Shown one piece after another: positions 1-64,000 of a stretch of DNA of 64,000 bases. Every line of letters begins with the position of its first letter. Positions within the stretch are counted from its first letter, which is position 1. Under the pieces are notes generated by a model, which was not told the origin of the DNA, searched no databases, and was given only the letters and a program-made list of their open reading frames with translations. The stretch lies in contig JADCER010000003.1 of assembly GCA_020249925.1 (NCBI GenBank), positions 372,001-436,000 of the forward strand, written 5' to 3'. Origin of the DNA: Roseomonas sp. (GTDB taxonomy: Bacteria; Pseudomonadota; Alphaproteobacteria; Acetobacterales; Acetobacteraceae). The translations under genes were made by a program, and so were the position numbers.

Positions 1-2
1 TC

Positions 3-1106
3 ATGACCGGAAGACGCTTCGACGCAATGGTGATTGGGGGCGGGCTGGTGGGCTCCGCCATTGCGTGGGGTCTCCGGCGTGAAGGGCTTTCGGTTGTGCT
101 GCTGGATGAGGGGGATGCCGCCTATCGCGCCAGCCGGGGGAATTTCGGCCTGGTTTGGGTACAATCCAAGGGGCTCGGCGCGCCATGGTATCAGCGCTGG
201 ACGCGCCAATCGGCCGAAAGCTGGGCGCAATTGGCGGATGATCTGACCAAGCAAACCGGGCAATCGCTTCATCTTGCCCAACTAGGCGGCGTGCATCTTT
301 GCCTTTCCGATCAGGAAATGAAAGACCGCGAAGCGCGCATGCAGCAAATGAAGCGCGAAGCGGGCAATTACGGTTTTGAATACCGAATGCTTGATGCGCG
401 GGAAGCGCGCGAAATGCTGCCTGGGCTTGGGTCTGCCGTGGTGGGTGCTTCCTTCACGCCCTATGATGGCCATGTCAGCCCTTTGGCACTTCTGCGCAGC
501 CTGCATCACGGTTTTACGGCGCTTGGCGGGGTTTATTTGCCCAATGTGAAAATCACCGGCATCGCGACCGCGCCACGCAATTTCCTGCTGGAAACCAATC
601 TTGGCACCATCCAGGCGGAACGCGCCGTGCTGGCGGCTGGCCTCGGCAATGCCGCGCTCGCTTCCCATTTCGGCTTGAAGGCACCGGTACGCCCGCAGCG
701 TGGCCAGGTGCTGGTGACGGAACGCACGCGCGCTGCCCTGCCCATGCCCACCACCACCATTCGCCAAACCGGTGAAGGCAGCATCATGCTGGGCGATAGC
801 GTGGAGGAAGTGGGGTTCGATACACGCCAGACCCAACCGGTGATGGCGGAAATTGCCCATCGCGCGGCGCTTTGTTTTCCCTGGATCGGCAAGCTGAATG
901 TGGTGCGCGCTTGGTCAGCGCTGCGCGTCATGTCGCCTGATGGGCTGCCGATTTATGACCAGTCCGAAACCCTGCCCGGTGCCTATACCGCCAATTGCCA
1001 TTCCGGCGTTACGCTGGCCGCCGCGCATGGGAAGCTGCTGGCACCCATGATTGCGCGTGGCGCGCTTGATCCTTTCCTGGCGCCGTTTTCGGCTGAGCGC
1101 TTCTGA
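3..1106 (+). CDS. FAD-dependent amino/imino acid dehydrogenase, DAO-type subunit
   Basis: This 367-residue protein is a DAO-family flavoenzyme that oxidises an amine or imino acid. The dinucleotide-binding motif GGGLVGS lies at residues 12-18 directly after a beta strand, and the C-terminal part contains the NCHSGVTLAAAHG segment that closes the FAD site in this family. It is followed without a gap by a small [2Fe-2S] protein and a large FAD/[2Fe-2S] protein, the composition of opine oxidase, D-hydroxyproline dehydrogenase and hydrogen cyanide synthase (HcnABC). It is therefore the likely beta, substrate-oxidising subunit. The stop TGA overlaps the next ATG by one base. The start lies two bases from the window edge, but the N-terminus looks complete. 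The substrate cannot be read from sequence. Confidence 0.85.
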   Translation: MTGRRFDAMVIGGGLVGSAIAWGLRREGLSVVLLDEGDAAYRASRGNFGLVWVQSKGLGAPWYQRWTRQSAESWAQLADDLTKQTGQSLHLAQLGGVHLCLSDQEMKDREARMQQMKREAGNYGFEYRMLDAREAREMLPGLGSAVVGASFTPYDGHVSPLALLRSLHHGFTALGGVYLPNVKITGIATAPRNFLLETNLGTIQAERAVLAAGLGNAALASHFGLKAPVRPQRGQVLVTERTRAALPMPTTTIRQTGEGSIMLGDSVEEVGFDTRQTQPVMAEIAHRAALCFPWIGKLNVVRAWSALRVMSPDGLPIYDQSETLPGAYTANCHSGVTLAAAHGKLLAPMIARGALDPFLAPFSAERF

Positions 1107-1402
1107 TGTTTCGCACGCGCCCCGATCATCGGCCGGAAACCGTGCAGGTTTACGTGGAAGGCCGCGCCCTGATGGTGCCGGAAGGCAGCAGCGCCGCCGC
1201 CGCCATTCTGATTGCGGGCCTGCCTGCCATTCGTGAAACAGCGGTGTCCGGCAGCCCGCGCCTGCCCTGGTGCATGATGGGCGTCTGCTTCGATTGCCTG
1301 GCCGAGATTGATGGGGTCGCGAACCGGCAGGCCTGCATGGTGCCGGTCGCTGCCGGCATGCGCATCGCCCGCCAGCATGGCGCGCGGGAGCCTCAGCGAT
1401 GA
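1106..1402 (+). CDS. Small [2Fe-2S] ferredoxin-type subunit of the dehydrogenase
   Basis: This 98-residue protein carries a plant-type [2Fe-2S] signature, CMMGVCFDC (C-x4-C-x2-C), with a fourth cysteine in QACM about 16 residues later. This is the arrangement of HcnA and of the gamma subunits of D-hydroxyproline dehydrogenase and opine oxidase, which pass electrons between the flavin sites. The gene overlaps the upstream flavoprotein gene by one base and the downstream one by four (ATGA), so the three are almost certainly translated as one coupled unit. An HcnA-type subunit is fused to a larger chain in some relatives but is free-standing here. Confidence 0.85.
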   Translation: MFRTRPDHRPETVQVYVEGRALMVPEGSSAAAAILIAGLPAIRETAVSGSPRLPWCMMGVCFDCLAEIDGVANRQACMVPVAAGMRIARQHGAREPQR

Positions 1403-2808
1403 GCCTTGTGCCCGTCTCCACGCCTCAGGCGCCGCGCAAATTCGACCTGGCCATTGTGGGCGCGGGCCCCGCCGGCATGGCAGCGGCGATCACCGCGCGC
1501 GATTGCGGGCTTTCCGTATTGGTGGTGGATGAAAACCCCGCACCTGGCGGGCAGGTGTTTCGCGCCGCCGAATTGGCCGGCACCGATCCCGCCTTGGCGC
1601 GCGATATGGCGCCCGGGCTTGATCTGATCGCGCGCTTTCGCGCACTTGATATCACCTATCGCCCCGGTGCCACGCTTTGGATGCTCGATCCCGATATGGG
1701 CACGCTTTCACTTTCCCGTTTGAATGAGACGCTGGAATTCGTGGCGGATCGCATCTTGCTCACAACCGGCGCGCAGGAACGGCCAATGCCCATTCCGGGC
1801 TGGACTCTGCCTGGTGTAATGAGTGCGGGCGCGGCGCAGATTGCGTTGAAAACGGCCGGCATGGTGCCATCGGGCAGGGTGGTGCTGGCAGGGCAGGGGC
1901 CGCTGATGTGGCTGCTGGCCAATCAATTGATCCGCGCAGGCGTGCTGCCGGTGCTGGTGGAAACACGCACCCAGCCCATTTTGCGCACGGCACTTGAACA
2001 GGGCGGGATTTTCAGCGGCCTTGCGCAACTCACCAAAGGCATTGGGCTGATTCTGAAGGCGCGTCAGTCCGGCATGCGGGTGATCACGGGCGCGAAGCAT
2101 TTGCGCGCGGAAGGCAGTAGCCGGGTACAGACACTGCGCTTCGAAGGCGGTTTTGAACCCTGCGATACGCTGCTGCTGCATGAAGGCGTAATCCCTTCCA
2201 CGCATATCTCCATGGCGATTGGGCTGGAGCATGTTTGGGATGCGCGGCAGTTTTGCTGGCGGCCCAAGCTGGATGTTTTTGGCGCGTCTTCCCATACGCG
2301 TATTGCAGTTGCCGGCGATGGCGCGGTGATTGGCGGCTGGGAAGCGGCAGTTGCCACCGGGCAATTGGCCGCCTTGGATGCGGCTTTCAGGCTTGGCAGA
2401 CTTGCAGGGGCGGATCGTGATTTCCGTGCGGAAGCCAGCGCGGATGCGCTATTGCAGGCCCGAGCGCTCCGCCCCTTTTTGGATGCGCTTTACGCGCCAT
2501 CGCAGGAAATCCTGGCGCCACCTGAAGAATCCACCATCATCTGCCGGTGTGAGGAAGTGACGGCAGGGTCTCTGCGCTGGGCGGCGGCGATTGGCGCAAC
2601 CGGCCCAAACCAGGCCAAGGCCTATTTGCGCTGCGGCATGGGGCCTTGCCAGGGGCGGCTTTGCGGCCCGACCGTGGCGGCGGTGATTGCCGAAATCCGT
2701 GGCGTAGCGGTGGAGGAGGTTGGGCATTTCCGCCCCCGCGCGCCCTATAAGCCCATCACCGTGCAGGAACTTGCCGGGGCGCAACACGGGGCGGATAGAA
2801 TTTCCTGA
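1399..2808 (+). CDS. NAD(P)/FAD-dependent oxidoreductase with C-terminal BFD-like [2Fe-2S] domain (alpha subunit)
   Basis: This 469-residue protein has a Rossmann FAD motif GAGPAGM at residues 21-27 and a thioredoxin reductase-like body. The C-terminal domain has four cysteines, CRC at residues 382-384 and CGMGPC some 30 residues later, typical of the BFD-like [2Fe-2S] domain of HcnB, OoxA and D-hydroxyproline dehydrogenase alpha. In those complexes this subunit takes electrons from the DAO-type subunit. The start ATG overlaps the stop of the ferredoxin-type gene by four bases. No proline racemase or dihydrodipicolinate synthase-like gene is adjacent inside the window, so a hydroxyproline pathway is only one option. 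Confidence 0.85.
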   Translation: MSLVPVSTPQAPRKFDLAIVGAGPAGMAAAITARDCGLSVLVVDENPAPGGQVFRAAELAGTDPALARDMAPGLDLIARFRALDITYRPGATLWMLDPDMGTLSLSRLNETLEFVADRILLTTGAQERPMPIPGWTLPGVMSAGAAQIALKTAGMVPSGRVVLAGQGPLMWLLANQLIRAGVLPVLVETRTQPILRTALEQGGIFSGLAQLTKGIGLILKARQSGMRVITGAKHLRAEGSSRVQTLRFEGGFEPCDTLLLHEGVIPSTHISMAIGLEHVWDARQFCWRPKLDVFGASSHTRIAVAGDGAVIGGWEAAVATGQLAALDAAFRLGRLAGADRDFRAEASADALLQARALRPFLDALYAPSQEILAPPEESTIICRCEEVTAGSLRWAAAIGATGPNQAKAYLRCGMGPCQGRLCGPTVAAVIAEIRGVAVEEVGHFRPRAPYKPITVQELAGAQHGADRIS

Positions 2809-2859
2809 GCCGCGCAAAGGAAATTGCACGCGAACCGATGAAGGCGCTAACAGAAACAC

Positions 2860-4353
2860 ATGACTGACTTTGATGGTAAGCCAGGGCGATTCGTACGCCG
2901 CCGGGCGGTACTGGGGCTTGGCGTGGCAGGGCTTTCCGTGGGCATGGCGCGGCATGCCAGCGCCGCATCTCGCACGGCGCTTGAACGCTTGGCGCGCCGG
3001 CTGGAAGCGCTTGGCGAAGATGGGCTGGACCCGCGCCATTATGATCTGCCGGGCGTTGCGCCGATGTCGCGTGCCGAAGCGGCCTTGCGTGATCTGGTGC
3101 TGGGCCGGGTTGCATCCCTGCCAGGGCGCGCGGATATCCGGCGTGATGCCGCGCGGGCTGATTTTCCCGCCTGGCGCGACCGGCTTTTCGCAAGTGCCGA
3201 TCCAGCCAGCGTCCTGGACCAAGCGGCGATGCTTCATCCCGATGCGGCGCCGATCAAGGCAGCGTTGGTGCGATTTCTGGCCATCGCCGCGCGCGGTGGT
3301 TGGCCGGGCATTGAAGGCAACCTTACCAGCACGCTCGAACCCGGCAGCCATGATGCCGCGCGGGTTGGGCAGCTTCGCGCACGGCTGGCGCTGCTTGATC
3401 CGGAAGTACTGCGCGGCGCGGCGGCGGAAAGCCCCGTTTACGATGCGCGGCTGGAAGAAGCCGTCCGGCGCTTTCAGGCCGCAGAAGGGCTGGAAGCGGA
3501 TGGCCGCATCGGACGCCTCACCTGGGCTGCCTTGAATACGCCTGTTGAGGCCAAGATTGCCCAGCTTCGCGTGGCGCTTGATATGCGCCGCGGCCTGGCC
3601 GCCCCGCCTGATCGGCGCATTGAGGTGAATATCCCCCATTTCCGCCTGCGCCTGACCGATGCCGGGCGCGTGGTGCTGGATATGGCCGTGGTGGTGGGCA
3701 GGACAGATCGGCAAACGCCCATGCTCGATGTCCGGCTGGTCGCGGTGCAATTCAACCCACCCTGGGGTGTGCCGGATCGCAATGCGCGGGAGGATTTGCT
3801 GCCGCGCTTCCGCCGAGAGCCCGGGCGCATGCAGGCCTTGGGCTATCGGCTGTATCAGCGCATTGATGGCGAACTCACCGAAATTGACGCGACCACGCTG
3901 GATTTCAGCGCCTATTCCAAGGACCGCTTCCCCTTCATCATCCGCCAGGACCCCGGTGAGGCGAATGCGCTCGGCCGGATCAAATTCGTCATGCCGAACC
4001 GCGACGACATTTTCATGCATGACACGCCGGATCGGCATTTGTTCCGCCGGGCGGAACGCGCCTTTTCCTCTGGCTGTATTCGCCTGGAACGGCCGATGGA
4101 GTTGCTGGCGGAGGCCTTCAGCGGCATGTCCGCCTGGAATCAGGAACGCTTCGATCGTGTCTTGGATAGCGGGGTGACCCAGGGCATTTCCCTGGCCCGG
4201 CCCATCCCGGTGCGCCTTCATTATGACACGGTGATCGTTGACTCCGGCAATGTGGTCATGCGCCGGGACATTTACGGCCTTGATGCCGCCTATCTCCGCG
4301 CGCTGGACGCACCGCGCAGCGAAAGGCTGGCAGAGGCACCGCCCCGGCGCTGA
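2860..4353 (+). CDS. L,D-transpeptidase (YcbB/YkuD type) with peptidoglycan-binding domain
   Basis: This 497-residue exported enzyme should form 3-3 crosslinks in peptidoglycan in the periplasm. The N-terminus has three arginines followed by a hydrophobic stretch ending in ASA near residue 35, a Tat-like signal peptide. A peptidoglycan-binding type 1 repeat (VRRFQAAEGLEADGRIG) lies near residues 200-215. The YkuD domain ends with His387 in FMHDTP and the catalytic Cys406 in SSGCIRL. The long region before the repeat matches the scaffold domain of YcbB (LdtD)-type enzymes rather than short YkuD proteins. It is followed 23 bases later by galE on the same strand. The start has only a weak ribosome-binding site. 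Confidence 0.9.
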   Translation: MTDFDGKPGRFVRRRAVLGLGVAGLSVGMARHASAASRTALERLARRLEALGEDGLDPRHYDLPGVAPMSRAEAALRDLVLGRVASLPGRADIRRDAARADFPAWRDRLFASADPASVLDQAAMLHPDAAPIKAALVRFLAIAARGGWPGIEGNLTSTLEPGSHDAARVGQLRARLALLDPEVLRGAAAESPVYDARLEEAVRRFQAAEGLEADGRIGRLTWAALNTPVEAKIAQLRVALDMRRGLAAPPDRRIEVNIPHFRLRLTDAGRVVLDMAVVVGRTDRQTPMLDVRLVAVQFNPPWGVPDRNAREDLLPRFRREPGRMQALGYRLYQRIDGELTEIDATTLDFSAYSKDRFPFIIRQDPGEANALGRIKFVMPNRDDIFMHDTPDRHLFRRAERAFSSGCIRLERPMELLAEAFSGMSAWNQERFDRVLDSGVTQGISLARPIPVRLHYDTVIVDSGNVVMRRDIYGLDAAYLRALDAPRSERLAEAPPRR

Positions 4354-4376
4354 GGTTTTGGGGCAGGAATTAGGAC

Positions 4377-5369
4377 ATGGCGCGTTATCTGGTGACAGGC
4401 GGGGCCGGTTTCGTCGGCAGCCATGCGGTGCTGGCGCTGCTTGATCGCGGTGATGAGGTGGTGGTGCTGGATGACCTCAGCCAAGGCCATCGCGCTGCCG
4501 TGCCCTCTGCCGCGGCTTTGGTGCAGGCGCCGCTTGCGGATCGCGCGGAACTGGCGCGCGTTTTCGCCAATTGGCGCTTTGATGCGGTGCTGCATTTCGC
4601 TGCCCTTTCCTTGGTGGGCGAAAGCATGAAATCGCCCATGCATTACCTTGCGGAGAACCTCGGCAATAGCGTGCGGCTGATTGAAGCGGCGGTTGGCGCC
4701 GGGTGCCTGCGCTTTGTGCTCTCCTCCACCGCGGCACTTTTTGGCAAGCCGGAACGCATCCCGATTGATGAGGATTGCCCCGTCGCCCCCGGCAATCCCT
4801 ATGGCGAAAGCAAGCTGATGGTGGAAACCGCGTTGGCCTGGGCGGAGCGTATCCACGGCCTGCGCTATGCGGCGCTGCGCTACTTCAACGCTGCCGGATC
4901 GGACCCTGCCGGGCGGGCGGGGGAAGACCACAACCCCGAAACCCATCTGGTGCCACTCGCGATTGATGCGGCGCTTGGCCGGCGCCCGGCGCTGACGGTG
5001 TTTGGCGATGATTACCCAACACCCGATGGCACCTGCATCCGCGATTACGTGCATGTGACCGATCTGGCGGATGCGCATTTGCGCGTACTCACGCGGTTGG
5101 AGACGCATGGTTCCTGCCGCTACAATATCGGCAATGGCGAAGGCCATTCGGTGAAGCAGGTGCTAAGCGCGATTGAACGCGTCAGTGGCCGCGCCGTGCC
5201 GCATAGTATCGGGCCGCGCCGTGCCGGTGATCCTGCCGTGCTGGTGGCGGCAAGCGAAAGGCTCAGGCGCGAAACCGGCTGGGCGCCGCGCTTTGGTGAT
5301 ATTGATGAGATTGTGCGCACCACCTGGGCCTGGCGGGAAGCGCATCCGCGGGGCTATGGGGACCGCTAA
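4377..5369 (+). CDS. galE: UDP-glucose 4-epimerase
   Basis: This 330-residue protein is an extended short-chain dehydrogenase that interconverts UDP-glucose and UDP-galactose for surface polysaccharide or galactose metabolism. The NAD-binding motif GGAGFVGS is at residues 8-15, and the catalytic pair YGESK has Tyr142 and Lys146. Typical GalE blocks YFNAAGSDP and the RDYVHVTDLADAH segment are present, and the length is normal. It is close behind the L,D-transpeptidase gene, so the two envelope genes may be cotranscribed. Related NAD-sugar epimerases cannot be excluded without biochemical data, but the overall match is strong. Confidence 0.92.
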   Translation: MARYLVTGGAGFVGSHAVLALLDRGDEVVVLDDLSQGHRAAVPSAAALVQAPLADRAELARVFANWRFDAVLHFAALSLVGESMKSPMHYLAENLGNSVRLIEAAVGAGCLRFVLSSTAALFGKPERIPIDEDCPVAPGNPYGESKLMVETALAWAERIHGLRYAALRYFNAAGSDPAGRAGEDHNPETHLVPLAIDAALGRRPALTVFGDDYPTPDGTCIRDYVHVTDLADAHLRVLTRLETHGSCRYNIGNGEGHSVKQVLSAIERVSGRAVPHSIGPRRAGDPAVLVAASERLRRETGWAPRFGDIDEIVRTTWAWREAHPRGYGDR

Positions 5370-5474
5370 GCGCGGCCGTATAAGCCCTTGATCAGGCGCA
5401 AGAATTAAAATTTTCTTAGGAAGGGACGGGCCTGCAACCACAGGCGCTGCCCACTTGCCCTTCGCCCCCCCTGA

Positions 5475-7775
<2,301 letters not shown>

Positions 7776-7917
7776 CAGACCGAAACGGATGGATCGGGTT
7801 AGATTTTGGGCGGCAGACGCGGCGGAAGCACAAGAAAGCTATGCCTTGCGTCTGCCGTTTCCCTCAAGATCGGCCAGACTGTGAGGGTTTCGGCCGTAAG
7901 GAAGGTTGGTCTGGGAA

Positions 7918-8304
7918 ATGTCGGTCAAAACCTACAGCGGCGGCTGCCTGTGTGGTGCTATCCGCTTCGAAGCCAAAGCCCCCGCCGCCAGGCCGCACAC
8001 CTGTTCGTGTCGCATGTGCCAGCGCCATACTGGCGGCCTTACGCTCGCCTGGGTCGAGTTTCCGCTCGATGCGGTTGCCTGGACAGGCAAGGCCGGCAAG
8101 CCCGCCACATATCGTTCGTCGCCCTATTCAAGCCGCGCCTTCTGCAAGACCTGCGGCACCTCTCTCGGTGCCATCGACGACAAGCCGGTCGTGGGCTTGC
8201 TGCTTGGTGTATTCGACAAGCCGGCGGCGGCCCTCCGCCCCACTGCGCATTCCTTTAGGAGCACAAGGCCGAAATGGTGGCATGTGGAAACGGATATCGC
8301 TTAG
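7918..8304 (+). CDS. GFA family (CENP-V/GFA domain) zinc-binding protein
   Basis: This 128-residue protein has the GFA fold first defined in glutathione-dependent formaldehyde-activating enzyme. The zinc ligands are visible as GGCLCGAIRF, CSCRMCQRHTGG and FCKTCGTSLG, the three cysteine groups of the family. Most such proteins have no proven substrate, so formaldehyde activation should not be assumed. The ATG at 7918 is chosen because family members begin a few residues before the first Cys pair. An in-frame TTG at 7906 is the alternative. The gene lies directly before an IS66 transposase fossil and its serine codons (TCG) look slightly different from those of its neighbours, which would fit acquisition by transfer. 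Confidence 0.8.
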   Translation: MSVKTYSGGCLCGAIRFEAKAPAARPHTCSCRMCQRHTGGLTLAWVEFPLDAVAWTGKAGKPATYRSSPYSSRAFCKTCGTSLGAIDDKPVVGLLLGVFDKPAAALRPTAHSFRSTRPKWWHVETDIA

Positions 8305-8345
8305 CCCCTGAGTGCTGCGAGCAACGCGTTCAGCAGTTTCATTTC

Positions 8346-8572
8346 CTAAGGCGTGGTGGCGAGACCCGTTGGCGTGCGAGCCATTACGTCGGCCGGCCAG
8401 GCTCGTTGATCAATACCATTTAACTTTGCAGTCTGGATCGGGCTCTAGCTGCCGGCAGCGCGCTATCCGTCCTGGTTGGAACCTGCAAGAAAAAGCCAAG
8501 CTCGCGTCCAAGCGCCGCGCCTCGCAATACGCGCCCGGCGGCGTTATGGGCTGCGTGGGGCGTTTCAATATC
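8346..8572 (-). pseudogene. Decayed C-terminal end of an IS66-family transposase (TnpC)
   Basis: Read on the minus strand, this stretch matches from memory the C-terminus of IS66 transposases. The segment NAAGRVLRGAALGRELGFF (about 8545-8489) corresponds to the family pattern NNAAERALRGVALGRKNWLF. After a frameshift the reading continues with SNQDG, stop, RAAGS, stop, SPIQTAKLNGIDQRAW, which lines up residue by residue with SDRGGERAAAIYSLIQTAKLN and the following DPQAW. Two in-frame stops (8463-8465 and 8445-8447) and the frameshift make it non-functional. The Glu of the NNxAER motif, thought to belong to the DDE triad, is Gly here. No terminal inverted repeats or other IS66 genes are visible. 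Confidence 0.75.
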
Positions 8573-8763
8573 TCCTGGGATACGTGCCGCGAGCGTTATC
8601 AAGCGAAGAATCGCACCACATCACGCGCGTTCTGCGGGGAGGAGATGCGTGGCAACAGCAAATAAATTCATTCACCCCGCGGCGGCACCTTCTGCAAGCA
8701 AGGCTATGGCGTGATCCGGGAAACTGGGTCACGCTGATCCTTTGCGAAAAGGGGTTATCGGCC
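8573..8763. other. Non-coding stretch between the IS66 remnant and the TctC gene
   Basis: With the remnant, the interval 8305-8763 is the longest part of the window without an intact gene. This part shows no codon pattern of a real protein, no repeat and no clear promoter. Its last 20 bases hold the AAGGGG ribosome-binding site of the TctC gene. It may contain further unrecognisable IS66 sequence. Confidence 0.5.
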
Positions 8764-9732
8764 ATGCCGCTTTTGTCTCGTCGGGGGGCGCTTGCCGCTG
8801 GGCTTTTGGCGCCCGCCATCGTCAAGGCGCAGGGCGCCTGGCCCAGTGCGCCCATCCGCTTCGTCATTGCCTTCCCGCCTGGCGGGCCGAGTGACATTCT
8901 GGGCCGGCTGGTGGCCCGCAAGATCACTGAGCAAAAAGGCTGGCAGATTGTGGTGGAAAACCGCGCCGGCGCTTCGGGCATTATTGGCATGGGTGAGGTC
9001 GCCCGCGCGGCACCCGATGGTTTTACCGTGCTGATCAATGCCTCGGCCCATTCCATCCTGCCGACAACGCATAAGGACAAGGCGCCTTTCGATATTCCAA
9101 GCGCCTTCCTGCCCATCACGATGATAGGGCGCACGCCCATGCTGGTAACGGCCACGCCCAGCCTGCCCATCCGGACCATTGCCGAATTGCTCGCTTATGC
9201 CAGGGCCAATCCGGGCAAGCTGAATTACACGGCGGGGTCACCCGGCGGTGGGCCGCATTTGGGGGCGGAGTTGTTTCGCCTGACGACCGGGGTGGATATC
9301 CAATACATCCCCTATCGCGGCTCCGGCCCTGCCTTGCAGGATCTGGCGGCGGGTAATGTGCAACTTGGTTTTGACTCGCTGACGGCCTCAGCGGGGCTGG
9401 CGCGGGCGGGGCAGATCAGGGCCATCGCGGTCACATCCCCCACGCGCAACCGCGCCTTTCCGGATGTGCCGAGTGTCGCGGAAACCGTGCCCGGGTTTGA
9501 AGCCGATACCTGGGTCGCGGCCTTCCTGCCCGCGCGCACGCCTGCGGCCATTCAAGCGCAATTGCATGAGGCGTTTGCGGCGGCGATTGCAGCACCCGAT
9601 CTGAACCAACGCATTTTGGAATTGGGCACGGAACCCGGCGGGCAAAGCCCGGCTGAATTTGATGCGGTGCTGAAGCGCGAGATCGCGATGTGGGCGGATG
9701 TGGTCGCCAAGGCCGGGATCAAGGTGGAATAA
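8764..9732 (+). CDS. Tripartite tricarboxylate transporter-type substrate-binding protein (TctC/Bug family)
   Basis: This 322-residue periplasmic protein belongs to the Bug/TctC family, which binds organic acids and related small molecules. It has a twin-arginine-like leader (SRRGALAAGLLAPAIVKAQG), the N-terminal IRFVIAFPPGGPSDILGR motif, and the central GAELFRLTTGVDIQYIPYRG motif of the family. The ATG at 8764 is preferred over in-frame starts further upstream because AAGGGG lies eight bases before it and the signal peptide starts there. No TctA or TctB membrane gene is adjacent, which is common for this expanded family. Its stop lies two bases from the convergent GNAT gene. Confidence 0.9.
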   Translation: MPLLSRRGALAAGLLAPAIVKAQGAWPSAPIRFVIAFPPGGPSDILGRLVARKITEQKGWQIVVENRAGASGIIGMGEVARAAPDGFTVLINASAHSILPTTHKDKAPFDIPSAFLPITMIGRTPMLVTATPSLPIRTIAELLAYARANPGKLNYTAGSPGGGPHLGAELFRLTTGVDIQYIPYRGSGPALQDLAAGNVQLGFDSLTASAGLARAGQIRAIAVTSPTRNRAFPDVPSVAETVPGFEADTWVAAFLPARTPAAIQAQLHEAFAAAIAAPDLNQRILELGTEPGGQSPAEFDAVLKREIAMWADVVAKAGIKVE

Positions 9733-9734
9733 AC

Positions 9735-10172
9735 CTACAACTTCTTCCGCAGCCACACCCGCGCATGGCCAGCCGGCATGCCTTCCAGCTTGCCGAATTC
9801 CACATAGCCATTTCGCTTCCAAAAGCCCGGCGCCTGAAAGCTGAAAGTATCCGTATAGGCATTGGTGCAGCCACGTTCGCGGCCAATCGCTTCCGCGCGG
9901 CGCAGCAATTCCTCACCAATGCCGCGCCGGCGCATGCCGCGTTCCAGATAGAGCCAATCAATGAAGAGCCAGCCCCAGAAGGTCAGGCCAAGCAAGCCGC
10001 CAAGCGTCTTGCCATCGGCATCCTGCACCAGAAGCGTGACCGGTTCGCGGTCATAAGAACCACCGGTTTCCTGGTTGAAATTATGCAGGCCGCGCTGAAT
10101 GGCGGCGACCGCTTCGAATTCCGGCGCGGCATCTTCAACAATCTGCATGCCGTCCTTCAGCGCAATGCTCAT
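9735..10172 (-). CDS. GNAT family N-acetyltransferase
   Basis: This 145-residue protein is a GCN5-related acetyltransferase. The acetyl-CoA pyrophosphate loop RRRGIGEELL is present near residues 81-90, followed by the helix and the terminal FWKRNGYVEFGKLEG segment in which the Tyr is usual for the family. The strand WLFIDWLYLERGMRRRG gives the V-shaped splay. The acceptor substrate is unknown. It is the last gene of a minus-strand run and overlaps the stop of the membrane protein gene before it by four bases. It converges on the TctC gene with a two-base gap, so there is no room for a separate terminator between them. Confidence 0.85.
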   Translation of the reverse strand: MSIALKDGMQIVEDAAPEFEAVAAIQRGLHNFNQETGGSYDREPVTLLVQDADGKTLGGLLGLTFWGWLFIDWLYLERGMRRRGIGEELLRRAEAIGRERGCTNAYTDTFSFQAPGFWKRNGYVEFGKLEGMPAGHARVWLRKKL

Positions 10173-10630
10173 CCTGCCAGGCGCCCAAAGCCGGAGAAGG
10201 CCACCACAATCAAGCCTAGAATCAGATTTGTCAGCACTAGCTTTCGGATCCCTTCCAAGGCGCGCGCTGCCCCGGGCCTGTCACCGGCCGCCATGGCCCG
10301 GCGCATCGTGCCCCAAGGGCCGAAGAATAGTGCAAGAAAGATCAAAGCCATAATCAGCCCGAGCAGATGCATCAGGTGCAAGCTCCATCGCGCGCCGGCA
10401 AAGCCGCCATACCAAAGAAAGAACAGGGCCCAGCCGGTCAGCAAGACAATCGGCATGGCATGCCACACAATCAAAAAGAAACGCCTAAAGGCGGCCTGGG
10501 CGAGTGCCAGGCGCTCCGGCGCTTGCAGCACCTCATGCGCGGCGGGGCGCAGCACCAGTAGGGCGAAAGCCATGCCGCCCACCCAAAGCACCGCGCCCAG
10601 CAAATGCAGCGCGAGCAAGATATCACCCAT
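10169..10630 (-). CDS. CopD-like small integral membrane protein
   Basis: This 153-residue protein has four hydrophobic helices and begins with LLALHLLGAVLWVGGMAF, a segment shared by CopD-like and related membrane proteins in which His and Trp are conserved. A further helix carries IVWHAMPIVLLTGWALFF. The function is unproven: copper transfer and haem binding have both been suggested for relatives. The ATG at 10630 follows the parA stop by two bases. A TTG overlapping that stop at 10636 is a weaker alternative. The gene is coupled to the GNAT gene by a four-base overlap, so parA, this gene and the GNAT gene form one minus-strand unit. Confidence 0.75.
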   Translation of the reverse strand: MGDILLALHLLGAVLWVGGMAFALLVLRPAAHEVLQAPERLALAQAAFRRFFLIVWHAMPIVLLTGWALFFLWYGGFAGARWSLHLMHLLGLIMALIFLALFFGPWGTMRRAMAAGDRPGAARALEGIRKLVLTNLILGLIVVAFSGFGRLAG

Positions 10631-10632
10631 GA

Positions 10633-11271
10633 TCAAACACCTTTCTTGCGGATGGCTTCCAGCGCCGCCGCAAGGGCACGCGCTTCCGCTGCCGCCGGCC
10701 CGCGCGGTGATGCTTCCACCACGCCAAGCCCCGCCATGAAGGCCTGGGCATAGGCGGTGCGGTTGCCGAGCGTGGTTTCCAGCAGCGGCAGCTTGCGATC
10801 CCGGATTTGGCCTTCAATATCCTCACGCAGCTTGCCCGAGGCAGGGGCGCGGTTCAGCAGCAGGCGGAAGGGGCGCCTTTCCTGCTTGGCGATATCAAGC
10901 GTGGCATCCATGGACCAAAGATCCGCCGCCGAGGGTTGCAGCGGCACCAGCACCAGATCGGCACCGCGCATTGCAAGCTTGGCATCCGTGTCATCATGCG
11001 GGGCGGTATCGAGCAGCACAAAATCCTGTTCGCGCTTCAGGCGTTCCAGGGTGGCGGGCAGGCGCCAGCCGGTCGGTGCCTCAAAATGCAGGGTATGGGC
11101 CTTTTTGCTAACGCCGCGCTGCTGGTCCCAGCGGGCCAGGCTGCGCTGCGGGTCAATGTCCAAAAGCCCGACGCGATGGCCGGATTCCGCGAGCGCGGTG
11201 GCCAGATTGGCCGCCACGGTGGATTTGCCGGCGCCGCCCTTGCGCTGGGCGATGGCGATCACGAAGGCCAT
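10633..11271 (-). CDS. ParA/MinD-type ATPase without ParB partner
   Basis: This 212-residue protein has the deviant Walker A motif KGGAGKST at residues 11-18, the DIDPQRSLARWD switch segment and the VLLDTAPH Walker B-like strand of the small ParA family. These ATPases position cargo such as plasmids, chemoreceptor arrays or carboxysomes on the nucleoid. No parB or centromere-like repeat is visible nearby, so it is an orphan and probably not the chromosomal segregation copy, which normally sits with parB near the origin. It lies 85 bases from the divergent nnr start. The downstream membrane protein and GNAT genes follow without gaps. Confidence 0.85.
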   Translation of the reverse strand: MAFVIAIAQRKGGAGKSTVAANLATALAESGHRVGLLDIDPQRSLARWDQQRGVSKKAHTLHFEAPTGWRLPATLERLKREQDFVLLDTAPHDDTDAKLAMRGADLVLVPLQPSAADLWSMDATLDIAKQERRPFRLLLNRAPASGKLREDIEGQIRDRKLPLLETTLGNRTAYAQAFMAGLGVVEASPRGPAAAEARALAAALEAIRKKGV

Positions 11272-11356
11272 GCACGACTCCTGTTCTCGATGCGCTTCTA
11301 TAGCAGAGCTTGATCCAGCCCATATGGTCGGCGCGCGGATAGGCTATAAATGGTCC

Positions 11357-12787
11357 ATGGCGCGCCCTTACCCGACCGAATTGCTGACCCCAGCTGAGAT
11401 GGCGCGCGCGGATGCCGCGGCGCTGGCGGCGGGTATTCCCATCGAAACCCTGATGGAAGCGGCAGGCAGGGCGGTGGCGCGGGCCATCCGTGCCCGCTTT
11501 CGCCCTTGCCGGACCCTGGTGCTGGCCGGCCCCGGCAATAATGGCGGGGATGGCTATGTCGCCGCGCGCTATCTGGAACAGGCAGGCTGGCCCGTTTCGG
11601 TCGCGGCCCTCGCGCCGCCCAACCCCGGCACGGCCGCCGCTACGGCGGCAGCGCGCTGGCACGGGCCCAGGGTGGCCTTCAGCGCTGCCGAGGCTGCGCG
11701 CGCCGGGTTGGTGGTGGATGCGCTGTTTGGCGCCGGCCTGACACGGCCTTTGGTGTCCGAGGTTACCCAAGTGCTGCGCGCGATCCAGGCGCCCCTGGTC
11801 GCGGTGGATGTGCCCTCAGGCTTGGATGGCTCTACCGGGCAGGTGCTGGGTTACGCCCCGCAAGCCGCACTCACGATCAGCTTTTTTCGCTTGAAGCCCG
11901 GGCATCTGTTGCTGCCAGGTCGCGCGCTTTGCGGTCAGACCTTGCTGGCCGATATCGGTTTGCCCCAGACGGTTTTGCAGGACATTGCGCCGCGCTGCTG
12001 GCGCAATCATCCCTCGCTTTGGGCGCTGCCAGCGCTTGAACCGCGCGCGCATAAATACACGCGCGGCCATCTGACCATCCTCGCCGGCGCGGCCATGCCC
12101 GGTGCCGCGCGGCTTGCGGCATCCGCAGCGCGGCGGCTCGCCGCGGGGCTGGTCACGCTCCATGCCGAGAACCTGGACCTGGCCGCGATGCTCCGCGCCG
12201 ATGCGCCCGGCCAATTGGTGAGTGATGCAACACTCGATGCGCTGCTGCCCGATGCCCGCCGCAAGGTCTGGCTCGCGGGGCCTGGGCTTCTGCCGCATGA
12301 GGCAACGCGCAATGCCATCCGCACGCTGATTGAGGCGGGTAAAACGCTGGTCGCCGATGCGGGCGCCCTGATGGCCGCGGCTGATGCGCCCGATCTGCTG
12401 CGCGGCGCGGCCGTCATCACACCCCATGCAGGCGAATTTGCGCGGCTATTTGGCGCGCCGGGCGCGGATCGGCTTGCTGCCACACGCGCCGCCGCCACGC
12501 GGCTTGGCACGGTTGTCGTGCTGAAAGGCCCGGATAGCATCATCGCCGCGCCGTATGGCCGTATCATCATCAATGACAATGCGCCGCCCTCCCTCGCCAC
12601 CGCCGGCACGGGCGATATTCTGGCAGGCGCCATTGCGGCCTTGCTCGCCCAGGGCATGGCGCCTTTTGAAGCGGCTGCCGCTGGCGTTTGGCTGCATGGT
12701 GCGGGTGCGGCCGCTGGCCCGCCAGGCTTCATCGCCGAGGATTTGCCCGCCCTCATGGCCGCAGCACGGCAAACGCTGCCCAAGTGA
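11357..12787 (+). CDS. nnr: Bifunctional NAD(P)HX epimerase / ADP-dependent NAD(P)HX dehydratase
   Basis: This 476-residue cytosolic enzyme repairs hydrated NADH and NADPH. The N-terminal YjeF_N epimerase domain has GPGNNGGDGYVAARYL near residues 57-72, and the C-terminal ribokinase-like dehydratase domain has TPHAGEFARLFG and the anion-hole motif AGTGDILAGAIAAL. The length is normal for the fused form. The reading frame stays open far upstream across the divergent parA gene, but the ATG at 11357 is the sensible start: the protein then begins MARPYPTELLTPAEMARAD, as in relatives. It is a single gene between the divergent parA unit and malonyl-CoA decarboxylase. Confidence 0.92.
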   Translation: MARPYPTELLTPAEMARADAAALAAGIPIETLMEAAGRAVARAIRARFRPCRTLVLAGPGNNGGDGYVAARYLEQAGWPVSVAALAPPNPGTAAATAAARWHGPRVAFSAAEAARAGLVVDALFGAGLTRPLVSEVTQVLRAIQAPLVAVDVPSGLDGSTGQVLGYAPQAALTISFFRLKPGHLLLPGRALCGQTLLADIGLPQTVLQDIAPRCWRNHPSLWALPALEPRAHKYTRGHLTILAGAAMPGAARLAASAARRLAAGLVTLHAENLDLAAMLRADAPGQLVSDATLDALLPDARRKVWLAGPGLLPHEATRNAIRTLIEAGKTLVADAGALMAAADAPDLLRGAAVITPHAGEFARLFGAPGADRLAATRAAATRLGTVVVLKGPDSIIAAPYGRIIINDNAPPSLATAGTGDILAGAIAALLAQGMAPFEAAAAGVWLHGAGAAAGPPGFIAEDLPALMAAARQTLPK

Positions 12788-12877
12788 AACTTATCAAGCG
12801 CGCGCATTTAACGCAAAAATACTTTGATTTTTTAACCAATCTTTCGATAGGCTTCCCCGTGAAGGGGATCGGGTGAC

Positions 12878-14269
12878 ATGTCCGATATCGCCACAGAAGC
12901 CGGGCTGATGGATCGCGCCATGCGCCGCGTGGCATCGCTCTGGCGCGATCTGGCTTGGGTGGTGCAGCGCAGCCCACAAGCCAGCAATGATTTTGCCGAG
13001 GAGTTTCGCGCCTGCCTGGAAGCCCGTGGTGGGGAGGTTTCCGCGCGCAACCGCGCCGCTGCCCTGGCTGAGCGTTATCGCGGGTTGGATGAAGCAGGGC
13101 GGCTTGGTTTCCTCCGCGCCCTCGCCGCCTTTGATTCCGATGGTGTAGCGGTGACGCACGCCATTGAAAAACTGAGCGCCGCGCCAGATGCGGCCTTGCG
13201 CGCCATTGCCCTTGCAGGGCTGCGCCGCGCCTTGGAGCCGCCGCGCCTCAAGCTGCTCACCGCCTTTGCCGCCATTCCGGATGGGGTGAAGTTCCTCGTG
13301 GAAATGCGCGCGGAATTGCTGCGCCTCAAGGATCACGAAGCGCCCTTGCAGGCTTTGGAAACCGACCTCAAGGGCTTGCTTGCTTCCTGGTTCGATGTCG
13401 GCTTTCTGGAATTGCGCGCGATTGACTGGAAATCCCCCGCCGCTTTGCTTGAAAAGCTGGTGCAATATGAAGCGGTGCATCGCATCCGCACCTGGCGGGA
13501 TTTGCGCAATCGGCTTGATTCGGACCGGCGCTGTTATGCATTTTTCCATCCGCGCATGCCGGATGAACCGCTGATTTTCGTCGAGGTCGCCCTCGAACGC
13601 GGCATGGCCGCCAGTGTGCAAAAGCTGCTTGATGAAAAGGCGCCGTTGCAGGATGCCGGACAGGCGGATACGGCTGTGTTCTATTCCATCAACAATTGCC
13701 AGCGCGGCTTGGATGGCATTTCCTTTGGCAATTTCCTGATCAAGCGCGTGGTGGAATTGCTTGCTGCGGAATTCCCGAAACTGAAAACCTTTTGCACGCT
13801 TTCCCCCATGCCGGGCTTTCGCGCTTGGCTGGAACAAAGCGCGCGGGATGGCGTGGCACTGCTGACCGCCGAGGAAGAGGCAACCCTGACCGCCGCCATG
13901 GGCAATGGCACGGCGCTTGATTTCGCCAAGCTCATCACGGACCGCGCCTGGCTCAAGCAGGAAGCGCTGGCCCGCGCCATGGCCCCCATCCTGATCCGGC
14001 TTGGTGCGCGCTATCTGGTCAAGGAAGCCCCTCATGGGAAACCCGGTCGCGCGCTTGATCCGGTGGCGCATTTCCACCTTTCCAATGGCGCGCGTGTCGA
14101 AAGGCTCAATTGGCGCGCTGATGTCTCGGAGAATGGTCTTCGCCAATCCTGCGGCCTGATGGTGAATTACCTCTATGACCCGGCCTCGATCGAGGAAAAT
14201 CACGAAGCCTATGTGGGGGAGGGGCAGCGCGCGGCCTCGGGCGGGCTGAAGCGGCTGATCCGCGCCTGA
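12878..14269 (+). CDS. Malonyl-CoA decarboxylase
   Basis: This 463-residue enzyme converts malonyl-CoA to acetyl-CoA and CO2. The N-terminal helical bundle is followed by the acetyltransferase-like catalytic domain with FHPRMPDEPLIFVEVAL, the block DTAVFYSINNCQRGLDGIS, and LKTFCTLSPMPGF, all characteristic of the family (rhizobial MatA and eukaryotic MLYCD). Length is normal. No malonate transporter or malonyl-CoA synthetase (matB) is adjacent, so it may serve to remove malonyl-CoA formed by side reactions rather than malonate catabolism. The start has GGGATCGGGTGAC before it. The next gene, a thiamine diphosphate enzyme, starts 64 bases after its stop on the same strand. Confidence 0.92.
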   Translation: MSDIATEAGLMDRAMRRVASLWRDLAWVVQRSPQASNDFAEEFRACLEARGGEVSARNRAAALAERYRGLDEAGRLGFLRALAAFDSDGVAVTHAIEKLSAAPDAALRAIALAGLRRALEPPRLKLLTAFAAIPDGVKFLVEMRAELLRLKDHEAPLQALETDLKGLLASWFDVGFLELRAIDWKSPAALLEKLVQYEAVHRIRTWRDLRNRLDSDRRCYAFFHPRMPDEPLIFVEVALERGMAASVQKLLDEKAPLQDAGQADTAVFYSINNCQRGLDGISFGNFLIKRVVELLAAEFPKLKTFCTLSPMPGFRAWLEQSARDGVALLTAEEEATLTAAMGNGTALDFAKLITDRAWLKQEALARAMAPILIRLGARYLVKEAPHGKPGRALDPVAHFHLSNGARVERLNWRADVSENGLRQSCGLMVNYLYDPASIEENHEAYVGEGQRAASGGLKRLIRA

Positions 14270-14333
14270 TTTGCCCCTTCCTTCGGCGCGGGCAAAGCGC
14301 CATATTCCAGGCAGGTTGTCGGGGGATCGGATC

Positions 14334-16718
14334 ATGACAGTGCAAGGCAAGGGCAAGGCGCGCCATCTGCCGGGCAGCGCGCGGCGGATTGAAATCCTCC
14401 ATGCGCTGGAAAAGAAGCTGCTCTGGCTGTCTTCCTGGATGATCCATCATGCCAATCACATCCGCCCCAATCGGGATGGGTTGAAGGTGGGCGGGCATCA
14501 GGCATCCTGCGCTTCCTGCATTTCCATCCTGACGGCGCTTTACTTCGATATTCTGAAACCGGCCGATCGCGTGGCGGTGAAGCCCCATGCCGGGCCGGTG
14601 TTTCACGCCATCAATTACCTGCTGGGTCGGCAGCAGCGGGAAAAACTGGAAACGCTGCGGCAATTCCGCGGCATCCAGCCCTATCCCTCCCGCACCAAGG
14701 ACGGGGCGGAGGTGGATTTCTCCACCGGCTCGGTTGGGCTTGGCGTGGCACTCGCCTCCTTCGGGTCGCTTGTGCAGGATTATGTGCATCTGCATCGCAT
14801 GGCGCCCGAGGGTATTCCGCCTGGCCGGCATGTGGCCGTGGTCGGTGATGCGGAATTGGATGAGGGCAATATCTACGAAGCCCTGTTGGAAGGCTGGAAA
14901 CACGATATCCGCAATGTCTGGTGGGTGGTGGATTACAACCGCCAATCGCTCGATTCCGTTGTGCCGGACAGGCTTTTCGGCCGGATCGAGGGCCTGTTCC
15001 GCGATATGGGCTGGAATGTCGTCACGCTGAAATACGGCCGCAAGCTGGAAGCGGCCTTTGCGCGGCCCGATGGCGATCAATTGCGCCGCTGGATTGATGA
15101 TTGCCCGAACAGCCTCTACGCCGCTTTGACCTTCCAAGGGGGCGCCGCTTGGCGCGCCGCCATCCTGGCTGATCTTGGCCGCGTTGCCGGCATTCGCGCC
15201 ATTATTGACCCGCTTTCGGATGATGAGCTTTCCGCGCTGATGACCAATCTCGGCGGGCATGACATTGAAACCCTGACCGAGGCCTTCCGCGCCCAGGATG
15301 CGGCGGGCGATCAACCGACCTGCTTCATTGCCTATACCATCAAGGGCATGGGCCTGCCCTTCGCCGGGCATAAGGATAATCACGCTGGGCTGATGACGAA
15401 GGAGCAGATGGAAGGCTTCCGCGCCGCCATGCGAATTCGTCCCGGCCATGAATGGGATGAATTCGAAGGGCTGGAAGTCCCCGAGGAAGAAGTGCGCGAA
15501 TTCCTCGCAAGCATTGATTTCGCCAAGCCGCTATCTCCCCAGGGACGCGCCCTGCAATCGCCCCTGATCCATGTGCCAGACCGCTTCCCCGCGCCGCGCG
15601 TGCCGGCAGGGCGCAAGCACTCCACCCAGGCCGCCTTTGGCGAAATTCTGGCCGAGATCGGGCGCGGGCAGGGGGAGAATGCCGAACTCGCCAAGCGCAT
15701 TGTCACCACCAGCCCTGATGTAACGGTTTCCACCAATCTCGGCCCCTGGGTGAATAGGCGCGGCATTTTTGACCGCCATAAGAAGAATGACGTGTTCCGC
15801 GATGCCAAGCTCGCTTCGGCGCAGCGCTGGGGCATGTCGCCGGAAGGCCAGCATGTGGAATTGGGCATTGCGGAACAGAACCTGTTCCTGCTGCTGGCGG
15901 GGCTTGGCTTGGCGGATCGGCTTTATGGGGCGCGGCTTTTGCCGGTGGGCACGGTCTATGACCCCTTCGTCAATCGCGGCCTGGATGCGCTGATTTATGC
16001 CTGCTACCAGGATGCGCGGTTTCTTTTGGTCTCAACGCCTTCGGGCCTGACCTTGGCACCGGAAGGCGGCCAGCACCAAAGTGTCAATACGCCCTTGATC
16101 GGCATGGCGCAGGATAAGCTGGTATCCTACGAACCAGCCCATGCGGATGAATTGGCCATCCTGATGCGCCATGCCTTTCATCACATGCAAAAGCCCGATG
16201 GCTCGGCGGTATGGCTCCGGCTTTCGACGCGCGGGCTGGAACAGCCCGAACGCAACCTTGATCCGGCAGCGGTGATCGCCGGCGCCTATTGGGTGGTGCC
16301 GCCCGCGCCGGGGGCGAGTTTTGCGCTGGCCTATCAGGGCGCCCTGGCGCCGGAGGCCTTGGCCGCTTTCAACACTATTCGGGAAGACATCCCCGAGGCC
16401 GGGCTGCTCGCCATCACCAGCCCGGACAAGCTGCATACGGATTGGCTCGCGGCACGGCGCAAGGCGCGCGCCGGCTTTGGCGCGCCAAGCTGGATCGAAA
16501 CCCTGCTGGAACCCTTGGCGCCCAATGCGGCCCTGGTCACGGTGCTGGATGGCCACCCCGCCGCCCATGCCTGGCTTGGGTCCGTCCGCGGGCAGAAGGT
16601 GGTGCCGCTGGGTGTGGACCGCTTCGGCCAGGCCGGCGATATCCCCGATCTCTACCGCGAATATGGGCTGGATGAGGCCGCCATTCTGGATGCCTGCGCC
16701 CAGGCTTTGGTTTCTTGA
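14334..16718 (+). CDS. Transketolase / pyruvate dehydrogenase E1-like thiamine diphosphate enzyme
   Basis: This 794-residue protein has both halves of a transketolase-superfamily enzyme. The ThDP-binding motif begins GDAELDEGN near residue 177 and ends in VVDYN about 28 residues later. The pyrimidine-binding domain contains ELGIAEQNLFLLLAGLGLADR with the conserved Glu. The GDAELDEGN form resembles homodimeric pyruvate dehydrogenase E1 (AceE) more than true transketolase, but the protein is shorter than AceE and lies apart from any E2/E3 genes. The true reaction is open: 2-oxo acid decarboxylation or ketol transfer are both possible. The ATG at 14334 follows GGGGGA at good spacing. An upstream in-frame start would add 21 residues. 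Confidence 0.75.
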   Translation: MTVQGKGKARHLPGSARRIEILHALEKKLLWLSSWMIHHANHIRPNRDGLKVGGHQASCASCISILTALYFDILKPADRVAVKPHAGPVFHAINYLLGRQQREKLETLRQFRGIQPYPSRTKDGAEVDFSTGSVGLGVALASFGSLVQDYVHLHRMAPEGIPPGRHVAVVGDAELDEGNIYEALLEGWKHDIRNVWWVVDYNRQSLDSVVPDRLFGRIEGLFRDMGWNVVTLKYGRKLEAAFARPDGDQLRRWIDDCPNSLYAALTFQGGAAWRAAILADLGRVAGIRAIIDPLSDDELSALMTNLGGHDIETLTEAFRAQDAAGDQPTCFIAYTIKGMGLPFAGHKDNHAGLMTKEQMEGFRAAMRIRPGHEWDEFEGLEVPEEEVREFLASIDFAKPLSPQGRALQSPLIHVPDRFPAPRVPAGRKHSTQAAFGEILAEIGRGQGENAELAKRIVTTSPDVTVSTNLGPWVNRRGIFDRHKKNDVFRDAKLASAQRWGMSPEGQHVELGIAEQNLFLLLAGLGLADRLYGARLLPVGTVYDPFVNRGLDALIYACYQDARFLLVSTPSGLTLAPEGGQHQSVNTPLIGMAQDKLVSYEPAHADELAILMRHAFHHMQKPDGSAVWLRLSTRGLEQPERNLDPAAVIAGAYWVVPPAPGASFALAYQGALAPEALAAFNTIREDIPEAGLLAITSPDKLHTDWLAARRKARAGFGAPSWIETLLEPLAPNAALVTVLDGHPAAHAWLGSVRGQKVVPLGVDRFGQAGDIPDLYREYGLDEAAILDACAQALVS

Positions 16719-16802
16719 AGCAGAAATGGCGTTACCTCACTTGGAAAGCGTGAAGGCATAGGCTAAAGCCCAGCCGCCGACCGCGGCGCGGCGCCGTTGG
16801 GC

Positions 16803-16887
16803 GCGGGCGTGGTGGAATTGGTAGACACGCCGGATTTAGGTTCCGGTGGCGCAAGCCTTGGGGGTTCGAGTCCCTTCGCCCGCACCA
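16803..16887 (+). tRNA. tRNA-Leu (UAG anticodon)
   Basis: The 85-base sequence folds as a class II tRNA. The acceptor stem is GCGGGCG (16803-16809) with CGCCCGC (16877-16883), followed by discriminator A and an encoded CCA at 16885-16887. The anticodon arm is CCGGA-TTTAGGT-TCCGG (16830-16846), giving anticodon TAG at 16837-16839 and hence Leu for CUN codons. A variable arm and the GGTTCGAGTCCC T-arm are present. It lies 84 bases after the thiamine diphosphate enzyme gene and 51 bases before the trigger factor gene. Confidence 0.97.
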
Positions 16888-16938
16888 AAGCGCCGCCAGT
16901 GCCTTTTGTTTCTCTAACTTGGGATGGACGATCCTCCG

Positions 16939-18789
16939 ATGCAGGTTAATGAGCTCGCGCATGAAGGTTTGAAGCGCGCCTATTCCGTGACGCTTCCGGC
17001 CGGCGATATCGCCTCCAGCCGTGAAAAGCGCCTTGCCGAAATCGCCAAGACGGTTTCGCTGCCTGGCTTCCGCCCGGGCAAGGTGCCGCTTTCCATTGTG
17101 CGGCAGCGCTATGGCACCGCCGTGATGGGTGAGGTGCTGGAAGAATCCGTGGGTGATGCCTCGCGCAAGGTCGTGAGCGATCGCGGCCTGAAGCCGGCGC
17201 TGCAACCCAAGATCGAAGTGACGAATTTTGCCGAAGGCGCCGATCTTGAATTCCGCATGGAATTGGAAGTGCTGCCGGATGTGCCGATGCCGGAATTTTC
17301 CGGCATTGAACTCGAACGCCTGCGCGCCGAGCCTTCCGATGAGGAAGTGCAGAAAATCCTGGAAACACTGGCGACCCGCAATGGCGAATTGACGGATGTG
17401 ACCGAAGCCCGCCCCGCCACCAAGGGTGAGGTGATGGTGTGCGATTTCGCCGGTTCCGTGGTGCCTGACCTGCTGACCAATGGCCCGGCCCTTGGTGCCG
17501 TGCCCGGCATTCCGGGCCAGGCGCCGCGCGGGTGGGAAATTGGCCTCTCGGGCGGGCTCAAGTCCGAAATTGCGGCCATCGGCACGGATGAAGCGCTGCC
17601 CTATTTCGATTTGCGCGTGAGCGGCACGACGAGTGAGGCCGGCTGGGTCCAGGTATTCCTGGAAGGACCGAAGGGCATCGCCGCGGCGCCGGGTGCCACG
17701 CAAAGCCTGATGGTCAGCACCAAACTGGCTGGCGGCAGCCTGCCGGAAGGCACCCAGGGCAAGCTTGGCTTCAATTTCTACAGCCCGCGCGCTGATGGCG
17801 TTGATTTCCTGGATATGCAGCGCGACGCCTTTGAGGTGACGGCCGGGCGCAGCACGCTGGCCTTCACCTTCCCCAATCAGGCGGAAATCGGCGCCTGCCG
17901 TCCCTTCATCTATCTGCACGGCATGCCGGCGGGTGCTGCGGTGGAATTCACGCTGCGCATCGGGCCTGCGCGGCTGATCGCGGGCACGGAAGAACCGGCA
18001 CTCGCGCCCTTCGCGGGTGGTTCGGCCACCGATATGCCCATCGAAGTGGGTGGCCCTGGCTTCATCCCGGGCTTCACCGAACAGATGGAAGGGCTTTCCG
18101 TTGGCGATAGCCGCGATATCCAGGTGGTCTTCCCGCTGGAGTATGGTTCGGCCGAATTGGCGGGCAAGCGCGCGGTCTTCTCCATCACGGCGAAGAAGCT
18201 GCAGCAGCGCGTGCCGCGCGCCATTGATGATGAATTGGCAAAAACCGTGGGCCAGGCGGACCTTGCCGCCCTACAGGCACAGGTGAAGGAAGGCCTGCAG
18301 CGCGAATATGACGCCATGGCGCGCATGCGCCTGAAGCGCGCCCTTTTGGACAAGCTGGCCGATCAGGCGAGCTTCCCGGTGCCGGAAGGCATGGTGGAAG
18401 GTGAATTCAGCCAGATCTGGCAGCGCGTGGAAGCGGATTTGAAGGCTGGTCGGCTCGATTCCGATGATGCCGGCAAGGATGAAGCGACGCTGCGCGACGA
18501 ATATCGCGGCATCGCCCAGCGCCGCATCCGGCTTGGCCTGCTGCTTTCTGAAATCGGCCGCAGCAACAATATCCAGGTGACGCCGGATGAATTGAGCCGT
18601 GCGCTCCGCCAGGAAGCCGCGCGCTACCGTGGGCAGGAACAGCAGGTGATCGAGTTCTTCCGCAAGAATCCGGATGCGATGGAAAACCTCCGCGCCCCGA
18701 TCTTTGAGGAAAAGGTGGTGGACTTCATCCTGGAGCTGGCCAAGGTGGCCGAGCGTCAGGTGAAGCCCGAGGAATTGACGGAAGCCTGA
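16939..18789 (+). CDS. tig: Trigger factor with a ~180-residue insertion in its PPIase domain
   Basis: This ribosome-associated folding chaperone is 616 residues, against about 430-450 normally. The N-terminal ribosome-binding domain is intact, with GFRPGKVP at residues 43-50. The FKBP-like isomerase domain begins near residue 158 (KGEVMVCDFAGSV), is interrupted at residue 175, and resumes near residue 358 with FAGGSATDMPIEVGGPGFIP. The C-terminal substrate-cradling domain runs from about residue 424 to the end. The inserted block (17461-18009) contains segments such as PRGWEIGLSGGLKSEI, GTDEALPYFDLRVSG and AAVEFTLRIGPARLI, which I recall from jelly-roll carbohydrate-binding-like modules of phage tail proteins. 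The ATG at 16939 is chosen because family members begin MQV. Removing the block gives a normal-length protein. Confidence 0.9.
   Translation: MQVNELAHEGLKRAYSVTLPAGDIASSREKRLAEIAKTVSLPGFRPGKVPLSIVRQRYGTAVMGEVLEESVGDASRKVVSDRGLKPALQPKIEVTNFAEGADLEFRMELEVLPDVPMPEFSGIELERLRAEPSDEEVQKILETLATRNGELTDVTEARPATKGEVMVCDFAGSVVPDLLTNGPALGAVPGIPGQAPRGWEIGLSGGLKSEIAAIGTDEALPYFDLRVSGTTSEAGWVQVFLEGPKGIAAAPGATQSLMVSTKLAGGSLPEGTQGKLGFNFYSPRADGVDFLDMQRDAFEVTAGRSTLAFTFPNQAEIGACRPFIYLHGMPAGAAVEFTLRIGPARLIAGTEEPALAPFAGGSATDMPIEVGGPGFIPGFTEQMEGLSVGDSRDIQVVFPLEYGSAELAGKRAVFSITAKKLQQRVPRAIDDELAKTVGQADLAALQAQVKEGLQREYDAMARMRLKRALLDKLADQASFPVPEGMVEGEFSQIWQRVEADLKAGRLDSDDAGKDEATLRDEYRGIAQRRIRLGLLLSEIGRSNNIQVTPDELSRALRQEAARYRGQEQQVIEFFRKNPDAMENLRAPIFEEKVVDFILELAKVAERQVKPEELTEA
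17461..18009 (+). other. Inserted jelly-roll-like module within the trigger factor reading frame
   Basis: This in-frame segment encodes roughly residues 175-357 of the trigger factor. Ordinary trigger factors have only a short turn here (pattern DFxGxxDGxxFxGG), so the block replaces a surface loop of the FKBP fold. Its own pattern is a Gly-Trp near the start, alternating beta strands, a TFPNQAEIGACRPFIYL strand and a final VEFTLRIGPARL strand. This resembles phage tail fibre and prophage modules that usually begin with an LLTN or NLL segment and end with LRIGxPQLE. No direct repeats or transposon ends are seen at its borders. The resemblance is from memory and needs a profile search. Confidence 0.65.
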
Positions 18790-18810
18790 GCCGGAGAGCG
18801 ATCACGGCAT

Positions 18811-18843
18811 AAAAGGGCAGGGGGGAACCTCTGCCCTTTTTTT
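18811..18843 (+). terminator. Intrinsic terminator after trigger factor
   Basis: A perfect 10-bp stem, AAAAGGGCAG (18811-18820) with CTGCCCTTTT (18831-18840), has a 10-base loop and runs into a seven-base T tract (18837-18843). It lies 21 bases after the tig stop and separates tig from the following importer operon. Confidence 0.93.
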
Positions 18844-18976
18844 GTTCAGATGGCGCGCCGCCGATTTTTGTCGGGAAATGAAAGGGGTGGCTTGCAGGAA
18901 GGCCACGCCTCGCATAGGAAGGGGTCCAAAGAGGCTTGGCGGTATTTGCCGCTACAAGAAGGGGGGCGTGGTTCGG

Positions 18977-19753
18977 GTGTCTGACACCATCCTTGAAACG
19001 GAAGGGCTTACGAAGGAATTCCGGGGCTTCGTCGCAGTCAGCGACGTGAACCTGAATGTCCGCCGCGGCACCATCCATGGCTTGATCGGCCCGAACGGCG
19101 CCGGCAAGACCACTTGCTTCAATATGCTGACGAAATTCCTGCCGCCGACCCGTGGCGCCATTCGCTATGATGGTCGCGACATCACGGGGATGAAGGCGGC
19201 CGAGGTGGCCCGCCTCGGCCTGGTGCGGAGCTTCCAGATCTCCGCCGTGTTTCCGCATCTGACCGTGCTTGAAAATGTGCGCGTGGCCTTGCAGCGCGCC
19301 CGTGGCGGTTCCTTCGATTTCTGGCGTTCCGATTCGGTGCTGCGCAAATTCGATGCGCGCGCTGAGGAATTGCTGGCCGATGTGGGCCTCACGGAATGGA
19401 TGCATCTGACGGCGGGTGAATTGCCCTATGGCCGCAAGCGCGCGCTTGAAATCGCAACGACACTCGCGCTTGATCCGGTGATGATGCTGCTGGATGAACC
19501 GACAGCCGGCATGGCGCATGATGATGTGGACCGCGTGGTGGCGTTGGTGAAGCGGGTTTCCGTGGGTCGTACCATTCTGCTGGTGGAACATAACCTGCGT
19601 GTTGTGCAAGGGCTTTGCGATACCATCACCGTGCTCGCGCGCGGCAGCGTGCTGGCGGAAGGTGACTACGCGGCCGTTTCGCGCAACCCGGATGTGATTG
19701 CGGCCTATCTTGGCACGGATGCATCAACCGAAGCGGAGCCGGCCCATGGCTGA
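18977..19753 (+). CDS. Branched-chain amino acid-type ABC transporter ATPase (LivG-like)
   Basis: This 258-residue protein is one of two ATPases of an importer for branched-chain amino acids or related amides. Walker A is GPNGAGKT, Walker B is MMLLDEPTAG, and the LPYGRKRALEIA segment replaces the canonical LSGGQ in the way usual for LivG. The His of the H-loop is in VEHNLR. The GTG at 18977 is chosen because AAGAAGGGGGG lies nine to ten bases before it. The nearer GTG at 18968 would be too close to that site. The gene opens an operon of ATPases, three binding proteins and two permeases, and its end overlaps the second ATPase gene by eight bases. Confidence 0.88.
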   Translation: MSDTILETEGLTKEFRGFVAVSDVNLNVRRGTIHGLIGPNGAGKTTCFNMLTKFLPPTRGAIRYDGRDITGMKAAEVARLGLVRSFQISAVFPHLTVLENVRVALQRARGGSFDFWRSDSVLRKFDARAEELLADVGLTEWMHLTAGELPYGRKRALEIATTLALDPVMMLLDEPTAGMAHDDVDRVVALVKRVSVGRTILLVEHNLRVVQGLCDTITVLARGSVLAEGDYAAVSRNPDVIAAYLGTDASTEAEPAHG

Positions 19754-20489
19754 TGTGATGACCGCCCCCGCGGGCACCAAGCCCAGCACCGGTGCGCTGA
19801 TGGAAATTCGCGGGCTTGAGGCTTGGTATGGCGAAAGCCATGTTCTGCACGGCGTGGATATTGATATTCGCGAAGGCGAGGTGGTGACGCTGCTTGGCCG
19901 CAATGGCGCGGGCAAGACCTCCACGCTCCGGTCCGTCATGGGGCTGGTGCCGCGCCGCAGCGGATCCATCAAGTATGAGGGCAAGGAATTCGTCAATGCG
20001 CGTTCAGATGTGATTGCGCGCGCCGGCATTGCCTATTGCCCTGAGGAGCGGGGGATTTTCGCCTCGCTCGACGTGACCGAAAACCTCATGCTGCCGCCCA
20101 TGGTGCGCCCCGGTGGGCTGCCCTTGGATGAAATCTACACGCTATTCCCGAATTTGAAGGAAAGGGCGCGCAGCCAAGGCACCAAGCTTTCGGGCGGTGA
20201 ACAGCAAATGCTGGCCATTGCGCGGATTTTGCGCACCGGGGCGCGGCTGCTGCTGCTGGATGAGCCATCAGAAGGCCTGGCGCCGGTGATTGTGCAGCAG
20301 ATCGGGCGCACCATCCGCGAATTGAAGAAGCGCGGCTTCACGGTGTTGCTGGTCGAGCAGAATTTCCGCTTCGCGCAAACAGTCGCGGATCGGCACTATG
20401 TCATGGAACATGGCCGTGTGGTGGATATGGTCGCCAATGAAGACCTGAATGCATCACTCGACCGGTTGCATGAATATCTTGGCGTTTAA
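19746..20489 (+). CDS. Branched-chain amino acid-type ABC transporter ATPase (LivF-like)
   Basis: This 247-residue second ATPase of the importer has Walker A GRNGAGKT, signature LSGGEQQMLAIAR, Walker B LLLLDEPSEGL and an H-loop His-equivalent region VEQNFRFAQ; LivF proteins typically carry Gln before Asn there. The segment CPEERGIFASLDVTENL is diagnostic for LivF. It starts inside the last codons of the LivG-like gene (eight-base overlap), which implies translational coupling. Three binding-protein genes follow, starting 51 bases later. Confidence 0.9.
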   Translation: MADVMTAPAGTKPSTGALMEIRGLEAWYGESHVLHGVDIDIREGEVVTLLGRNGAGKTSTLRSVMGLVPRRSGSIKYEGKEFVNARSDVIARAGIAYCPEERGIFASLDVTENLMLPPMVRPGGLPLDEIYTLFPNLKERARSQGTKLSGGEQQMLAIARILRTGARLLLLDEPSEGLAPVIVQQIGRTIRELKKRGFTVLLVEQNFRFAQTVADRHYVMEHGRVVDMVANEDLNASLDRLHEYLGV

Positions 20490-20540
20490 CAGGGCCGTTT
20501 TCCAAGCCGGGGCGGCCAAGCAAAAAAGGGGAAACCAAAA

Positions 20541-21776
20541 ATGAGCCTTTCACGTCGGGACATTTTGGCCGGTTCAGCCGGCGCCGCCGCCTTTGGCGCA
20601 CTGCCTTATCGCAGCGCCAAGGCCCAGGCCGCGAATACCATCCGCATCGGCGTCTTGAATGACATGTCGGGCATGTATCGCGACATTTCGGGCATGAGCT
20701 CGGTGGTGTGCGCGCGCGCCGCGGTGCAGGAATTTGCAGGCCGCGGCTTCAATGTTGAAGTGCTGTCGGCGGACCATCAGAACCGCGCCGATGTTGGCGT
20801 GAATATCGCGCGCCAGTGGATTGATCGCGAAGGGGTGGATGTGCTGCTGGATGTGACCACATCCTCGGTGGCGCTCGCGGTTTCCGATATCTGCCGCGAA
20901 AAGAACAAGGTGCATATCAATTGCAGTGCGGCGACCAGCGACCTGACGGGTGCGCGCTGCAATGCCAATACCGTGCATTGGACTTATGACACCTGGATGT
21001 GCGCCAAATCCACCGGTGGGGCGATGGTGCGTGCCGGCGGCGATAGCTGGTTCTTCATCACGGCGGATTACGCGTTCGGCCATGCGCTGGAACGTGACAC
21101 CAGCAACTTCATCCGTGCCGCTGGCGGACGGGTGCTGGGCCAGGTGCGCACGCCCTTCCCAGGTACGACCGATTTCTCTTCCTTCCTTGTGCAGGCGCAA
21201 GCCTCTCGCGCCAAGGTGATCGGGCTTGCCAATGCGGGCGCGGATACCACCAATTGCGTCAAGCAGGCCGCCGAATTCGGCATCACGCGCCGCGGCATCA
21301 AGATCGCTTCCTTGCTCATGTTCATCAATGATGTGCATGCGCTTGGTCTGCCAACGGCGCAGGGGCTGGTGCTGACCGAAACCTTCTATTGGGATTTGAA
21401 TGACGCAACGCGGCGCTTCACCAATCGGGTGCGTTCCGCCATGGCGCCGAATATGCCGGCCATGACCCATGCTGGCACCTATGCCGGTGCGCTGCATTAT
21501 CTGAAGACGGTGGCCGATATGGGCGTGGCAGCGGCCAAGGCCGATGGCGCGGCAGCGGTTGCGCGCATGAAGGCGATACCGACGGAAGATGATTGCTTCG
21601 GCAAGGGCACTATCCGCGCCGATGGCCGGAAGCTTCATCCCGCCTATCTGTTTGAAGTGAAGACGCCGGCGGAAAGCCGCGGCGCTTGGGATTACTACAA
21701 GCTTTTGCAGACCACCCCGGGTGAGGAAGCCTTCCGGCCTTTGGCTGAAGGCAATTGCCCGCTCGTGCGTAGCTGA
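20541..21776 (+). CDS. Liv-type periplasmic substrate-binding protein, copy 1 of 3
   Basis: This 411-residue protein is a periplasmic binding protein of the Peripla_BP_6 (LivK/urea/amide) family. It has a twin-arginine leader (SRRDILAG to AKAQA), the IRIGVLNDMSGMYRDISG opening strand, and the family hallmark segment ITADYAFGHALERDT, where the usual pattern is DYxxGxxxxxx. It is the first of three consecutive paralogues that share long identical stretches, including FPGTTDFSSFLVQAQASRAK with copy 2. A strong GGGGAAACC site precedes the ATG. The three copies probably feed one permease with different ligand ranges. The ligand is not known. Confidence 0.9.
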   Translation: MSLSRRDILAGSAGAAAFGALPYRSAKAQAANTIRIGVLNDMSGMYRDISGMSSVVCARAAVQEFAGRGFNVEVLSADHQNRADVGVNIARQWIDREGVDVLLDVTTSSVALAVSDICREKNKVHINCSAATSDLTGARCNANTVHWTYDTWMCAKSTGGAMVRAGGDSWFFITADYAFGHALERDTSNFIRAAGGRVLGQVRTPFPGTTDFSSFLVQAQASRAKVIGLANAGADTTNCVKQAAEFGITRRGIKIASLLMFINDVHALGLPTAQGLVLTETFYWDLNDATRRFTNRVRSAMAPNMPAMTHAGTYAGALHYLKTVADMGVAAAKADGAAAVARMKAIPTEDDCFGKGTIRADGRKLHPAYLFEVKTPAESRGAWDYYKLLQTTPGEEAFRPLAEGNCPLVRS

Positions 21777-21809
21777 TCCAACAACATCATCGCTTGAGGG
21801 AGAGAAAAA

Positions 21810-23036
21810 ATGCAGGTTTCACGTCGTAGTGTTTTAGCCGGAGCGGCCGCCACCGGCGCCCTGCCGCTCTCCCTTGCGCGCGCGCAGGCGGCGAATACTG
21901 TTCGTATCGGTGTCATGACCGATATGTCGGGCATGTATCGTGACAATACCGGCCCGACTTCGGTTGCCGCCGCGCGTGAAGCCGCGTCGGAATTCGGCGC
22001 GAGCCACGGCTTCCGGGTGGAAATCATCGAAGCCGATCACCAGAACCGCCCGGATGTTGGCGTCAATCTGGCACGGCAATGGTATGATCAGGGCGTGGAC
22101 CTGATCATTGATGTGCCGACCTCCTCCGTGGGGTTGGCCGTTTCCAATGTCGCGCGTGAAAAGAACAAGGCCTATATCAATGTCGGTTCAGCCACCGCTG
22201 ACCTGACGGGCGCGCAATGCAGCCCGAATACCCTTCACTGGGCCTATGATACCTTCATGCTGGCACGTTCCACCGGCGGGGCGACGGTGCGCGCGGGTGG
22301 CGATACCTGGTTCTTCATCACCGCCGATTACGCCTTTGGCCACGCGCTGGAACGCGATACCTCGAATTTTGTGCGTGCGGCTGGCGGGCGTATCCTTGGT
22401 CAGGTGCGCACTCCCTTTCCGGGCACGACGGATTTCTCCTCCTTCCTGGTGCAGGCTCAGGCGTCGCGCGCCAAGGTGATCGGACTCGCGAATGCTGGTG
22501 CGGATACGCAGAATTGCGTGAAGCAGGCAGCGGAATTCGGGCTGACGCGGCGCGGCATCAAGCTTGCCTCCTTGCTGCTGTTTGTGAATGACGTGCACGG
22601 CCTTGGGCTGCAAACGGCGCAGGGGCTGGTTTGCACCGAAAGCTTCTATTGGGATCTGAACGACAAGACCCGCGCCTGGACCGAGCGTATGCTGCGCCGC
22701 GTGCCGACCAATTACCCGAACATGATCCATGCCGGCTGCTATTCCGGCACGCTGCACTTCCTGAAGACTGTGGCGGCGATGGGCGTGCCGGCTGCCAAGG
22801 CCTCTGGCCTTGACCTGGTGAACCGGATGAAGGCGCAGCCTTCGGAGGATGATCTTTACGGCAGGGCCGTCATCCGTCCGGATGGCCGGCGCTTGATCCC
22901 CTCCTACCTGTTTGAGGTGAAGACGCCCGCCGAAAGCCGTAGGCCTTGGGATTACTACAAGTTGTTGCAAACCACCCCGGCCGAGGAAGCCTTCCGCCCG
23001 ATCGGTGAAGGTGGCTGCGCGCTCGTGCGTTCGTGA
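21810..23036 (+). CDS. Liv-type periplasmic substrate-binding protein, copy 2 of 3
   Basis: This 408-residue paralogue of the preceding gene has a twin-arginine leader (SRRSVLAG to RAQA) and the same core blocks ITADYAFGHALERDTSNF and ASRAKVIGLANAGADT. It differs most from copy 1 near residues 30-70, where SEFGASHGFRVEIIEADHQ replaces QEFAGRGFNVEVLSADHQ, and in the C-terminal third, regions that line the ligand cleft in this fold. That pattern fits duplication followed by divergence in ligand range. It is 33 bases downstream of copy 1 with a GGGAGAG ribosome-binding site, clearly within the operon. Confidence 0.9.
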   Translation: MQVSRRSVLAGAAATGALPLSLARAQAANTVRIGVMTDMSGMYRDNTGPTSVAAAREAASEFGASHGFRVEIIEADHQNRPDVGVNLARQWYDQGVDLIIDVPTSSVGLAVSNVAREKNKAYINVGSATADLTGAQCSPNTLHWAYDTFMLARSTGGATVRAGGDTWFFITADYAFGHALERDTSNFVRAAGGRILGQVRTPFPGTTDFSSFLVQAQASRAKVIGLANAGADTQNCVKQAAEFGLTRRGIKLASLLLFVNDVHGLGLQTAQGLVCTESFYWDLNDKTRAWTERMLRRVPTNYPNMIHAGCYSGTLHFLKTVAAMGVPAAKASGLDLVNRMKAQPSEDDLYGRAVIRPDGRRLIPSYLFEVKTPAESRRPWDYYKLLQTTPAEEAFRPIGEGGCALVRS

Positions 23037-23062
23037 TCTGATCTGTTGGGGAAGGAAACGTC

Positions 23063-24298
23063 ATGACAACAACAAGGCGTAATGTTCTTGGGAGTGCCGC
23101 CGCTGGCGGCGCTGCCCTTGGTGGCTTGCCATGGCGTTCCGCCCGCGCGCAGGCGGCGAATACCATTCGCATCGGTGTGCTGAATGACATGTCCGGCCCG
23201 TATCGCGACATCAGCGGCCCCTATGGGCTTGAGTGTACGCGCCAGGCCGTCCAGGAATTCGGCAATCGCGGCTTTAATGTTGAGATCATCAACGCGGACC
23301 ATCAGAACCGCCCTGATGTTGGCGTGAATATCGCCCGCCAATGGTATGACCAGGGCGTGGATATGGTCATTGATGTGCCAACATCTTCGGTCGGCCTCGC
23401 GGTTGCCAATATCGCGCGGGAAAAAAACAAGGTCTGCGTCAATACCGGTTCTGCGACTTCGGACCTGACGGGGCCGGCCTGCACGCCCAATACCGTGCAT
23501 TGGATGTATGATACCTACATGCTGGCGAAATCCACGGGTGGGGCCATGGTGCGTGCCGGTGGTGATAGCTGGTTCTTCATCACCGCCGATTACGCCTTTG
23601 GCCATGCGCTGGAACGCGATACAGCGAATTTCGTGCGCAATGCCGGCGGGCGCGTGGTGGGGCAGGTGCGTTATCCCTTCCCGGCGACGACCGATTTCTC
23701 ATCCTTCCTGGTGCAGGCGCAGGCCTCCCGCGCCAAGGTGATCGGCATGGCCAATGCCGGCGCGGATACGATCAATACGGTGAAGCAGGCGGCTGAATTC
23801 GGCGTTACGCGCCGCGGCGTGAAGCTTGCGGCGCTGCTCATGTTCCTGCCCGATGTGCATGCGCTTGGCCTGCAAACCGCGCAGGGCCTGATCCTGACGG
23901 AAAGCTTCTATTGGGATCTGAATGACCGCACCCGCGCCATTTCCGAAAGGCTCCGCCCAAGGTTGCGTGATGTGCGGCCCAATATGGCGTCCATCGCCAA
24001 TTACTCGGGCGCGCTGCATTACCTGAAGGCGATTGCCGATATGGGTGTCGCGGCGTCGAAAACCTCCGGTGCGGAAGTGGTCGCGCGCATGAAGTCCATC
24101 CCCTGCGATGATGACGCGTTCGGCCCTGGCATCATTCGCCCCGATGGCCGTAAGCTTTGCCCTTCCTATCTGTTTGAGGTGAAGGCTCCCTCCGAAAGCC
24201 GCGGTCCTTATGATTACTACAAGCTCTTGCAAACGACGCCGGCGAATGAGGCCTTCCGCCCAATGAATGAGGGTAATTGCCCTCTCGTTCGTACCTGA
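23063..24298 (+). CDS. Liv-type periplasmic substrate-binding protein, copy 3 of 3
   Basis: This 411-residue third paralogue has a leader with TRRNVLG and SARAQA, then the shared core ITADYAFGHALERDTANF. Its cleft-region blocks (GPYRDISGPYGLECTRQA, and LRDVRPNMASIANYSGALH) differ from copies 1 and 2. Like the others it ends with the LVR sequence and closes with a YYKLLQTTPANEAFRP segment. It is 26 bases after copy 2 and is followed by an 80-base gap with a hairpin before the permease genes. The fourth relative at 39412 resembles this copy and copy 1 in its leader. Confidence 0.9.
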   Translation: MTTTRRNVLGSAAAGGAALGGLPWRSARAQAANTIRIGVLNDMSGPYRDISGPYGLECTRQAVQEFGNRGFNVEIINADHQNRPDVGVNIARQWYDQGVDMVIDVPTSSVGLAVANIAREKNKVCVNTGSATSDLTGPACTPNTVHWMYDTYMLAKSTGGAMVRAGGDSWFFITADYAFGHALERDTANFVRNAGGRVVGQVRYPFPATTDFSSFLVQAQASRAKVIGMANAGADTINTVKQAAEFGVTRRGVKLAALLMFLPDVHALGLQTAQGLILTESFYWDLNDRTRAISERLRPRLRDVRPNMASIANYSGALHYLKAIADMGVAASKTSGAEVVARMKSIPCDDDAFGPGIIRPDGRKLCPSYLFEVKAPSESRGPYDYYKLLQTTPANEAFRPMNEGNCPLVRT

Positions 24299-24328
24299 CA
24301 TGACGCACACCCTATCCACTTCGCGCTC

Positions 24329-24353
24329 CGCCTGTGGCTTCGGCCATAGGGCG
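24329..24353 (+). promoter_or_regulatory. Intercistronic stem-loop with TTCG tetraloop between binding protein and permease genes
   Basis: The arms CGCCTGTGGC (24329-24338) and GCCATAGGGCG (24343-24353) pair around a TTCG loop, with one G-T pair and one bulged G. There is no T tract, so it is not a terminator. Such hairpins between a binding-protein gene and its permease genes in other importers protect the upstream mRNA from 3' exonucleases, giving more binding protein than permease. That role is inferred here. Confidence 0.6.
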
Positions 24354-24378
24354 GCGGCGCCCTGAGGGAATTCTCCGT

Positions 24379-25263
24379 ATGGATGAGATTTTCGGCATAC
24401 CGACGCCGCTGCTTTTTGGGCAGCTTTTGCTCGGACTGATCAATGGCGCCTTTTACGCGATGCTGTCGCTCGGCCTCGCGGTGATTTTCGGGCTGCTCAA
24501 CATCATCAACTTCACCCATGGCGCGCAGTTCATGATGGGCGCCTTCGTGGCCTGGATGCTGCTGCATTACCTGGGCATCGGCTATTGGTGGGCGCTGATC
24601 CTCTCGCCGCTGCTGGTGGGGCTTACGGGGGTGATATTGGAACGAACAATGATCTGTCGATTATACAAGATGGATCACTTGTACGGCATGCTGCTGACCT
24701 TCGGGATATCGCTGATCCTCGAAGGCATATTCCGAAATCAATACGGCTCCTCCGGCATGCCGTATCGGATCCCGTCGCAGCTTTCCGGCGCCTGGGATTT
24801 GGGCTTCATGTTCATGCCGGTCTATCGCGGCTGGGTCGTTGTATTTGCGCTCTTTGCCTGCATCACCACCTGGCTCGTGATCGAAAAGACGCGGCTTGGC
24901 GCCTATCTGCGGGCAGCGACGGAAAACGCACCGCTGGTGCAGGCCTTTGGCGTGAATGTGCCGCGCATGATCACGCTTACCTACGGGGCGGGTGTGGCGC
25001 TCGCCGCACTTGCCGGCGTGCTGGCCGCGCCGATCTATTCGGTAAATCCGCAAATGGGGACCAATCTGATCATCGTGGTGTTCGCGGTGGTGGTGATTGG
25101 CGGCATGGGCTCCATCCTTGGTTCCGTGCTGACCGGTTTCGGGCTTGGCATCATTGAAGGTCTGACCAAGGTTTTCTATCCGGAAGCCTCGGCCACCGTG
25201 ATCTTCATCATCATGGTCATTGTCTTGCTGGCGCGTCCTGCCGGCCTTTTTGGGAGGGCATGA
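24379..25263 (+). CDS. Branched-chain amino acid-type ABC transporter permease (LivH-like)
   Basis: This 294-residue inner membrane protein has about eight hydrophobic helices and the LivH hallmarks GLINGAFYAMLSLGLAVIFGL near the N-terminus and FAVVVIGGMGSILGSVLTGF near the C-terminus. It pairs with the LivM-like protein encoded three bases further on. The ATG at 24379 is chosen because GAGGGA lies nine bases before it and homologues begin in this way. In-frame codons upstream overlap the intercistronic hairpin. Confidence 0.9.
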   Translation: MDEIFGIPTPLLFGQLLLGLINGAFYAMLSLGLAVIFGLLNIINFTHGAQFMMGAFVAWMLLHYLGIGYWWALILSPLLVGLTGVILERTMICRLYKMDHLYGMLLTFGISLILEGIFRNQYGSSGMPYRIPSQLSGAWDLGFMFMPVYRGWVVVFALFACITTWLVIEKTRLGAYLRAATENAPLVQAFGVNVPRMITLTYGAGVALAALAGVLAAPIYSVNPQMGTNLIIVVFAVVVIGGMGSILGSVLTGFGLGIIEGLTKVFYPEASATVIFIIMVIVLLARPAGLFGRA

Positions 25264-25266
25264 TCC

Positions 25267-26256
25267 ATGGCCGGTCATTCCATGACGAGCAGCAGCTCAG
25301 CACCTGCGGGACCGCAGGAAGAAATCTTTGGCTTCACCAAGGCGCAATTCGTGGCCCTTTTGGTCATGTTTGCGGCGCTAGTGATCGCCCCCTTCTTCCT
25401 CTACCCCGTCTTTCTGATGAAGCTGCTTTGCTTCGCGATCTTCGCTTGCGCCTTCAACCTGCTGATCGGTTATGTGGGGCTGACTTCCTTCGGCCATGCC
25501 GCCTATTTCGGCATGGGCAGCTATATCGCCGCGCATAGCGCCAAGGTCTGGGGCCTTTCGCCGGAGCTTTCCATCCTGGTCGGCGCCTTGCTGGCTGGGG
25601 TGCAGGGGGCGATTTTCGGCTGGATCGCCATTCGCCGCCAGGGCATTTACTTCGCCATGATTACGCTCGCGCTGGCGCAGATGATCTACTTCTTCTGTCT
25701 GCAAGCGCCCTTCACCGGCGGTGAAGACGGTATTCAGGCAGTGCCGCGCGGCCATCTGTTTGGCGTTATTTCGCTCTCCTCCGACATGACGATGTATTGG
25801 TTTGTCGCAGTCATTTTTGTCGCCTGCTTCCTGCTGATCCATCGCATCGTGCATTCGCCCTTCGGACAGGTGCTGAAGGCCATTCGTGAGAATGAAGCGC
25901 GCACCACATCGCTTGGCTATCGGACGGATGATTATAAGCTGGTGGCCTTTATCCTTTCCGCCACCCTTGCCGGTGTGGCGGGTGGCACCAAGTCGCTGGT
26001 CTTCGGCATTGCCACGCTGACTGACGTGCATTGGTCCATGTCCGGTGAGGTGCTGTTGATGACGCTGGTGGGCGGGCTCGGCACGGTGTTTGGCCCGATG
26101 ATTGGCGCCGCGGTGATTGTGGCGATGCAGAACTACCTGGCGGAGATGGGCGCCTGGGTCACGGTGATCCAGGGCGTGATCTTCATTGCCTGCGTGCTTG
26201 CGTTCCGGCGCGGCGTTGTGGGGGAAATCGCCAATCTGCTGCGCGTGCGCCTGTAA
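25267..26256 (+). CDS. Branched-chain amino acid-type ABC transporter permease (LivM-like)
   Basis: This 329-residue inner membrane protein has the LivM signature NLLIGYVGLTSFGHAAYFGMG near residues 60-80 and the EAA-like cytoplasmic segment with LKAIRENEARTTSLGY that contacts the ATPases. It is the last gene of the operon LivG-LivF-three binding proteins-LivH-LivM, and a strong terminator follows 24 bases after its stop. A GGGAGGG site precedes the ATG. The N-terminal 25 residues before the first helix are longer and more polar than in the minimal LivM. Confidence 0.9.
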   Translation: MAGHSMTSSSSAPAGPQEEIFGFTKAQFVALLVMFAALVIAPFFLYPVFLMKLLCFAIFACAFNLLIGYVGLTSFGHAAYFGMGSYIAAHSAKVWGLSPELSILVGALLAGVQGAIFGWIAIRRQGIYFAMITLALAQMIYFFCLQAPFTGGEDGIQAVPRGHLFGVISLSSDMTMYWFVAVIFVACFLLIHRIVHSPFGQVLKAIRENEARTTSLGYRTDDYKLVAFILSATLAGVAGGTKSLVFGIATLTDVHWSMSGEVLLMTLVGGLGTVFGPMIGAAVIVAMQNYLAEMGAWVTVIQGVIFIACVLAFRRGVVGEIANLLRVRL

Positions 26257-26280
26257 GGGCAGCCGCATTCTCGAAACAAG

Positions 26281-26320
26281 GCGCCTCTGCTGCGGTTCGC
26301 GGCAGGGGCGCTTTGCTTTT
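26281..26320 (+). terminator. Intrinsic terminator closing the Liv-type importer operon
   Basis: GCGCCTCTGCTGCG (26281-26294) pairs with CGCGGCAGGGGCGC (26298-26311) over 14 positions including two G-T pairs, with a three-base loop. It is followed by TTTGCTTTT. Confidence 0.92.
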
Positions 26321-26441
26321 GGGCAGGGCTCATCGCCGTTGGGGCGCGCCGCACCAGGTCAGGGCTTGCGAAAGAAGCGCTTTGGGGGCTTTTTAGGCGA
26401 GTGATACCAAAGCCCCCCTTTCCCGCCTGCCGGTGCCGCCC

Positions 26442-27431
26442 ATGACCGCACCAGTGCTGGAGGTTGCAGGCCTGAACCTGGCCTTTCGCCAGGATGGCCG
26501 CGCGATTTCCATTCTGGATGGTATTTCCTTCCGCGCCGAAGCGGGCAAGACACTCGCGATTGTGGGGGAAAGCGGTTGCGGCAAATCGGTGGCCTCACTC
26601 GCCATCATGGGGCTGCTGCCGGAAAACGCGATGGTCGCGGGCAGCGCGCGGCTGATGGGGCGGGAATTGATCGGCCTGCCGGCAGAAGAACGTCGGGCCT
26701 TGCGCGGCGCCGAAATGGCGATGATTTTCCAAGAACCCATGACCAGCCTGAATCCGGCCTTCACCGCTGGCGAACAGGTGGCGGAAGCGTTGCGGTTACA
26801 CCAAAAGCTGGACCGCGACGCAGCCTTCAAGGCGGCAGTCGCGATGCTGGAGAAGGTGCGCATCCCCGATGCGGCGCGGCGCGCGCGGCAATACCCGCAT
26901 CAACTCTCGGGCGGGATGCGCCAGCGCGTGATGATCGCGATTGCGCTCGCCTGCCGGCCCAAGCTGCTGATTGCGGATGAACCAACCACCGCGCTTGATG
27001 TGACGGTGCAGGCGCAGATTCTGGCGCTGCTGGATGATCTGAAGCGGGAGACCGGCACTGCGGTGATTCTGATCACGCATGATCTTGGCGTGGTCGCGGA
27101 TCATGCCGATGATGTTGTGGTGATGTATGCCGGGCGCGTGGCGGAACAGGCGCGCGCTGCCGAGCTTTTTGCGCGACCGGAACATCCCTATACCATCGGC
27201 CTATTGGGCGCCGCACCAGCAGCGGGCAGGCGCGGCGAAAGGCTTGCCAGCATTGAAGGCACGGTGCCGGATTTGCGCGCGCCACCGCCTGGCTGCCGCT
27301 TTGCGCCGCGCTGCCCCTTTGCCATCGCCCGCTGTGCTGAAGGCGCGCCGCCATTGACTGAGGTCGCGCCCGGCCATTTCAGCGCCTGCCTGCGCGCGCC
27401 GCTGGATGGCATGCTGGGGGCTGCGGCATGA
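26442..27431 (+). CDS. Dipeptide/oligopeptide/nickel-type ABC transporter ATPase (DppD-like)
   Basis: This 329-residue ATPase powers a peptide/nickel-family importer. Walker A is GESGCGKS, the signature is [17 protein letters not shown], and Walker B is [12 protein letters not shown]. The C-terminal oligo_HPY domain has a cysteine-rich [13 protein letters not shown] motif, which in relatives holds an iron-sulfur cluster of unclear role. An in-frame GTG at 26433 is less likely than the ATG at 26442. The gene starts an operon of the order D-F-A-B-C and overlaps the DppF-like gene by four bases. The ribosome-binding site is weak. Confidence 0.92.
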
Positions 27432-28489
27432 CGGCGTTGTTGGAGCTCCGTGATGTCGTGAAGCATTTCCCGGTGCGTGATGCGCTGGGCCGGCGCGCCG
27501 GTGCGGTGCATGCGGTGGATGGTGTTTCGCTTTCCGTCGCTGAGGGCGAGGTTCTGGCCATTGTCGGCGAAAGCGGCTGCGGCAAATCCACGCTCGGGCG
27601 TGTCATGCTGCGCCTGATTGAACCCGATAGCGGTTCGGTGCGTTTCGCGGGTGAGGACCTTGCCAGCCTTTCACCAGCCGCCTTGCGCGCGCGCCGGCGC
27701 GATATGCAGATCATTTTCCAGGACCCCTTCGGCAGCCTTGATCCGCGCATGACGGTGGCGCAGGCCATCGCCGAACCATTGCGGCTGCATCGTGTGGTGC
27801 CGCGCGCCGAGGAAGCCGCGCGCGTTGGCGAGTTGCTCCGCCGCGTTGGCTTGCGGCCGGAAAATGCCGGGCGCTGGCCGCATGAATTCTCTGGCGGGCA
27901 GCGCCAGCGCATCGCGATTGCGCGCGCACTCGCCAGCAACCCGCGCCTGATCATTGGCGATGAACCCGTCAGCGCCTTGGATGTTTCCGTACAGGCGCAG
28001 GTGATCAATCTGCTGCGCGATCTGATCCGCGATTTGCGGCTGACTTTTGTGCTGGTCAGCCATGATCTTGGCGTGGTGCGCCATGTCGCGGACCGCGTCG
28101 CGGTGATGTATTTGGGACGCATTGTGGAAGAAGGCCCGGCCGAGGATGTGCTGGGCGCGCCGCGCCACCCCTATACGCGCGCGCTGGTGGCCGCCATGCC
28201 GGGCGCGCAGGCCAAAACGCCGCCCTTGGAAGGCGATGTGCCAAGCCCCATCGCGCCACCATCCGGCTGCCGCTTTCATACGCGCTGCGCCTTTGCGGCT
28301 GAACGCTGCCGCGCTGAAACGCCGCGCCTTGAAGGTGTGGGCCACCCGGTGGCCTGCCATTTTGCCGAGAGCCTGCCGCCACCTGCCGAGCGTATCGCTG
28401 CGCTGGGTGGGGGGGAAAGGCTCGCGCGGTTGCAATCCTTTTTCCGGGGCGCTGCCCCTTCACCCACCGGGATGGGAGATCACGCATGA
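27428..28489 (+). CDS. Dipeptide/oligopeptide/nickel-type ABC transporter ATPase (DppF-like)
   Basis: This 353-residue partner ATPase has Walker [10 protein letters not shown], signature [15 protein letters not shown] and Walker B LIIGDEPVSALDVS. The C-terminal RFHTRCAFAAERC segment again carries the oligo_HPY cysteines. The ATGA overlaps on both sides couple it to the DppD-like gene before it and the binding-protein gene after it. The C-terminal tail of about 30 residues after the cysteine motif is longer than in typical DppF and low in recognisable motifs. Confidence 0.92.
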   Translation: MTALLELRDVVKHFPVRDALGRRAGAVHAVDGVSLSVAEGEVLAIVGESGCGKSTLGRVMLRLIEPDSGSVRFAGEDLASLSPAALRARRRDMQIIFQDPFGSLDPRMTVAQAIAEPLRLHRVVPRAEEAARVGELLRRVGLRPENAGRWPHEFSGGQRQRIAIARALASNPRLIIGDEPVSALDVSVQAQVINLLRDLIRDLRLTFVLVSHDLGVVRHVADRVAVMYLGRIVEEGPAEDVLGAPRHPYTRALVAAMPGAQAKTPPLEGDVPSPIAPPSGCRFHTRCAFAAERCRAETPRLEGVGHPVACHFAESLPPPAERIAALGGGERLARLQSFFRGAAPSPTGMGDHA

Positions 28490-30000
28490 AAACCATGATC
28501 CGCGCGGCGCTTGCCGCTTTTGGGGTGCTCGCTGTCGCAGCAGTGCCCGCCAGCGCGCAGCATCTGCGCATCGCGCTGAAGGAAGACCCCGATATTCTGG
28601 ACCCGACGCTATCGCGCACCTTTGTCGGACGCATTGTCTATGCTGCGCTATGCGACAAGCTTTTTGACATCAACGAAAGGCTGGAAATCGTCCCGCAATT
28701 GGCGACTGGCCATCGCTGGGAAGACCCGCGCAGCCTGATCATCACCCTGCGTGAAGGGGTGCGCTTTCACGATAATGAAGTGATGGATGCGGAAGCGGTG
28801 CGCTATTCGCTCATGCGGCATTTGACCTTGCAGGGCAGTTTCCGCCGCAGCGAAATCGCCGATATGGAAACCGTGGAAGTGGTGGACCCGCGCACCATCC
28901 GCATTCGCCTGAAGGGGCCATCGGCTTCCTTCCTGGCGGCGCTCACGGATCGCGCCGGCATGCCGGTCAGCCCCAAGGCAGCCGAAGCACTGGGGCGCAA
29001 TTTTGGCACGCGGCCGGTCTGCACCGGGCCGTTTCGCTTTGTGGAGCGTGTGGCGCAGGAACGCATCGTGGGTGAACGCTTCCCCGAATATTGGGATGCG
29101 CGGAATATCCATCTGGCGCGCGTGACCTATTTGCCCATTCCGGACAACACGGTGCGCCTTGCGAACCTGCAATCCGGCGCGGTGGAATTCGCCGAGCGGA
29201 TGGAACCCGATGACATCAAGACCATCCAGCGCAATCGCAATCTGCGCGCCGTTGCGGTGGATGAGCTTGGCTATCAAAGCATCAGCATCAATACCGGCAA
29301 TGGCGAACGCGCCAATACGCCCTTTGGCCGCGATGCGCGCCTCCGCCGCGCCTTTGAATTGGCGATTGATCGCACAGCGCTGAACCAGGTGGTGTATGAG
29401 GGCATGTATGTGCCAACGCGCCAGCCCTTCCCGCCGGCGAGCCCCTTTCATGTGCGTGATTTCCCGCCGACCGCGCGTGACCTGCCGCGTGCCCAGGCGC
29501 TGCTGCGTGAAGCAGGCGTGACCTTGCCGATCACGGTTGAAATGACTGTGCCGAACAACCCGGATTTGCGGCAGGTGGGCGAGGTTATTCAGGCCATGGT
29601 AAAGGAAGCGGGTTTTGATCTTCGCCTGCGCGCCATGGAATTCGCCTCATCCTTGCAGGCGGCCGCGCGGGGCGAGTTTGAAACCTATCTGGTTGGCTGG
29701 TCCGGCCGCACCGATCCGGATGGCAATATCTTCAGCTTTAGCCGCACCGGTGGCGGGCAGAATGATGGCCGCTATTCCAATGCGGAAGTGGACAGGCTGT
29801 TGGATGAGGCGCGCACGGAATTGGACCTGGCGAAGCGCCAGGCGCTTTACGCCCGCGCCGTGCGCATCGCCTTTGGGGAGGATGTGCACCGCATCTACCT
29901 TTGGCACCGCAAGAATATCATGGCGCATAGTGCGCGGCTTTCCGGCTATCGGCCCATCGCGGATGGGCTGGTGCGGCTGCAAGGCGTGCGGTTGCAATAG
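28486..30000 (+). CDS. Dipeptide-type periplasmic substrate-binding protein (SBP_bac_5)
   Basis: This 504-residue protein is a cluster C periplasmic binding protein. A Sec signal peptide ends with PASAQ near residue 25, followed by the ALKEDPDILDPTLS opening typical of DppA/OppA proteins and the VRFHDNEVMDAEAVRYSL block (the SBP_bac_5 signature). It lies between the ATPase and permease genes of one operon and overlaps the DppF-like gene by four bases. The family binds peptides, nickel chelates, glutathione or opines. The ligand cannot be inferred from the sequence. Confidence 0.9.
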   Translation: MKTMIRAALAAFGVLAVAAVPASAQHLRIALKEDPDILDPTLSRTFVGRIVYAALCDKLFDINERLEIVPQLATGHRWEDPRSLIITLREGVRFHDNEVMDAEAVRYSLMRHLTLQGSFRRSEIADMETVEVVDPRTIRIRLKGPSASFLAALTDRAGMPVSPKAAEALGRNFGTRPVCTGPFRFVERVAQERIVGERFPEYWDARNIHLARVTYLPIPDNTVRLANLQSGAVEFAERMEPDDIKTIQRNRNLRAVAVDELGYQSISINTGNGERANTPFGRDARLRRAFELAIDRTALNQVVYEGMYVPTRQPFPPASPFHVRDFPPTARDLPRAQALLREAGVTLPITVEMTVPNNPDLRQVGEVIQAMVKEAGFDLRLRAMEFASSLQAAARGEFETYLVGWSGRTDPDGNIFSFSRTGGGQNDGRYSNAEVDRLLDEARTELDLAKRQALYARAVRIAFGEDVHRIYLWHRKNIMAHSARLSGYRPIADGLVRLQGVRLQ

Positions 30001-30005
30001 CCGCC

Positions 30006-30953
30006 ATGTGGGTCTGGCTCCTCCGGCGGATTGGGCAGGTTCTGCCCACGCTTTTCATCCTCTCCATCCTGATCTTCGGGTTGCAACAACTCATGCCCGG
30101 CGATCCGGCGCTGATTTTAGCCGGGGAGGAGAGGGGCGACCCGCAAGTGCTGGCGCAAATCCGTGCGGAGCTCAGGCTTGATCGTCCCATTTACGAACAA
30201 TACCTCTATTGGATCGGTAATGTGCTGACCGGCGATTTCGGCTTTTCCTGGCGCATCAGGATGCCGGTCAGTGAGCTTATTCTGGATAAGCTGCCGGTCA
30301 CTGCGCAGCTTGCCGCCATGTCCTTCATCATTGCGGTGCTGATCGGCGTGCCGGCGGGCATTCTTTCCGCCGTCAAGCGTGATCAGCCGGCGGATTGGGC
30401 GGCGAATGGTGTCGCGCTGTTTGGCATTTCCACGCCGAATTTCTGGCTCGGCATTATGATGATCCTGCTGTTCAGTGTGGAATTGGGTTGGCTGCCGCCT
30501 TCGGGCTATGTGCCGCTGACCGAGGATTTCTGGCAATCCATCGCGACCACCATCATGCCGGCCTTTGTGCTTGGCACCGGCGTTGCCTCGGTGCTCATGC
30601 GCCACACACGCGCGGCGATGCTGACAGCGCTGTCACAGGATTATGTGCGCACGGCGCGCGCCAAAGGCCTGCGTGAGCGCGTGGTGATCTGGAAACACGC
30701 GCTGCGCAACGCGCTGATCCCGGTGGTGACCTTGGGCGCGATTGAATTTGGCCGGCTGCTGGCTGGTGCCGTTTTGACCGAACAGGTCTTCACCATTCCG
30801 GGCTTTGGCAAGCTGATTGTGGATGCGGTGTTCAATCGCGATTATCCGGTGGTGCAAGGTGTCGTGCTGGCAACTGCGCTGATTTTCGTGCTGCTCTCCC
30901 TGGTGGCTGATCTGCTTTACATGGCGATCAATCCAAGGCTGCGTCAGGCATGA
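30006..30953 (+). CDS. Dipeptide-type ABC transporter permease (DppB-like)
   Basis: This 315-residue inner membrane protein has six hydrophobic helices. The N-terminus (RRIGQVLPTLFILSILIFGL) and the MPGDPA motif are those of DppB/OppB proteins. The EAA loop is recognisable as YVRTARAKGLRERVVIWKH. It starts six bases after the binding-protein stop and overlaps the DppC-like gene by four bases. Confidence 0.92.
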   Translation: MWVWLLRRIGQVLPTLFILSILIFGLQQLMPGDPALILAGEERGDPQVLAQIRAELRLDRPIYEQYLYWIGNVLTGDFGFSWRIRMPVSELILDKLPVTAQLAAMSFIIAVLIGVPAGILSAVKRDQPADWAANGVALFGISTPNFWLGIMMILLFSVELGWLPPSGYVPLTEDFWQSIATTIMPAFVLGTGVASVLMRHTRAAMLTALSQDYVRTARAKGLRERVVIWKHALRNALIPVVTLGAIEFGRLLAGAVLTEQVFTIPGFGKLIVDAVFNRDYPVVQGVVLATALIFVLLSLVADLLYMAINPRLRQA

Positions 30954-31819
30954 ACGCTCCCGCCATCACCATGGGGGAAAGCCCTGGGCGCCGCGCGCTG
31001 AAGCGGTTCTTTCGCCACAAGCTTGCGGTATTTGGCCTGGTGGTGGTGGTGGCTTTTGTGCTGATTGCGATCCTGGCGCCCTTCATCGCACCCTACGATC
31101 CGCTGCAAACAAGCTGGACGCGCATCCGCAAGCCGCCTTCCGCCGAACATTGGTTCGGCACGGATGAAAACGGCCGCGATGTGCTTTCCCGCGTGATTTG
31201 GGGCGCGCGGGCTTCGCTGATGGCGGGCGTGATTTCCGTGCTCGGTGCGCTATTCATTGGCGTGCCGCTCGGCTTGCTTGCGGGCCTGATCGGCGGTTGG
31301 GTGGATGGGCTGATATCGCGCGTGGCCGATGCCATGCTCTCAGTGCCCTTCCTTATTCTGGCGATTGCGCTGGCGGCGTTTCTGGGGCCGGCCCTGGAAA
31401 ACGCCATGCTCGCCATTGCCATTACCGCATCGCCGGTATTCGTGCGGCTTGCGCGCGGTATGGCTTTGGATGCGAAATCAACCGATTGGGTGGAGGCAGC
31501 CCGCGCGCTCGGCAATCCGCCCTGGCGCATCGGGTTGTTCCATGTGCTGCCCAATATCATCCCGCCCTTGCTGGTGCAGGCGAGCCTTGCGATTGCGGAA
31601 GCGATCATTGCCGAGGCTGCACTTTCCTTCCTGGGGCTCGGGCAGCAACCGCCGGCACCTTCTTGGGGGTCCATGCTGAATAGCGCTCAGCGGTTTTTGA
31701 CTCAGGCGCCCTGGCTTTCCATCATGCCGGGGCTCGCGATTTTTGTGGTGGTGCTGGCCTTCAACCTGGTCGGTGATGGGCTGCGCGATGCGCTGGACCC
31801 AAGGGCGGATCGGAAGTGA
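30950..31819 (+). CDS. Dipeptide-type ABC transporter permease (DppC-like)
   Basis: This 289-residue inner membrane protein is the second permease of the importer. It has the N-terminal FRHKLAVFGLVVVVAFVLI helix, the HWFGTDENGRDVLSRVIWGAR motif common to DppC/OppC proteins, and an EAA-type loop around STDWVEAARALGNPPWRI. It overlaps the DppB-like gene by four bases, and its stop touches the start of the phosphoesterase gene that follows. Confidence 0.92.
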   Translation: MNAPAITMGESPGRRALKRFFRHKLAVFGLVVVVAFVLIAILAPFIAPYDPLQTSWTRIRKPPSAEHWFGTDENGRDVLSRVIWGARASLMAGVISVLGALFIGVPLGLLAGLIGGWVDGLISRVADAMLSVPFLILAIALAAFLGPALENAMLAIAITASPVFVRLARGMALDAKSTDWVEAARALGNPPWRIGLFHVLPNIIPPLLVQASLAIAEAIIAEAALSFLGLGQQPPAPSWGSMLNSAQRFLTQAPWLSIMPGLAIFVVVLAFNLVGDGLRDALDPRADRK

Positions 31820-32532
31820 TGGAAATACGTGGTGCGCCTGGGCATTTGCCGCGCGGGCGGCGCATTTACGCCATTGGCGATATCCATGGCACACTGCCGC
31901 AACTGCGCGATCTGCACACGCAAATTGCCGAGGATTTGCGCCGCCGCCCCGTGGCCTCCGCCCTGCTGATCCATCTTGGCGATTACGTGGATAAGGGGCC
32001 GGAGTCTCGCGGCGTGGTGGATTACCTTTCGGAACGTGACCCCATTCCCGGCCTTCCCACGCTGCATCTGATGGGCAATCATGAGGAAACCATGCTGGGC
32101 GCGCTTTCCGGCGATGGAGCGGCGGCAGCGGATTGGCTGTGGGGCGGGGGCAGGGCGACGCTCGATTCCTGGGGTGTCGCGCCCGATGCACCGCGTGAAG
32201 CCTGGCCCGAGGCGATTGCCCCGCATCAGCGCCGCTTCCTGCGCGATCTGTCCCTATGGCATGAGGAAGGTGGCTATCTGTTCGTCCATGCCGGCATTCG
32301 CCCAGGTGTGGCGCTGGAAGAGCAATCGCGTGAGGATTTGCTGCGCATCCGGCATGATTTTCTGAACAGCCCGCGCGATCATGGGTTTGTGGTTGTGCAT
32401 GGGCATACGGCGGGCTTCATGCCGGTGGTGCGAGAAAACCGTATTTGCATTGACACCGCCGCCTGGTCCGGCGGGGGGCTGACGGCGGTGATGTTGGAAG
32501 GGGAGAGCCTCGCGTTTTTGCAGGCGAAATAG
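31819..32532 (+). CDS. Metallophosphoesterase (PPP-family serine/threonine phosphatase-like)
   Basis: This 237-residue cytosolic protein has the metal-binding signatures of calcineurin-type phosphoesterases in order: GDIHG near residues 18-22, GDYVDKG near residue 55, GNHE near residue 88, and HGHT near residue 195. This pattern matches bacterial PPP-type phosphatases such as PrpA and ApaH-like proteins. The substrate could be a phosphoprotein or a nucleotide. The ATG at 31819 overlaps the DppC-like stop by one base, and a GTG at 31816 is an alternative. Linkage to a peptide importer operon may be only co-transcription. Confidence 0.88.
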   Translation: MEIRGAPGHLPRGRRIYAIGDIHGTLPQLRDLHTQIAEDLRRRPVASALLIHLGDYVDKGPESRGVVDYLSERDPIPGLPTLHLMGNHEETMLGALSGDGAAAADWLWGGGRATLDSWGVAPDAPREAWPEAIAPHQRRFLRDLSLWHEEGGYLFVHAGIRPGVALEEQSREDLLRIRHDFLNSPRDHGFVVVHGHTAGFMPVVRENRICIDTAAWSGGGLTAVMLEGESLAFLQAK

Positions 32533-32538
32533 CTGGGC

Positions 32539-33468
32539 CTATTCCCCCACCCTCCTCTTATGCCCCAGCACCCCCATCAACCGCCGATCCCGCCAGGCTG
32601 AACGCTCACCAATCTTCTCCAAAGGCAGCGCCGCGCGCCGTTCCGCGGTCACGCGCGCAACCGTTGCGTCATCATACAAAAACGGCGTCTGTTCTTCCGT
32701 AATCCCGCCCATCAGCCCGCCAAAGCGCGCGGCGTAATCCGCCACACCACCCGGGGCATTCAGATCAATCGTCTCAAACGGCCCCATGAAGGACCAGCGG
32801 AGCCCAAGCCCATCCTTCACGCAGGCATCCACATCTTCCACGCTCATGACGCCATCGCGCACCAGGCGGAAGGCTTCCGCCACCAGTGCGGCTTGCAGCC
32901 GGTTCAGCACAAACCCGCGGGTTTCCTTCATCGCTGTCACCGGCACCTGGCCGACACGCGCCATCAAGGCCCGCGTGCGCGCCACCACTTCCGGCGCGGT
33001 CCAGGGCGCGCCCACCAATTCCACGAGGGGGACCAGATAGGGCGGGTTCACCGGATGCGCGACCAGGCAGCGCGCGCGCCCGGCAAGCCCCTCTGTAAAG
33101 GCGCTGGCTGGAATGCCGGAGGTGGACGAAGCCAGCACCACATCCGGCGCACACAGCTCATCAAGCCGGGCGAAAAGCTCGCGCTTCGGCTCCACACGCT
33201 CAGGCCCGTTTTCCTGCACATGCGCAGCGCCCGCCACACATGCTTCCATGCTGGCGGCGGCGCTGATGCGGGCCGCGATAAGCGCTGGCGTTTCGCTGAT
33301 CAGCCCGGCATCGGCCAAATCCTGCAGGCTCTGCCCAATCAGGCCGAGGGCGGTATCAGAAACCCCCGCCACCGGGTCCCAAATCCGCACGCTATGGCCT
33401 GCGCGGGCGAAAACCATGGCCCAGGCGCGGCCAATCAGCCCGGTTCCGATGATGGCGATCTGTTCCAT
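32539..33468 (-). CDS. 3-hydroxyacyl-CoA dehydrogenase family protein
   Basis: This 309-residue NAD-dependent dehydrogenase has the N-terminal nucleotide motif IIGTGLIGRAWAMVFARAG at residues 5-23. Further family features are ASSTSG, HPVNPPYLVPLVE with the catalytic His, and GFVLNRLQAALVAEAFRL. The HPVNPPYLVPLVE form is shared with carnitine dehydrogenase, lambda-crystallin (gulonate dehydrogenase) and hydroxybutyryl-CoA dehydrogenase-like enzymes, so the natural substrate may not be a CoA ester. The frame stays open upstream, but the ATG at 33468 follows GGGGAAG and starts the Rossmann fold. It converges on the phosphoesterase gene with a six-base gap and diverges from the small ORF at 33530. 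Confidence 0.88.
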   Translation of the reverse strand: MEQIAIIGTGLIGRAWAMVFARAGHSVRIWDPVAGVSDTALGLIGQSLQDLADAGLISETPALIAARISAAASMEACVAGAAHVQENGPERVEPKRELFARLDELCAPDVVLASSTSGIPASAFTEGLAGRARCLVAHPVNPPYLVPLVELVGAPWTAPEVVARTRALMARVGQVPVTAMKETRGFVLNRLQAALVAEAFRLVRDGVMSVEDVDACVKDGLGLRWSFMGPFETIDLNAPGGVADYAARFGGLMGGITEEQTPFLYDDATVARVTAERRAALPLEKIGERSAWRDRRLMGVLGHKRRVGE

Positions 33469-33529
33469 GGTGTAACTTCCCCTTTGGCCGGTCTTGATAG
33501 GCCGCTTCCCAAAGGCGATGTAACGCCGC

Positions 33530-33688
33530 GTGAGTGAAAACCGCAACGCGCCCTTGCCGGCGCCCCAAACCCCGAGCCTGCCGCTTGGCATCAAGCGCTG
33601 GCTTGGCTTCATGCTGCTTGGCGGCACCATGGCGCTGGCGGGCTTGCTGGCGCTCTGGCGCGCGGTCGCTTCGGTGTTTGGGCTGTGA
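33530..33688 (+). CDS. Small single-pass membrane protein (52 aa), coupled to XpaC/TelA genes
   Basis: This short open frame starts with GTG and ends in TGA at 33686-33688, overlapping the GTG of the next gene by four bases (GTGA). It encodes a polar, proline-rich N-terminus of about 22 residues, then one hydrophobic segment (LGFMLLGGTMALAGLLALW) of membrane-spanning length, and a short tail. I do not recognise a family. The exact overlap with the XpaC-like gene and the plausible membrane topology are the reasons for calling it real. The ribosome-binding site is poor, so expression is not certain. Confidence 0.55.
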   Translation: MSENRNAPLPAPQTPSLPLGIKRWLGFMLLGGTMALAGLLALWRAVASVFGL

Positions 33689-34395
33689 ATAGTTTTTGGC
33701 GCCTTTGGCTGCTGCCCATGATGGGCCTTGCGATGCTGCCCGCCGCTTTCTTCAACCTGTTTGCCATGCGCCAGACAGCGCTGATCGGCTGCCTGCTCGG
33801 CATCGGGCTGCCCTTCATCGCCGCGCGCATCATGAAGCGCGCCAGGAAAGGCGACGCCAAGCGCGCCGCCGTGCTGATGGGTGTGGCGGCTGGCCTCGCC
33901 ACCGGGCTTGGCGCCGGGGCAGGGCCGATCATCGGGCTATTATTCGCGCTTGGCGCCTGGGGCGGCACGCGGCTGCTCTACGCCGAAATCCCGGAAGTCG
34001 CCCCGCCCGCGCCACCACCGCCGCCGCCCTCAGGCCCGCTCGCGGATGCGCGCATCAGGCTTGCCGGCATTCAAGCCATTGCCATGCGCGGCCATGAAGC
34101 GCGCCTTTTGCCGGTGGCGCGGGTCATTGGCCAGGTGCTGGATGATCTGGAAGCGCGGCCCGAGCGAATCCCTCGCGCGCGCCGCTTCCTTGCGGTGCAT
34201 CTGGATGGGCTGGAACGTATCGCCACACGGATTGAAGCCGGCGCAACGCCACCGCCCGCGCTTGGCGCGCTGCTGCGTGACCTTGAAGCCGCCGCACGGC
34301 GCTTGCGCGATGACCTCCGCGCCGAGGAAAGCGCGGCACTCGATATCCAAGTCAAGGTGCTGGCCGATCGGCTGCGCGAGGAAGGCTATTCATGA
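33685..34395 (+). CDS. XpaC-like membrane protein (5-bromo-4-chloroindolyl phosphate hydrolysis family)
   Basis: This 236-residue protein has two to three hydrophobic helices in the first 95 residues, then a proline run (PPAPPPPPPSG) acting as a linker, and a helical C-terminal domain rich in Arg and Glu. The family is named after Bacillus XpaC, whose biochemical role is unclear, and it is commonly encoded beside TelA, as here. The GTG start overlaps the small membrane ORF, and the stop overlaps the TelA ATG by four bases. The two partners probably work together at the membrane. Confidence 0.75.
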   Translation: MNSFWRLWLLPMMGLAMLPAAFFNLFAMRQTALIGCLLGIGLPFIAARIMKRARKGDAKRAAVLMGVAAGLATGLGAGAGPIIGLLFALGAWGGTRLLYAEIPEVAPPAPPPPPPSGPLADARIRLAGIQAIAMRGHEARLLPVARVIGQVLDDLEARPERIPRARRFLAVHLDGLERIATRIEAGATPPPALGALLRDLEAAARRLRDDLRAEESAALDIQVKVLADRLREEGYS

Positions 34396-35453
34396 GCGAC
34401 ATCGTCACCACCCCTGAAGAACGCCGGGCCGAGGTTGAACGCCTTGCCGCGCAGCTTGATGTGACAGACCCCGCCGCGGTGCTTCGCTTCGGCCAGGAAG
34501 CCCAAACCCGCGCCTCGGCGGCAGCGGATGCCATGCTGGAAGGGGCGAAGAATCGCGAAGCGGGGGAGGCAGGGCAGACGCTTGGCAATCTGCTCAGCAC
34601 GCTGCGCGGTTTTGATGTTTCGGGGCTGGCGGAAAAGCCGGGCTTTTTCGCGCGCCTGTTCAACAAGGCGGGGGCGGAAGCCGCACAGGTCGTCAGCCGC
34701 TACGAAGGGCTGAAGGACCAGGTGGAGGCGATTGGCGACAAGCTGGACGCCCATCGCACGCGGCTATTGGAAGATGTCGAAAAGCTTGAACGGCTTTATG
34801 GCGCCACGCTTGATTGGTTCCACGGCCTTGGTGATCACATCGCCGCTGGCGAGATTGTGCTGAACAATACTGACAGCACCGCGATCCCCGAAGCCGAAGC
34901 CAAGGCCACCGCCGGCGATATGCTGGCGGCGCAGCAACTGCGCGATCTGCGCGCGGCGCGTGATGAGCTTGATCGGCGCATCCATGATCTGCGCCTGACG
35001 CGGCAAGTCGCGATGCAGGCGCTGCCTTCCATCCGGCTCATTCAGGAAAATGACAAGGCCTTGGCGGCGAAGATCCAATCCGTGGTGGCCAATACCGTGC
35101 CGCTGTGGCGTCAGCAGCTTGCCCAGGCACTCGCCATTCAGCGAATGCGCGATGCGGGGCAGACGCTGAAACAGGCGAATGACCTGACCAATCAATTGCT
35201 GACCGCGAATGCCGAGAGGCTGCGCCAGGGCAATGCGGAAGCGCGGAATGAAATCGAACGCGGCGTTTTCGATCTGGCTGCGGTGAAGCAGGCCAATCAG
35301 CTATTGGTGGCAACGATTGAAGATAGTTTGAACATCGCCGAACGCGCCCGCGCCCAGCGTGCCGATGCTGCGGTGGAATTGGACAAGGCGGAAGCCGAAA
35401 TCCGCCGCGCGCTGATGGCGGCCAAGGCCATACCGCCCGCGCCAAAAGCCTGA
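34392..35453 (+). CDS. TelA/KlaA-like toxic anion resistance protein
   Basis: This 353-residue protein is a mostly helical, soluble TelA family member. Relatives are linked to tellurite, cell-envelope antibiotic or nisin resistance, with no settled mechanism. Characteristic features are GFFARLFNKAGAEAAQVVSRYE near residues 83-104, and long coiled-coil helices with LRAARDELDRRIHDLRLTRQVAMQALPSIRLIQ. It is coupled to the XpaC-like gene by an ATGA overlap. No tellurite reductase or ter gene is nearby, so the name toxic anion resistance should be taken as a family label. Confidence 0.85.
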   Translation: MSDIVTTPEERRAEVERLAAQLDVTDPAAVLRFGQEAQTRASAAADAMLEGAKNREAGEAGQTLGNLLSTLRGFDVSGLAEKPGFFARLFNKAGAEAAQVVSRYEGLKDQVEAIGDKLDAHRTRLLEDVEKLERLYGATLDWFHGLGDHIAAGEIVLNNTDSTAIPEAEAKATAGDMLAAQQLRDLRAARDELDRRIHDLRLTRQVAMQALPSIRLIQENDKALAAKIQSVVANTVPLWRQQLAQALAIQRMRDAGQTLKQANDLTNQLLTANAERLRQGNAEARNEIERGVFDLAAVKQANQLLVATIEDSLNIAERARAQRADAAVELDKAEAEIRRALMAAKAIPPAPKA

Positions 35454-35481
35454 AGCCATCAAGACCGGGATTGAGCAAAAG

Positions 35482-36453
35482 ATGATCACCAAACGCACCA
35501 TTCTGGCCGCCATGCCGGCAATGCTTACCGCGCCGCATCTTGCACGCGCCCAGGTCGCCTGGCCCAATGGCCCCATTCGTATCGTGGTGCCATTCCCGCC
35601 GGGCGGTTCCACCGATGCTTTGGCGCGGCTGCTGCAACCGCATTTGCAGGCCGAATTTGGCGTGCCCATCATTGTTGAAAGTCGCCCGGGTGCTTCTGGC
35701 TCACTCGGCACCGCGCAGGTCGCGCGCGCCGCACCCGATGGCAATACCTGGTTGATCGTCTTTGATACGCATGCGGTCAATCCGGCGCTTATCCCAAATA
35801 TGGGGTTCGATACCGAACGCGATTTGACCTCGCTTTTGTTGTTCGGCACCGCGCCCATGATGCTGACAGCGCATCGCACACGCCCCTATCGCAGCTTCGC
35901 CGATGTGGTAACGGCGGCGAAGGCGCGGCCGGATACCATCACCTATGGCACCATTGGCAATGGCAGCCTCGCGCATCTGACGATGGAACTCATCCAGCGC
36001 GCCGGCGATTTCAAGCTGGTGCATGTGCCCTATCGTGGCGGCGGGCCGCTGGCAGTTGCGGCCGCGGCCGGTGAGGTGGATTTGCCCATCGCCACTCGCC
36101 CTGCCGTTGGCGTGCATATTGATGCCGGCACGCTGCTGCCCCTCGCGCAAACCGGTGCAACGCGCAGTCCAAATATCCCGGATGTGCCTAGCCTGTCGGA
36201 ACTTGGCATTCCGGGGATCGATTCGCGTGCCTTCTGGGGCTTTCTTGGTCCCGCCCGCCTGCCCGATGCCATCAAGGCCCGGATGGAAGCGGCCATCCGC
36301 AAGGCGCTGGATGTGCCGGAGATTCGCCAGCGCATTCTTGGCCTTGGCATTGATCTCAACCCGCAGGGGGAGGCCGCCTTTTCGCAATTCCTTTCCACCC
36401 AGATCGCCACCTGGGGCCGGGTAGTGCGGGAGAACAATATCCGGCCGGATTGA
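35482..36453 (+). CDS. TctC/Bug-family substrate-binding protein
   Basis: This 323-residue periplasmic binding protein has a signal peptide ending LARAQ near residue 26. It shows the Bug pattern IRIVVPFPPGGSTDALARLL near the N-terminus, the PGASGSLGTAQVARAAPDG block that follows, and the central FKLVHVPYRGGGPLAVAAAAG. The family binds carboxylates and other small metabolites. No TctA/TctB permease genes are close, and the next gene is a zinc alcohol dehydrogenase. It is one of three such orphans in the window and no more similar to the others than expected by family. Confidence 0.9.
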   Translation: MITKRTILAAMPAMLTAPHLARAQVAWPNGPIRIVVPFPPGGSTDALARLLQPHLQAEFGVPIIVESRPGASGSLGTAQVARAAPDGNTWLIVFDTHAVNPALIPNMGFDTERDLTSLLLFGTAPMMLTAHRTRPYRSFADVVTAAKARPDTITYGTIGNGSLAHLTMELIQRAGDFKLVHVPYRGGGPLAVAAAAGEVDLPIATRPAVGVHIDAGTLLPLAQTGATRSPNIPDVPSLSELGIPGIDSRAFWGFLGPARLPDAIKARMEAAIRKALDVPEIRQRILGLGIDLNPQGEAAFSQFLSTQIATWGRVVRENNIRPD

Positions 36454-36523
36454 AAACACCGCTTGACCAGCGGCGCAGGGCTTGTTCCCATGGCGGCAAC
36501 GCCAAGAAATGAGGAAGTCTGCC

Positions 36524-37591
36524 ATGCGCGCCTGGGCTGTCATTGAAGCCGGAAAGCCGCTTCAGGAAATCGAGATCCCAACACCGGAACCCTCCGGAAA
36601 GCAGGTGCTGCTGGAAATCACCCATGCCGGGGTTTGCCATTCCGATCTCCATATCTGGGAAGGCGGCTATGATCTTGGCTCACGCGGCTATCTGAAGCTC
36701 TCGGATCGTGGGGTGAAGCTGCCTCTCGCCATGGGGCATGAGATTGTCGGGCGCGTGCTGAAATGGGGGCCTGATGCCAATGGCGCTGGCCTCAAGGTTG
36801 GCGATCACATGGTGGTCTTCCCCTGGGTGGGGTGTGGCACCTGCGATGCCTGCCTCGCGGATGAGGATAATATGTGCCTCACGCCGAAAAGCCTCGGCGT
36901 TTATCAGCATGGTGGCTATGCGACGCATGTGCTGGCGCCCGAGCTGCGGCATCTGGTGCCGGTGGGCAACCTCGATCCCGCCCTGGCTGCGACCTATGCC
37001 TGTTCGGGCATTACGGTGTTCAGCGCCATCAACAAGGTCATGCCGATGCCGGCAGATGAACCCATTGTGCTGATAGGCGCGGGTGGTCTTGGGCTGAATG
37101 CGATTGCCGTGCTGAAGGCGAAGGGCCATCGGCGGATCGTGGTGGTGGATGTCAGCGCTTCCAAGCTCGAAGCCGCCAGGCGGGAAGGGGCGACCGATAT
37201 CGTCCAGGGCGGGGATGCCGGCACCGCCAAGCGCATCATGGACGCCTGTGGCGGCCCGGTGCGCGCCATTATTGACCTGGTGAACGGGACCGAAACCGCG
37301 CGGAGCGCCTTTGATGCGCTGCGCAAGGGCGGCAAGCTGGTGCAGGTGGGGCTATTCGGCGGCGAATTGGCGGTCCCGCTACCGGTCATGCCGATGCGCG
37401 CGCTCACGATCCAGGGTTCATATGTGGGCAATGTCAAGGAGTTGCGGGAATTGGTCGGCATTGCCCAAAAAGGTGGTTTGCCGGGCATTCCGATTACCCG
37501 TATGCCGCTTAATCAAGCCGACACAGCGCTCAATAGGTTGAAAGATGGCAAGGTTACGGGCCGAATTGTCCTCACGGCGGAGGTTTCTTAA
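36524..37591 (+). CDS. Zinc-dependent alcohol dehydrogenase (MDR superfamily)
   Basis: This 355-residue NAD(P)-dependent enzyme has the catalytic zinc site beginning ITHAGVCHSDLHIWEGGYD and the GHEIVGRV motif. The structural zinc is bound by the cysteines of CGTCDACLADEDNMC, and the nucleotide motif is GAGGLGLNAI. The ATG at 36524 follows GAGGA at suitable distance. The in-frame ATG at 36509 is less well placed. Its substrate may be a primary alcohol or an amino alcohol. It precedes a thiol dioxygenase and a 2-oxoglutarate-type oxygenase gene on the same strand, which suggests a small-molecule breakdown unit. Confidence 0.9.
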   Translation: MRAWAVIEAGKPLQEIEIPTPEPSGKQVLLEITHAGVCHSDLHIWEGGYDLGSRGYLKLSDRGVKLPLAMGHEIVGRVLKWGPDANGAGLKVGDHMVVFPWVGCGTCDACLADEDNMCLTPKSLGVYQHGGYATHVLAPELRHLVPVGNLDPALAATYACSGITVFSAINKVMPMPADEPIVLIGAGGLGLNAIAVLKAKGHRRIVVVDVSASKLEAARREGATDIVQGGDAGTAKRIMDACGGPVRAIIDLVNGTETARSAFDALRKGGKLVQVGLFGGELAVPLPVMPMRALTIQGSYVGNVKELRELVGIAQKGGLPGIPITRMPLNQADTALNRLKDGKVTGRIVLTAEVS

Positions 37592-37646
37592 AAAAATATG
37601 AAACTAATGGTTGCATTCCGACCCAAAATACTCAATCCTCACATGC

Positions 37647-38261
37647 ATGGACAACGGAAGCACCCTTATTCAAGACATCGCCCCCTTGCGAGACTTCGTC
37701 CGCGGCATGACAGCCTTGGCCGATGCGGGTGGCGATGAGGCCCTTTTCCTGAAGGAGGCGCCGAGCTTGCTCCGCAAGCTTGTGCTTTCCGATAATTGGT
37801 TGCCGCCGGAGTTTACCGCGCCAACCGATACCTATCGGCAATTGCTGCTGCATTGCGATCCGCAACAGCGGTTTTCGGTGGTCTGCTTCGTGTGGGGGCC
37901 GGGGCAACAGACTCCGGTCCATAACCACACCGTCTGGGGCCTGGTTGGCGTGCATCAGGGTGAGGAGATTTCGACCGAAATGGTCGCTGACCCGAATGGC
38001 GGGCCAATGCGCCCGGGGCGCGTTGACCGGGTAAAGCGCGGCGATGTGGTGGTCTTGAGCAGCGACAGTTACGACACGCATCGCGTGGAAAATGCGGTGC
38101 AAGGGCGCACCAGCATCAGCATCCATGTCTATGGCGCCAATATCGGTGCCGTGAAGCGCGCCATGTTCAATGCTGAGACCAGCCAGCCCGAGTATTTCAT
38201 CTCTGGCTATGACAATAAAAGCGTGCCCAATTTGTGGGATTTGAGCCGCTCGGCCAATTGA
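37647..38261 (+). CDS. Thiol dioxygenase (cysteine / 3-mercaptopropionate dioxygenase family)
   Basis: This 204-residue cupin protein carries the three iron ligands His92 and His94 in PVHNHTVWG and His145 in YDTHRVEN, the arrangement of cysteine dioxygenase-type non-haem iron enzymes. These add O2 to a thiol to make a sulfinate. Bacterial members of this form often prefer 3-mercaptopropionate. The ATG at 37647 is chosen because in-frame starts further upstream would add unusual residues. No good ribosome-binding site is visible. The neighbouring genes are a zinc alcohol dehydrogenase and a 2-oxoglutarate-type oxygenase, consistent with sulfur-compound catabolism. Confidence 0.82.
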   Translation: MDNGSTLIQDIAPLRDFVRGMTALADAGGDEALFLKEAPSLLRKLVLSDNWLPPEFTAPTDTYRQLLLHCDPQQRFSVVCFVWGPGQQTPVHNHTVWGLVGVHQGEEISTEMVADPNGGPMRPGRVDRVKRGDVVVLSSDSYDTHRVENAVQGRTSISIHVYGANIGAVKRAMFNAETSQPEYFISGYDNKSVPNLWDLSRSAN

Positions 38262-38327
38262 AGCCTGCCCCTTGCGCGCTGGCGCTTACGGCGTGATGCT
38301 GCCTGCCATCACGCAGGGAAAATCGCC

Positions 38328-39317
38328 ATGGCTGACAGCATTCCCGTATTGGACCTTGCTCCCTTGCGCGCGGGCGCGCCCGGTGCGCTTGAACAGCTTG
38401 GCCAGGAACTGCGCCACGCCTTTACCGAGGTTGGCTTCTATTTCGTGCGCAATCACGGCATTCCGGAAGCGCTGCTCGATCAAACCTTCGCCGAGGCGGC
38501 GCGGTTTCATGCTCAGCCTTTTGAAGCCAAGCTCGCGCTCAAGATCAATGAACATAATATCGGCTATATGCCCATGCGCGGTGCCACCACGCGCGTGAAT
38601 GCGGTGGGCGAAGTGGCGCTGCCCAATGCGAATGAGGCCGTGTTCTTCAAGCGGGACCTGCCCGCGGATCATCCCGACGTTCTGGACAAGGTGCGCTTTC
38701 GTGGTGCCAATCAATGGCCGGCTTTGCCCGGCTTTCGCGAAAACATCCTGAAGGCCTGCGCGGCATTTGAAGGCTTGGGGCTTTCGCTTCTGCCGATTTA
38801 TGCCCGCGCGCTTGGCTTGCCCGCCGATTACTTCGCGCCCTTCTTCCAGGAACCCATGTTCACGCTGCGCATGTCGCATTACCCGCCGCAGGAACCCACC
38901 GCGCCCGAGAATGAATACGGCATCGCGCCCCATATGGACACAAGTTTCATGACCATTCTGGCGCAGAACAAGGTGCCGGGCCTCTCGCTCCGGCTGCCGG
39001 ATGGGCGCTGGCTGGATGCGCCGGCACCTGAAGGCGCACTCCTGATCAATGGCGGGATGATGCTCCGGCGCTGGACGGATAATCGCTTCCTCGCGACCCC
39101 GCATCGCGTGATCAATCGTTCCGGTCGCGAACGCTATGCGATTCCCTTTTTCATGGATGCGAATTATCGCGCTGTCATGAAACCGATCACCGCTGATGCC
39201 GCGCCAAGCCGGATGGAACCCATCACCTATCCCGATTTCATGACTGGTTATCAGCGCGCCAATTTCCACCATGCCGCCGAAAAATCCGAAGAAAAGGTGC
39301 AGTTGCAGGGCGCCTGA
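38328..39317 (+). CDS. 2-oxoglutarate/Fe(II)-dependent or isopenicillin N synthase-like oxygenase
   Basis: This 329-residue protein has the N-terminal DIOX_N domain (RHAFTEVGFYFVRNHGIP) and a double-stranded helix core. The iron ligands are His202 and Asp204 in HMDTSF and His259 in TPHRVINRSG, followed by RYAIPFF where an Arg normally binds the co-substrate carboxylate. Bacterial relatives are poorly characterised, so the substrate is unknown. It begins 66 bases after the thiol dioxygenase gene on the same strand. Confidence 0.85.
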   Translation: MADSIPVLDLAPLRAGAPGALEQLGQELRHAFTEVGFYFVRNHGIPEALLDQTFAEAARFHAQPFEAKLALKINEHNIGYMPMRGATTRVNAVGEVALPNANEAVFFKRDLPADHPDVLDKVRFRGANQWPALPGFRENILKACAAFEGLGLSLLPIYARALGLPADYFAPFFQEPMFTLRMSHYPPQEPTAPENEYGIAPHMDTSFMTILAQNKVPGLSLRLPDGRWLDAPAPEGALLINGGMMLRRWTDNRFLATPHRVINRSGRERYAIPFFMDANYRAVMKPITADAAPSRMEPITYPDFMTGYQRANFHHAAEKSEEKVQLQGA

Positions 39318-39364
39318 AATCTTGGCTTGAACCGGGGGGCTTTACCTTCCGTCCAGATGGCGTA

Positions 39365-39388
39365 GCCTTTTCCCTGCCGGGAAAAGCC
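39365..39388 (+). promoter_or_regulatory. Stem-loop in the leader of the fourth Liv-type binding protein gene
   Basis: GCCTTTTCCC (39365-39374) pairs with GGGAAAAGCC (39379-39388) with one mismatch and a four-base TGCC loop. It ends 23 bases before the start codon and has no T tract. It may stabilise the transcript or affect access to the GGGAGGAAAG ribosome-binding site. The role is inferred. Confidence 0.5.
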
Positions 39389-39411
39389 AATACCAAACGG
39401 GAGGAAAGTTC

Positions 39412-40650
39412 ATGCAAGTTTCACGTCGCACGGCGCTTGCGGCCGGCGCAGGGTTTGGCGCAGGCATTGGTGGCCTGCCCTGGCAAAGCGCAAAGGCCCA
39501 GGCCGCGAATACCATCAAGATTGCGCTGCTGACGGATTTTTCCGGCACTTATCGCGACGTGAGCGGCCCGACCGAACTCGCCTGTGTGCGTCAGGCAGCC
39601 GCTGAAATGAGCAATCGCGGCTTCAATATCGAAGTGCTTTTTGGCGATAATCTGAATCGTCCCGATGTCGGTTCCAACCTGACGCGGCAATGGATTGACC
39701 GCGATGGCGTTGACGTTGTTGTGGATGGCGGCGCTTCTTCCGTAGCGCTGGCCGCCAATGAAATCATTCGCGACAAGAACAAGGTTTTCCTGAATACCAC
39801 TTCCGCCACGTCGGATCTGACGGGGCGTGCCTGCACGCCCAATACCGTCCATTGGACCTATGATACCTGGATGTTGGCCAATTCCACCGGCGGTGCCACG
39901 GTGCGCGCAGGGGGTGATAGCTGGTATTTCATCACGGCGGATTACGCCTTCGGCCATGCCTTGGAACGCGACACGGCGAATTTCGTGCGCAATGCCGGCG
40001 GGCGCGTGCTGGGCCAGGTGCGCACACCCTTCCCGGGCACGACCGATTTCTCGGCCTTCCTGGTGCAGGCGCAGGCCTCGCGCGCCAAGGTGATCGGGCT
40101 TGCCAATGCCGGCAGTGACACCATCAATTGCATCAAGCAGGCGGCGGAATTCGGCCTTATGCGCCGGGGCATCAAGCTAGCCAGCCTGCTGATGTTCCTG
40201 CCGGATGTGCATTCCTTGGGGCTTGCCACCACGCAAGGGCTGATCTGCACCGAAACCTTCTATTGGGATTTGAATGATCGCACCCGCGCTTTCTCGGCCC
40301 GTGTTCGGCCCAATATCGGGCAGAATGCGCTCTGCATGAACCACGCCGGCGGCTATGCAGCGGTGCTGCATTACCTGAAGACGGTGATTGATATGGGGCC
40401 GGCGCAGGCCAAGCAAAGCGGGGCCGCGACTGTGGCGCGCATGAAGGCCATTCCCTGTGATGATGATTGCTTCGGTCCCGGCACCATCCGCGCCGATGGC
40501 CGCAAGCTGCACCCGGCCTATTTGTTTGAGGTGAAAAAGCCCGAGGAAAGCCGCGGCGTGTTTGATTATTACAAGCTGCTGCAAACGACCGAGGCGAATA
40601 ACGCTTTCCGTCCACTTGCTGACGGTGGCTGCAGCTTCGTGCGGAGCTAA
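39412..40650 (+). CDS. Liv-type periplasmic substrate-binding protein, orphan fourth paralogue
   Basis: This 412-residue protein has a twin-arginine leader (SRRTALAAG to AKAQA) and the same core ITADYAFGHALERDTANF and FPGTTDFSAFLVQAQASRAK blocks as the three copies at 20541-24298. It diverges in the cleft regions, for instance GPTELACVRQAAAEMSNRG and LLTDFSGTYRDVSG. No liv permease or ATPase gene is near it, so it either uses the importer encoded about 15 kb upstream or another one. The closely related sequence makes a recent common origin with the tandem set likely. Confidence 0.9.
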   Translation: MQVSRRTALAAGAGFGAGIGGLPWQSAKAQAANTIKIALLTDFSGTYRDVSGPTELACVRQAAAEMSNRGFNIEVLFGDNLNRPDVGSNLTRQWIDRDGVDVVVDGGASSVALAANEIIRDKNKVFLNTTSATSDLTGRACTPNTVHWTYDTWMLANSTGGATVRAGGDSWYFITADYAFGHALERDTANFVRNAGGRVLGQVRTPFPGTTDFSAFLVQAQASRAKVIGLANAGSDTINCIKQAAEFGLMRRGIKLASLLMFLPDVHSLGLATTQGLICTETFYWDLNDRTRAFSARVRPNIGQNALCMNHAGGYAAVLHYLKTVIDMGPAQAKQSGAATVARMKAIPCDDDCFGPGTIRADGRKLHPAYLFEVKKPEESRGVFDYYKLLQTTEANNAFRPLADGGCSFVRS

Positions 40651-40689
40651 AATCTGAATGGCGCGGTGGGGCACATCACCCCATCGCGC

Positions 40690-41139
40690 CTAACCCCGCG
40701 CCCGAAACACCAATTGGCGCGAGAGCACAAAATTCCCGAACATCCCGGCAATCGCCCCAGCAGCGACACCAAGCACGGGATGCGCCGCCACCACCGGCAC
40801 AAAGGCGATCAGCGCGGCATAGGTGCCGTAATTCATCGCGAAGCCCACCAGATTCACCACCAGGAACAGCGCCCATTGCTGATGCACAGGGCCATCGCCG
40901 CGCCCGCGGAATGTCCAAACGCGATTGAGCGCCCAGGTCGTTGTAGCGGCAACCAAGTAGGACACCGCACGCCCACCATAAAGCCCAAGCCCAAGCGCCA
41001 GCCCCGCATAGAGCACCGCAGTATCCACCACGAAACCTATGGTGCCCACCACACCGAAGCGTAGGAACTCCATCAGCACGCCAAAGCGTGCCGCGCCGAT
41101 CATGCCTTCAATGCGCGCAAGGATCGCCTGAACTGCCAT
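40690..41139 (-). CDS. GtrA family membrane protein
   Basis: This 149-residue protein has four hydrophobic helices. The N-terminal EFLRFGVVGTIGFVVDTAVLY is the GtrA signature, and the helix with ALNRVWTFRGRG is the usual second conserved block. GtrA proteins are thought to flip lipid-linked sugars for surface polysaccharide modification, often with a glycosyltransferase. None is adjacent here. The gene is alone on the minus strand between two plus-strand units. Confidence 0.85.
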   Translation of the reverse strand: MAVQAILARIEGMIGAARFGVLMEFLRFGVVGTIGFVVDTAVLYAGLALGLGLYGGRAVSYLVAATTTWALNRVWTFRGRGDGPVHQQWALFLVVNLVGFAMNYGTYAALIAFVPVVAAHPVLGVAAGAIAGMFGNFVLSRQLVFRARG

Positions 41140-41247
41140 GCGCGCCTGTTACGCAGGAAAGCGGGGCAGCGCAAACCGCCATGGCCCTTACGCCGTTCCG
41201 GCGCTATCACATGGCTTCGGAAAATGCTGGCGTGAAGGGAAGCGCGC

Positions 41248-42105
41248 ATGGTCGCTGTGATTGGTCTCGGCAATATGGGCATGGCCATGCTCACGCGGCT
41301 ATTGGCGACGGGCCACCAACCGCGCGCCTGGGATTTGGACCCCGCCAAGCGCGCGGCGGCGCGGCAGGCGGGCGCGGCAATCGGCGCCGATATCGCCGAC
41401 AGCGTGGCGGATCTCACCATCTTCTCCCTGCCAAATGACGCCGCAGTGGCCGAAGTGCTTGGCCATGTGCTCCCCACCTTGGCCCAGGGCGCTGTGATTA
41501 TCGATACCTCCACCCTTTCGCCGCGCGCCGTGCGCGGTTTCGCGGAACAGGCCAAGGCGCGGGGCGTTTTCTATTTGGATGCGCCGGTCTCAGGCGGTCC
41601 GACGGGTGCGGCGGCGGGCAGCATGGCCATGATGGTGGGTGGCGATGCCGCTGCCTTGGAACGCGCAACACCCTTGCTGCAACACCTCACCGCGCGGCTT
41701 TTGCATATCGGGCCATCCGGGGCGGGGCAGGTGGCGAAGCTCGTGAATAATCTGCTGGTCGCAAGCCATTTGGTGACGGCCGGTGAGGCGCTGCGCCTTG
41801 GTGCCGCTGCCGGGGTGGCGCCGGAAGCGCTTTTGCCGGTGTTGAATGGTGCCTCTGGCCGATCCGCGGTGACCGAGGTGAATTGGCCGCGCTGGATCAT
41901 CCCCGGCAGCTTTGACTCAGGCTTCAGCGCTGGGCTGATGCGCAAGGATGTGAGCCTGGCCTTGGAATTGGCGCGGGAATTGGATGTGCCGCTGGAGGCG
42001 ACTGGCCGCGCGGCCGCGCTGTGGCAGGAATTGCGTGACGCCGTGCCGGATGAGGCCGATTTCAACCGCCTTTCGGCAGCGCTTTTCGCCGGAGCCAAAC
42101 CATGA
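41248..42105 (+). CDS. NAD(P)-dependent 3-hydroxyisobutyrate dehydrogenase-family oxidoreductase
   Basis: This 285-residue protein has the beta-hydroxyacid dehydrogenase layout. The nucleotide motif is IGLGNMG at residues 5-11, the substrate-binding DAPVSGGPTGAAAGSM near residue 111, and the catalytic GPSGAGQVAKLVNNLL near residue 153 with the conserved Lys. It overlaps the aldehyde dehydrogenase gene by four bases, so the two probably act in one pathway, for example oxidation of a hydroxy acid or of an alcohol after aldehyde formation. The substrate is unknown. Confidence 0.88.
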   Translation: MVAVIGLGNMGMAMLTRLLATGHQPRAWDLDPAKRAAARQAGAAIGADIADSVADLTIFSLPNDAAVAEVLGHVLPTLAQGAVIIDTSTLSPRAVRGFAEQAKARGVFYLDAPVSGGPTGAAAGSMAMMVGGDAAALERATPLLQHLTARLLHIGPSGAGQVAKLVNNLLVASHLVTAGEALRLGAAAGVAPEALLPVLNGASGRSAVTEVNWPRWIIPGSFDSGFSAGLMRKDVSLALELARELDVPLEATGRAAALWQELRDAVPDEADFNRLSAALFAGAKP

Positions 42106-43622
42106 GCCCCTTCAGTGCCAAGACCGTAATCATCGAAGAAGTCGCCGCCCTTTTGGGTGGCCGCACGGGCAGCCTGGTGGATGGCGAGATCATCGCCGGC
42201 GATGGCAACACCATCACCTTGCAGGACCCGACAACCGGCGCCGTGCTGCTGGACTATGCCAGCGCTGGCCCTGGCCTTGTCGCGCAAGCCACCAGCAGCG
42301 CCGCCCGCGCGCAGGGCGTTTGGCAGGCGTTGAGTGGCGCAGAACGCGGTCGCCGGCTTTGGGCCATCGCGCCCTTGCTTCGCCAAAAGGCGGAACATCT
42401 GGCCCGTCTGGAATCTGCGCAAACCGGCAAGCCCTTGCGCGATACGCGGGCCGAGGTCGCGCGTGTGGCGGAGATGGCGGAATACTGGGCCGGCTGGTGC
42501 GACAAGATCGAAGGCCGCATCATCCCGGTGCCCTCTGGCCATACCGTCATGGTGAAACGCGAAGCGCTCGGCGTGGTGCTTGCCATCACACCCTGGAATG
42601 CGCCGATTTTCACCGCCGGCTGGAATGTCTTTCCCGCACTTGCTGCCGGCAATGCGGTGGTGCTGAAGCCATCGGAATTCACGCCGCTGACATCGCTCGC
42701 CCTTGGGCTGCTCGCGGAAAAAGCCGGGCTGCCGCGCGGCCTGTTTCAAGTGATCGCCGGGCCGGGGCAGGGGACGGGTGCCGCTTTGCTTGCCGCCCCC
42801 GAAATCGCCAAGGTTGTCTTTGTCGGCGGCGTCGCGGCGGGCCGCGCCGTAGCCACAACGGCCGCCGCGCGCGGCGTGCCCAGCTTGCTCGAACTCGGCG
42901 GCAAAAGTGCGAATATCGTTTTTGACGATGCCGATTTCGCCAGCGCCATCCAGGGCGCGCAGCAGGCGATCTATGCCGGCAGCGGTCAATCCTGTGTCGC
43001 GGGATCGCGCCTTCTGGTGCAGCGCAGCCTGCATGATCGTTTCGTCAGCGCGCTTGCCGAAGCGCAACGACGCATTCGCTTGGGCGATCCCATGGATGCC
43101 GCAACCGAAATGGGCCCTGTGGCCAATGCCCGGCAATTCGCCCATGTGCGGGAATTGCTCGCCGCAGGTGCTGCTTCCGGTGCTGCGGTCATGGCGGCGG
43201 CGCGGCCAGGCGCATTACCGGAAGGCGGTTTTTGGGTGCCGCCCACCTTGCTCGCCGGGCTTTCCAACGAAGCGCGCCCAGCGCAGGAGGAAATCTTCGG
43301 CCCCGTCGTCGCCGCCATCCCCTTCGATGATGAGGATGAGGCCATCGCGCTGGCCAATGCCACGCCCTTTGGCCTCGCTGGTGCGGTCTGGACACGTGAT
43401 TTGGGCCGGGCGCATCGCGTGGCGGCCCGGGTCAGGGCAGGGACTTTTTGGGTGAATGGCTATCGCACCATCCATGTCTCGGTGCCTTTTGGTGGCTTTG
43501 GTGCCTCTGGCCATGGCCGCTCCTCGGGGCAGGAGGTTCTGGCCGAGCTGACGCAAAGCAAGGCAATCTGGATTGATACTGCCCAGCAACCGGCCTTGGG
43601 CTTCGGCCATAAGCCGGGCTGA
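42102..43622 (+). CDS. NAD(P)-dependent aldehyde dehydrogenase
   Basis: This 506-residue enzyme oxidises an aldehyde to a carboxylic acid. The catalytic Cys298 sits in GQSCVAGSR and the general base Glu264 in LELGGKSANIVF. The cofactor-binding TPWNAPIFTAGWNVFPALA and the C-terminal FWVNGYRTIHVSVPFGG blocks are typical. The N-terminal 25 residues look longer than in the minimal family. The gene overlaps the 3-hydroxyisobutyrate dehydrogenase-like gene by four bases and is followed 67 bases later by a peptide-type binding protein gene. Confidence 0.9.
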   Translation: MSPFSAKTVIIEEVAALLGGRTGSLVDGEIIAGDGNTITLQDPTTGAVLLDYASAGPGLVAQATSSAARAQGVWQALSGAERGRRLWAIAPLLRQKAEHLARLESAQTGKPLRDTRAEVARVAEMAEYWAGWCDKIEGRIIPVPSGHTVMVKREALGVVLAITPWNAPIFTAGWNVFPALAAGNAVVLKPSEFTPLTSLALGLLAEKAGLPRGLFQVIAGPGQGTGAALLAAPEIAKVVFVGGVAAGRAVATTAAARGVPSLLELGGKSANIVFDDADFASAIQGAQQAIYAGSGQSCVAGSRLLVQRSLHDRFVSALAEAQRRIRLGDPMDAATEMGPVANARQFAHVRELLAAGAASGAAVMAAARPGALPEGGFWVPPTLLAGLSNEARPAQEEIFGPVVAAIPFDDEDEAIALANATPFGLAGAVWTRDLGRAHRVAARVRAGTFWVNGYRTIHVSVPFGGFGASGHGRSSGQEVLAELTQSKAIWIDTAQQPALGFGHKPG

Positions 43623-43689
43623 GGCCAAACGGCGCTTGCGCCGCCCGCCGCAAGCGGGTCTGATACAAGGAAATCAATAGGGGGTTTCC

Positions 43690-45291
43690 ATGCAAAGACG
43701 TGATGTCTTCAAATTTGGCGCCGCAGCAGGTGCCGCCGCAGCCGCAACCGCGCTGCCTTCCTTCGCCATTGCGCAGCCCACGCAGAACCGTGTGCTGAAA
43801 ATGGTGCCGCAGGCAAACCTCACCAGCCTCGACCCCATTTGGACCACGGCCAATATCACCCGGAATTACGGGTATATGGTGTTTGACACGCTTTATGGCA
43901 TGGATGCGCAATTCCAGCCGCAGCCGCAAATGGCCGCCGGCCATAGCAGCGATGATGGCGGGCGGAGTGTCACCATCACGCTGCGCCCCGGGCTGAAATT
44001 CCATGATGGGGAGCCTGTGCGCGCGCAGGATGTGGTGCCAAGCCTGCAACGCTGGATGAAGCGCAGCCCCTTTGGGCAGAAGCTGGCCACCGTGACGGAT
44101 GACATCCAGATTTTGGATGATATGCGGATCCGCTTCCGCCTGAAAAAACCCTTCCCGCTGCTGTTCCATGCGCTGGCGCAGGTTTCCAATGGCCCGGCCT
44201 TCATCATGCCAGAGCGTCTGGCCAAGACCGATCCCTTCCAGCAGGTGCGCGAATCCATCGGCAGCGGTCCCTTCCGCTTCAGGGCCAATGAATTCAATTC
44301 CGGCAGCCTGGCGGTGTTTGAACGCTTCGCCGACTACGTGCCCGTGCCGACCGGCACGCCAAGCCTGACCGCCGGGCCGAAAATCGCGCATTTTGATCGC
44401 GTGGAATGGCACATCATTGTGGATGCCGCGACCGCCGCCGCCGCGATACAAACCGGCGAAATTGACTGGTACGAACAGCCGCCGCCGGAAGTGCAGCTGC
44501 TGCTCCGCCGCAACCGACAAGTGGTGATCGAAGCGATTGACCCGCTGCCGCTGACCGGCATTTTGCGCTTCAACCATCTGAATGGCCCCTTCAACAACAA
44601 GGCTTTGCGTCAGGCCTTACTGCCCGCGATCAACCAGCAGGATTTCATGCAGGCATCGGTCGGCACGGATCCTTCGCTCTACACCACCGGCGTTGGCATG
44701 TTCACGCCGGGCACGCCGCTTGCCAATGATGCCGGGCTGGCGCCGCTGATGGGGCCGCGCAGCATTGACCGCGCGCGGGCATTGATGCGTGACGCGGGCT
44801 ACACGAACCAGACCATGCGGCTGATCGGCCCGACGGATATTCTGGTGCCGGCCGCACTCACGCAGGTGGGTGCCGATCTGGTGCGCCGGCTTGGCTTCAA
44901 TGCCGACATTGTCTTGAGCGATTGGGGCACCACTGTGCAGCGGCGCACCTCGCGGGAGCCGGTGGAGCGTGGCGGCTGGTCCATGCTTTTTACCTCCTTC
45001 TCGTCCTTCGATTTCGCCGATCCGGCGGCGCATTTCCCGCTGCGGGGCAATGGCACCAATGCCTGGTTCGGCTGGCCGGATGTCCCGCGGCTTGAGGAAT
45101 TGCGCGATGCCTGGTTCGACGCGCCAGACCTTGCCGCGCAGCAGGCCATTGCGCGGGATATGCAAACGGTGGCGATGGATGAACTGCCCTATATCCCGCT
45201 TGGCTCCTACAAATCCATGACGGCCTTGCGCGCCAATCTGACCGGGCGCGTGCCGGGCCTGGCACTTTATTGGGGCATCAGGCGGGGCTGA
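43690..45291 (+). CDS. Dipeptide-type periplasmic substrate-binding protein (SBP_bac_5), without adjacent permease
   Basis: This 533-residue protein has a twin-arginine leader (QRRDVFKFG to FAIAQ), the ANLTSLDPIWTTANITRNYG opening, and the LRPGLKFHDGEPVRAQDV SBP_bac_5 signature. It is a paralogue of the 533-residue protein encoded at 45521: both share the blocks DPFQQV, FTPGTPL and ATDWGTV or SDWGTTV near the C-terminal domain. It has no ATPase or permease gene of its own before it, and a 229-base gap separates it from the importer operon that follows. GGGGG precedes the ATG. Confidence 0.9.
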   Translation: MQRRDVFKFGAAAGAAAAATALPSFAIAQPTQNRVLKMVPQANLTSLDPIWTTANITRNYGYMVFDTLYGMDAQFQPQPQMAAGHSSDDGGRSVTITLRPGLKFHDGEPVRAQDVVPSLQRWMKRSPFGQKLATVTDDIQILDDMRIRFRLKKPFPLLFHALAQVSNGPAFIMPERLAKTDPFQQVRESIGSGPFRFRANEFNSGSLAVFERFADYVPVPTGTPSLTAGPKIAHFDRVEWHIIVDAATAAAAIQTGEIDWYEQPPPEVQLLLRRNRQVVIEAIDPLPLTGILRFNHLNGPFNNKALRQALLPAINQQDFMQASVGTDPSLYTTGVGMFTPGTPLANDAGLAPLMGPRSIDRARALMRDAGYTNQTMRLIGPTDILVPAALTQVGADLVRRLGFNADIVLSDWGTTVQRRTSREPVERGGWSMLFTSFSSFDFADPAAHFPLRGNGTNAWFGWPDVPRLEELRDAWFDAPDLAAQQAIARDMQTVAMDELPYIPLGSYKSMTALRANLTGRVPGLALYWGIRRG

Positions 45292-45520
45292 AGGGCAGGG
45301 GCGGCCTTGCCACCCCAGGCGCGGCCATGGCGCGCCCGGCTGGCATGGCCCATGCATTCCTCGGCGGGGTCGGCTTAGCGCCAGGGGCGATCCCGGCTAT
45401 TTGCGCCGCACTCAAAGCAGGCTAAGCGGGGTTATGGGCTCTGCTTTGCCATTCTATGAGGCAGAGTGATTTTCAACTGGGCAGTCTGGGCTGCCCCGAA
45501 CATGGAATGGGAGACGGGAG

Positions 45521-47122
45521 ATGGATCGTAGAAACTTCCTCAAGGCAACAGCCGGCGTTGCGGCGCTGACGGGTGTGGGCGGGCTTTCCGCCCCGGCGCT
45601 GGCGCAGGGCGCTGCCGCGCGCACGCTGCGCTTCGTGCCACAGGCCAATCTGGCCAATTTCGACCCCATCTGGGGCACGCAATATGTGGTGCGCAATGCT
45701 GCCGCCCTGGTGTGGGACACGCTTTACGGCTTCGATGACAAGCTGGAATCCAAGCGCCAGATGGTGGAAAGTGAGGAAGTTTCCTCTGATGGCAAGGTCT
45801 GGACCTTCCGTCTGCGTGAAGGGCTGATGTGGCATGATGGCACGCGCGTAACCGCGGCCGATTGCGTCGCCAGCCTCAATCGCTGGGCGGTGCGCGATGG
45901 CATGGGCCAGATGATCCGCGCGATCCAGGAAGAATTGGTGGCGGTGGATGACCGCACCTTCCGCTGGCGCCTGAAGGCGCCTTATCCCAAGATGCTGCTC
46001 GCGCTTGGCAAGAACAATACGCCAATGGCCTTCATGATGCCGGAACGTATCGCGCGTACCGATCCCTTCCAGCAGGTCACGGAATTCGTCGGTTCCGGCC
46101 CCATGCGCTTTGTGCGCAATGAATGGGTCCCCGGCGCCCGCGCGGTCTTCACGCGTTTTGAACAATATGTGCCGCGCAATGAACCTCCGTCATGGTTGGC
46201 GGGCGGCAAGCGCATGGGTGTGGACCGCATCGAATGGATCATCATGCCAGACCCGGCCACGGCTTCGGCGGCGCTGATGAACAATGAAATCGATTGGTGG
46301 GAAACCCCGCTGACCGATTTGATCCCGTCTTTGCGCCGCAACCGCAATGTGCGCGTGGATATCGCGGATCCGCTTGGCAATATCGGTTCCTTCCGCTTCA
46401 ACCATTTGCATGCGCCCTTCAACGATGTGCGCGCGCGTCGGGCAGTGGCGATGGTCTTGAACCAGGAAGACTATATGCGCGCGGTGGTCGGTGATGACCG
46501 GGCGCTGTGGCAGACGCTGCCTTCCTTCTTCACGCCGGGCACGCCGCTTTATACGGAAGCCGGCGGTGATATCCTGAAAGGCCCGCGGAATGTTGCCGCC
46601 GCGCGTACGCTGCTGCGTGAAGCCGGCTATAATGGCCAGCCCATCACGGTACTGGTTGGGCAGGATCAGGCGCCGCTCAAGGCCATGGGTGAAGTGACCA
46701 ATGCGCTGCTGCGTTCCATCGGCATGAATGTGGACTTTGTGGCGACCGATTGGGGCACGGTTGGTCAGCGCCGCGCGTCCAAATCACCGCCCGGTCAGGG
46801 TGGCTGGCATATCTTCCACACCTGGCATGCGGGTGCGGATTGCATCAACCCGGCAGCCTATCTTGCCCTTCGCGCCCATGGCGATGGCGCCTGGTTCGGC
46901 TGGCCCAAGGATGATGCGGTGGAAGCGGCCCGTGACAAGTGGTTCGAAGCGCCGGATCTGGCGGCGGAAAAGGCCGCGGTTGCGGAAATGAATGCCGCCG
47001 CCATGAGCCACATGACCTATGCGCCGACCGGCTTCTACAAGACCTATCAGGCGTGGCGCAGCAATGTCACCGGCATCGTCGGCGGCCCGCTGCCCTTCTT
47101 CTGGGGTGTGAACAAGGCCTAA
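45521..47122 (+). CDS. Dipeptide-type periplasmic substrate-binding protein (SBP_bac_5), operon copy
   Basis: This 533-residue protein has a canonical twin-arginine leader (RRNFLKATAG to PALAQG) and the VPQANLANFDPIWGTQYVV opening. The SBP_bac_5 block is LREGLMWHDGTRVTAADC. It is the binding protein of the importer encoded immediately downstream, starting 21 bases later. Its equal length and close similarity to the previous gene suggest duplication in place. Many relatives in soil alphaproteobacteria have unknown ligands. Confidence 0.9.
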   Translation: MDRRNFLKATAGVAALTGVGGLSAPALAQGAAARTLRFVPQANLANFDPIWGTQYVVRNAAALVWDTLYGFDDKLESKRQMVESEEVSSDGKVWTFRLREGLMWHDGTRVTAADCVASLNRWAVRDGMGQMIRAIQEELVAVDDRTFRWRLKAPYPKMLLALGKNNTPMAFMMPERIARTDPFQQVTEFVGSGPMRFVRNEWVPGARAVFTRFEQYVPRNEPPSWLAGGKRMGVDRIEWIIMPDPATASAALMNNEIDWWETPLTDLIPSLRRNRNVRVDIADPLGNIGSFRFNHLHAPFNDVRARRAVAMVLNQEDYMRAVVGDDRALWQTLPSFFTPGTPLYTEAGGDILKGPRNVAAARTLLREAGYNGQPITVLVGQDQAPLKAMGEVTNALLRSIGMNVDFVATDWGTVGQRRASKSPPGQGGWHIFHTWHAGADCINPAAYLALRAHGDGAWFGWPKDDAVEAARDKWFEAPDLAAEKAAVAEMNAAAMSHMTYAPTGFYKTYQAWRSNVTGIVGGPLPFFWGVNKA

Positions 47123-47143
47123 TCAGGAAAGATTGCCGGGAAC

Positions 47144-48085
47144 ATGTTCGCCTATATCGTCCGACGCGTCTTGGCCACCATTCCGGTGATGGCCATCGTC
47201 GCGCTTTTTGTCTTTAGTCTGCTCTACATCGCGCCGGGCGACCCGGCCGCGGTGATTGCGGGCGATCAGGCGACGCCTGAAGATGTGGAACGCATTCGTG
47301 CCAGCCTCGGCCTCGACCGGCCCTTTTTGATCCGGTTCGGGGAATGGGTCTGGCGTATTCTTCAGGGTGATCTCGGCGTCTCAATTTTCACCAATCTGCC
47401 GGTTTCAACCATGATCCAGCAGCGTATTGAACCGACGCTGTCGCTCATGATCATCACGCTCATCCTGGCGGTTTCCATCGCCATCCCGATGGGCGTGATC
47501 GCCGCCTGGAAGCAGGGGACGATGGTTGACCGTACGGTGATGGGATTTGCCGTTCTGGGCTTTTCCGTCCCCGTCTTCGTGGTGGGCTATGTCTTGGCCT
47601 ATATCTTCGCGTTGGAACTCGATTGGGTGCCGGTGCAGGGCTATACGCCAATCAAACAGGGTTTCTTCCCCTGGTTTCAGAACCTTATCCTGCCCGCCGT
47701 GGCGCTCGGCACTGTCTATATCGCGCTGATCGCACGCATCACGCGCGCGACCATGCTTGAAGTGCTGCAACAGGATTATATCCGCACCGCCCGCGCCAAA
47801 GGGGCGGGGCAGCGGAGCATCCTGTTCCTGCATGCGCTGAAGAACGCCGCCGTGCCGATCGTGACCGTGATTGGCATCGGCATTGCGCTGCTGATCGGTG
47901 GTGCGGTGGTGACGGAAAGCGTCTTCGCCATCCCGGGCCTTGGGCGCCTGACGGTGGATGCCATTCTGCGGCGCGACTATCCTGTGATCCAGGGCGTCGT
48001 GCTGCTGTTTTCCTTTGTCTATGTGCTGGTGAATCTTTTGATTGACCTGCTCTACACCATTCTGGACCCGAGGATCAGATACTGA
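47144..48085 (+). CDS. Dipeptide-type ABC transporter permease (DppB-like)
   Basis: This 313-residue inner membrane protein has six helices, the YIVRRVLATIPVMAIVALFV N-terminus, the APGDPAAVIAGDQATPE motif of DppB proteins, and an EAA loop with YIRTARAKGAGQRSILFLH. It follows the binding-protein gene closely, and its TGA overlaps the next ATG by one base (TGATG). Confidence 0.92.
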   Translation: MFAYIVRRVLATIPVMAIVALFVFSLLYIAPGDPAAVIAGDQATPEDVERIRASLGLDRPFLIRFGEWVWRILQGDLGVSIFTNLPVSTMIQQRIEPTLSLMIITLILAVSIAIPMGVIAAWKQGTMVDRTVMGFAVLGFSVPVFVVGYVLAYIFALELDWVPVQGYTPIKQGFFPWFQNLILPAVALGTVYIALIARITRATMLEVLQQDYIRTARAKGAGQRSILFLHALKNAAVPIVTVIGIGIALLIGGAVVTESVFAIPGLGRLTVDAILRRDYPVIQGVVLLFSFVYVLVNLLIDLLYTILDPRIRY

Positions 48086-49011
48086 TGTCCGCCTCCATCC
48101 TCGACCCCAAGGGCATCACCGCCGCAAATGTCGCGGTGGCGCCCTCGCTTCCCGATATCATGCCGCCGGTGAAGGCCCGGGGCGGGTTTTTCGGCTTCAT
48201 GCGGCGCAACCCGGCGATTGCCATTGGCGGATCGCTGGTGACGCTGATGGTGCTGGTGGCGATTTTCGCCCCGCTGCTGTTCACCAAGGACCCCACTGCA
48301 CTTGCCCCGGCGCTGCGCACGCGCGAACCCTCTGCCACGCATTGGTTCGGCACGGATATGCTGGGGCGCGATATCTATTCGCGCGTGCTCTATGGTGCCC
48401 GCGTTTCGCTGCTGGTTGGGTTTTCGGTCGCGGTGCTCGCTTCTATCATCGGCCTTACCATCGGCATGATCTCCGGCTTTGTGCGCTGGGCCGATAGCAT
48501 CATCATGCGCGTGATGGATGGCATGATGTCCATCCCGCCGATCCTGCTTGCCATCGCGCTGATGGCACTCACGCGCGGTTCGGTGCAAAATGTGATCATC
48601 GCCATCACCATTGCGGAAATCCCGCGCGTCTCGCGCCTGGTGCGCGGCGTGGTGCTGTCCTTGCGTGAACAGCCCTATGTGGATGCGGCGGTAGCGGCAG
48701 GTACGCGCACGCCGGTCATCATCTGGCGCCATATCCTGCCCAATACGCTGGCGCCGATCACCGTGCAGGCAACCTATATCTGCGCCTCGGCGATGATTGT
48801 GGAAAGCATCCTGTCCTTCATTGGCGCCGGTACGCCGCCCATCATCCCATCCTGGGGGAATATCATGGCCGAAGGCCGCGCGCTCTGGCAGGTGAAACCC
48901 TATATCGTCTTTTTCCCCGCCATCTTCCTGTCCATCACCGTGCTGGCCGTGAACCTGCTCGGCGATGGTTTGCGGGATGCGCTCGACCCGCGCATGGCAA
49001 AGAGGCTCTGA
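48085..49011 (+). CDS. Dipeptide-type ABC transporter permease (DppC-like)
   Basis: This 308-residue inner membrane protein is the second permease. A soluble N-terminal stretch of about 45 residues precedes the first helix. The HWFGTDMLGRDIYSRVLYGAR motif is typical of DppC/OppC, and the EAA-type loop includes YVDAAVAAGTRTPVIIW. It is followed three bases later by the DppD-like gene. Confidence 0.92.
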   Translation: MSASILDPKGITAANVAVAPSLPDIMPPVKARGGFFGFMRRNPAIAIGGSLVTLMVLVAIFAPLLFTKDPTALAPALRTREPSATHWFGTDMLGRDIYSRVLYGARVSLLVGFSVAVLASIIGLTIGMISGFVRWADSIIMRVMDGMMSIPPILLAIALMALTRGSVQNVIIAITIAEIPRVSRLVRGVVLSLREQPYVDAAVAAGTRTPVIIWRHILPNTLAPITVQATYICASAMIVESILSFIGAGTPPIIPSWGNIMAEGRALWQVKPYIVFFPAIFLSITVLAVNLLGDGLRDALDPRMAKRL

Positions 49012-49014
49012 CCC

Positions 49015-50004
49015 ATGGCGATGCTCGAAATTGACAATCTGCAAACCCATTTCCGCACGCCCGATGGCATTAACCGTGCGGTGGATGGTGTTTCCTTTCA
49101 TGTCGAAGCCGGGGAAACGCTGGCCGTGGTGGGCGAAAGCGGTTGCGGCAAATCCGTCACCGCCATGTCCATCCTGCGCCTGATCCCGGAACCGCCCGGC
49201 AAGCTGGCCGGTGCCATCCGCTTCAATGGCAAGAACCTGCTTGATCTTTCGGAAGCCGAAATGCGCGGCATTCGCGGCAATGAGATCAGCATGATCTTCC
49301 AGGAACCCATGACCTCGCTGAACCCGGTGCTGACGGTGGGCCGCCAGATCGGGGAGACGTTGCGCCTCCACCAGGGCATGTCGGCGCAGCAGGCGGAAGA
49401 CCGCGCGGTGGAAATGCTGAAGCTGGTCGGCATTCCGGAAGCCGAACGGCGCGTGAAGGAATATCCGCATCAGCTTTCAGGCGGTATGCGCCAGCGCGTG
49501 ATGATCGCGATCGCGCTTGCCTGCAACCCGAAGCTACTGATCGCCGATGAACCAACAACAGCGCTGGACGTGACCATTCAGGCGCAGATCCTCGATCTGA
49601 TGCGCGACCTCAAGCATCGCGTGGGTGCGGCCATTGTGCTGATCACCCATGATCTTGGCGTGGTCGCGGAAGTGGCCGAACGCGTGGTGGTGATGTATGC
49701 CGGGCGTAAGGTGGAAGAAGCGAAGGTCGGGCCTTTGTTCCGCAACCCGCGCCACCCCTATACGCAAGGCCTGCTTGGGTCCGTGCCGAAGCTCGGTTCC
49801 TCACTGGATGGGACGGAAACGCGTTTGCAGGAAATCCCCGGCCTGGTGCCAAGCCTCAAGAAGAAGCTTGAAGGCTGCGTTTTCGCCAGCCGTTGCAACT
49901 ATGCCACTGATCTTTGTCGCAGCGTCGCCCCGGGCCTCGAAGAAAAGGCGCCCGGCCATATCGTCGCCTGTCATTACGCCGTGAAGGAGGCCGCCGCAGC
50001 ATGA
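49015..50004 (+). CDS. Dipeptide-type ABC transporter ATPase (DppD-like)
   Basis: This 329-residue ATPase has Walker A GESGCGKS, signature [17 protein letters not shown] and Walker [15 protein letters not shown]. The C-terminal oligo_HPY domain has a cysteine pair in [14 protein letters not shown]. It overlaps the DppF-like gene by four bases (ATGA). It resembles the DppD-like protein at 26442 but belongs to a separate complete importer. Confidence 0.92.
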
Positions 50005-51032
50005 GCACGCCTCTGCTCGAGGTCCATGACCTCAAGAAACACTTCCCCGTCCGCGCCGGCTTCCTGGGCGGCGTCACCGGCTATGTCTATGCGGTGGATG
50101 GCATTTCCTTTTCCATCGCCAAGGGGGAGACGCTGTCGCTGGTGGGTGAATCCGGCTGCGGCAAATCCACCGTCGGCAAGGCCATTCTGCGCCTGTTCGA
50201 CATCACCGGCGGGCAGGTCACGCTGGATGGCACGCGCATTGACGATATGCCCGCCAGTACGCTGCGTCCGCTGCGCCGGCGCATGCAGGTGGTGTTTCAG
50301 GACCCCTATTCATCGCTCAATCCGCGCATGCGGGTGCGGGATATTCTGGCCGAGCCGATCCGCAATTTTGGCCTGGCCAAGGATGCCGCTGACCTCGAAA
50401 AGCGCGTGGGTGATCTGATGGACCGCGTGCGCCTGCCGCGTGATGCGGTGGGCCGCTGGCCGCATGAATTCTCGGGCGGGCAGCGTCAGCGCATCGGCAT
50501 CGCCCGCGCGCTGGCAGCCGAACCCGATCTGATCATTTGCGATGAGGCGGTCTCCGCGCTTGACGTGTCCGTGAAGGCGCAGATCGTGAACCTGCTGCAG
50601 GATTTGCAGAAGGAACTTGGCCTCGCGCTGCTGTTCATCAGCCATGATCTGGCGATTGTGGAACACATGACGCATCGCGTGGCGGTCATGTACCTTGGCA
50701 AGATCGTGGAAGTGGCCCCGAAGCGTGAGTTGTTTGCCGCGCCCAAGCACCCCTATACGGAAGCGCTGCTGTCTGCCGTGCCGGTGCCCGAACCGGGGGC
50801 GCAGCGGGAGCGCATCATCCTGAAGGGCGATGTGCCAAGCCCGATCAACCCGCCCAAGGGCTGCCGCTTCCATACGCGCTGCCCCTATGCCTTTGATCGC
50901 TGCCGGCAGGATGAACCGGCACTGCGCCAGACGGAGCCCGGGCACTGGGCCGCCTGCCATTTGCATGACCGTCCGGCGGCCGAAAACCCGCTGGCCGGGG
51001 CCAAGGGTGCCGCGCTGATCGCCAAGCACTAA
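50001..51032 (+). CDS. Dipeptide-type ABC transporter ATPase (DppF-like)
   Basis: This 343-residue partner ATPase has Walker [10 protein letters not shown], signature [15 protein letters not shown] and Walker [15 protein letters not shown], in which the usual Pro after the catalytic Glu is Ala. That substitution is common in DppF-type proteins. The C-terminal [13 protein letters not shown] motif is intact. The ATG at 50001 is chosen because of the four-base overlap with the DppD-like gene, although the frame stays open upstream. It ends the operon and a strong terminator follows. Confidence 0.92.
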
Positions 51033-51037
51033 ACTGC

Positions 51038-51068
51038 AAAGCGCCCCCTTGCCGCGGGGCGCTTTCTT
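51038..51068 (+). terminator. Intrinsic terminator closing the second dipeptide-type importer operon
   Basis: AAAGCGCCCC (51038-51047) pairs perfectly with GGGGCGCTTT (51056-51065) around an eight-base loop, followed by CTT. It starts five bases after the DppF-like stop. Confidence 0.9.
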
Positions 51069-51181
51069 CGGGCATGATTTTACTTGGAAAAGCTTGACGA
51101 AGCCCCACCGCTTGGGTGAGGCTTTGGGTTGAAACATCCCTGGCCCATGGTCAGGTAGAAACAAAGATTGGGAGACGCGCT

Positions 51182-51685
51182 ATGCCGCAGGTGACACTTA
51201 CCGTGAATGGTCAAACCCATACGGCCGAGGTTGAAGGCCGTACACTTCTGGTGGAATTGCTGCGTGAGAAGCTGCGCATGACCGGCACGCATGTCGGCTG
51301 CGATACCAGCCAATGCGGCGCCTGCGTGGTGCATATCAATGGCGAAAGCGTGAAATCCTGCACGACGCTGGCCGTGATGTGCAATGGCGCGAATGTCACC
51401 ACCATTGAAGGCCTGGCCGCCGCCGATGGCACGCTGCATGTGATGCAGGAAGCCTTCCGCGAATACCACGCCCTGCAATGCGGTTTCTGCACACCGGGCA
51501 TGGTCATGAGCGCGATTGACCTGGTGAACAAGCACCCGAATGGCATCACGGAACAGCAAATCCGCGAAGGGCTGGAAGGCAATCTCTGCCGCTGCACTGG
51601 CTATCACAACATCGTGAAGGCCATCGCGGCGGCGGCGGAAGTGATGCAGGGCAGGCGCCGTGAAATGGCGCGCGCTGCCGACTAA
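51182..51685 (+). CDS. Molybdenum hydroxylase small [2Fe-2S] subunit (CoxS-like)
   Basis: This 167-residue iron-sulfur subunit of a xanthine dehydrogenase-family enzyme holds two [2Fe-2S] clusters. The plant-type site is CDTSQCGAC plus a later Cys in KSCTT, and the second site is CGFCTPGM with CRCTGY. The ATG at 51182 follows GGGAGACGC and gives the standard N-terminus ([10 protein letters not shown]). The following genes encode the large molybdopterin and the FAD subunits, in the order S-L-M typical of form II enzymes. Electrons flow from molybdenum through these clusters to FAD. Confidence 0.92.
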
Positions 51686-51764
51686 GGGGGCAGGGGCAAA
51701 ACCCTGCCTTTGGGCCAGCAATAAGGCCGCGACACAGCAATCAGCCTGATGGGAGGCAAGACAA

Positions 51765-54155
51765 ATGAACGTGGTGACACCGTTTGAAGGCATCGGCGCC
51801 AGCGTCCGCCGCAAGGAAGATTTCCGCTTCATCCAGGGCCGCGGCGCCTATACGGATGATGCGGATAAGCCCGGGCAGCTTCATGCCTGGATCCTGCGCA
51901 GCCCGCATGCCCATGCCCGCATCAAATCCGTGGACATCTCGGCGGCCGCTTCCATGCCGGGTGTCGTCGAAATCTATACCGGCGCCGATATGGCGAAGGA
52001 TGGCGTGGGTGGCCTACCTTGCGGTTGGCAAATCCACAACAAGGATGGTTCGCCCATGGCCGAACCGCCGCATCCGGTTTTGGCACAGGACAAGGTGCGC
52101 CATGTGGGTGACCCGGTGGCGGTTGCCATTGCAGCCACGCGCCAGCAGGCGCGCGATGCTGCCGAAGCCATTGCGGTTGATTACGAAGTGCTGCCCGCCG
52201 CCGCCACCATGGAAGCGGCGCTGAAGCCCGGTGCAGCCGCCATTCATGACGGTGTGGCCGGGAACCTATGTTATGATTGGCATATCGGCGATAAGGCCGT
52301 GGTGGATGCCGCCTTTGCCGGTGCCGCGCATGTGGTGAAATTCGATCTGGTGAATAACCGCCTGATCCCGAATGCCATGGAACCCCGTTCCGCGGTTGGC
52401 GAGTTTGATCGCAGCTCGGGCGACTATACACTCACCACCACCAGCCAGAACCCGCATGTCATTCGCCTGCTCATGGGTGCCCATGTGCTCCATCTGCCGG
52501 AATCGAAGCTGCGCGTGATTGCGCCTGATGTCGGCGGCGGCTTTGGCAGCAAGATCTACCATTACGCGGAAGAAGCCATCGTCACCTGGTCCGCCGGCAA
52601 GCTCGGCCGCCCGGTACGCTGGACGGCGGATCGTACCGAAAGCTTCATGTCCGATGCCCATGGGCGCGATCATGTGAGCCACGCCGAATTGGCGCTGGAT
52701 GCCAATGGCAAGATCCTCGGGCTGCGGGTTTCCACCCTTGCGAATATGGGCGCCTATCTTTCCACCTTCGCGCCCTGTGTGCCGACCTATCTCTACGCCA
52801 CGCTGCTTGCGGGCGTGTACACCACGCCGGTGATCTATTGCGAAGTGAAGGCCGTTTTCACCAATACTGTGCCGGTGGATGCCTATCGCGGCGCCGGCCG
52901 GCCGGAAGCGACCTTCCTGCTGGAACGCCTGATGGATGTGGCCGCGAAGCAGACCGGGATTGACCGGGTGGAACTGCGTCGGCGGAATTTTATTCAGCCC
53001 GATCAATTCCCGTATCAGACGCCGGTCGCGCTGCAATATGACAGCGGCAATTACCACGCGACCCTGGAACAGGCGCTTGCCTCCGCCGATTGGGCCGGCT
53101 TCCCGGCACGGCGTGCGGAAGCAGCCAAGCGCGGCAAGCTGCGTGGCATTGGCTGTTCCACCTATCTGGAAGCCTGCGGCATTGCGCCTTCTGCCGTGGT
53201 TGGCAGCCTTGGCGCCCGCGCCGGGCTTTATGAGGTCGGCACCATCCGCGTGCATCCCACGGGCAGCGTGACCGTCCTGACCGGCGCGCATAGCCATGGC
53301 CAGGGCCATGAGACCACCTTCGCGCAGTTGGTCGCTGACAAGCTCGGCGTGCCGGTGGCGCAGGTTGATATCGTGCATGGCGATACCGCCAAGGTGCCCT
53401 TCGGCATGGGCACCTATGGGTCTCGGAGCCTGGCCGTTGGTGGCAGCGCCATGATGAAGGCGATGGACAAGATCATTGCCAAGGGCAAGCGCATCGCCGC
53501 GCATCTTATGGAAGCCTCGGTGGACGATATTGAATTCGATCGTGGCACCTTCCGCGTGGCCGGCACGGACAAGACCAAGGCCTTGGTGGATATCAGCGTC
53601 GCGGCCTATGTGCCGCACAACTACCCGATTGAGGAATTGGAGCCGGGCCTGGAAGAAACCGCCTTCTATGACCCGAAAAACTTCACCTATCCGGGTGGCT
53701 GCCATATCGCGGAGGTGGAGATTGATCCCGAAACCGGCCGCACATCCGTGATTAACTTCACCGCCGTGGATGATGTGGGCCGCGTGATCAACCCGATGAT
53801 CGTGGAAGGCCAGGTGCAGGGCGGTGTCGCGCAGGGGATCGGGCAGGCCTTGCTTGAAACCTGCGTCTATGATGCGGATGGCCAGCTGCTGTCCGGTTCC
53901 ATGATGGATTACACCATGCCAAGGGCGGATGATCTGCCGCCCGTTTCGGTTGCGACTCATACCACGCTTTGCACCCATAACCCGCTTGGGGTGAAGGGCT
54001 GCGGCGAGGTGGGGGCCATTGGCTCACCGCCCGCCGTGATCAATGCGGTGGTGGATGCGCTGTCCGATTATGGCGTGACGCATGTCGAAATGCCGGCGAC
54101 CCCGGCAAAACTCTGGCAGATCATCAATAGCGGCCGCCGCGCGGCGGCAGAATAA
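51765..54155 (+). CDS. Molybdenum hydroxylase large subunit (CoxL-like, form II type)
   Basis: This 796-residue molybdopterin cytosine dinucleotide-binding subunit matches the aerobic CO dehydrogenase family. The active-site loop AYRGAGR is at residues 373-379, the form II pattern. True CO dehydrogenases of form I have AYxCSFR with a copper-binding Cys, which is absent here, so CO oxidation should not be assumed. The glutamate-containing [20 protein letters not shown] segment near the C-terminus carries the conserved catalytic Glu. Accessory genes such as coxD-G or mobA-like mocA are not adjacent. The substrate may be an aldehyde or a nitrogen heterocycle. Confidence 0.9.
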
Positions 54156-54167
54156 GGGACCATAGCC

Positions 54168-54959
54168 ATGTATGATTTCGCCTATCACAAGCCCACCAAC
54201 CTGGCCGATGCCGCGAAGCTGCTGGCTGATCCGGATGCCAAGGCGGTCTCTGGCGGGCATACGCTGATCCCAGCGCTGAAGCACCGGCTGAACAAGCCAT
54301 CAGCGCTGGTGGATTTGTCCGGCATTGCCGAGATGAAGGGCATTCGCCGTGAAGGCAATGCGATCATCATCGGCGCGCTGACGCGGCATGTGGAAGTTGC
54401 CAATAGCGCGGAAGTGAAGGCCGCCATTCCGGCGCTGGCCTATATGGCGTCCCATATTGGTGATGTGCAGGTGCGCAATCGCGGCACGATTGGTGGTTCG
54501 GTTTCCAATAACGACCCGGCGGCGGATTACCCGGCGGCGGTGCTCGGCCTTGGCGCCACCATCCACACTAACAAGCGCAAGATCGCGGCGGATGATTTCT
54601 TTCAGGGCATGTTCACCACGGCGCTCGGCGCGGACGAAATCCTGGTGGCGGTGGAATTCCCGATCCCTGAGAAGGCCGGCTACGCCAAGATGAAGAACCC
54701 GGCCAGCCGTTATGTCATGGCGGGGGTTTTCATCTCCAAGGGCGCCGGCGGCGTGCGGGTTGCGGTGAATGGCGCCGGGCCTTGTGTGTTCCGTCAGGCC
54801 GATATGGAAAAGGCGCTGGCGGGCAATTTCTCGGCCAATGCCATTGCCGGCATTGCGCAATCGGCTGATGGGCTGAACAGCGATATCCATGGCAGCGCCG
54901 AATATCGCGCCCATCTGGTGGGCGTGATGGCCAAGCGTGCGATGGCGGCAGCCGGCTGA
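54168..54959 (+). CDS. Molybdenum hydroxylase FAD subunit (CoxM-like)
   Basis: This 263-residue flavoprotein subunit has the pyrophosphate-binding block AVSGGHTLIPALKHRLNKPS near residues 25-44 and the RNRGTIGGSVSNNDPAADY motif near residues 102-120, both typical of CoxM and the FAD domains of xanthine dehydrogenases. It begins 13 bases after the large subunit gene. The operon ends here with a terminator, so the complex is encoded without its maturation proteins in the immediate vicinity. Confidence 0.92.
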   Translation: MYDFAYHKPTNLADAAKLLADPDAKAVSGGHTLIPALKHRLNKPSALVDLSGIAEMKGIRREGNAIIIGALTRHVEVANSAEVKAAIPALAYMASHIGDVQVRNRGTIGGSVSNNDPAADYPAAVLGLGATIHTNKRKIAADDFFQGMFTTALGADEILVAVEFPIPEKAGYAKMKNPASRYVMAGVFISKGAGGVRVAVNGAGPCVFRQADMEKALAGNFSANAIAGIAQSADGLNSDIHGSAEYRAHLVGVMAKRAMAAAG

Positions 54960-54985
54960 AGCCCTTTCGGCTTTTGCAACACAAG

Positions 54986-55017
54986 AAATGGCGGCCTTAG
55001 GGTCGCCATTTTCGTTT
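54986..55017 (+). terminator. Likely intrinsic terminator after the coxSLM-type operon
   Basis: AAATGGCGGCC (54986-54996) pairs with GGTCGCCATTT (55001-55011) over 11 positions with one G-T pair and a TTAG loop. The tail TCGTTT is short of uridines, so efficiency may be moderate. Confidence 0.8.
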
Positions 55018-55088
55018 CCGGCAATCGCCCGCTGGCACCGCGGGCGCTTCTGCGCCATGATCCCCGCATAGGTTGCGGGAGGGCCGCC

Positions 55089-55493
55089 ATGGAAATCAAT
55101 GATCCCGAGATCATCGCGGAAGTCCGCGCGGTGTTTGACCGTTATGAAGCCGCCATCGCCGCCAATGACGCCGCGGTGCTGGATAGCTCCTTCTGGGATG
55201 ATCCACGCGTGGTGCGTTACGGCATCACGGAATTGCTTTATGGGATCGAGGCTATTCGTGCCTTTCGCGCCAGCGTGAAATCCTATGCGCCGCGTGCGCA
55301 GAAGAAAATCACCATCACCAGTTTCGGGCGCGATTTCGCCACCACCAATCTGGAGTTTCAGCGCCTGGATAGCGGGTTGATCGGGCGGGAGACCAAGATC
55401 ATGGCGCGCATTCCGGGGCAGGGCTGGCGCGTTGTCTCCGCCCATGTCTCACTAATGGCGCAAACCGATCCAGGCCGTGTCGCGAAAGGCTGA
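55089..55493 (+). CDS. AtzH/HpxZ-like protein (SnoaL-like fold, DUF3225)
   Basis: This 134-residue protein matches the HpxZ (oxalurate catabolism) and AtzH (cyanuric acid pathway) family, a small cone-shaped NTF2/SnoaL-like fold. Recognisable blocks are INDPEIIAEVRAVFDRYEAA at the start and SFWDDPRVVRYG and GWRVVSAHVS. Family members are encoded beside amidohydrolases or amidases that break down N-containing rings, and some act as hydrolases. No amidase lies next to it here, but a molybdenum hydroxylase operon is directly upstream. The terminator between them suggests separate transcription. It is followed four bases later by a thioredoxin-fold gene. Confidence 0.75.
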   Translation: MEINDPEIIAEVRAVFDRYEAAIAANDAAVLDSSFWDDPRVVRYGITELLYGIEAIRAFRASVKSYAPRAQKKITITSFGRDFATTNLEFQRLDSGLIGRETKIMARIPGQGWRVVSAHVSLMAQTDPGRVAKG

Positions 55494-55497
55494 TGCC

Positions 55498-56148
55498 ATG
55501 ACCAAGACTGTCGAATGCTTCTACACGCTCTCCTCCCCCTGGATGTATCTGGGGGGCAAGCAATTATCCGACATCATCAAGCGCCACGGCGCCAATCTGG
55601 TCTTGCGCCCTTATGATTTCCGCCTGGTGGTGCCGCATACCGGCGGCATTGCGCTTCGCACCCGCCCGGAACCGCGCCAGGATTACCACGCTTTGGAACT
55701 GGACCGCTGGGCGCTGCATCTCGGCATCCCGATCAAGCTGAAGCCGAAGCACTACCCGCCATCGGATCAGCGCCAGGCCGGCCAAATGGTCATGGCAGCG
55801 GCAGCGCGCGGCATGGATGCCGTGCGGCTTTCCCATGCGCTGCTCACCGCGCTTTGGCTGGAGGACCGCGACATTGCCGACCCGCACATTCGCGTCGCCA
55901 TCGCCGAAGAACAGGGCATGCCAGGCGAAAGCCTGCACCGGGAAGAGGAAAGTGCCAGCATCCAGGCGGAGTTTGACCGCAACAACCGCGACGCCATCGC
56001 CCGCGGCGTGTTCGGCGCCCCCACCTATGTTTGCGATGACCTGTTTCTTTGGGGCCAGGACCGGCTGTTCTTCCTGGACAAGTATCTGAGCGGCCAGCCC
56101 GTGCAATCCGGCCCCGTCAAGACCATCGCCAAGACAAGGGCGCGCTGA
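55498..56148 (+). CDS. 2-hydroxychromene-2-carboxylate isomerase-like DsbA-family protein
   Basis: This 216-residue protein has a thioredoxin/DsbA fold with YTLSSPWMYLGG at residues 7-18, where the Ser replaces the Cys of true oxidoreductases as in HCCA isomerase and kappa-class glutathione transferases. The C-terminal VFGAPTYVCDDLFLWGQDRL block is the second family signature. The natural substrate may be a glutathione conjugate or an aromatic ring-cleavage product. The ATG at 55498 follows the previous stop by four bases. The gene ends two bases before the flavoprotein gene, so the three form a unit. Confidence 0.85.
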   Translation: MTKTVECFYTLSSPWMYLGGKQLSDIIKRHGANLVLRPYDFRLVVPHTGGIALRTRPEPRQDYHALELDRWALHLGIPIKLKPKHYPPSDQRQAGQMVMAAAARGMDAVRLSHALLTALWLEDRDIADPHIRVAIAEEQGMPGESLHREEESASIQAEFDRNNRDAIARGVFGAPTYVCDDLFLWGQDRLFFLDKYLSGQPVQSGPVKTIAKTRAR

Positions 56149-56150
56149 GC

Positions 56151-57422
56151 ATGGCGCGCCATGTCGTGGTGATTGGCGCCGGCGCGGTGGGCGCGGCCTC
56201 GGCGCTTGTGGCGCTGAAGGAAGGCTACCGCGTCACCATCCTCGATCCCGGTGAGCCGGGCGGGGAGCAGGCGGCATCCTATGGCAATGGCTGCTGGCTC
56301 AGCCCCATGTCGGTAATCCCGCCAGCGGTGCCGGGCATTTGGAAGAAGCTGCCGAAATTCCTCTCAGACCCGCTCGGGCCGCTCGCCATCCGCTGGAGCT
56401 ATTTGCCGAAGGTCGCGCCCTGGCTGATCCGCTACCTCGCTTCCGGCTGGCGCTGGGAAGATGTGGCACGGACCGCCCACGCGCTTCGCCCGCTGGTGCA
56501 GGATGCACCCCGGCTGCACAAGGCTTTGGCGGACCAGGCCGGGGTTGGGCATCTGATCGAAAGGCGGGGGCTGATGTATATCTACCCCTCCCGCGCGGAT
56601 TTTGAGGCTGAACGGAAGGCCTGGGAAATCCGCCACCAGGTTGGTGTGCGCTGGATTGAGCTTGACGCGGATGAGCTCCGCCAACGCGAACCAGAACTCG
56701 ACCGCCGCTATGGTTTTGGGATTTTCGTGGATGAGGGCGGGCATTGCACCGACCCTGGCGCCTATGTTGCGGCGTTGATTGCCCTTGCCCAAGCGGAGGG
56801 CGCCAAACTGCACCGCGACCGCGCCACCGGTTTCCGCATTGAAGCCGGGCGGTTGCGGGCCGTGACGACAGGGCAGGGGGAGGTCGCCTGCGATGCCGCC
56901 GTGATCGCCGCCGGGGTGCATTCCAAGCCGCTGGCGCGCGCGGCTGGGGATGATGTGCCGCTGGAAAGCGAACGCGGCTATCACGCCGAAATCAGCGCCC
57001 CAGAAGTGGCGCCACGACATGGGTTGATGCCCTCAGACGGCAAAATGTCCATCATGCGCACCGCGCGGGGGCTGCGCTGCGCCGGCCAGGTGGAGATTGC
57101 CGGGATTGACGCCGCGCCCAATTGGCAACGCGCAGAAATCCTGAAAAACCATCTGCTTGGCTGCTTTCCTGGCCTGCCACGCGATCTGCCGACAGAACGG
57201 GTGAAGTTTTGGCTCGGCCATCGGCCTTCCATGCCGGATGGCATGCCCTGCCTTGGCCCATCCCGCGCCAGCCCGGATGTGATCCATGCCTTTGGCCATG
57301 GCCATACCGGGCTGGTGGCCGCCGCCCGGACGGGGGAGGTGGTGGCGGCCCTGCTGGCCCGCCGCGCCCCGCCGATCCCCATCGCTGCCTTCGACTCGCG
57401 ACGATTCAAGGCGTTTTTTTAG
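56151..57422 (+). CDS. FAD-dependent amino acid dehydrogenase/oxidase (DadA-like, DAO family)
   Basis: This 423-residue flavoenzyme has the N-terminal dinucleotide motif VVIGAGAVGAASALVALKEG at residues 5-24 and the DAO-type C-terminus GHGHTGLVAAARTGEVVAAL. The central LMPSDGKMSIMRTARGLRCAG block and the ASYGNGCWLSPMSV segment are typical of D-amino acid dehydrogenase small subunit-like proteins. The ATG at 56151 lies two bases after the upstream stop. It shares the DAO fold with the first gene of the window but is not closely similar to it and has no iron-sulfur partners. Confidence 0.88.
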   Translation: MARHVVVIGAGAVGAASALVALKEGYRVTILDPGEPGGEQAASYGNGCWLSPMSVIPPAVPGIWKKLPKFLSDPLGPLAIRWSYLPKVAPWLIRYLASGWRWEDVARTAHALRPLVQDAPRLHKALADQAGVGHLIERRGLMYIYPSRADFEAERKAWEIRHQVGVRWIELDADELRQREPELDRRYGFGIFVDEGGHCTDPGAYVAALIALAQAEGAKLHRDRATGFRIEAGRLRAVTTGQGEVACDAAVIAAGVHSKPLARAAGDDVPLESERGYHAEISAPEVAPRHGLMPSDGKMSIMRTARGLRCAGQVEIAGIDAAPNWQRAEILKNHLLGCFPGLPRDLPTERVKFWLGHRPSMPDGMPCLGPSRASPDVIHAFGHGHTGLVAAARTGEVVAALLARRAPPIPIAAFDSRRFKAFF

Positions 57423-57539
57423 CTTTTCATCCGTCTCACTTAAGATTTTTCTCGCTTTTCGGGAAATGCGGTGTCATGCTGCCAAATACCAGCGTTGCAT
57501 CCCGCGCGTTGCGGTCATTTATGTGTGGATAGTCAAACA

Positions 57540-58304
57540 GTGTTTCCTGAAAACGAGCACCAGGATAGCACCGGGCCGATCGAGGCCGAGGTGAAGTGGT
57601 ACAACTCCCGTAAAGGCTTCGGCTTCGTACTGGGACCAGATGGGCAGGATGTGTTTTTTCACGCCTCTGCCCTGACAGAGGCAGGCATTGAGCCGCCAGA
57701 TACCGGCGACAAGCTGGTTTGCGAAATCGGTTCTGACCGGCAGGGCCGGCGCCTGATCACGCGAATCATGCAGCTGAAGAAGGGCGAAGGCGGTGGCGAA
57801 GCGCGCCCGCCGCGCCGTGAATTCGGCGGCGGTGGTGGCTTTGGGGATCGTCCCCCGCGCCGCGATTTCGGGGATCGTCCCCCGCGCCGTGATTTCGGTG
57901 ATCGCCCCCCGCGCCGTGATTTCGGCGGTGGCGGCGGCTTTGGTGGCGGTGGCTTCGGTGATCGTCCCCCGCGCCGTGACTTTGGTGGCGGCGGCGGCTT
58001 TGGCGGTGGTGGCGGTTTTGGTGACCGTCCCCCGCGTCGTGATTTCGGGGATCGTCCCCCGCCGCGCCGCGAGTTCAACCGCGATGAAGGCGGGCCGACC
58101 TATGACATCGCCGGCACGGTCAAGTGGTTTGATCAGGTGCGCGGCTTTGGCTTCGTAACGCCGGAAGATGGCGGCCAGGATGTCTTCCTGCATTCATCGG
58201 TGCTGCAACGCGCCGGCAAGCAGGATGTGCAGCAGGGTGAAAAGGTCGCGCTTGAAGTGCGTGACGGTCAGCGCGGCCGCCAGGCCGTGAATATGAAGGG
58301 CTGA
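57540..58304 (+). CDS. Two-domain cold shock protein with RPPRRDF/Gly-rich linker
   Basis: This 254-residue nucleic acid-binding protein has two cold shock domains. The first (KWYNSRKGFGFV and VFFHAS) starts about residue 15, and the second (KWFDQVRGFGFVTPEDGG and VFLHSS) lies near residues 186-250. The linker (57801-58076) holds seven copies of a RPP(P)RR(D/E)F unit separated by glycine-phenylalanine stretches, an RGG-like disordered segment. Double-domain proteins of this kind occur in alphaproteobacteria, but the linker length is notable. The start is uncertain: GTG at 57540 has GGATAG before it, and GTG at 57525 is an alternative. Phase-like variation in repeat number is possible because the DNA repeats are nearly identical. 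Confidence 0.85.
   Translation: MFPENEHQDSTGPIEAEVKWYNSRKGFGFVLGPDGQDVFFHASALTEAGIEPPDTGDKLVCEIGSDRQGRRLITRIMQLKKGEGGGEARPPRREFGGGGGFGDRPPRRDFGDRPPRRDFGDRPPRRDFGGGGGFGGGGFGDRPPRRDFGGGGGFGGGGGFGDRPPRRDFGDRPPPRREFNRDEGGPTYDIAGTVKWFDQVRGFGFVTPEDGGQDVFLHSSVLQRAGKQDVQQGEKVALEVRDGQRGRQAVNMKG
57801..58076 (+). repeat. Tandem repeats encoding the RPPRRDF/glycine-rich linker
   Basis: Near-identical units of about 27 bases (GGGGATCGTCCCCCGCGCCG-like) encode GDRPPRRDF, interrupted by GGNGGN runs coding for GGGGGFG. At the protein level there are seven RPP(P)RR(D/E)F motifs. The repeats are nearly identical in sequence, so slippage or recombination could change the copy number between strains. They lie within the cold shock gene and keep its frame. 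Confidence 0.85.
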
Positions 58305-58346
58305 AGCAGCCTGCATCGTGGCCCATGTGGCTGCGACAGCGTTCTG

Positions 58347-58377
58347 AAAACGAGGGGCATGTCCCCTCGTTTTTTTA
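58347..58377 (+). terminator. Intrinsic terminator after the cold shock gene
   Basis: AAAACGAGGGG (58347-58357) pairs with CCCCTCGTTTT (58363-58373) around a five-base loop and runs into a T tract to 58377. Confidence 0.93.
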
Positions 58378-58523
58378 TGGCGTAGAGCGGAGGATGTTGG
58401 TTCCATTTGCGATTGAGAAAACTGAAGACAGCAACGGCATTTTTACCGAATTTCAATAAAAAACGTGGTTTTTCAGTAGTTTATTTAACAGCTTCTTCAC
58501 CTTCATCTGGCAGTTTCGGCTTG

Positions 58524-58556
58524 TCCCCAAAACGGGCGCAGCGAAGGGAAAATCCC
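58524..58556 (+). promoter_or_regulatory. Conserved leader element with a small hairpin before flagellin copy 1
   Basis: The leader has CCCC-AAAA-CGGG (58524-58535), a short hairpin, then GCGAAGGGAAAATCCC directly before the ATG. The same order, CCC-AAAA-YGGGC followed by GCGA(T)AAGGGAAAA and TCC, occurs before flagellin copy 2. The element covers the ribosome-binding site, which makes a post-transcriptional role plausible; in Caulobacter a protein (FlbT) acts on flagellin leaders. Confidence 0.55.
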
Positions 58557-59387
58557 ATGAATCTGAATTCGGTGAATACCAACCTGGCGGCGATGACCGC
58601 CCTGCAATCCCTCAACCGGACCAATGATGCGCTCGGCGTTGTTCAGAAGCGTGTCTCCACCGGCTTTCGCGTGGCCGATGCCAAGGATGATGGCGGCGCC
58701 TTCGCGGTTGCGCAAACCGTGCGCGGTGATATCGCCGGCCTGACGGCGGCCAATGAACAATTGGGCGGTCTCAAGGGCGTTGTTGATGTGACCCTGCAAG
58801 GCCTTGGTCAGGTATCCAGGACCATGGTGGAATTGCGGACGGTCCTGACGCGCCTTGCCGATGGCACCATCAATGGTGAGCAACGCGCGCAGTATGAACA
58901 GCAATACACGCAGCTTCAGACCCAGGTGCAGCGCTTCATCCAGGACGCAACCTATAATGGCCGCACCCTGCTCTCGACAGTGGTCGCCGATGGCGGCGGC
59001 GATATCGTATCCATTCGCAATGAAGCCGGCACCACGCTGACCCTTGCGGCGTTTGTTGGTGCAACCGATTTCGTGGTGGCCGCAGCACCCGCCGATGCCA
59101 CAACCGCGCAGGCAGCCATTGCGGGCGACTGGGCGAATGTGAATGAAAACATCAATGACGCGCTTAATCGCCTTGGTGCCGATGCGCGCTATATTGACGC
59201 CCAGATCAGCTATAATCGCGACAAGCTTGACGCGCTTGAAGGCGGGCTTGGCGCCTTGATTGATGCCGATATCGCGAAGGAAGCGGCACGGCTTCAGGCC
59301 TTGCAGATCCGCCAGCAGCTTGGCACGCAAACGCTGTCCATCACGAACCAGGCACCACAGGCGCTGATCTCCCTCTTCGGTCGTTGA
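58557..59387 (+). CDS. Flagellin, copy 1
   Basis: This 276-residue protein is a flagellar filament subunit exported by the flagellar type III system. The N-terminal D0/D1 region (NLNSVNTNLAAMTALQSLNR to GFRVADAKDDGGAFAVAQTV) and the C-terminal helix (LQALQIRQQLGTQTLSITNQ) are conserved, and a short variable middle (about residues 145-200) corresponds to a reduced D2/D3 domain. This size is usual for alphaproteobacterial flagellins. AAGGGAA precedes the ATG, and a hairpin lies just upstream. No other flagellar gene is in the window, so this is a filament gene pair away from the main cluster. Confidence 0.92.
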   Translation: MNLNSVNTNLAAMTALQSLNRTNDALGVVQKRVSTGFRVADAKDDGGAFAVAQTVRGDIAGLTAANEQLGGLKGVVDVTLQGLGQVSRTMVELRTVLTRLADGTINGEQRAQYEQQYTQLQTQVQRFIQDATYNGRTLLSTVVADGGGDIVSIRNEAGTTLTLAAFVGATDFVVAAAPADATTAQAAIAGDWANVNENINDALNRLGADARYIDAQISYNRDKLDALEGGLGALIDADIAKEAARLQALQIRQQLGTQTLSITNQAPQALISLFGR

Positions 59388-59439
59388 GGTGAAGCGCGCC
59401 TTCGCCTGATCCGCTTCATGCGTGCAGAGTTTTTTGTGG

Positions 59440-59467
59440 AACACCACGGCATTCAGGCCGTGGTGTT
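59440..59467 (+). terminator. Stem-loop after flagellin copy 1, possible terminator
   Basis: AACACCACGGC (59440-59450) pairs perfectly with GCCGTGGTGTT (59457-59467), with a six-base loop. The following bases TCCGCTTTA are not a clear T tract, so it may be a weak terminator or an mRNA-stabilising structure. Confidence 0.6.
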
Positions 59468-59571
59468 TCCGCTTTATGATGCGGCTACAGAACAAAAAAT
59501 TTTTGCTTTCGCCTGCCAAATAAGGCCCGCGATTCATCAAATTTTATTTCTTTGATGCCAGTGTAACTGAC

Positions 59572-59606
59572 GCCCAAAATGGGCCTGCGATAAGGGAAAA
59601 AATCCG
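59572..59606 (+). promoter_or_regulatory. Conserved leader element with a small hairpin before flagellin copy 2
   Basis: GCCC-AAAAT-GGGC (59572-59584) forms a four-bp hairpin, followed by TGCGATAAGGGAAAAAATCC up to the ATG. It matches the leader of copy 1 in order and in most bases, while the upstream 100 bases of the two genes differ. This points to a conserved leader function rather than recent duplication of the whole intergenic region. Confidence 0.55.
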
Positions 59607-60455
59607 ATGAGCATCACTTCGGTCATCACCAATATCGGCGCCATGACCGCGCTGCAATCTCTCAACCGCACCAATGATGCCTTGTCTGAGGTGCAGAAGC
59701 GCATCTCAACCGGGTATCGTGTTGCCGATGCCAAGGATGATGGCGGCGCCTTTGCGGTGGCGCAAACGGTGCGGAGCGACACGGCCTCCCTCAGCGCAGT
59801 CAATGAACAACTGGGCGGCCTGCGCGGCCTGGTGGATGTTTCCCTGACAGCGCTTGAGCAGGTCTCGAAGACCATGATTGATATCCGCACCGTGCTGACG
59901 CGCCTTTCCGATGGCACCATCACCGGGGAAGCGCGTGATCAATATAATCAGCAATACGCGCAGCTTCGCACCCAGATCACAAGCTTTCTGGAAGATGCGG
60001 ATTACTTCGGGCGCAATCTGCTGACCGGGGCATCACCCGCCGATGATGTCGTGACCATGCGGAGCGAATCGGCTGACGCGGCTGATCTTTATACGCTCGC
60101 CGCACTTGGTCCCGCTGCGACTTTCCTGGTCAATGCAGGCCCCTTCACGACCGACGCTGCTGCCCGCGCCGCCCTGGACCCGGCAACAGGCAATTTCACC
60201 GCCATCAATCAGGCGATCAATGACGCGATGAACCGGCTGGGTTCCGATGCGCGCTATATTGATGCGCAGATCAATTTCAACAGCGACAAGCTGGATGCCA
60301 TGGAAGGTGGCCTGGGCAATCTGATTGATGCGAATCTGGCGCGCGAATCAGCCCGTCTGCAAGCGCTGCAAATTCGCCAGCAGCTTGGCAGCCAAACACT
60401 TTCCATCGCCAATCAGGCGCCGCAATTCCTGCTCTCGCTCTTTGGCGGCCGCTGA
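59607..60455 (+). CDS. Flagellin, copy 2
   Basis: This 282-residue flagellin is a tandem paralogue of the preceding one. The N-terminus (ITSVITNIGAMTALQSLNRT) and the C-terminus (LQALQIRQQLGSQTLSIANQ) are nearly the same as in copy 1, while the middle (about residues 140-195) differs and is slightly longer. The shared VADAKDDGGAFAVAQTVR block supports gene duplication. Two filament proteins with different exposed surfaces could form one mixed filament. The gene is separated from copy 1 by 219 bases with a stem-loop and its own leader. Confidence 0.92.
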   Translation: MSITSVITNIGAMTALQSLNRTNDALSEVQKRISTGYRVADAKDDGGAFAVAQTVRSDTASLSAVNEQLGGLRGLVDVSLTALEQVSKTMIDIRTVLTRLSDGTITGEARDQYNQQYAQLRTQITSFLEDADYFGRNLLTGASPADDVVTMRSESADAADLYTLAALGPAATFLVNAGPFTTDAAARAALDPATGNFTAINQAINDAMNRLGSDARYIDAQINFNSDKLDAMEGGLGNLIDANLARESARLQALQIRQQLGSQTLSIANQAPQFLLSLFGGR

Positions 60456-60484
60456 CCAGATAAACCGTATATCCTGGCCGTGGC

Positions 60485-61225
60485 TCAACCAAAGCGCCGC
60501 GGCCTGATGCCGGCATGGAACCAGCTGATCATGGAATAGATGTCATAGACCGGCAGGCCAAGCGCATCACGCAGCGCCGCCGCATAGGGCGGCATATTGG
60601 TGCATTCCAGCACAATGGCGCCGACATCCGGGTGTTGTGCGACCAATGCGCGCCCGGCATCCAGGATATCCTGCGTCGCAAGGTCAATATCCATATCCTG
60701 CTGATCGGCGCGGATCAGGACGCGGAAAAACTCCCGCCCGCCTTCCGTGCCGACACAGGGGGTATCGCGCGCGACACCAGCGGCATCCAGATGCGCGGGC
60801 GTGAGTGATTGCTTGCTGACGGTAATCACGCCAACGCGCTTGCCGGGCGGCAATGTTGCCTGCACCCAAGGCACCTGCATGAGCGATGATGTCGCAACCG
60901 GCACCTGCACCGCGTCCGCCAATTCGCGCTGGAACAGGGACAGGAAGCCGCAATTGGTGGTGATCGCCTCGGCGCCCAGATGCACCAATTCCTGGGCTGC
61001 CGCGATGAAATCCGGCAAAAGCCCCTTGGCACCCAGCAGCACGACCTTTTCCGGGGTGGCGCCAGGCACCACGCGAAACAGCACGGGGAAGGGCCAGGTC
61101 TCGCCATTGCCCATATCGCCCGGGATGCGGGGAAAGCGCGCTTCCAGCATCAAAATGCCAAGCGGTGCGCCATAGATGGATTTGCCGCCACGTGCGATGC
61201 GCGGCGCTGCATTTGGGCTGTTCAT
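60485..61225 (-). CDS. Aspartate/glutamate racemase-family protein
   Basis: This 246-residue protein belongs to the Asp/Glu/hydantoin racemase superfamily. The two expected catalytic cysteines are visible in ITTNCGFLSLFQ near residue 93 and in VLECTNMPPYA near residue 209. The N-terminal IYGAPLGILMLEARFPRIPG is typical of a subgroup near arylmalonate decarboxylase and maleate isomerase-like proteins, so the activity could be isomerisation or decarboxylation rather than amino acid racemisation. It is divergent from the TctC gene, whose start is 55 bases away, suggesting a shared control region. Confidence 0.8.
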   Translation of the reverse strand: MNSPNAAPRIARGGKSIYGAPLGILMLEARFPRIPGDMGNGETWPFPVLFRVVPGATPEKVVLLGAKGLLPDFIAAAQELVHLGAEAITTNCGFLSLFQRELADAVQVPVATSSLMQVPWVQATLPPGKRVGVITVSKQSLTPAHLDAAGVARDTPCVGTEGGREFFRVLIRADQQDMDIDLATQDILDAGRALVAQHPDVGAIVLECTNMPPYAAALRDALGLPVYDIYSMISWFHAGIRPRRFG

Positions 61226-61280
61226 TCCTGAAGCTTAGATGGTTAAACTGCCCTGCAACAATCCCGGGGAGTTTCAAACC

Positions 61281-62264
61281 ATGCGCTTTCGCCTGCTTGC
61301 GGCCCTTATGGCCGGCCTGATCGCCTCGCCCGCCCTGGCGCAGGGCGATTGGCCCAATCGCCCCATTACGCTGATGGGCGGTTTCCCGAATGGCGCGGGC
61401 ACGGATATCTATGCGCGGCGCCTGGCGGAGCCGCTCTCCCGCGCGCTTGGTCAGCCGGTCGTTGTGGATAACCGCACCGGCGCTGGCGGCAATATCGGGT
61501 CAGACTTCGTGGCGAAGTCGCGGCCCGATGGCTACACCTTCTATTTCGGCACCGCGGGCACGCATGCGATCAATGCAGCCCTCTACAAAAACCTACCCTT
61601 TGATGTGCAGCGGGATTTCACGCCCGTGGTGCTGCTCGGCGATGTGCCGAATGTCATGATTGTGAGCACTGATAAGCGCCCGCAATTCCAGAATTGCGCG
61701 CAGGTGCTGGCAGCGGCACGGGCGCGGCCCCAAGCGGTGTCCTTCGGGTCCACCGGTAATGGCGCCTCCACCCACCTCGCCGGGGTGCAATTCGCCATCG
61801 CGGCCAATCTCGATTTGCTGCACGTGCCCTATCGCGGCCAACCCGGCGCCATGGCCTCCTTGCTCGCGGGCGATACCGACCTGTTCTTCAACCAATCCGG
61901 CGCCGCCATGGGGCCGATCCGCCAAGGGCAGGTCCGCCCGCTGGCGGTGATGAGCCCCGCACGGCTTGCCGCGCTCCCGGATGTGCCCACGGTCGCTGAG
62001 GCTTGCGGCACAGCGCCCATGGATACCAGCACCTGGTATGCCATCCTGGCGCCTGCCAACCTGCCGGACCCGATCCTGCAGCGCATGAATGCTGAGGTGA
62101 ACCGCATCATCGCGACGCCCGAATTCCGCACTTGGCTGGTGCAGGATCAGGCCATCACGCCCCCCGCCGCGCCCAATACGCCGGAGCAATTCCGCGAAAC
62201 CCTGGCGCGCGATATTGCCCGCTGGGCTGAGGTGGTGCGGCGTTCGGGCGCCACGGTGGATTGA
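61281..62264 (+). CDS. TctC/Bug-family substrate-binding protein
   Basis: This 327-residue periplasmic protein has a Sec signal peptide (RFRLLAALMAGLIASPALAQG) without twin arginines, the Bug motif ITLMGGFPNGAGTDIYARRL, and the central LDLLHVPYRGQPGAMASLLAG block. The ATG at 61281 follows CGGGGAG. It precedes acyl-CoA dehydrogenase and CoA transferase genes on the same strand, which suggests it imports a carboxylic acid that is then activated as a CoA thioester. No TctA/TctB gene is within the window. Confidence 0.9.
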   Translation: MRFRLLAALMAGLIASPALAQGDWPNRPITLMGGFPNGAGTDIYARRLAEPLSRALGQPVVVDNRTGAGGNIGSDFVAKSRPDGYTFYFGTAGTHAINAALYKNLPFDVQRDFTPVVLLGDVPNVMIVSTDKRPQFQNCAQVLAAARARPQAVSFGSTGNGASTHLAGVQFAIAANLDLLHVPYRGQPGAMASLLAGDTDLFFNQSGAAMGPIRQGQVRPLAVMSPARLAALPDVPTVAEACGTAPMDTSTWYAILAPANLPDPILQRMNAEVNRIIATPEFRTWLVQDQAITPPAAPNTPEQFRETLARDIARWAEVVRRSGATVD

Positions 62265-62330
62265 AGCGCCCCATCATCTTGCAAGCCCGGCCAGCCAGCC
62301 CTAATCGGAAGCGAAACCGGAGCAAGACCG

Positions 62331-63497
62331 ATGGATATGCATCATTCCCAGGAAGCCCATGCCGAAATTCGTGAGGAAGTGCGCAAGCTCTGCGCCCGCT
62401 TCCCCGGCGAATATTGGCGTGAACTTGATACGCGCCGCGGCTACCCGACCGAATTCGTCAAGGCGCTGACGGATGCCGGCTGGCTCGCGGCGCTGATCCC
62501 GGAAGAATATGGCGGGTCTGGCCTACCGCTTTCGGCGGCCGCCGCTATCTTGGAAGAAATCCACGCCACGGGCTGCAATGCGGCTGCGTGTCACGCGCAA
62601 ATGTACATCATGGGCACCATCCTGAAGCATGGCAGCCCGGAACAGAAGCAAAAGTATCTGCCGAAAATCGCCACCGGCGAATTGCGCCTGCAAGCCTTTG
62701 GCGTGACGGAGCCGACCAGCGGCACGGATACCACCAGCCTACGCACCTTCGCGCAAAAGCAGGGCGACAAGTATATCGTCAATGGTCAGAAGATCTGGAC
62801 CAGCCGGGCAGAGCATTCCGATCTGATGCTGCTGCTGGCGCGCACCACGCCGCGCGATCAGGTGGCCAAGCGCACCGATGGGCTTTCGACCTTCATCGTG
62901 GATATGAAAAAGGCGCTCGGCAATGGGCTCACCATTCGCCCGATCCGCACCATGATGAACCATAATTCCTGCGAGGTCTTCTTCGACAATATGGAAGTGC
63001 CGGCCGAAAATATGGTCGGCCAGGAAGGCAAGGGCTTCCGCTATATCCTGGATGGCATGAATGCCGAACGCCTGTTGATTTCGGCCGAGACCATTGGTGA
63101 CGCGAAGTGGTTCATCAACAAGGCCGTGGATTATTCCAAGCAGCGCGTATTATTTGGTCGCCCGATCGGGCAGAATCAGGGCGTGCAATTCCCGATCGCC
63201 AAGGCCTATGCGCAGATGCGCGCCGCCGAGGCTTTGATCCAAAAGGGCCTCGCCAAATTCGAAGCCGGCCTGCCCTGCGGTGAGGAAGCCAATATGGGCA
63301 AGATGCTCGGCGCCGATGCGGCCTGGGCGGCGGCGGAAGCCTGCGTGCAAACCCATGGCGGCTTCGGCTTTGCCGAGGAATATGATGTGGAGCGTAAGTT
63401 CCGCGAAGCGCGGCTTTATCAGGTGGCGCCGATCAGCACCAACCTGGTGCTGAGCTATGTGGGCGAGCATGTGCTCGGCATGCCGCGGTCCTATTGA
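62331..63497 (+). CDS. Acyl-CoA dehydrogenase
   Basis: This 388-residue FAD enzyme introduces a double bond at the alpha-beta position of an acyl-CoA. The motifs AFGVTEPTSGTDTTSLRTFA near residues 123-142 and YIVNGQKIWTSRAEHSDLML near residues 148-167 bind FAD and substrate, and the C-terminal domain has QTHGGFGFAEEYDVERKFRE, with the Glu-containing segment of the family. The gene lies 66 bases after the TctC stop, and its own stop overlaps the following CoA transferase start by one base. The substrate is likely a short or branched acid taken up by the nearby transporter protein. Confidence 0.88.
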   Translation: MDMHHSQEAHAEIREEVRKLCARFPGEYWRELDTRRGYPTEFVKALTDAGWLAALIPEEYGGSGLPLSAAAAILEEIHATGCNAAACHAQMYIMGTILKHGSPEQKQKYLPKIATGELRLQAFGVTEPTSGTDTTSLRTFAQKQGDKYIVNGQKIWTSRAEHSDLMLLLARTTPRDQVAKRTDGLSTFIVDMKKALGNGLTIRPIRTMMNHNSCEVFFDNMEVPAENMVGQEGKGFRYILDGMNAERLLISAETIGDAKWFINKAVDYSKQRVLFGRPIGQNQGVQFPIAKAYAQMRAAEALIQKGLAKFEAGLPCGEEANMGKMLGADAAWAAAEACVQTHGGFGFAEEYDVERKFREARLYQVAPISTNLVLSYVGEHVLGMPRSY

Positions 63498-64000
63498 TGG
63501 CATCCCAGCCCCTTGCGGGCCTGTTCGTCGTTTCGATGGAACAGGCCGTCGCCGCGCCCTATTGCGCGTCTCGGCTGGCAGATGCCGGGGCGCGTGTCAT
63601 CAAGATCGAAAGGCAGGAAGGCGATTTCGCCCGCGCCTATGATGCGGTGGCGAATGGGCAATCGAGCTATTTCATCTGGCTCAATCGCGGCAAGGAAAGC
63701 CTTTGCCTTGATATCAAACAGCCCGACGACAAGGCGCTGCTTGAGGCGCTGATCGCCAAGGCCGATGTGTTTATCCAGAACCTCGCCCCAGGTGCGATGG
63801 CGCGGGCGGGTTTCGGTTCGGCGGAATTGCGCGCTCGCCATCCGCGCCTGATCACCGTGGATATCTCGGGCTATGGCGAGGAAGGCGATTACGCCGCCAT
63901 GAAGGCCTATGACCTGCTGGTGCAGGCGGAAAGCGGGCTGGCTTACGTCACGGGCCGCGCGGAAGGGCCGGGGCGCGTGGGTGTTTCAGCCTGCGATATT
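63497..64000 (+). CDS. CaiB/BaiF family CoA transferase, 3' truncated by the window end
   Basis: The first 168 codons of a class III CoA transferase are present and the frame is open to the last base. The N-terminus LAGLFVVSMEQAVAAPYCASRLADAGARVIKIERQEGDFAR (shown only in part in other entries) is typical of the family, and the catalytic Asp is expected in the YDLLVQAESGL region, where DLLVQA is visible near residue 145. The ATG overlaps the acyl-CoA dehydrogenase TGA by one base, so the two genes are coupled. It would form CoA esters of a carboxylic acid. Full length in the family is about 400 residues. Confidence 0.88.
   Translation, partial: MASQPLAGLFVVSMEQAVAAPYCASRLADAGARVIKIERQEGDFARAYDAVANGQSSYFIWLNRGKESLCLDIKQPDDKALLEALIAKADVFIQNLAPGAMARAGFGSAELRARHPRLITVDISGYGEEGDYAAMKAYDLLVQAESGLAYVTGRAEGPGRVGVSACDI

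Follow-up and report, generated by a model that had tools for sequence, protein, structure and literature searches.

The trigger factor gene (tig) of Roseomonas sp. GCA_020249925.1, located on the window (the whole analysed stretch of 64,000 nucleotides from contig JADCER010000003.1), was found to carry an additional domain of 183 residues in a surface loop of its prolyl-isomerase (PPIase) domain. Profile comparison identified this insert as a homologue of a tail-protein module found in phages and prophages. The reading that we favour, at a probability of roughly 45%, is that a phage-tail module was captured, probably once, spread between tig genes, and would now give the PPIase head an additional surface for binding, in analogy to other FKBP folds with inserted domains.

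The tig reading frame (16924..18789, plus strand, 621 aa) was identified by profile search and contained the only Trigger_N match of the whole window genome. It scored 375 bits with the trigger factor model TIGR00115 (cut-off 180). Translation probably starts at MQVNEL at position 16939, as in the relatives, giving a protein of 616 aa. All features are on the plus strand, and residues are numbered on the 621-aa frame. Pfam matches were obtained for the ribosome-binding N-domain Trigger_N (16939..17370, from the start common to the relatives; residues 6–149), the FKBP-type PPIase domain resuming after the insert (FKBP_C; 18010..18189, residues 363–422), and the C-terminal chaperone domain Trigger_C (18262..18735, residues 447–604), in this order. 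The N-domain includes PGFRPGKVP, which agrees with GFRxGxxP, the ribosome-binding signature of trigger factor. The inserted beta-sandwich module, delimited by alignment, profile and predicted fold, occupies 17458..18006 (residues 179–361), at most 3 bases from the 17461..18009 of the original prediction, which had also called the protein about 180 residues longer than usual; in ordinary relatives, 4 residues are found in place of the 183. Intact FKBP flanks on both sides of the loop had been proposed as well, and were borne out by alignment with E. coli trigger factor (1w26), which ends at DFTGSV172 and restarts at F177EGG with the insert in between. Since the alignment breaks there, the insert replaces the turn between FKBP strands 2 and 3. 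Downstream of it, the FIPGF site is intact and a flap-like stretch, EYGSAELAGKRAVF, is present near residue 407; because the flap thus lies further downstream, the loop concerned differs from the flap loop of SlyD. A model of the full-length protein reached pLDDT 85 and pTM 0.52, too low to orient the insert relative to the rest.

A tRNA-Leu gene (16803..16887, plus strand) lies upstream of tig, separated from the MQVNEL start by 51 bases. Its position had been described correctly, and its suggested role as an integration site was rejected, as it was likewise found upstream of tig in 10/11 insertless main tig loci, compared with 10/10 insert-bearing ones; upstream of six tig paralog loci it was absent (0/6). 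An ABC-transporter ATPase-like frame follows tig in the window, and the best clpP match of the genome (G000:C1:281127-281666) is on a different contig.

For the origin of the insert, sequence, profile and structure searches were combined. Used alone, the window insert gave no Pfam, NCBIfam or PHROG match even at E 10, and no match in a PDB sequence search at E 10; a PDB search with the profile A4 returned six weak matches, the best at E 0.07; a 'Minor structural protein 5' and the 'Head spike fiber Rcc01080' were two of the six. Using tblastn, gp49 of Azospirillum phage Cd, annotated as tail protein in one of two records, was matched with 31% identity over 90% (E 0.01), and four Azospirillum plasmids with the same 31% identity (E 0.05). 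Alignment of a profile of 14 window-genus inserts with one of 12 tail modules (hhalign) gave a probability of 99.7 over 165 columns, with an E of 9.7e-26 that is valid for a single comparison. Inserts of other genera aligned to tail modules with probabilities of 98.3 and 99.0, and the inserts of the two sister genera g4 and g17 to those of the window's genus with 98.7. When 10 of 16 same-family proteins bearing the module were scanned, nine matched a tail PHROG and the tenth (L111) was a trigger factor paralog. Among these tail proteins were L105 (Mu GP46 and phrog_180, baseplate wedge), L106 and L115 (Mu Gp48 and phrog_203, baseplate wedge), L113 (distal tail protein, phrog_1302) and phrog_5939 tail proteins; 39 of the 82 members of A4 matched phrog_5939, and the window row no PHROG family. 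On viral contigs, 264 of 273 pattern matches were confirmed with the tail-module profile, and none of 105 with the trigger factor insert profile.

Several structural proteins harbour the module as an insertion. It splits the Gp48 protein in L106 (genome G230) and L115 (G220), both from genomes of the window's genus. Mu-like prophage Gp48 baseplate proteins with the module in mid-protein were located at L106:5565-6875 (minus strand), L115:5548-6912 (plus) and L121:4734-6035 (plus); Pfam and PHROG matched the first two in two separate stretches, and L121 appeared alike by eye.

The original prediction, which had described the block as a phage-tail-like jelly-roll module and proposed structure prediction and Foldseek for it, was thus supported by profiles and by the identity of the other bearers, and the predicted fold agreed: AlphaFold2, run with the insert and 81 relatives, returned ten strands at pLDDT 94.9 and pTM 0.90, and the model corresponds with high confidence to a jelly-roll beta-sandwich like that of the carbohydrate-binding modules (CBM) 4, 16 and 22. 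With Foldseek, the best PDB match was CBM16 (E 5.7e-7), followed by CBM4 and CBM22, and the best viral matches were phage tail proteins (E from 2.7e-8). TM-scores were moderate (0.33–0.54 on the query among the PDB matches listed, 0.37–0.70 among the viral ones), which argues for a common fold and not for a close structural relative. The Pfam family CBM_4_9 was matched weakly by 2 of the 82 A4 members (best E 0.013), and the window insert matched none. Many structural glycines and prolines, one Trp, one Asp and one Arg of the module are kept in the window-genus inserts. The Q and E of the tail motif PQLE were present in 0/22 trigger factor rows, all from the window's genus, versus 100% and 98% of 60 tail rows; therefore, the ligand or contact of the tail itself was probably lost, and the present ligand in the window's genus would probably be another.

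The distribution of the insert was determined from loop lengths and from a census of trigger factors. Among 104 trigger factor frames, the PPIase loop measured 4 aa in 38, 6–17 aa in 20 and 153–188 aa in 46, counts that are not frequencies, as 32 of the frames (L035–L063, L104, L109, L110) had been picked by similarity to the insert. In all 28 aligned trigger factors from other families of the class the loop had 4 residues, which rules out an FKBP extension common to the order. For loops and trees, 57 of these frames were combined with 57 new ones to a set of 114, of which 19 were dropped for the tree of the trigger factor core; 10 near-identical or partial loci were left out of one set and 13 rows of another. 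A trigger factor was matched in 387 of 394 same-family genomes, and in at least 36 of the 387 a single match spanned the insert, leaving 351 without such a single match; the count is a lower bound, since a strongly diverged insert would split the match and go uncounted. By genus, spanning matches were obtained in 22/22 genomes of the window's genus (g1), 3/3 of g29, 3/3 of g64, 1/1 of g6, 4/15 of g4 and 3/16 of g17. In a sample of the class, no insert-spanning match was detected in 38 genomes besides that of the window (37 outside the family; one with an N-terminal match only). A search with the insert alone located it in 33 of 35 g1 genomes. Its fixation in the tig genes of relatives, which the original prediction had left to be checked, is therefore complete or almost complete in this genus.

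Within g1, nearly all genomes have the insert, which is passed on with the gene and subject to purifying selection. Across 66 close g1 pairs, the insert had a median dN/dS of 0.082 and the remaining parts of the gene had medians of 0.118, 0.042 and 0.053, with insert values of 0.08–0.15 in close pairs; at longer distances within the genus, the median of the insert was 0.56 versus 0.17–0.28 elsewhere in the gene. At four-fold degenerate third positions of conserved codons, insert and core were equally similar in 5/5 g1 pairs (for example, 74/103 and 163/220 identical sites, respectively; p 0.69).

A different pattern of presence, absence and divergence was observed in the sister genera g4 and g17. 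The cores of L256, which bears the insert, and L262, which lacks it, are 98.8% identical; the junction is clean, with the DNA of the right flank identical over the stretch printed and one difference on the left, and where L256 has the insert, L262 has 15 bases of a short loop. For L013 and L267, with cores 96% identical, the inserts share only 37% of their residues, and their DNA identity of 0.55 compares with a codon-shuffled baseline of 0.45–0.52. Four-fold sites were identical at 195/232 positions in the core and 25/45 in the insert for L013–L267 (p 6.8e-5), and at 174/226 and 16/42 for L012–L257 (p 1.4e-6). Among the pairs within g4 or g17, p was below 0.05 in 6/7, the seventh being L013–L268 (p 0.083); excess divergence of the insert was also noted in g64 pairs (p 0.0027 and 0.012) and not in g29 (p 0.41; 15 tests in total, p values uncorrected). 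In the genomes of L013 and L267, dS was 0.13–0.41 for neighbouring frames (pairs with dN below 0.8 dS, opposite-strand frames included), 0.20 for the trigger factor core and 0.64 for the insert, and the dN/dS of the insert was 0.72–0.99 in four pairs of the two sister genera. Because its synonymous divergence exceeds that of core and neighbours, the insert has an older history than the surrounding gene in these pairs, a sign of allelic exchange at tig; following its capture, homologous recombination would have carried it from one tig gene to another. Exchange that is purely random is counted against by L012–L255 and L013–L267, each of which is a pair of mutually nearest inserts. Repeated simple deletion was considered as the cause of the absences in g4 and found unlikely, as 7/10 insertless rows share a 13-residue loop and are interleaved with bearers. 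The insertless loops of the subclade (L064–L066, L258–L266, L269–L278) have 6–17 residues and not the usual 4, and their ends resemble the linkers of the bearers; they may be scars or pre-adapted landing loops.

A second, diverged trigger factor with the insert was encountered in G104, G160, G212, G218 and G229 of the window's genus and in L104, L109, L110 and L111 of other genera, the latter at L104:5212-7311 (minus strand), L109:412-2337 (plus), L110:5377-7344 (plus) and L111:5368-8670 (minus). Several of these paralogs were found through similarity to the insert and are not evidence that paralogs always bear it. At a threshold of 0.01, FKBP_C was matched in none of the four tested (L104, L110, L109, L032); the ribosome signature was absent at the aligned place in L104, L109 and L110, and wholly or mostly kept in L032 and L033. 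The frame of L033:350-2920 (minus strand), a paralog from genome G160, extends about 200 residues past the usual end of trigger factor.

In the favoured reading, the insert would hold clients, nascent or only partly folded, or else a ligand beside the prolyl-isomerase site, a mode of action likened to that of the insert-in-flap (IF) domain of SlyD. An auxiliary site of this kind is preferred because inserted domains of FKBP folds serve to bind clients and raise folding activity: according to an excerpt of PMC11013033, a chaperone domain inserted into FKBP12 yielded a better folding catalyst, and according to one of PMC5034536, the inserted domain raises the activity of SlyD on partly folded substrates by up to 100–200 fold. 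Sister species with a short loop, and the 351/387 genomes without a single insert-spanning match, count against it, as do the higher dN/dS of the insert at longer distances within g1 and its negative Pfam, NCBIfam and PHROG searches. A new client or ligand range, raised in the original prediction, is a hypothesis that these data do not support.

It is somewhat unlikely that the domain is a tolerated passenger, accepted by the loop as a folded unit without function and kept merely to fold and not aggregate. According to an excerpt of PMC9287376, trigger factor can do without its PPIase domain in chaperone activity, which explains why an insert is tolerated and speaks for such a passenger, as do the many same-family genomes without a spanning match and the high dN/dS of the insert in the four sister-genera pairs. 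Against it stand the low dN/dS among close g1 pairs and the retention of the insert in 33 of the 35 g1 genomes. Moreover, in several sister-genera pairs the conserved codons of the insert show excess divergence at their synonymous sites as well, a pattern not produced by drift in place, and the insert is retained in three paralogs without the ribosome signature, although these were found by similarity to it.

We regard it as unlikely that the insert is a module of phage conflict, with trigger factor needed by phages and a tail domain placed on it blocking, mimicking or poisoning the folding or assembly of tail proteins; that its presence, absence and exchange reflect an arms race appears equally doubtful. 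The homology with tail modules would fit, as would presence and absence or divergent variants of the insert between near-identical trigger factors, and g1 genomes themselves contain prophage-type tail genes with the module (L106, L115, L121). For phage Chi on Salmonella, plating was reduced by more than 95% without trigger factor, and the authors guess that it folds phage proteins (excerpt of PMC10399903). In the window's genus, by contrast, the insert is near-universal, conserved and inherited with the gene, which is atypical for an arms race. A broader proposal, in which trigger factor would be a platform for an exchangeable phage-tail cassette, acquired from phages and then gained, lost or swapped among the tig alleles of sister species, that confers variable chaperone specificity, perhaps in a host–phage conflict where phages need trigger factor for tail folding, seems to us improbable as well.

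Returning to the favoured reading and its first step, a carbohydrate-binding-like beta-sandwich module would have been captured from a tailed phage or prophage, probably once, in one subclade of the Acetobacteraceae and would have landed in the loop between strands 2 and 3 of the PPIase domain. In an unrooted tree of 40 tail modules, for which 24 of 60 viral rows were drawn at random, together with 25 trigger factor inserts, one branch parted both kinds with a support of 100/98, and the same split was obtained from a smaller tree of 50 rows (98/96), for which the bootstrap had not settled. The two groups fit one capture, with the caveat that donors may be unsampled and that long branches could draw the trigger factor inserts together. 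A direction from phage to host is suggested since tail-type modules are common across viral contigs and the trigger factor type was found in one family only. A very improbable alternative, in which tail modules entered this loop more than once and independently, would account for the changes of insert label that the starred branches of the rooted core tree force, 7 at minimum and 9 by parsimony, and for the single 13-residue loop type in most insertless g4 rows, which are thus not separate deletion scars; opposed to this are the placement of all trigger factor inserts on one side of the branch from the 40 tail modules and the two pairs of mutually nearest inserts. That the insert is an assembly or sequencing artefact has a negligible probability: the window genome is a draft of 28 contigs, but many genomes share the insert in one open frame, including isolates of Neoroseomonas soli, marina and oryzicola, so that an artefact of metagenome-assembled genomes (MAGs) does not apply. 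The 33 insert-bearing loci of named relatives belong to isolates of Roseomonas and of Neoroseomonas, a genus of the Acetobacteraceae, and to MAGs; most close MAG relatives are labelled Roseomonas sp. and some otherwise, e.g. Asaia bogorensis. Assembly error and an order-wide FKBP extension, which the original prediction had listed among its possible refutations, were therefore both ruled out, by the isolates and by the 4-residue loops.

Trigger factor meets most new bacterial proteins and is regarded as a uniform three-domain chaperone. The architecture described here appears to be new, both of its parts being of known kinds, and no description of a trigger factor insert of this kind was found among the open-licence PMC papers searched. 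It is a clear example of a host housekeeping gene that contains a structural domain of phages. Natural pairs of nearly identical trigger factors, with and without the insert or with differing versions of it, are ready-made for testing, and bear on the role of the PPIase head and on the part of chaperones in phage conflicts.

Compared with known systems, the window protein is an ordinary trigger factor in its three domains, its match to TIGR00115, its GFRxGxxP signature, its FIPGF site and its standing as sole trigger factor of the genome, and differs from others in the beta-sandwich at the strand 2/3 loop. With the tail module (phrog_5939; Azospirillum phage Cd gp49) the insert shares homology over most of the module and the motif NP/NG..GA..G.PG..P..W...GT...PY.D...GT...TLR.G, whereas tail proteins have a leader ending in LLxExxRTN before the module, which trigger factor lacks, and the Q and E of PQLE that are missing from the window-genus rows. 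The predicted fold is that of CBM4, CBM16 and CBM22; unlike these, the window insert has no Pfam match and sits in a cytosolic chaperone. The IF domain of SlyD, SlpA and Thermococcus FKBP18 is likewise a whole domain within a loop of an FKBP fold, and its mode of action may well be similar, but the SlyD-type insertion replaces the flap loop, after an A-Y-G stretch and before L-x-F (excerpt of PMC11013033). No such flap replacement was found in the window protein, whose insert lies in the strand 2/3 loop, comprises about 180 instead of about 65 residues and is a domain of another kind, related to phage tails. The promiscuous Ig-like domains are beta-sandwich modules inserted in many phage structural proteins; the module described here is a promiscuous beta-sandwich as well, in this case residing in a cellular housekeeping gene.
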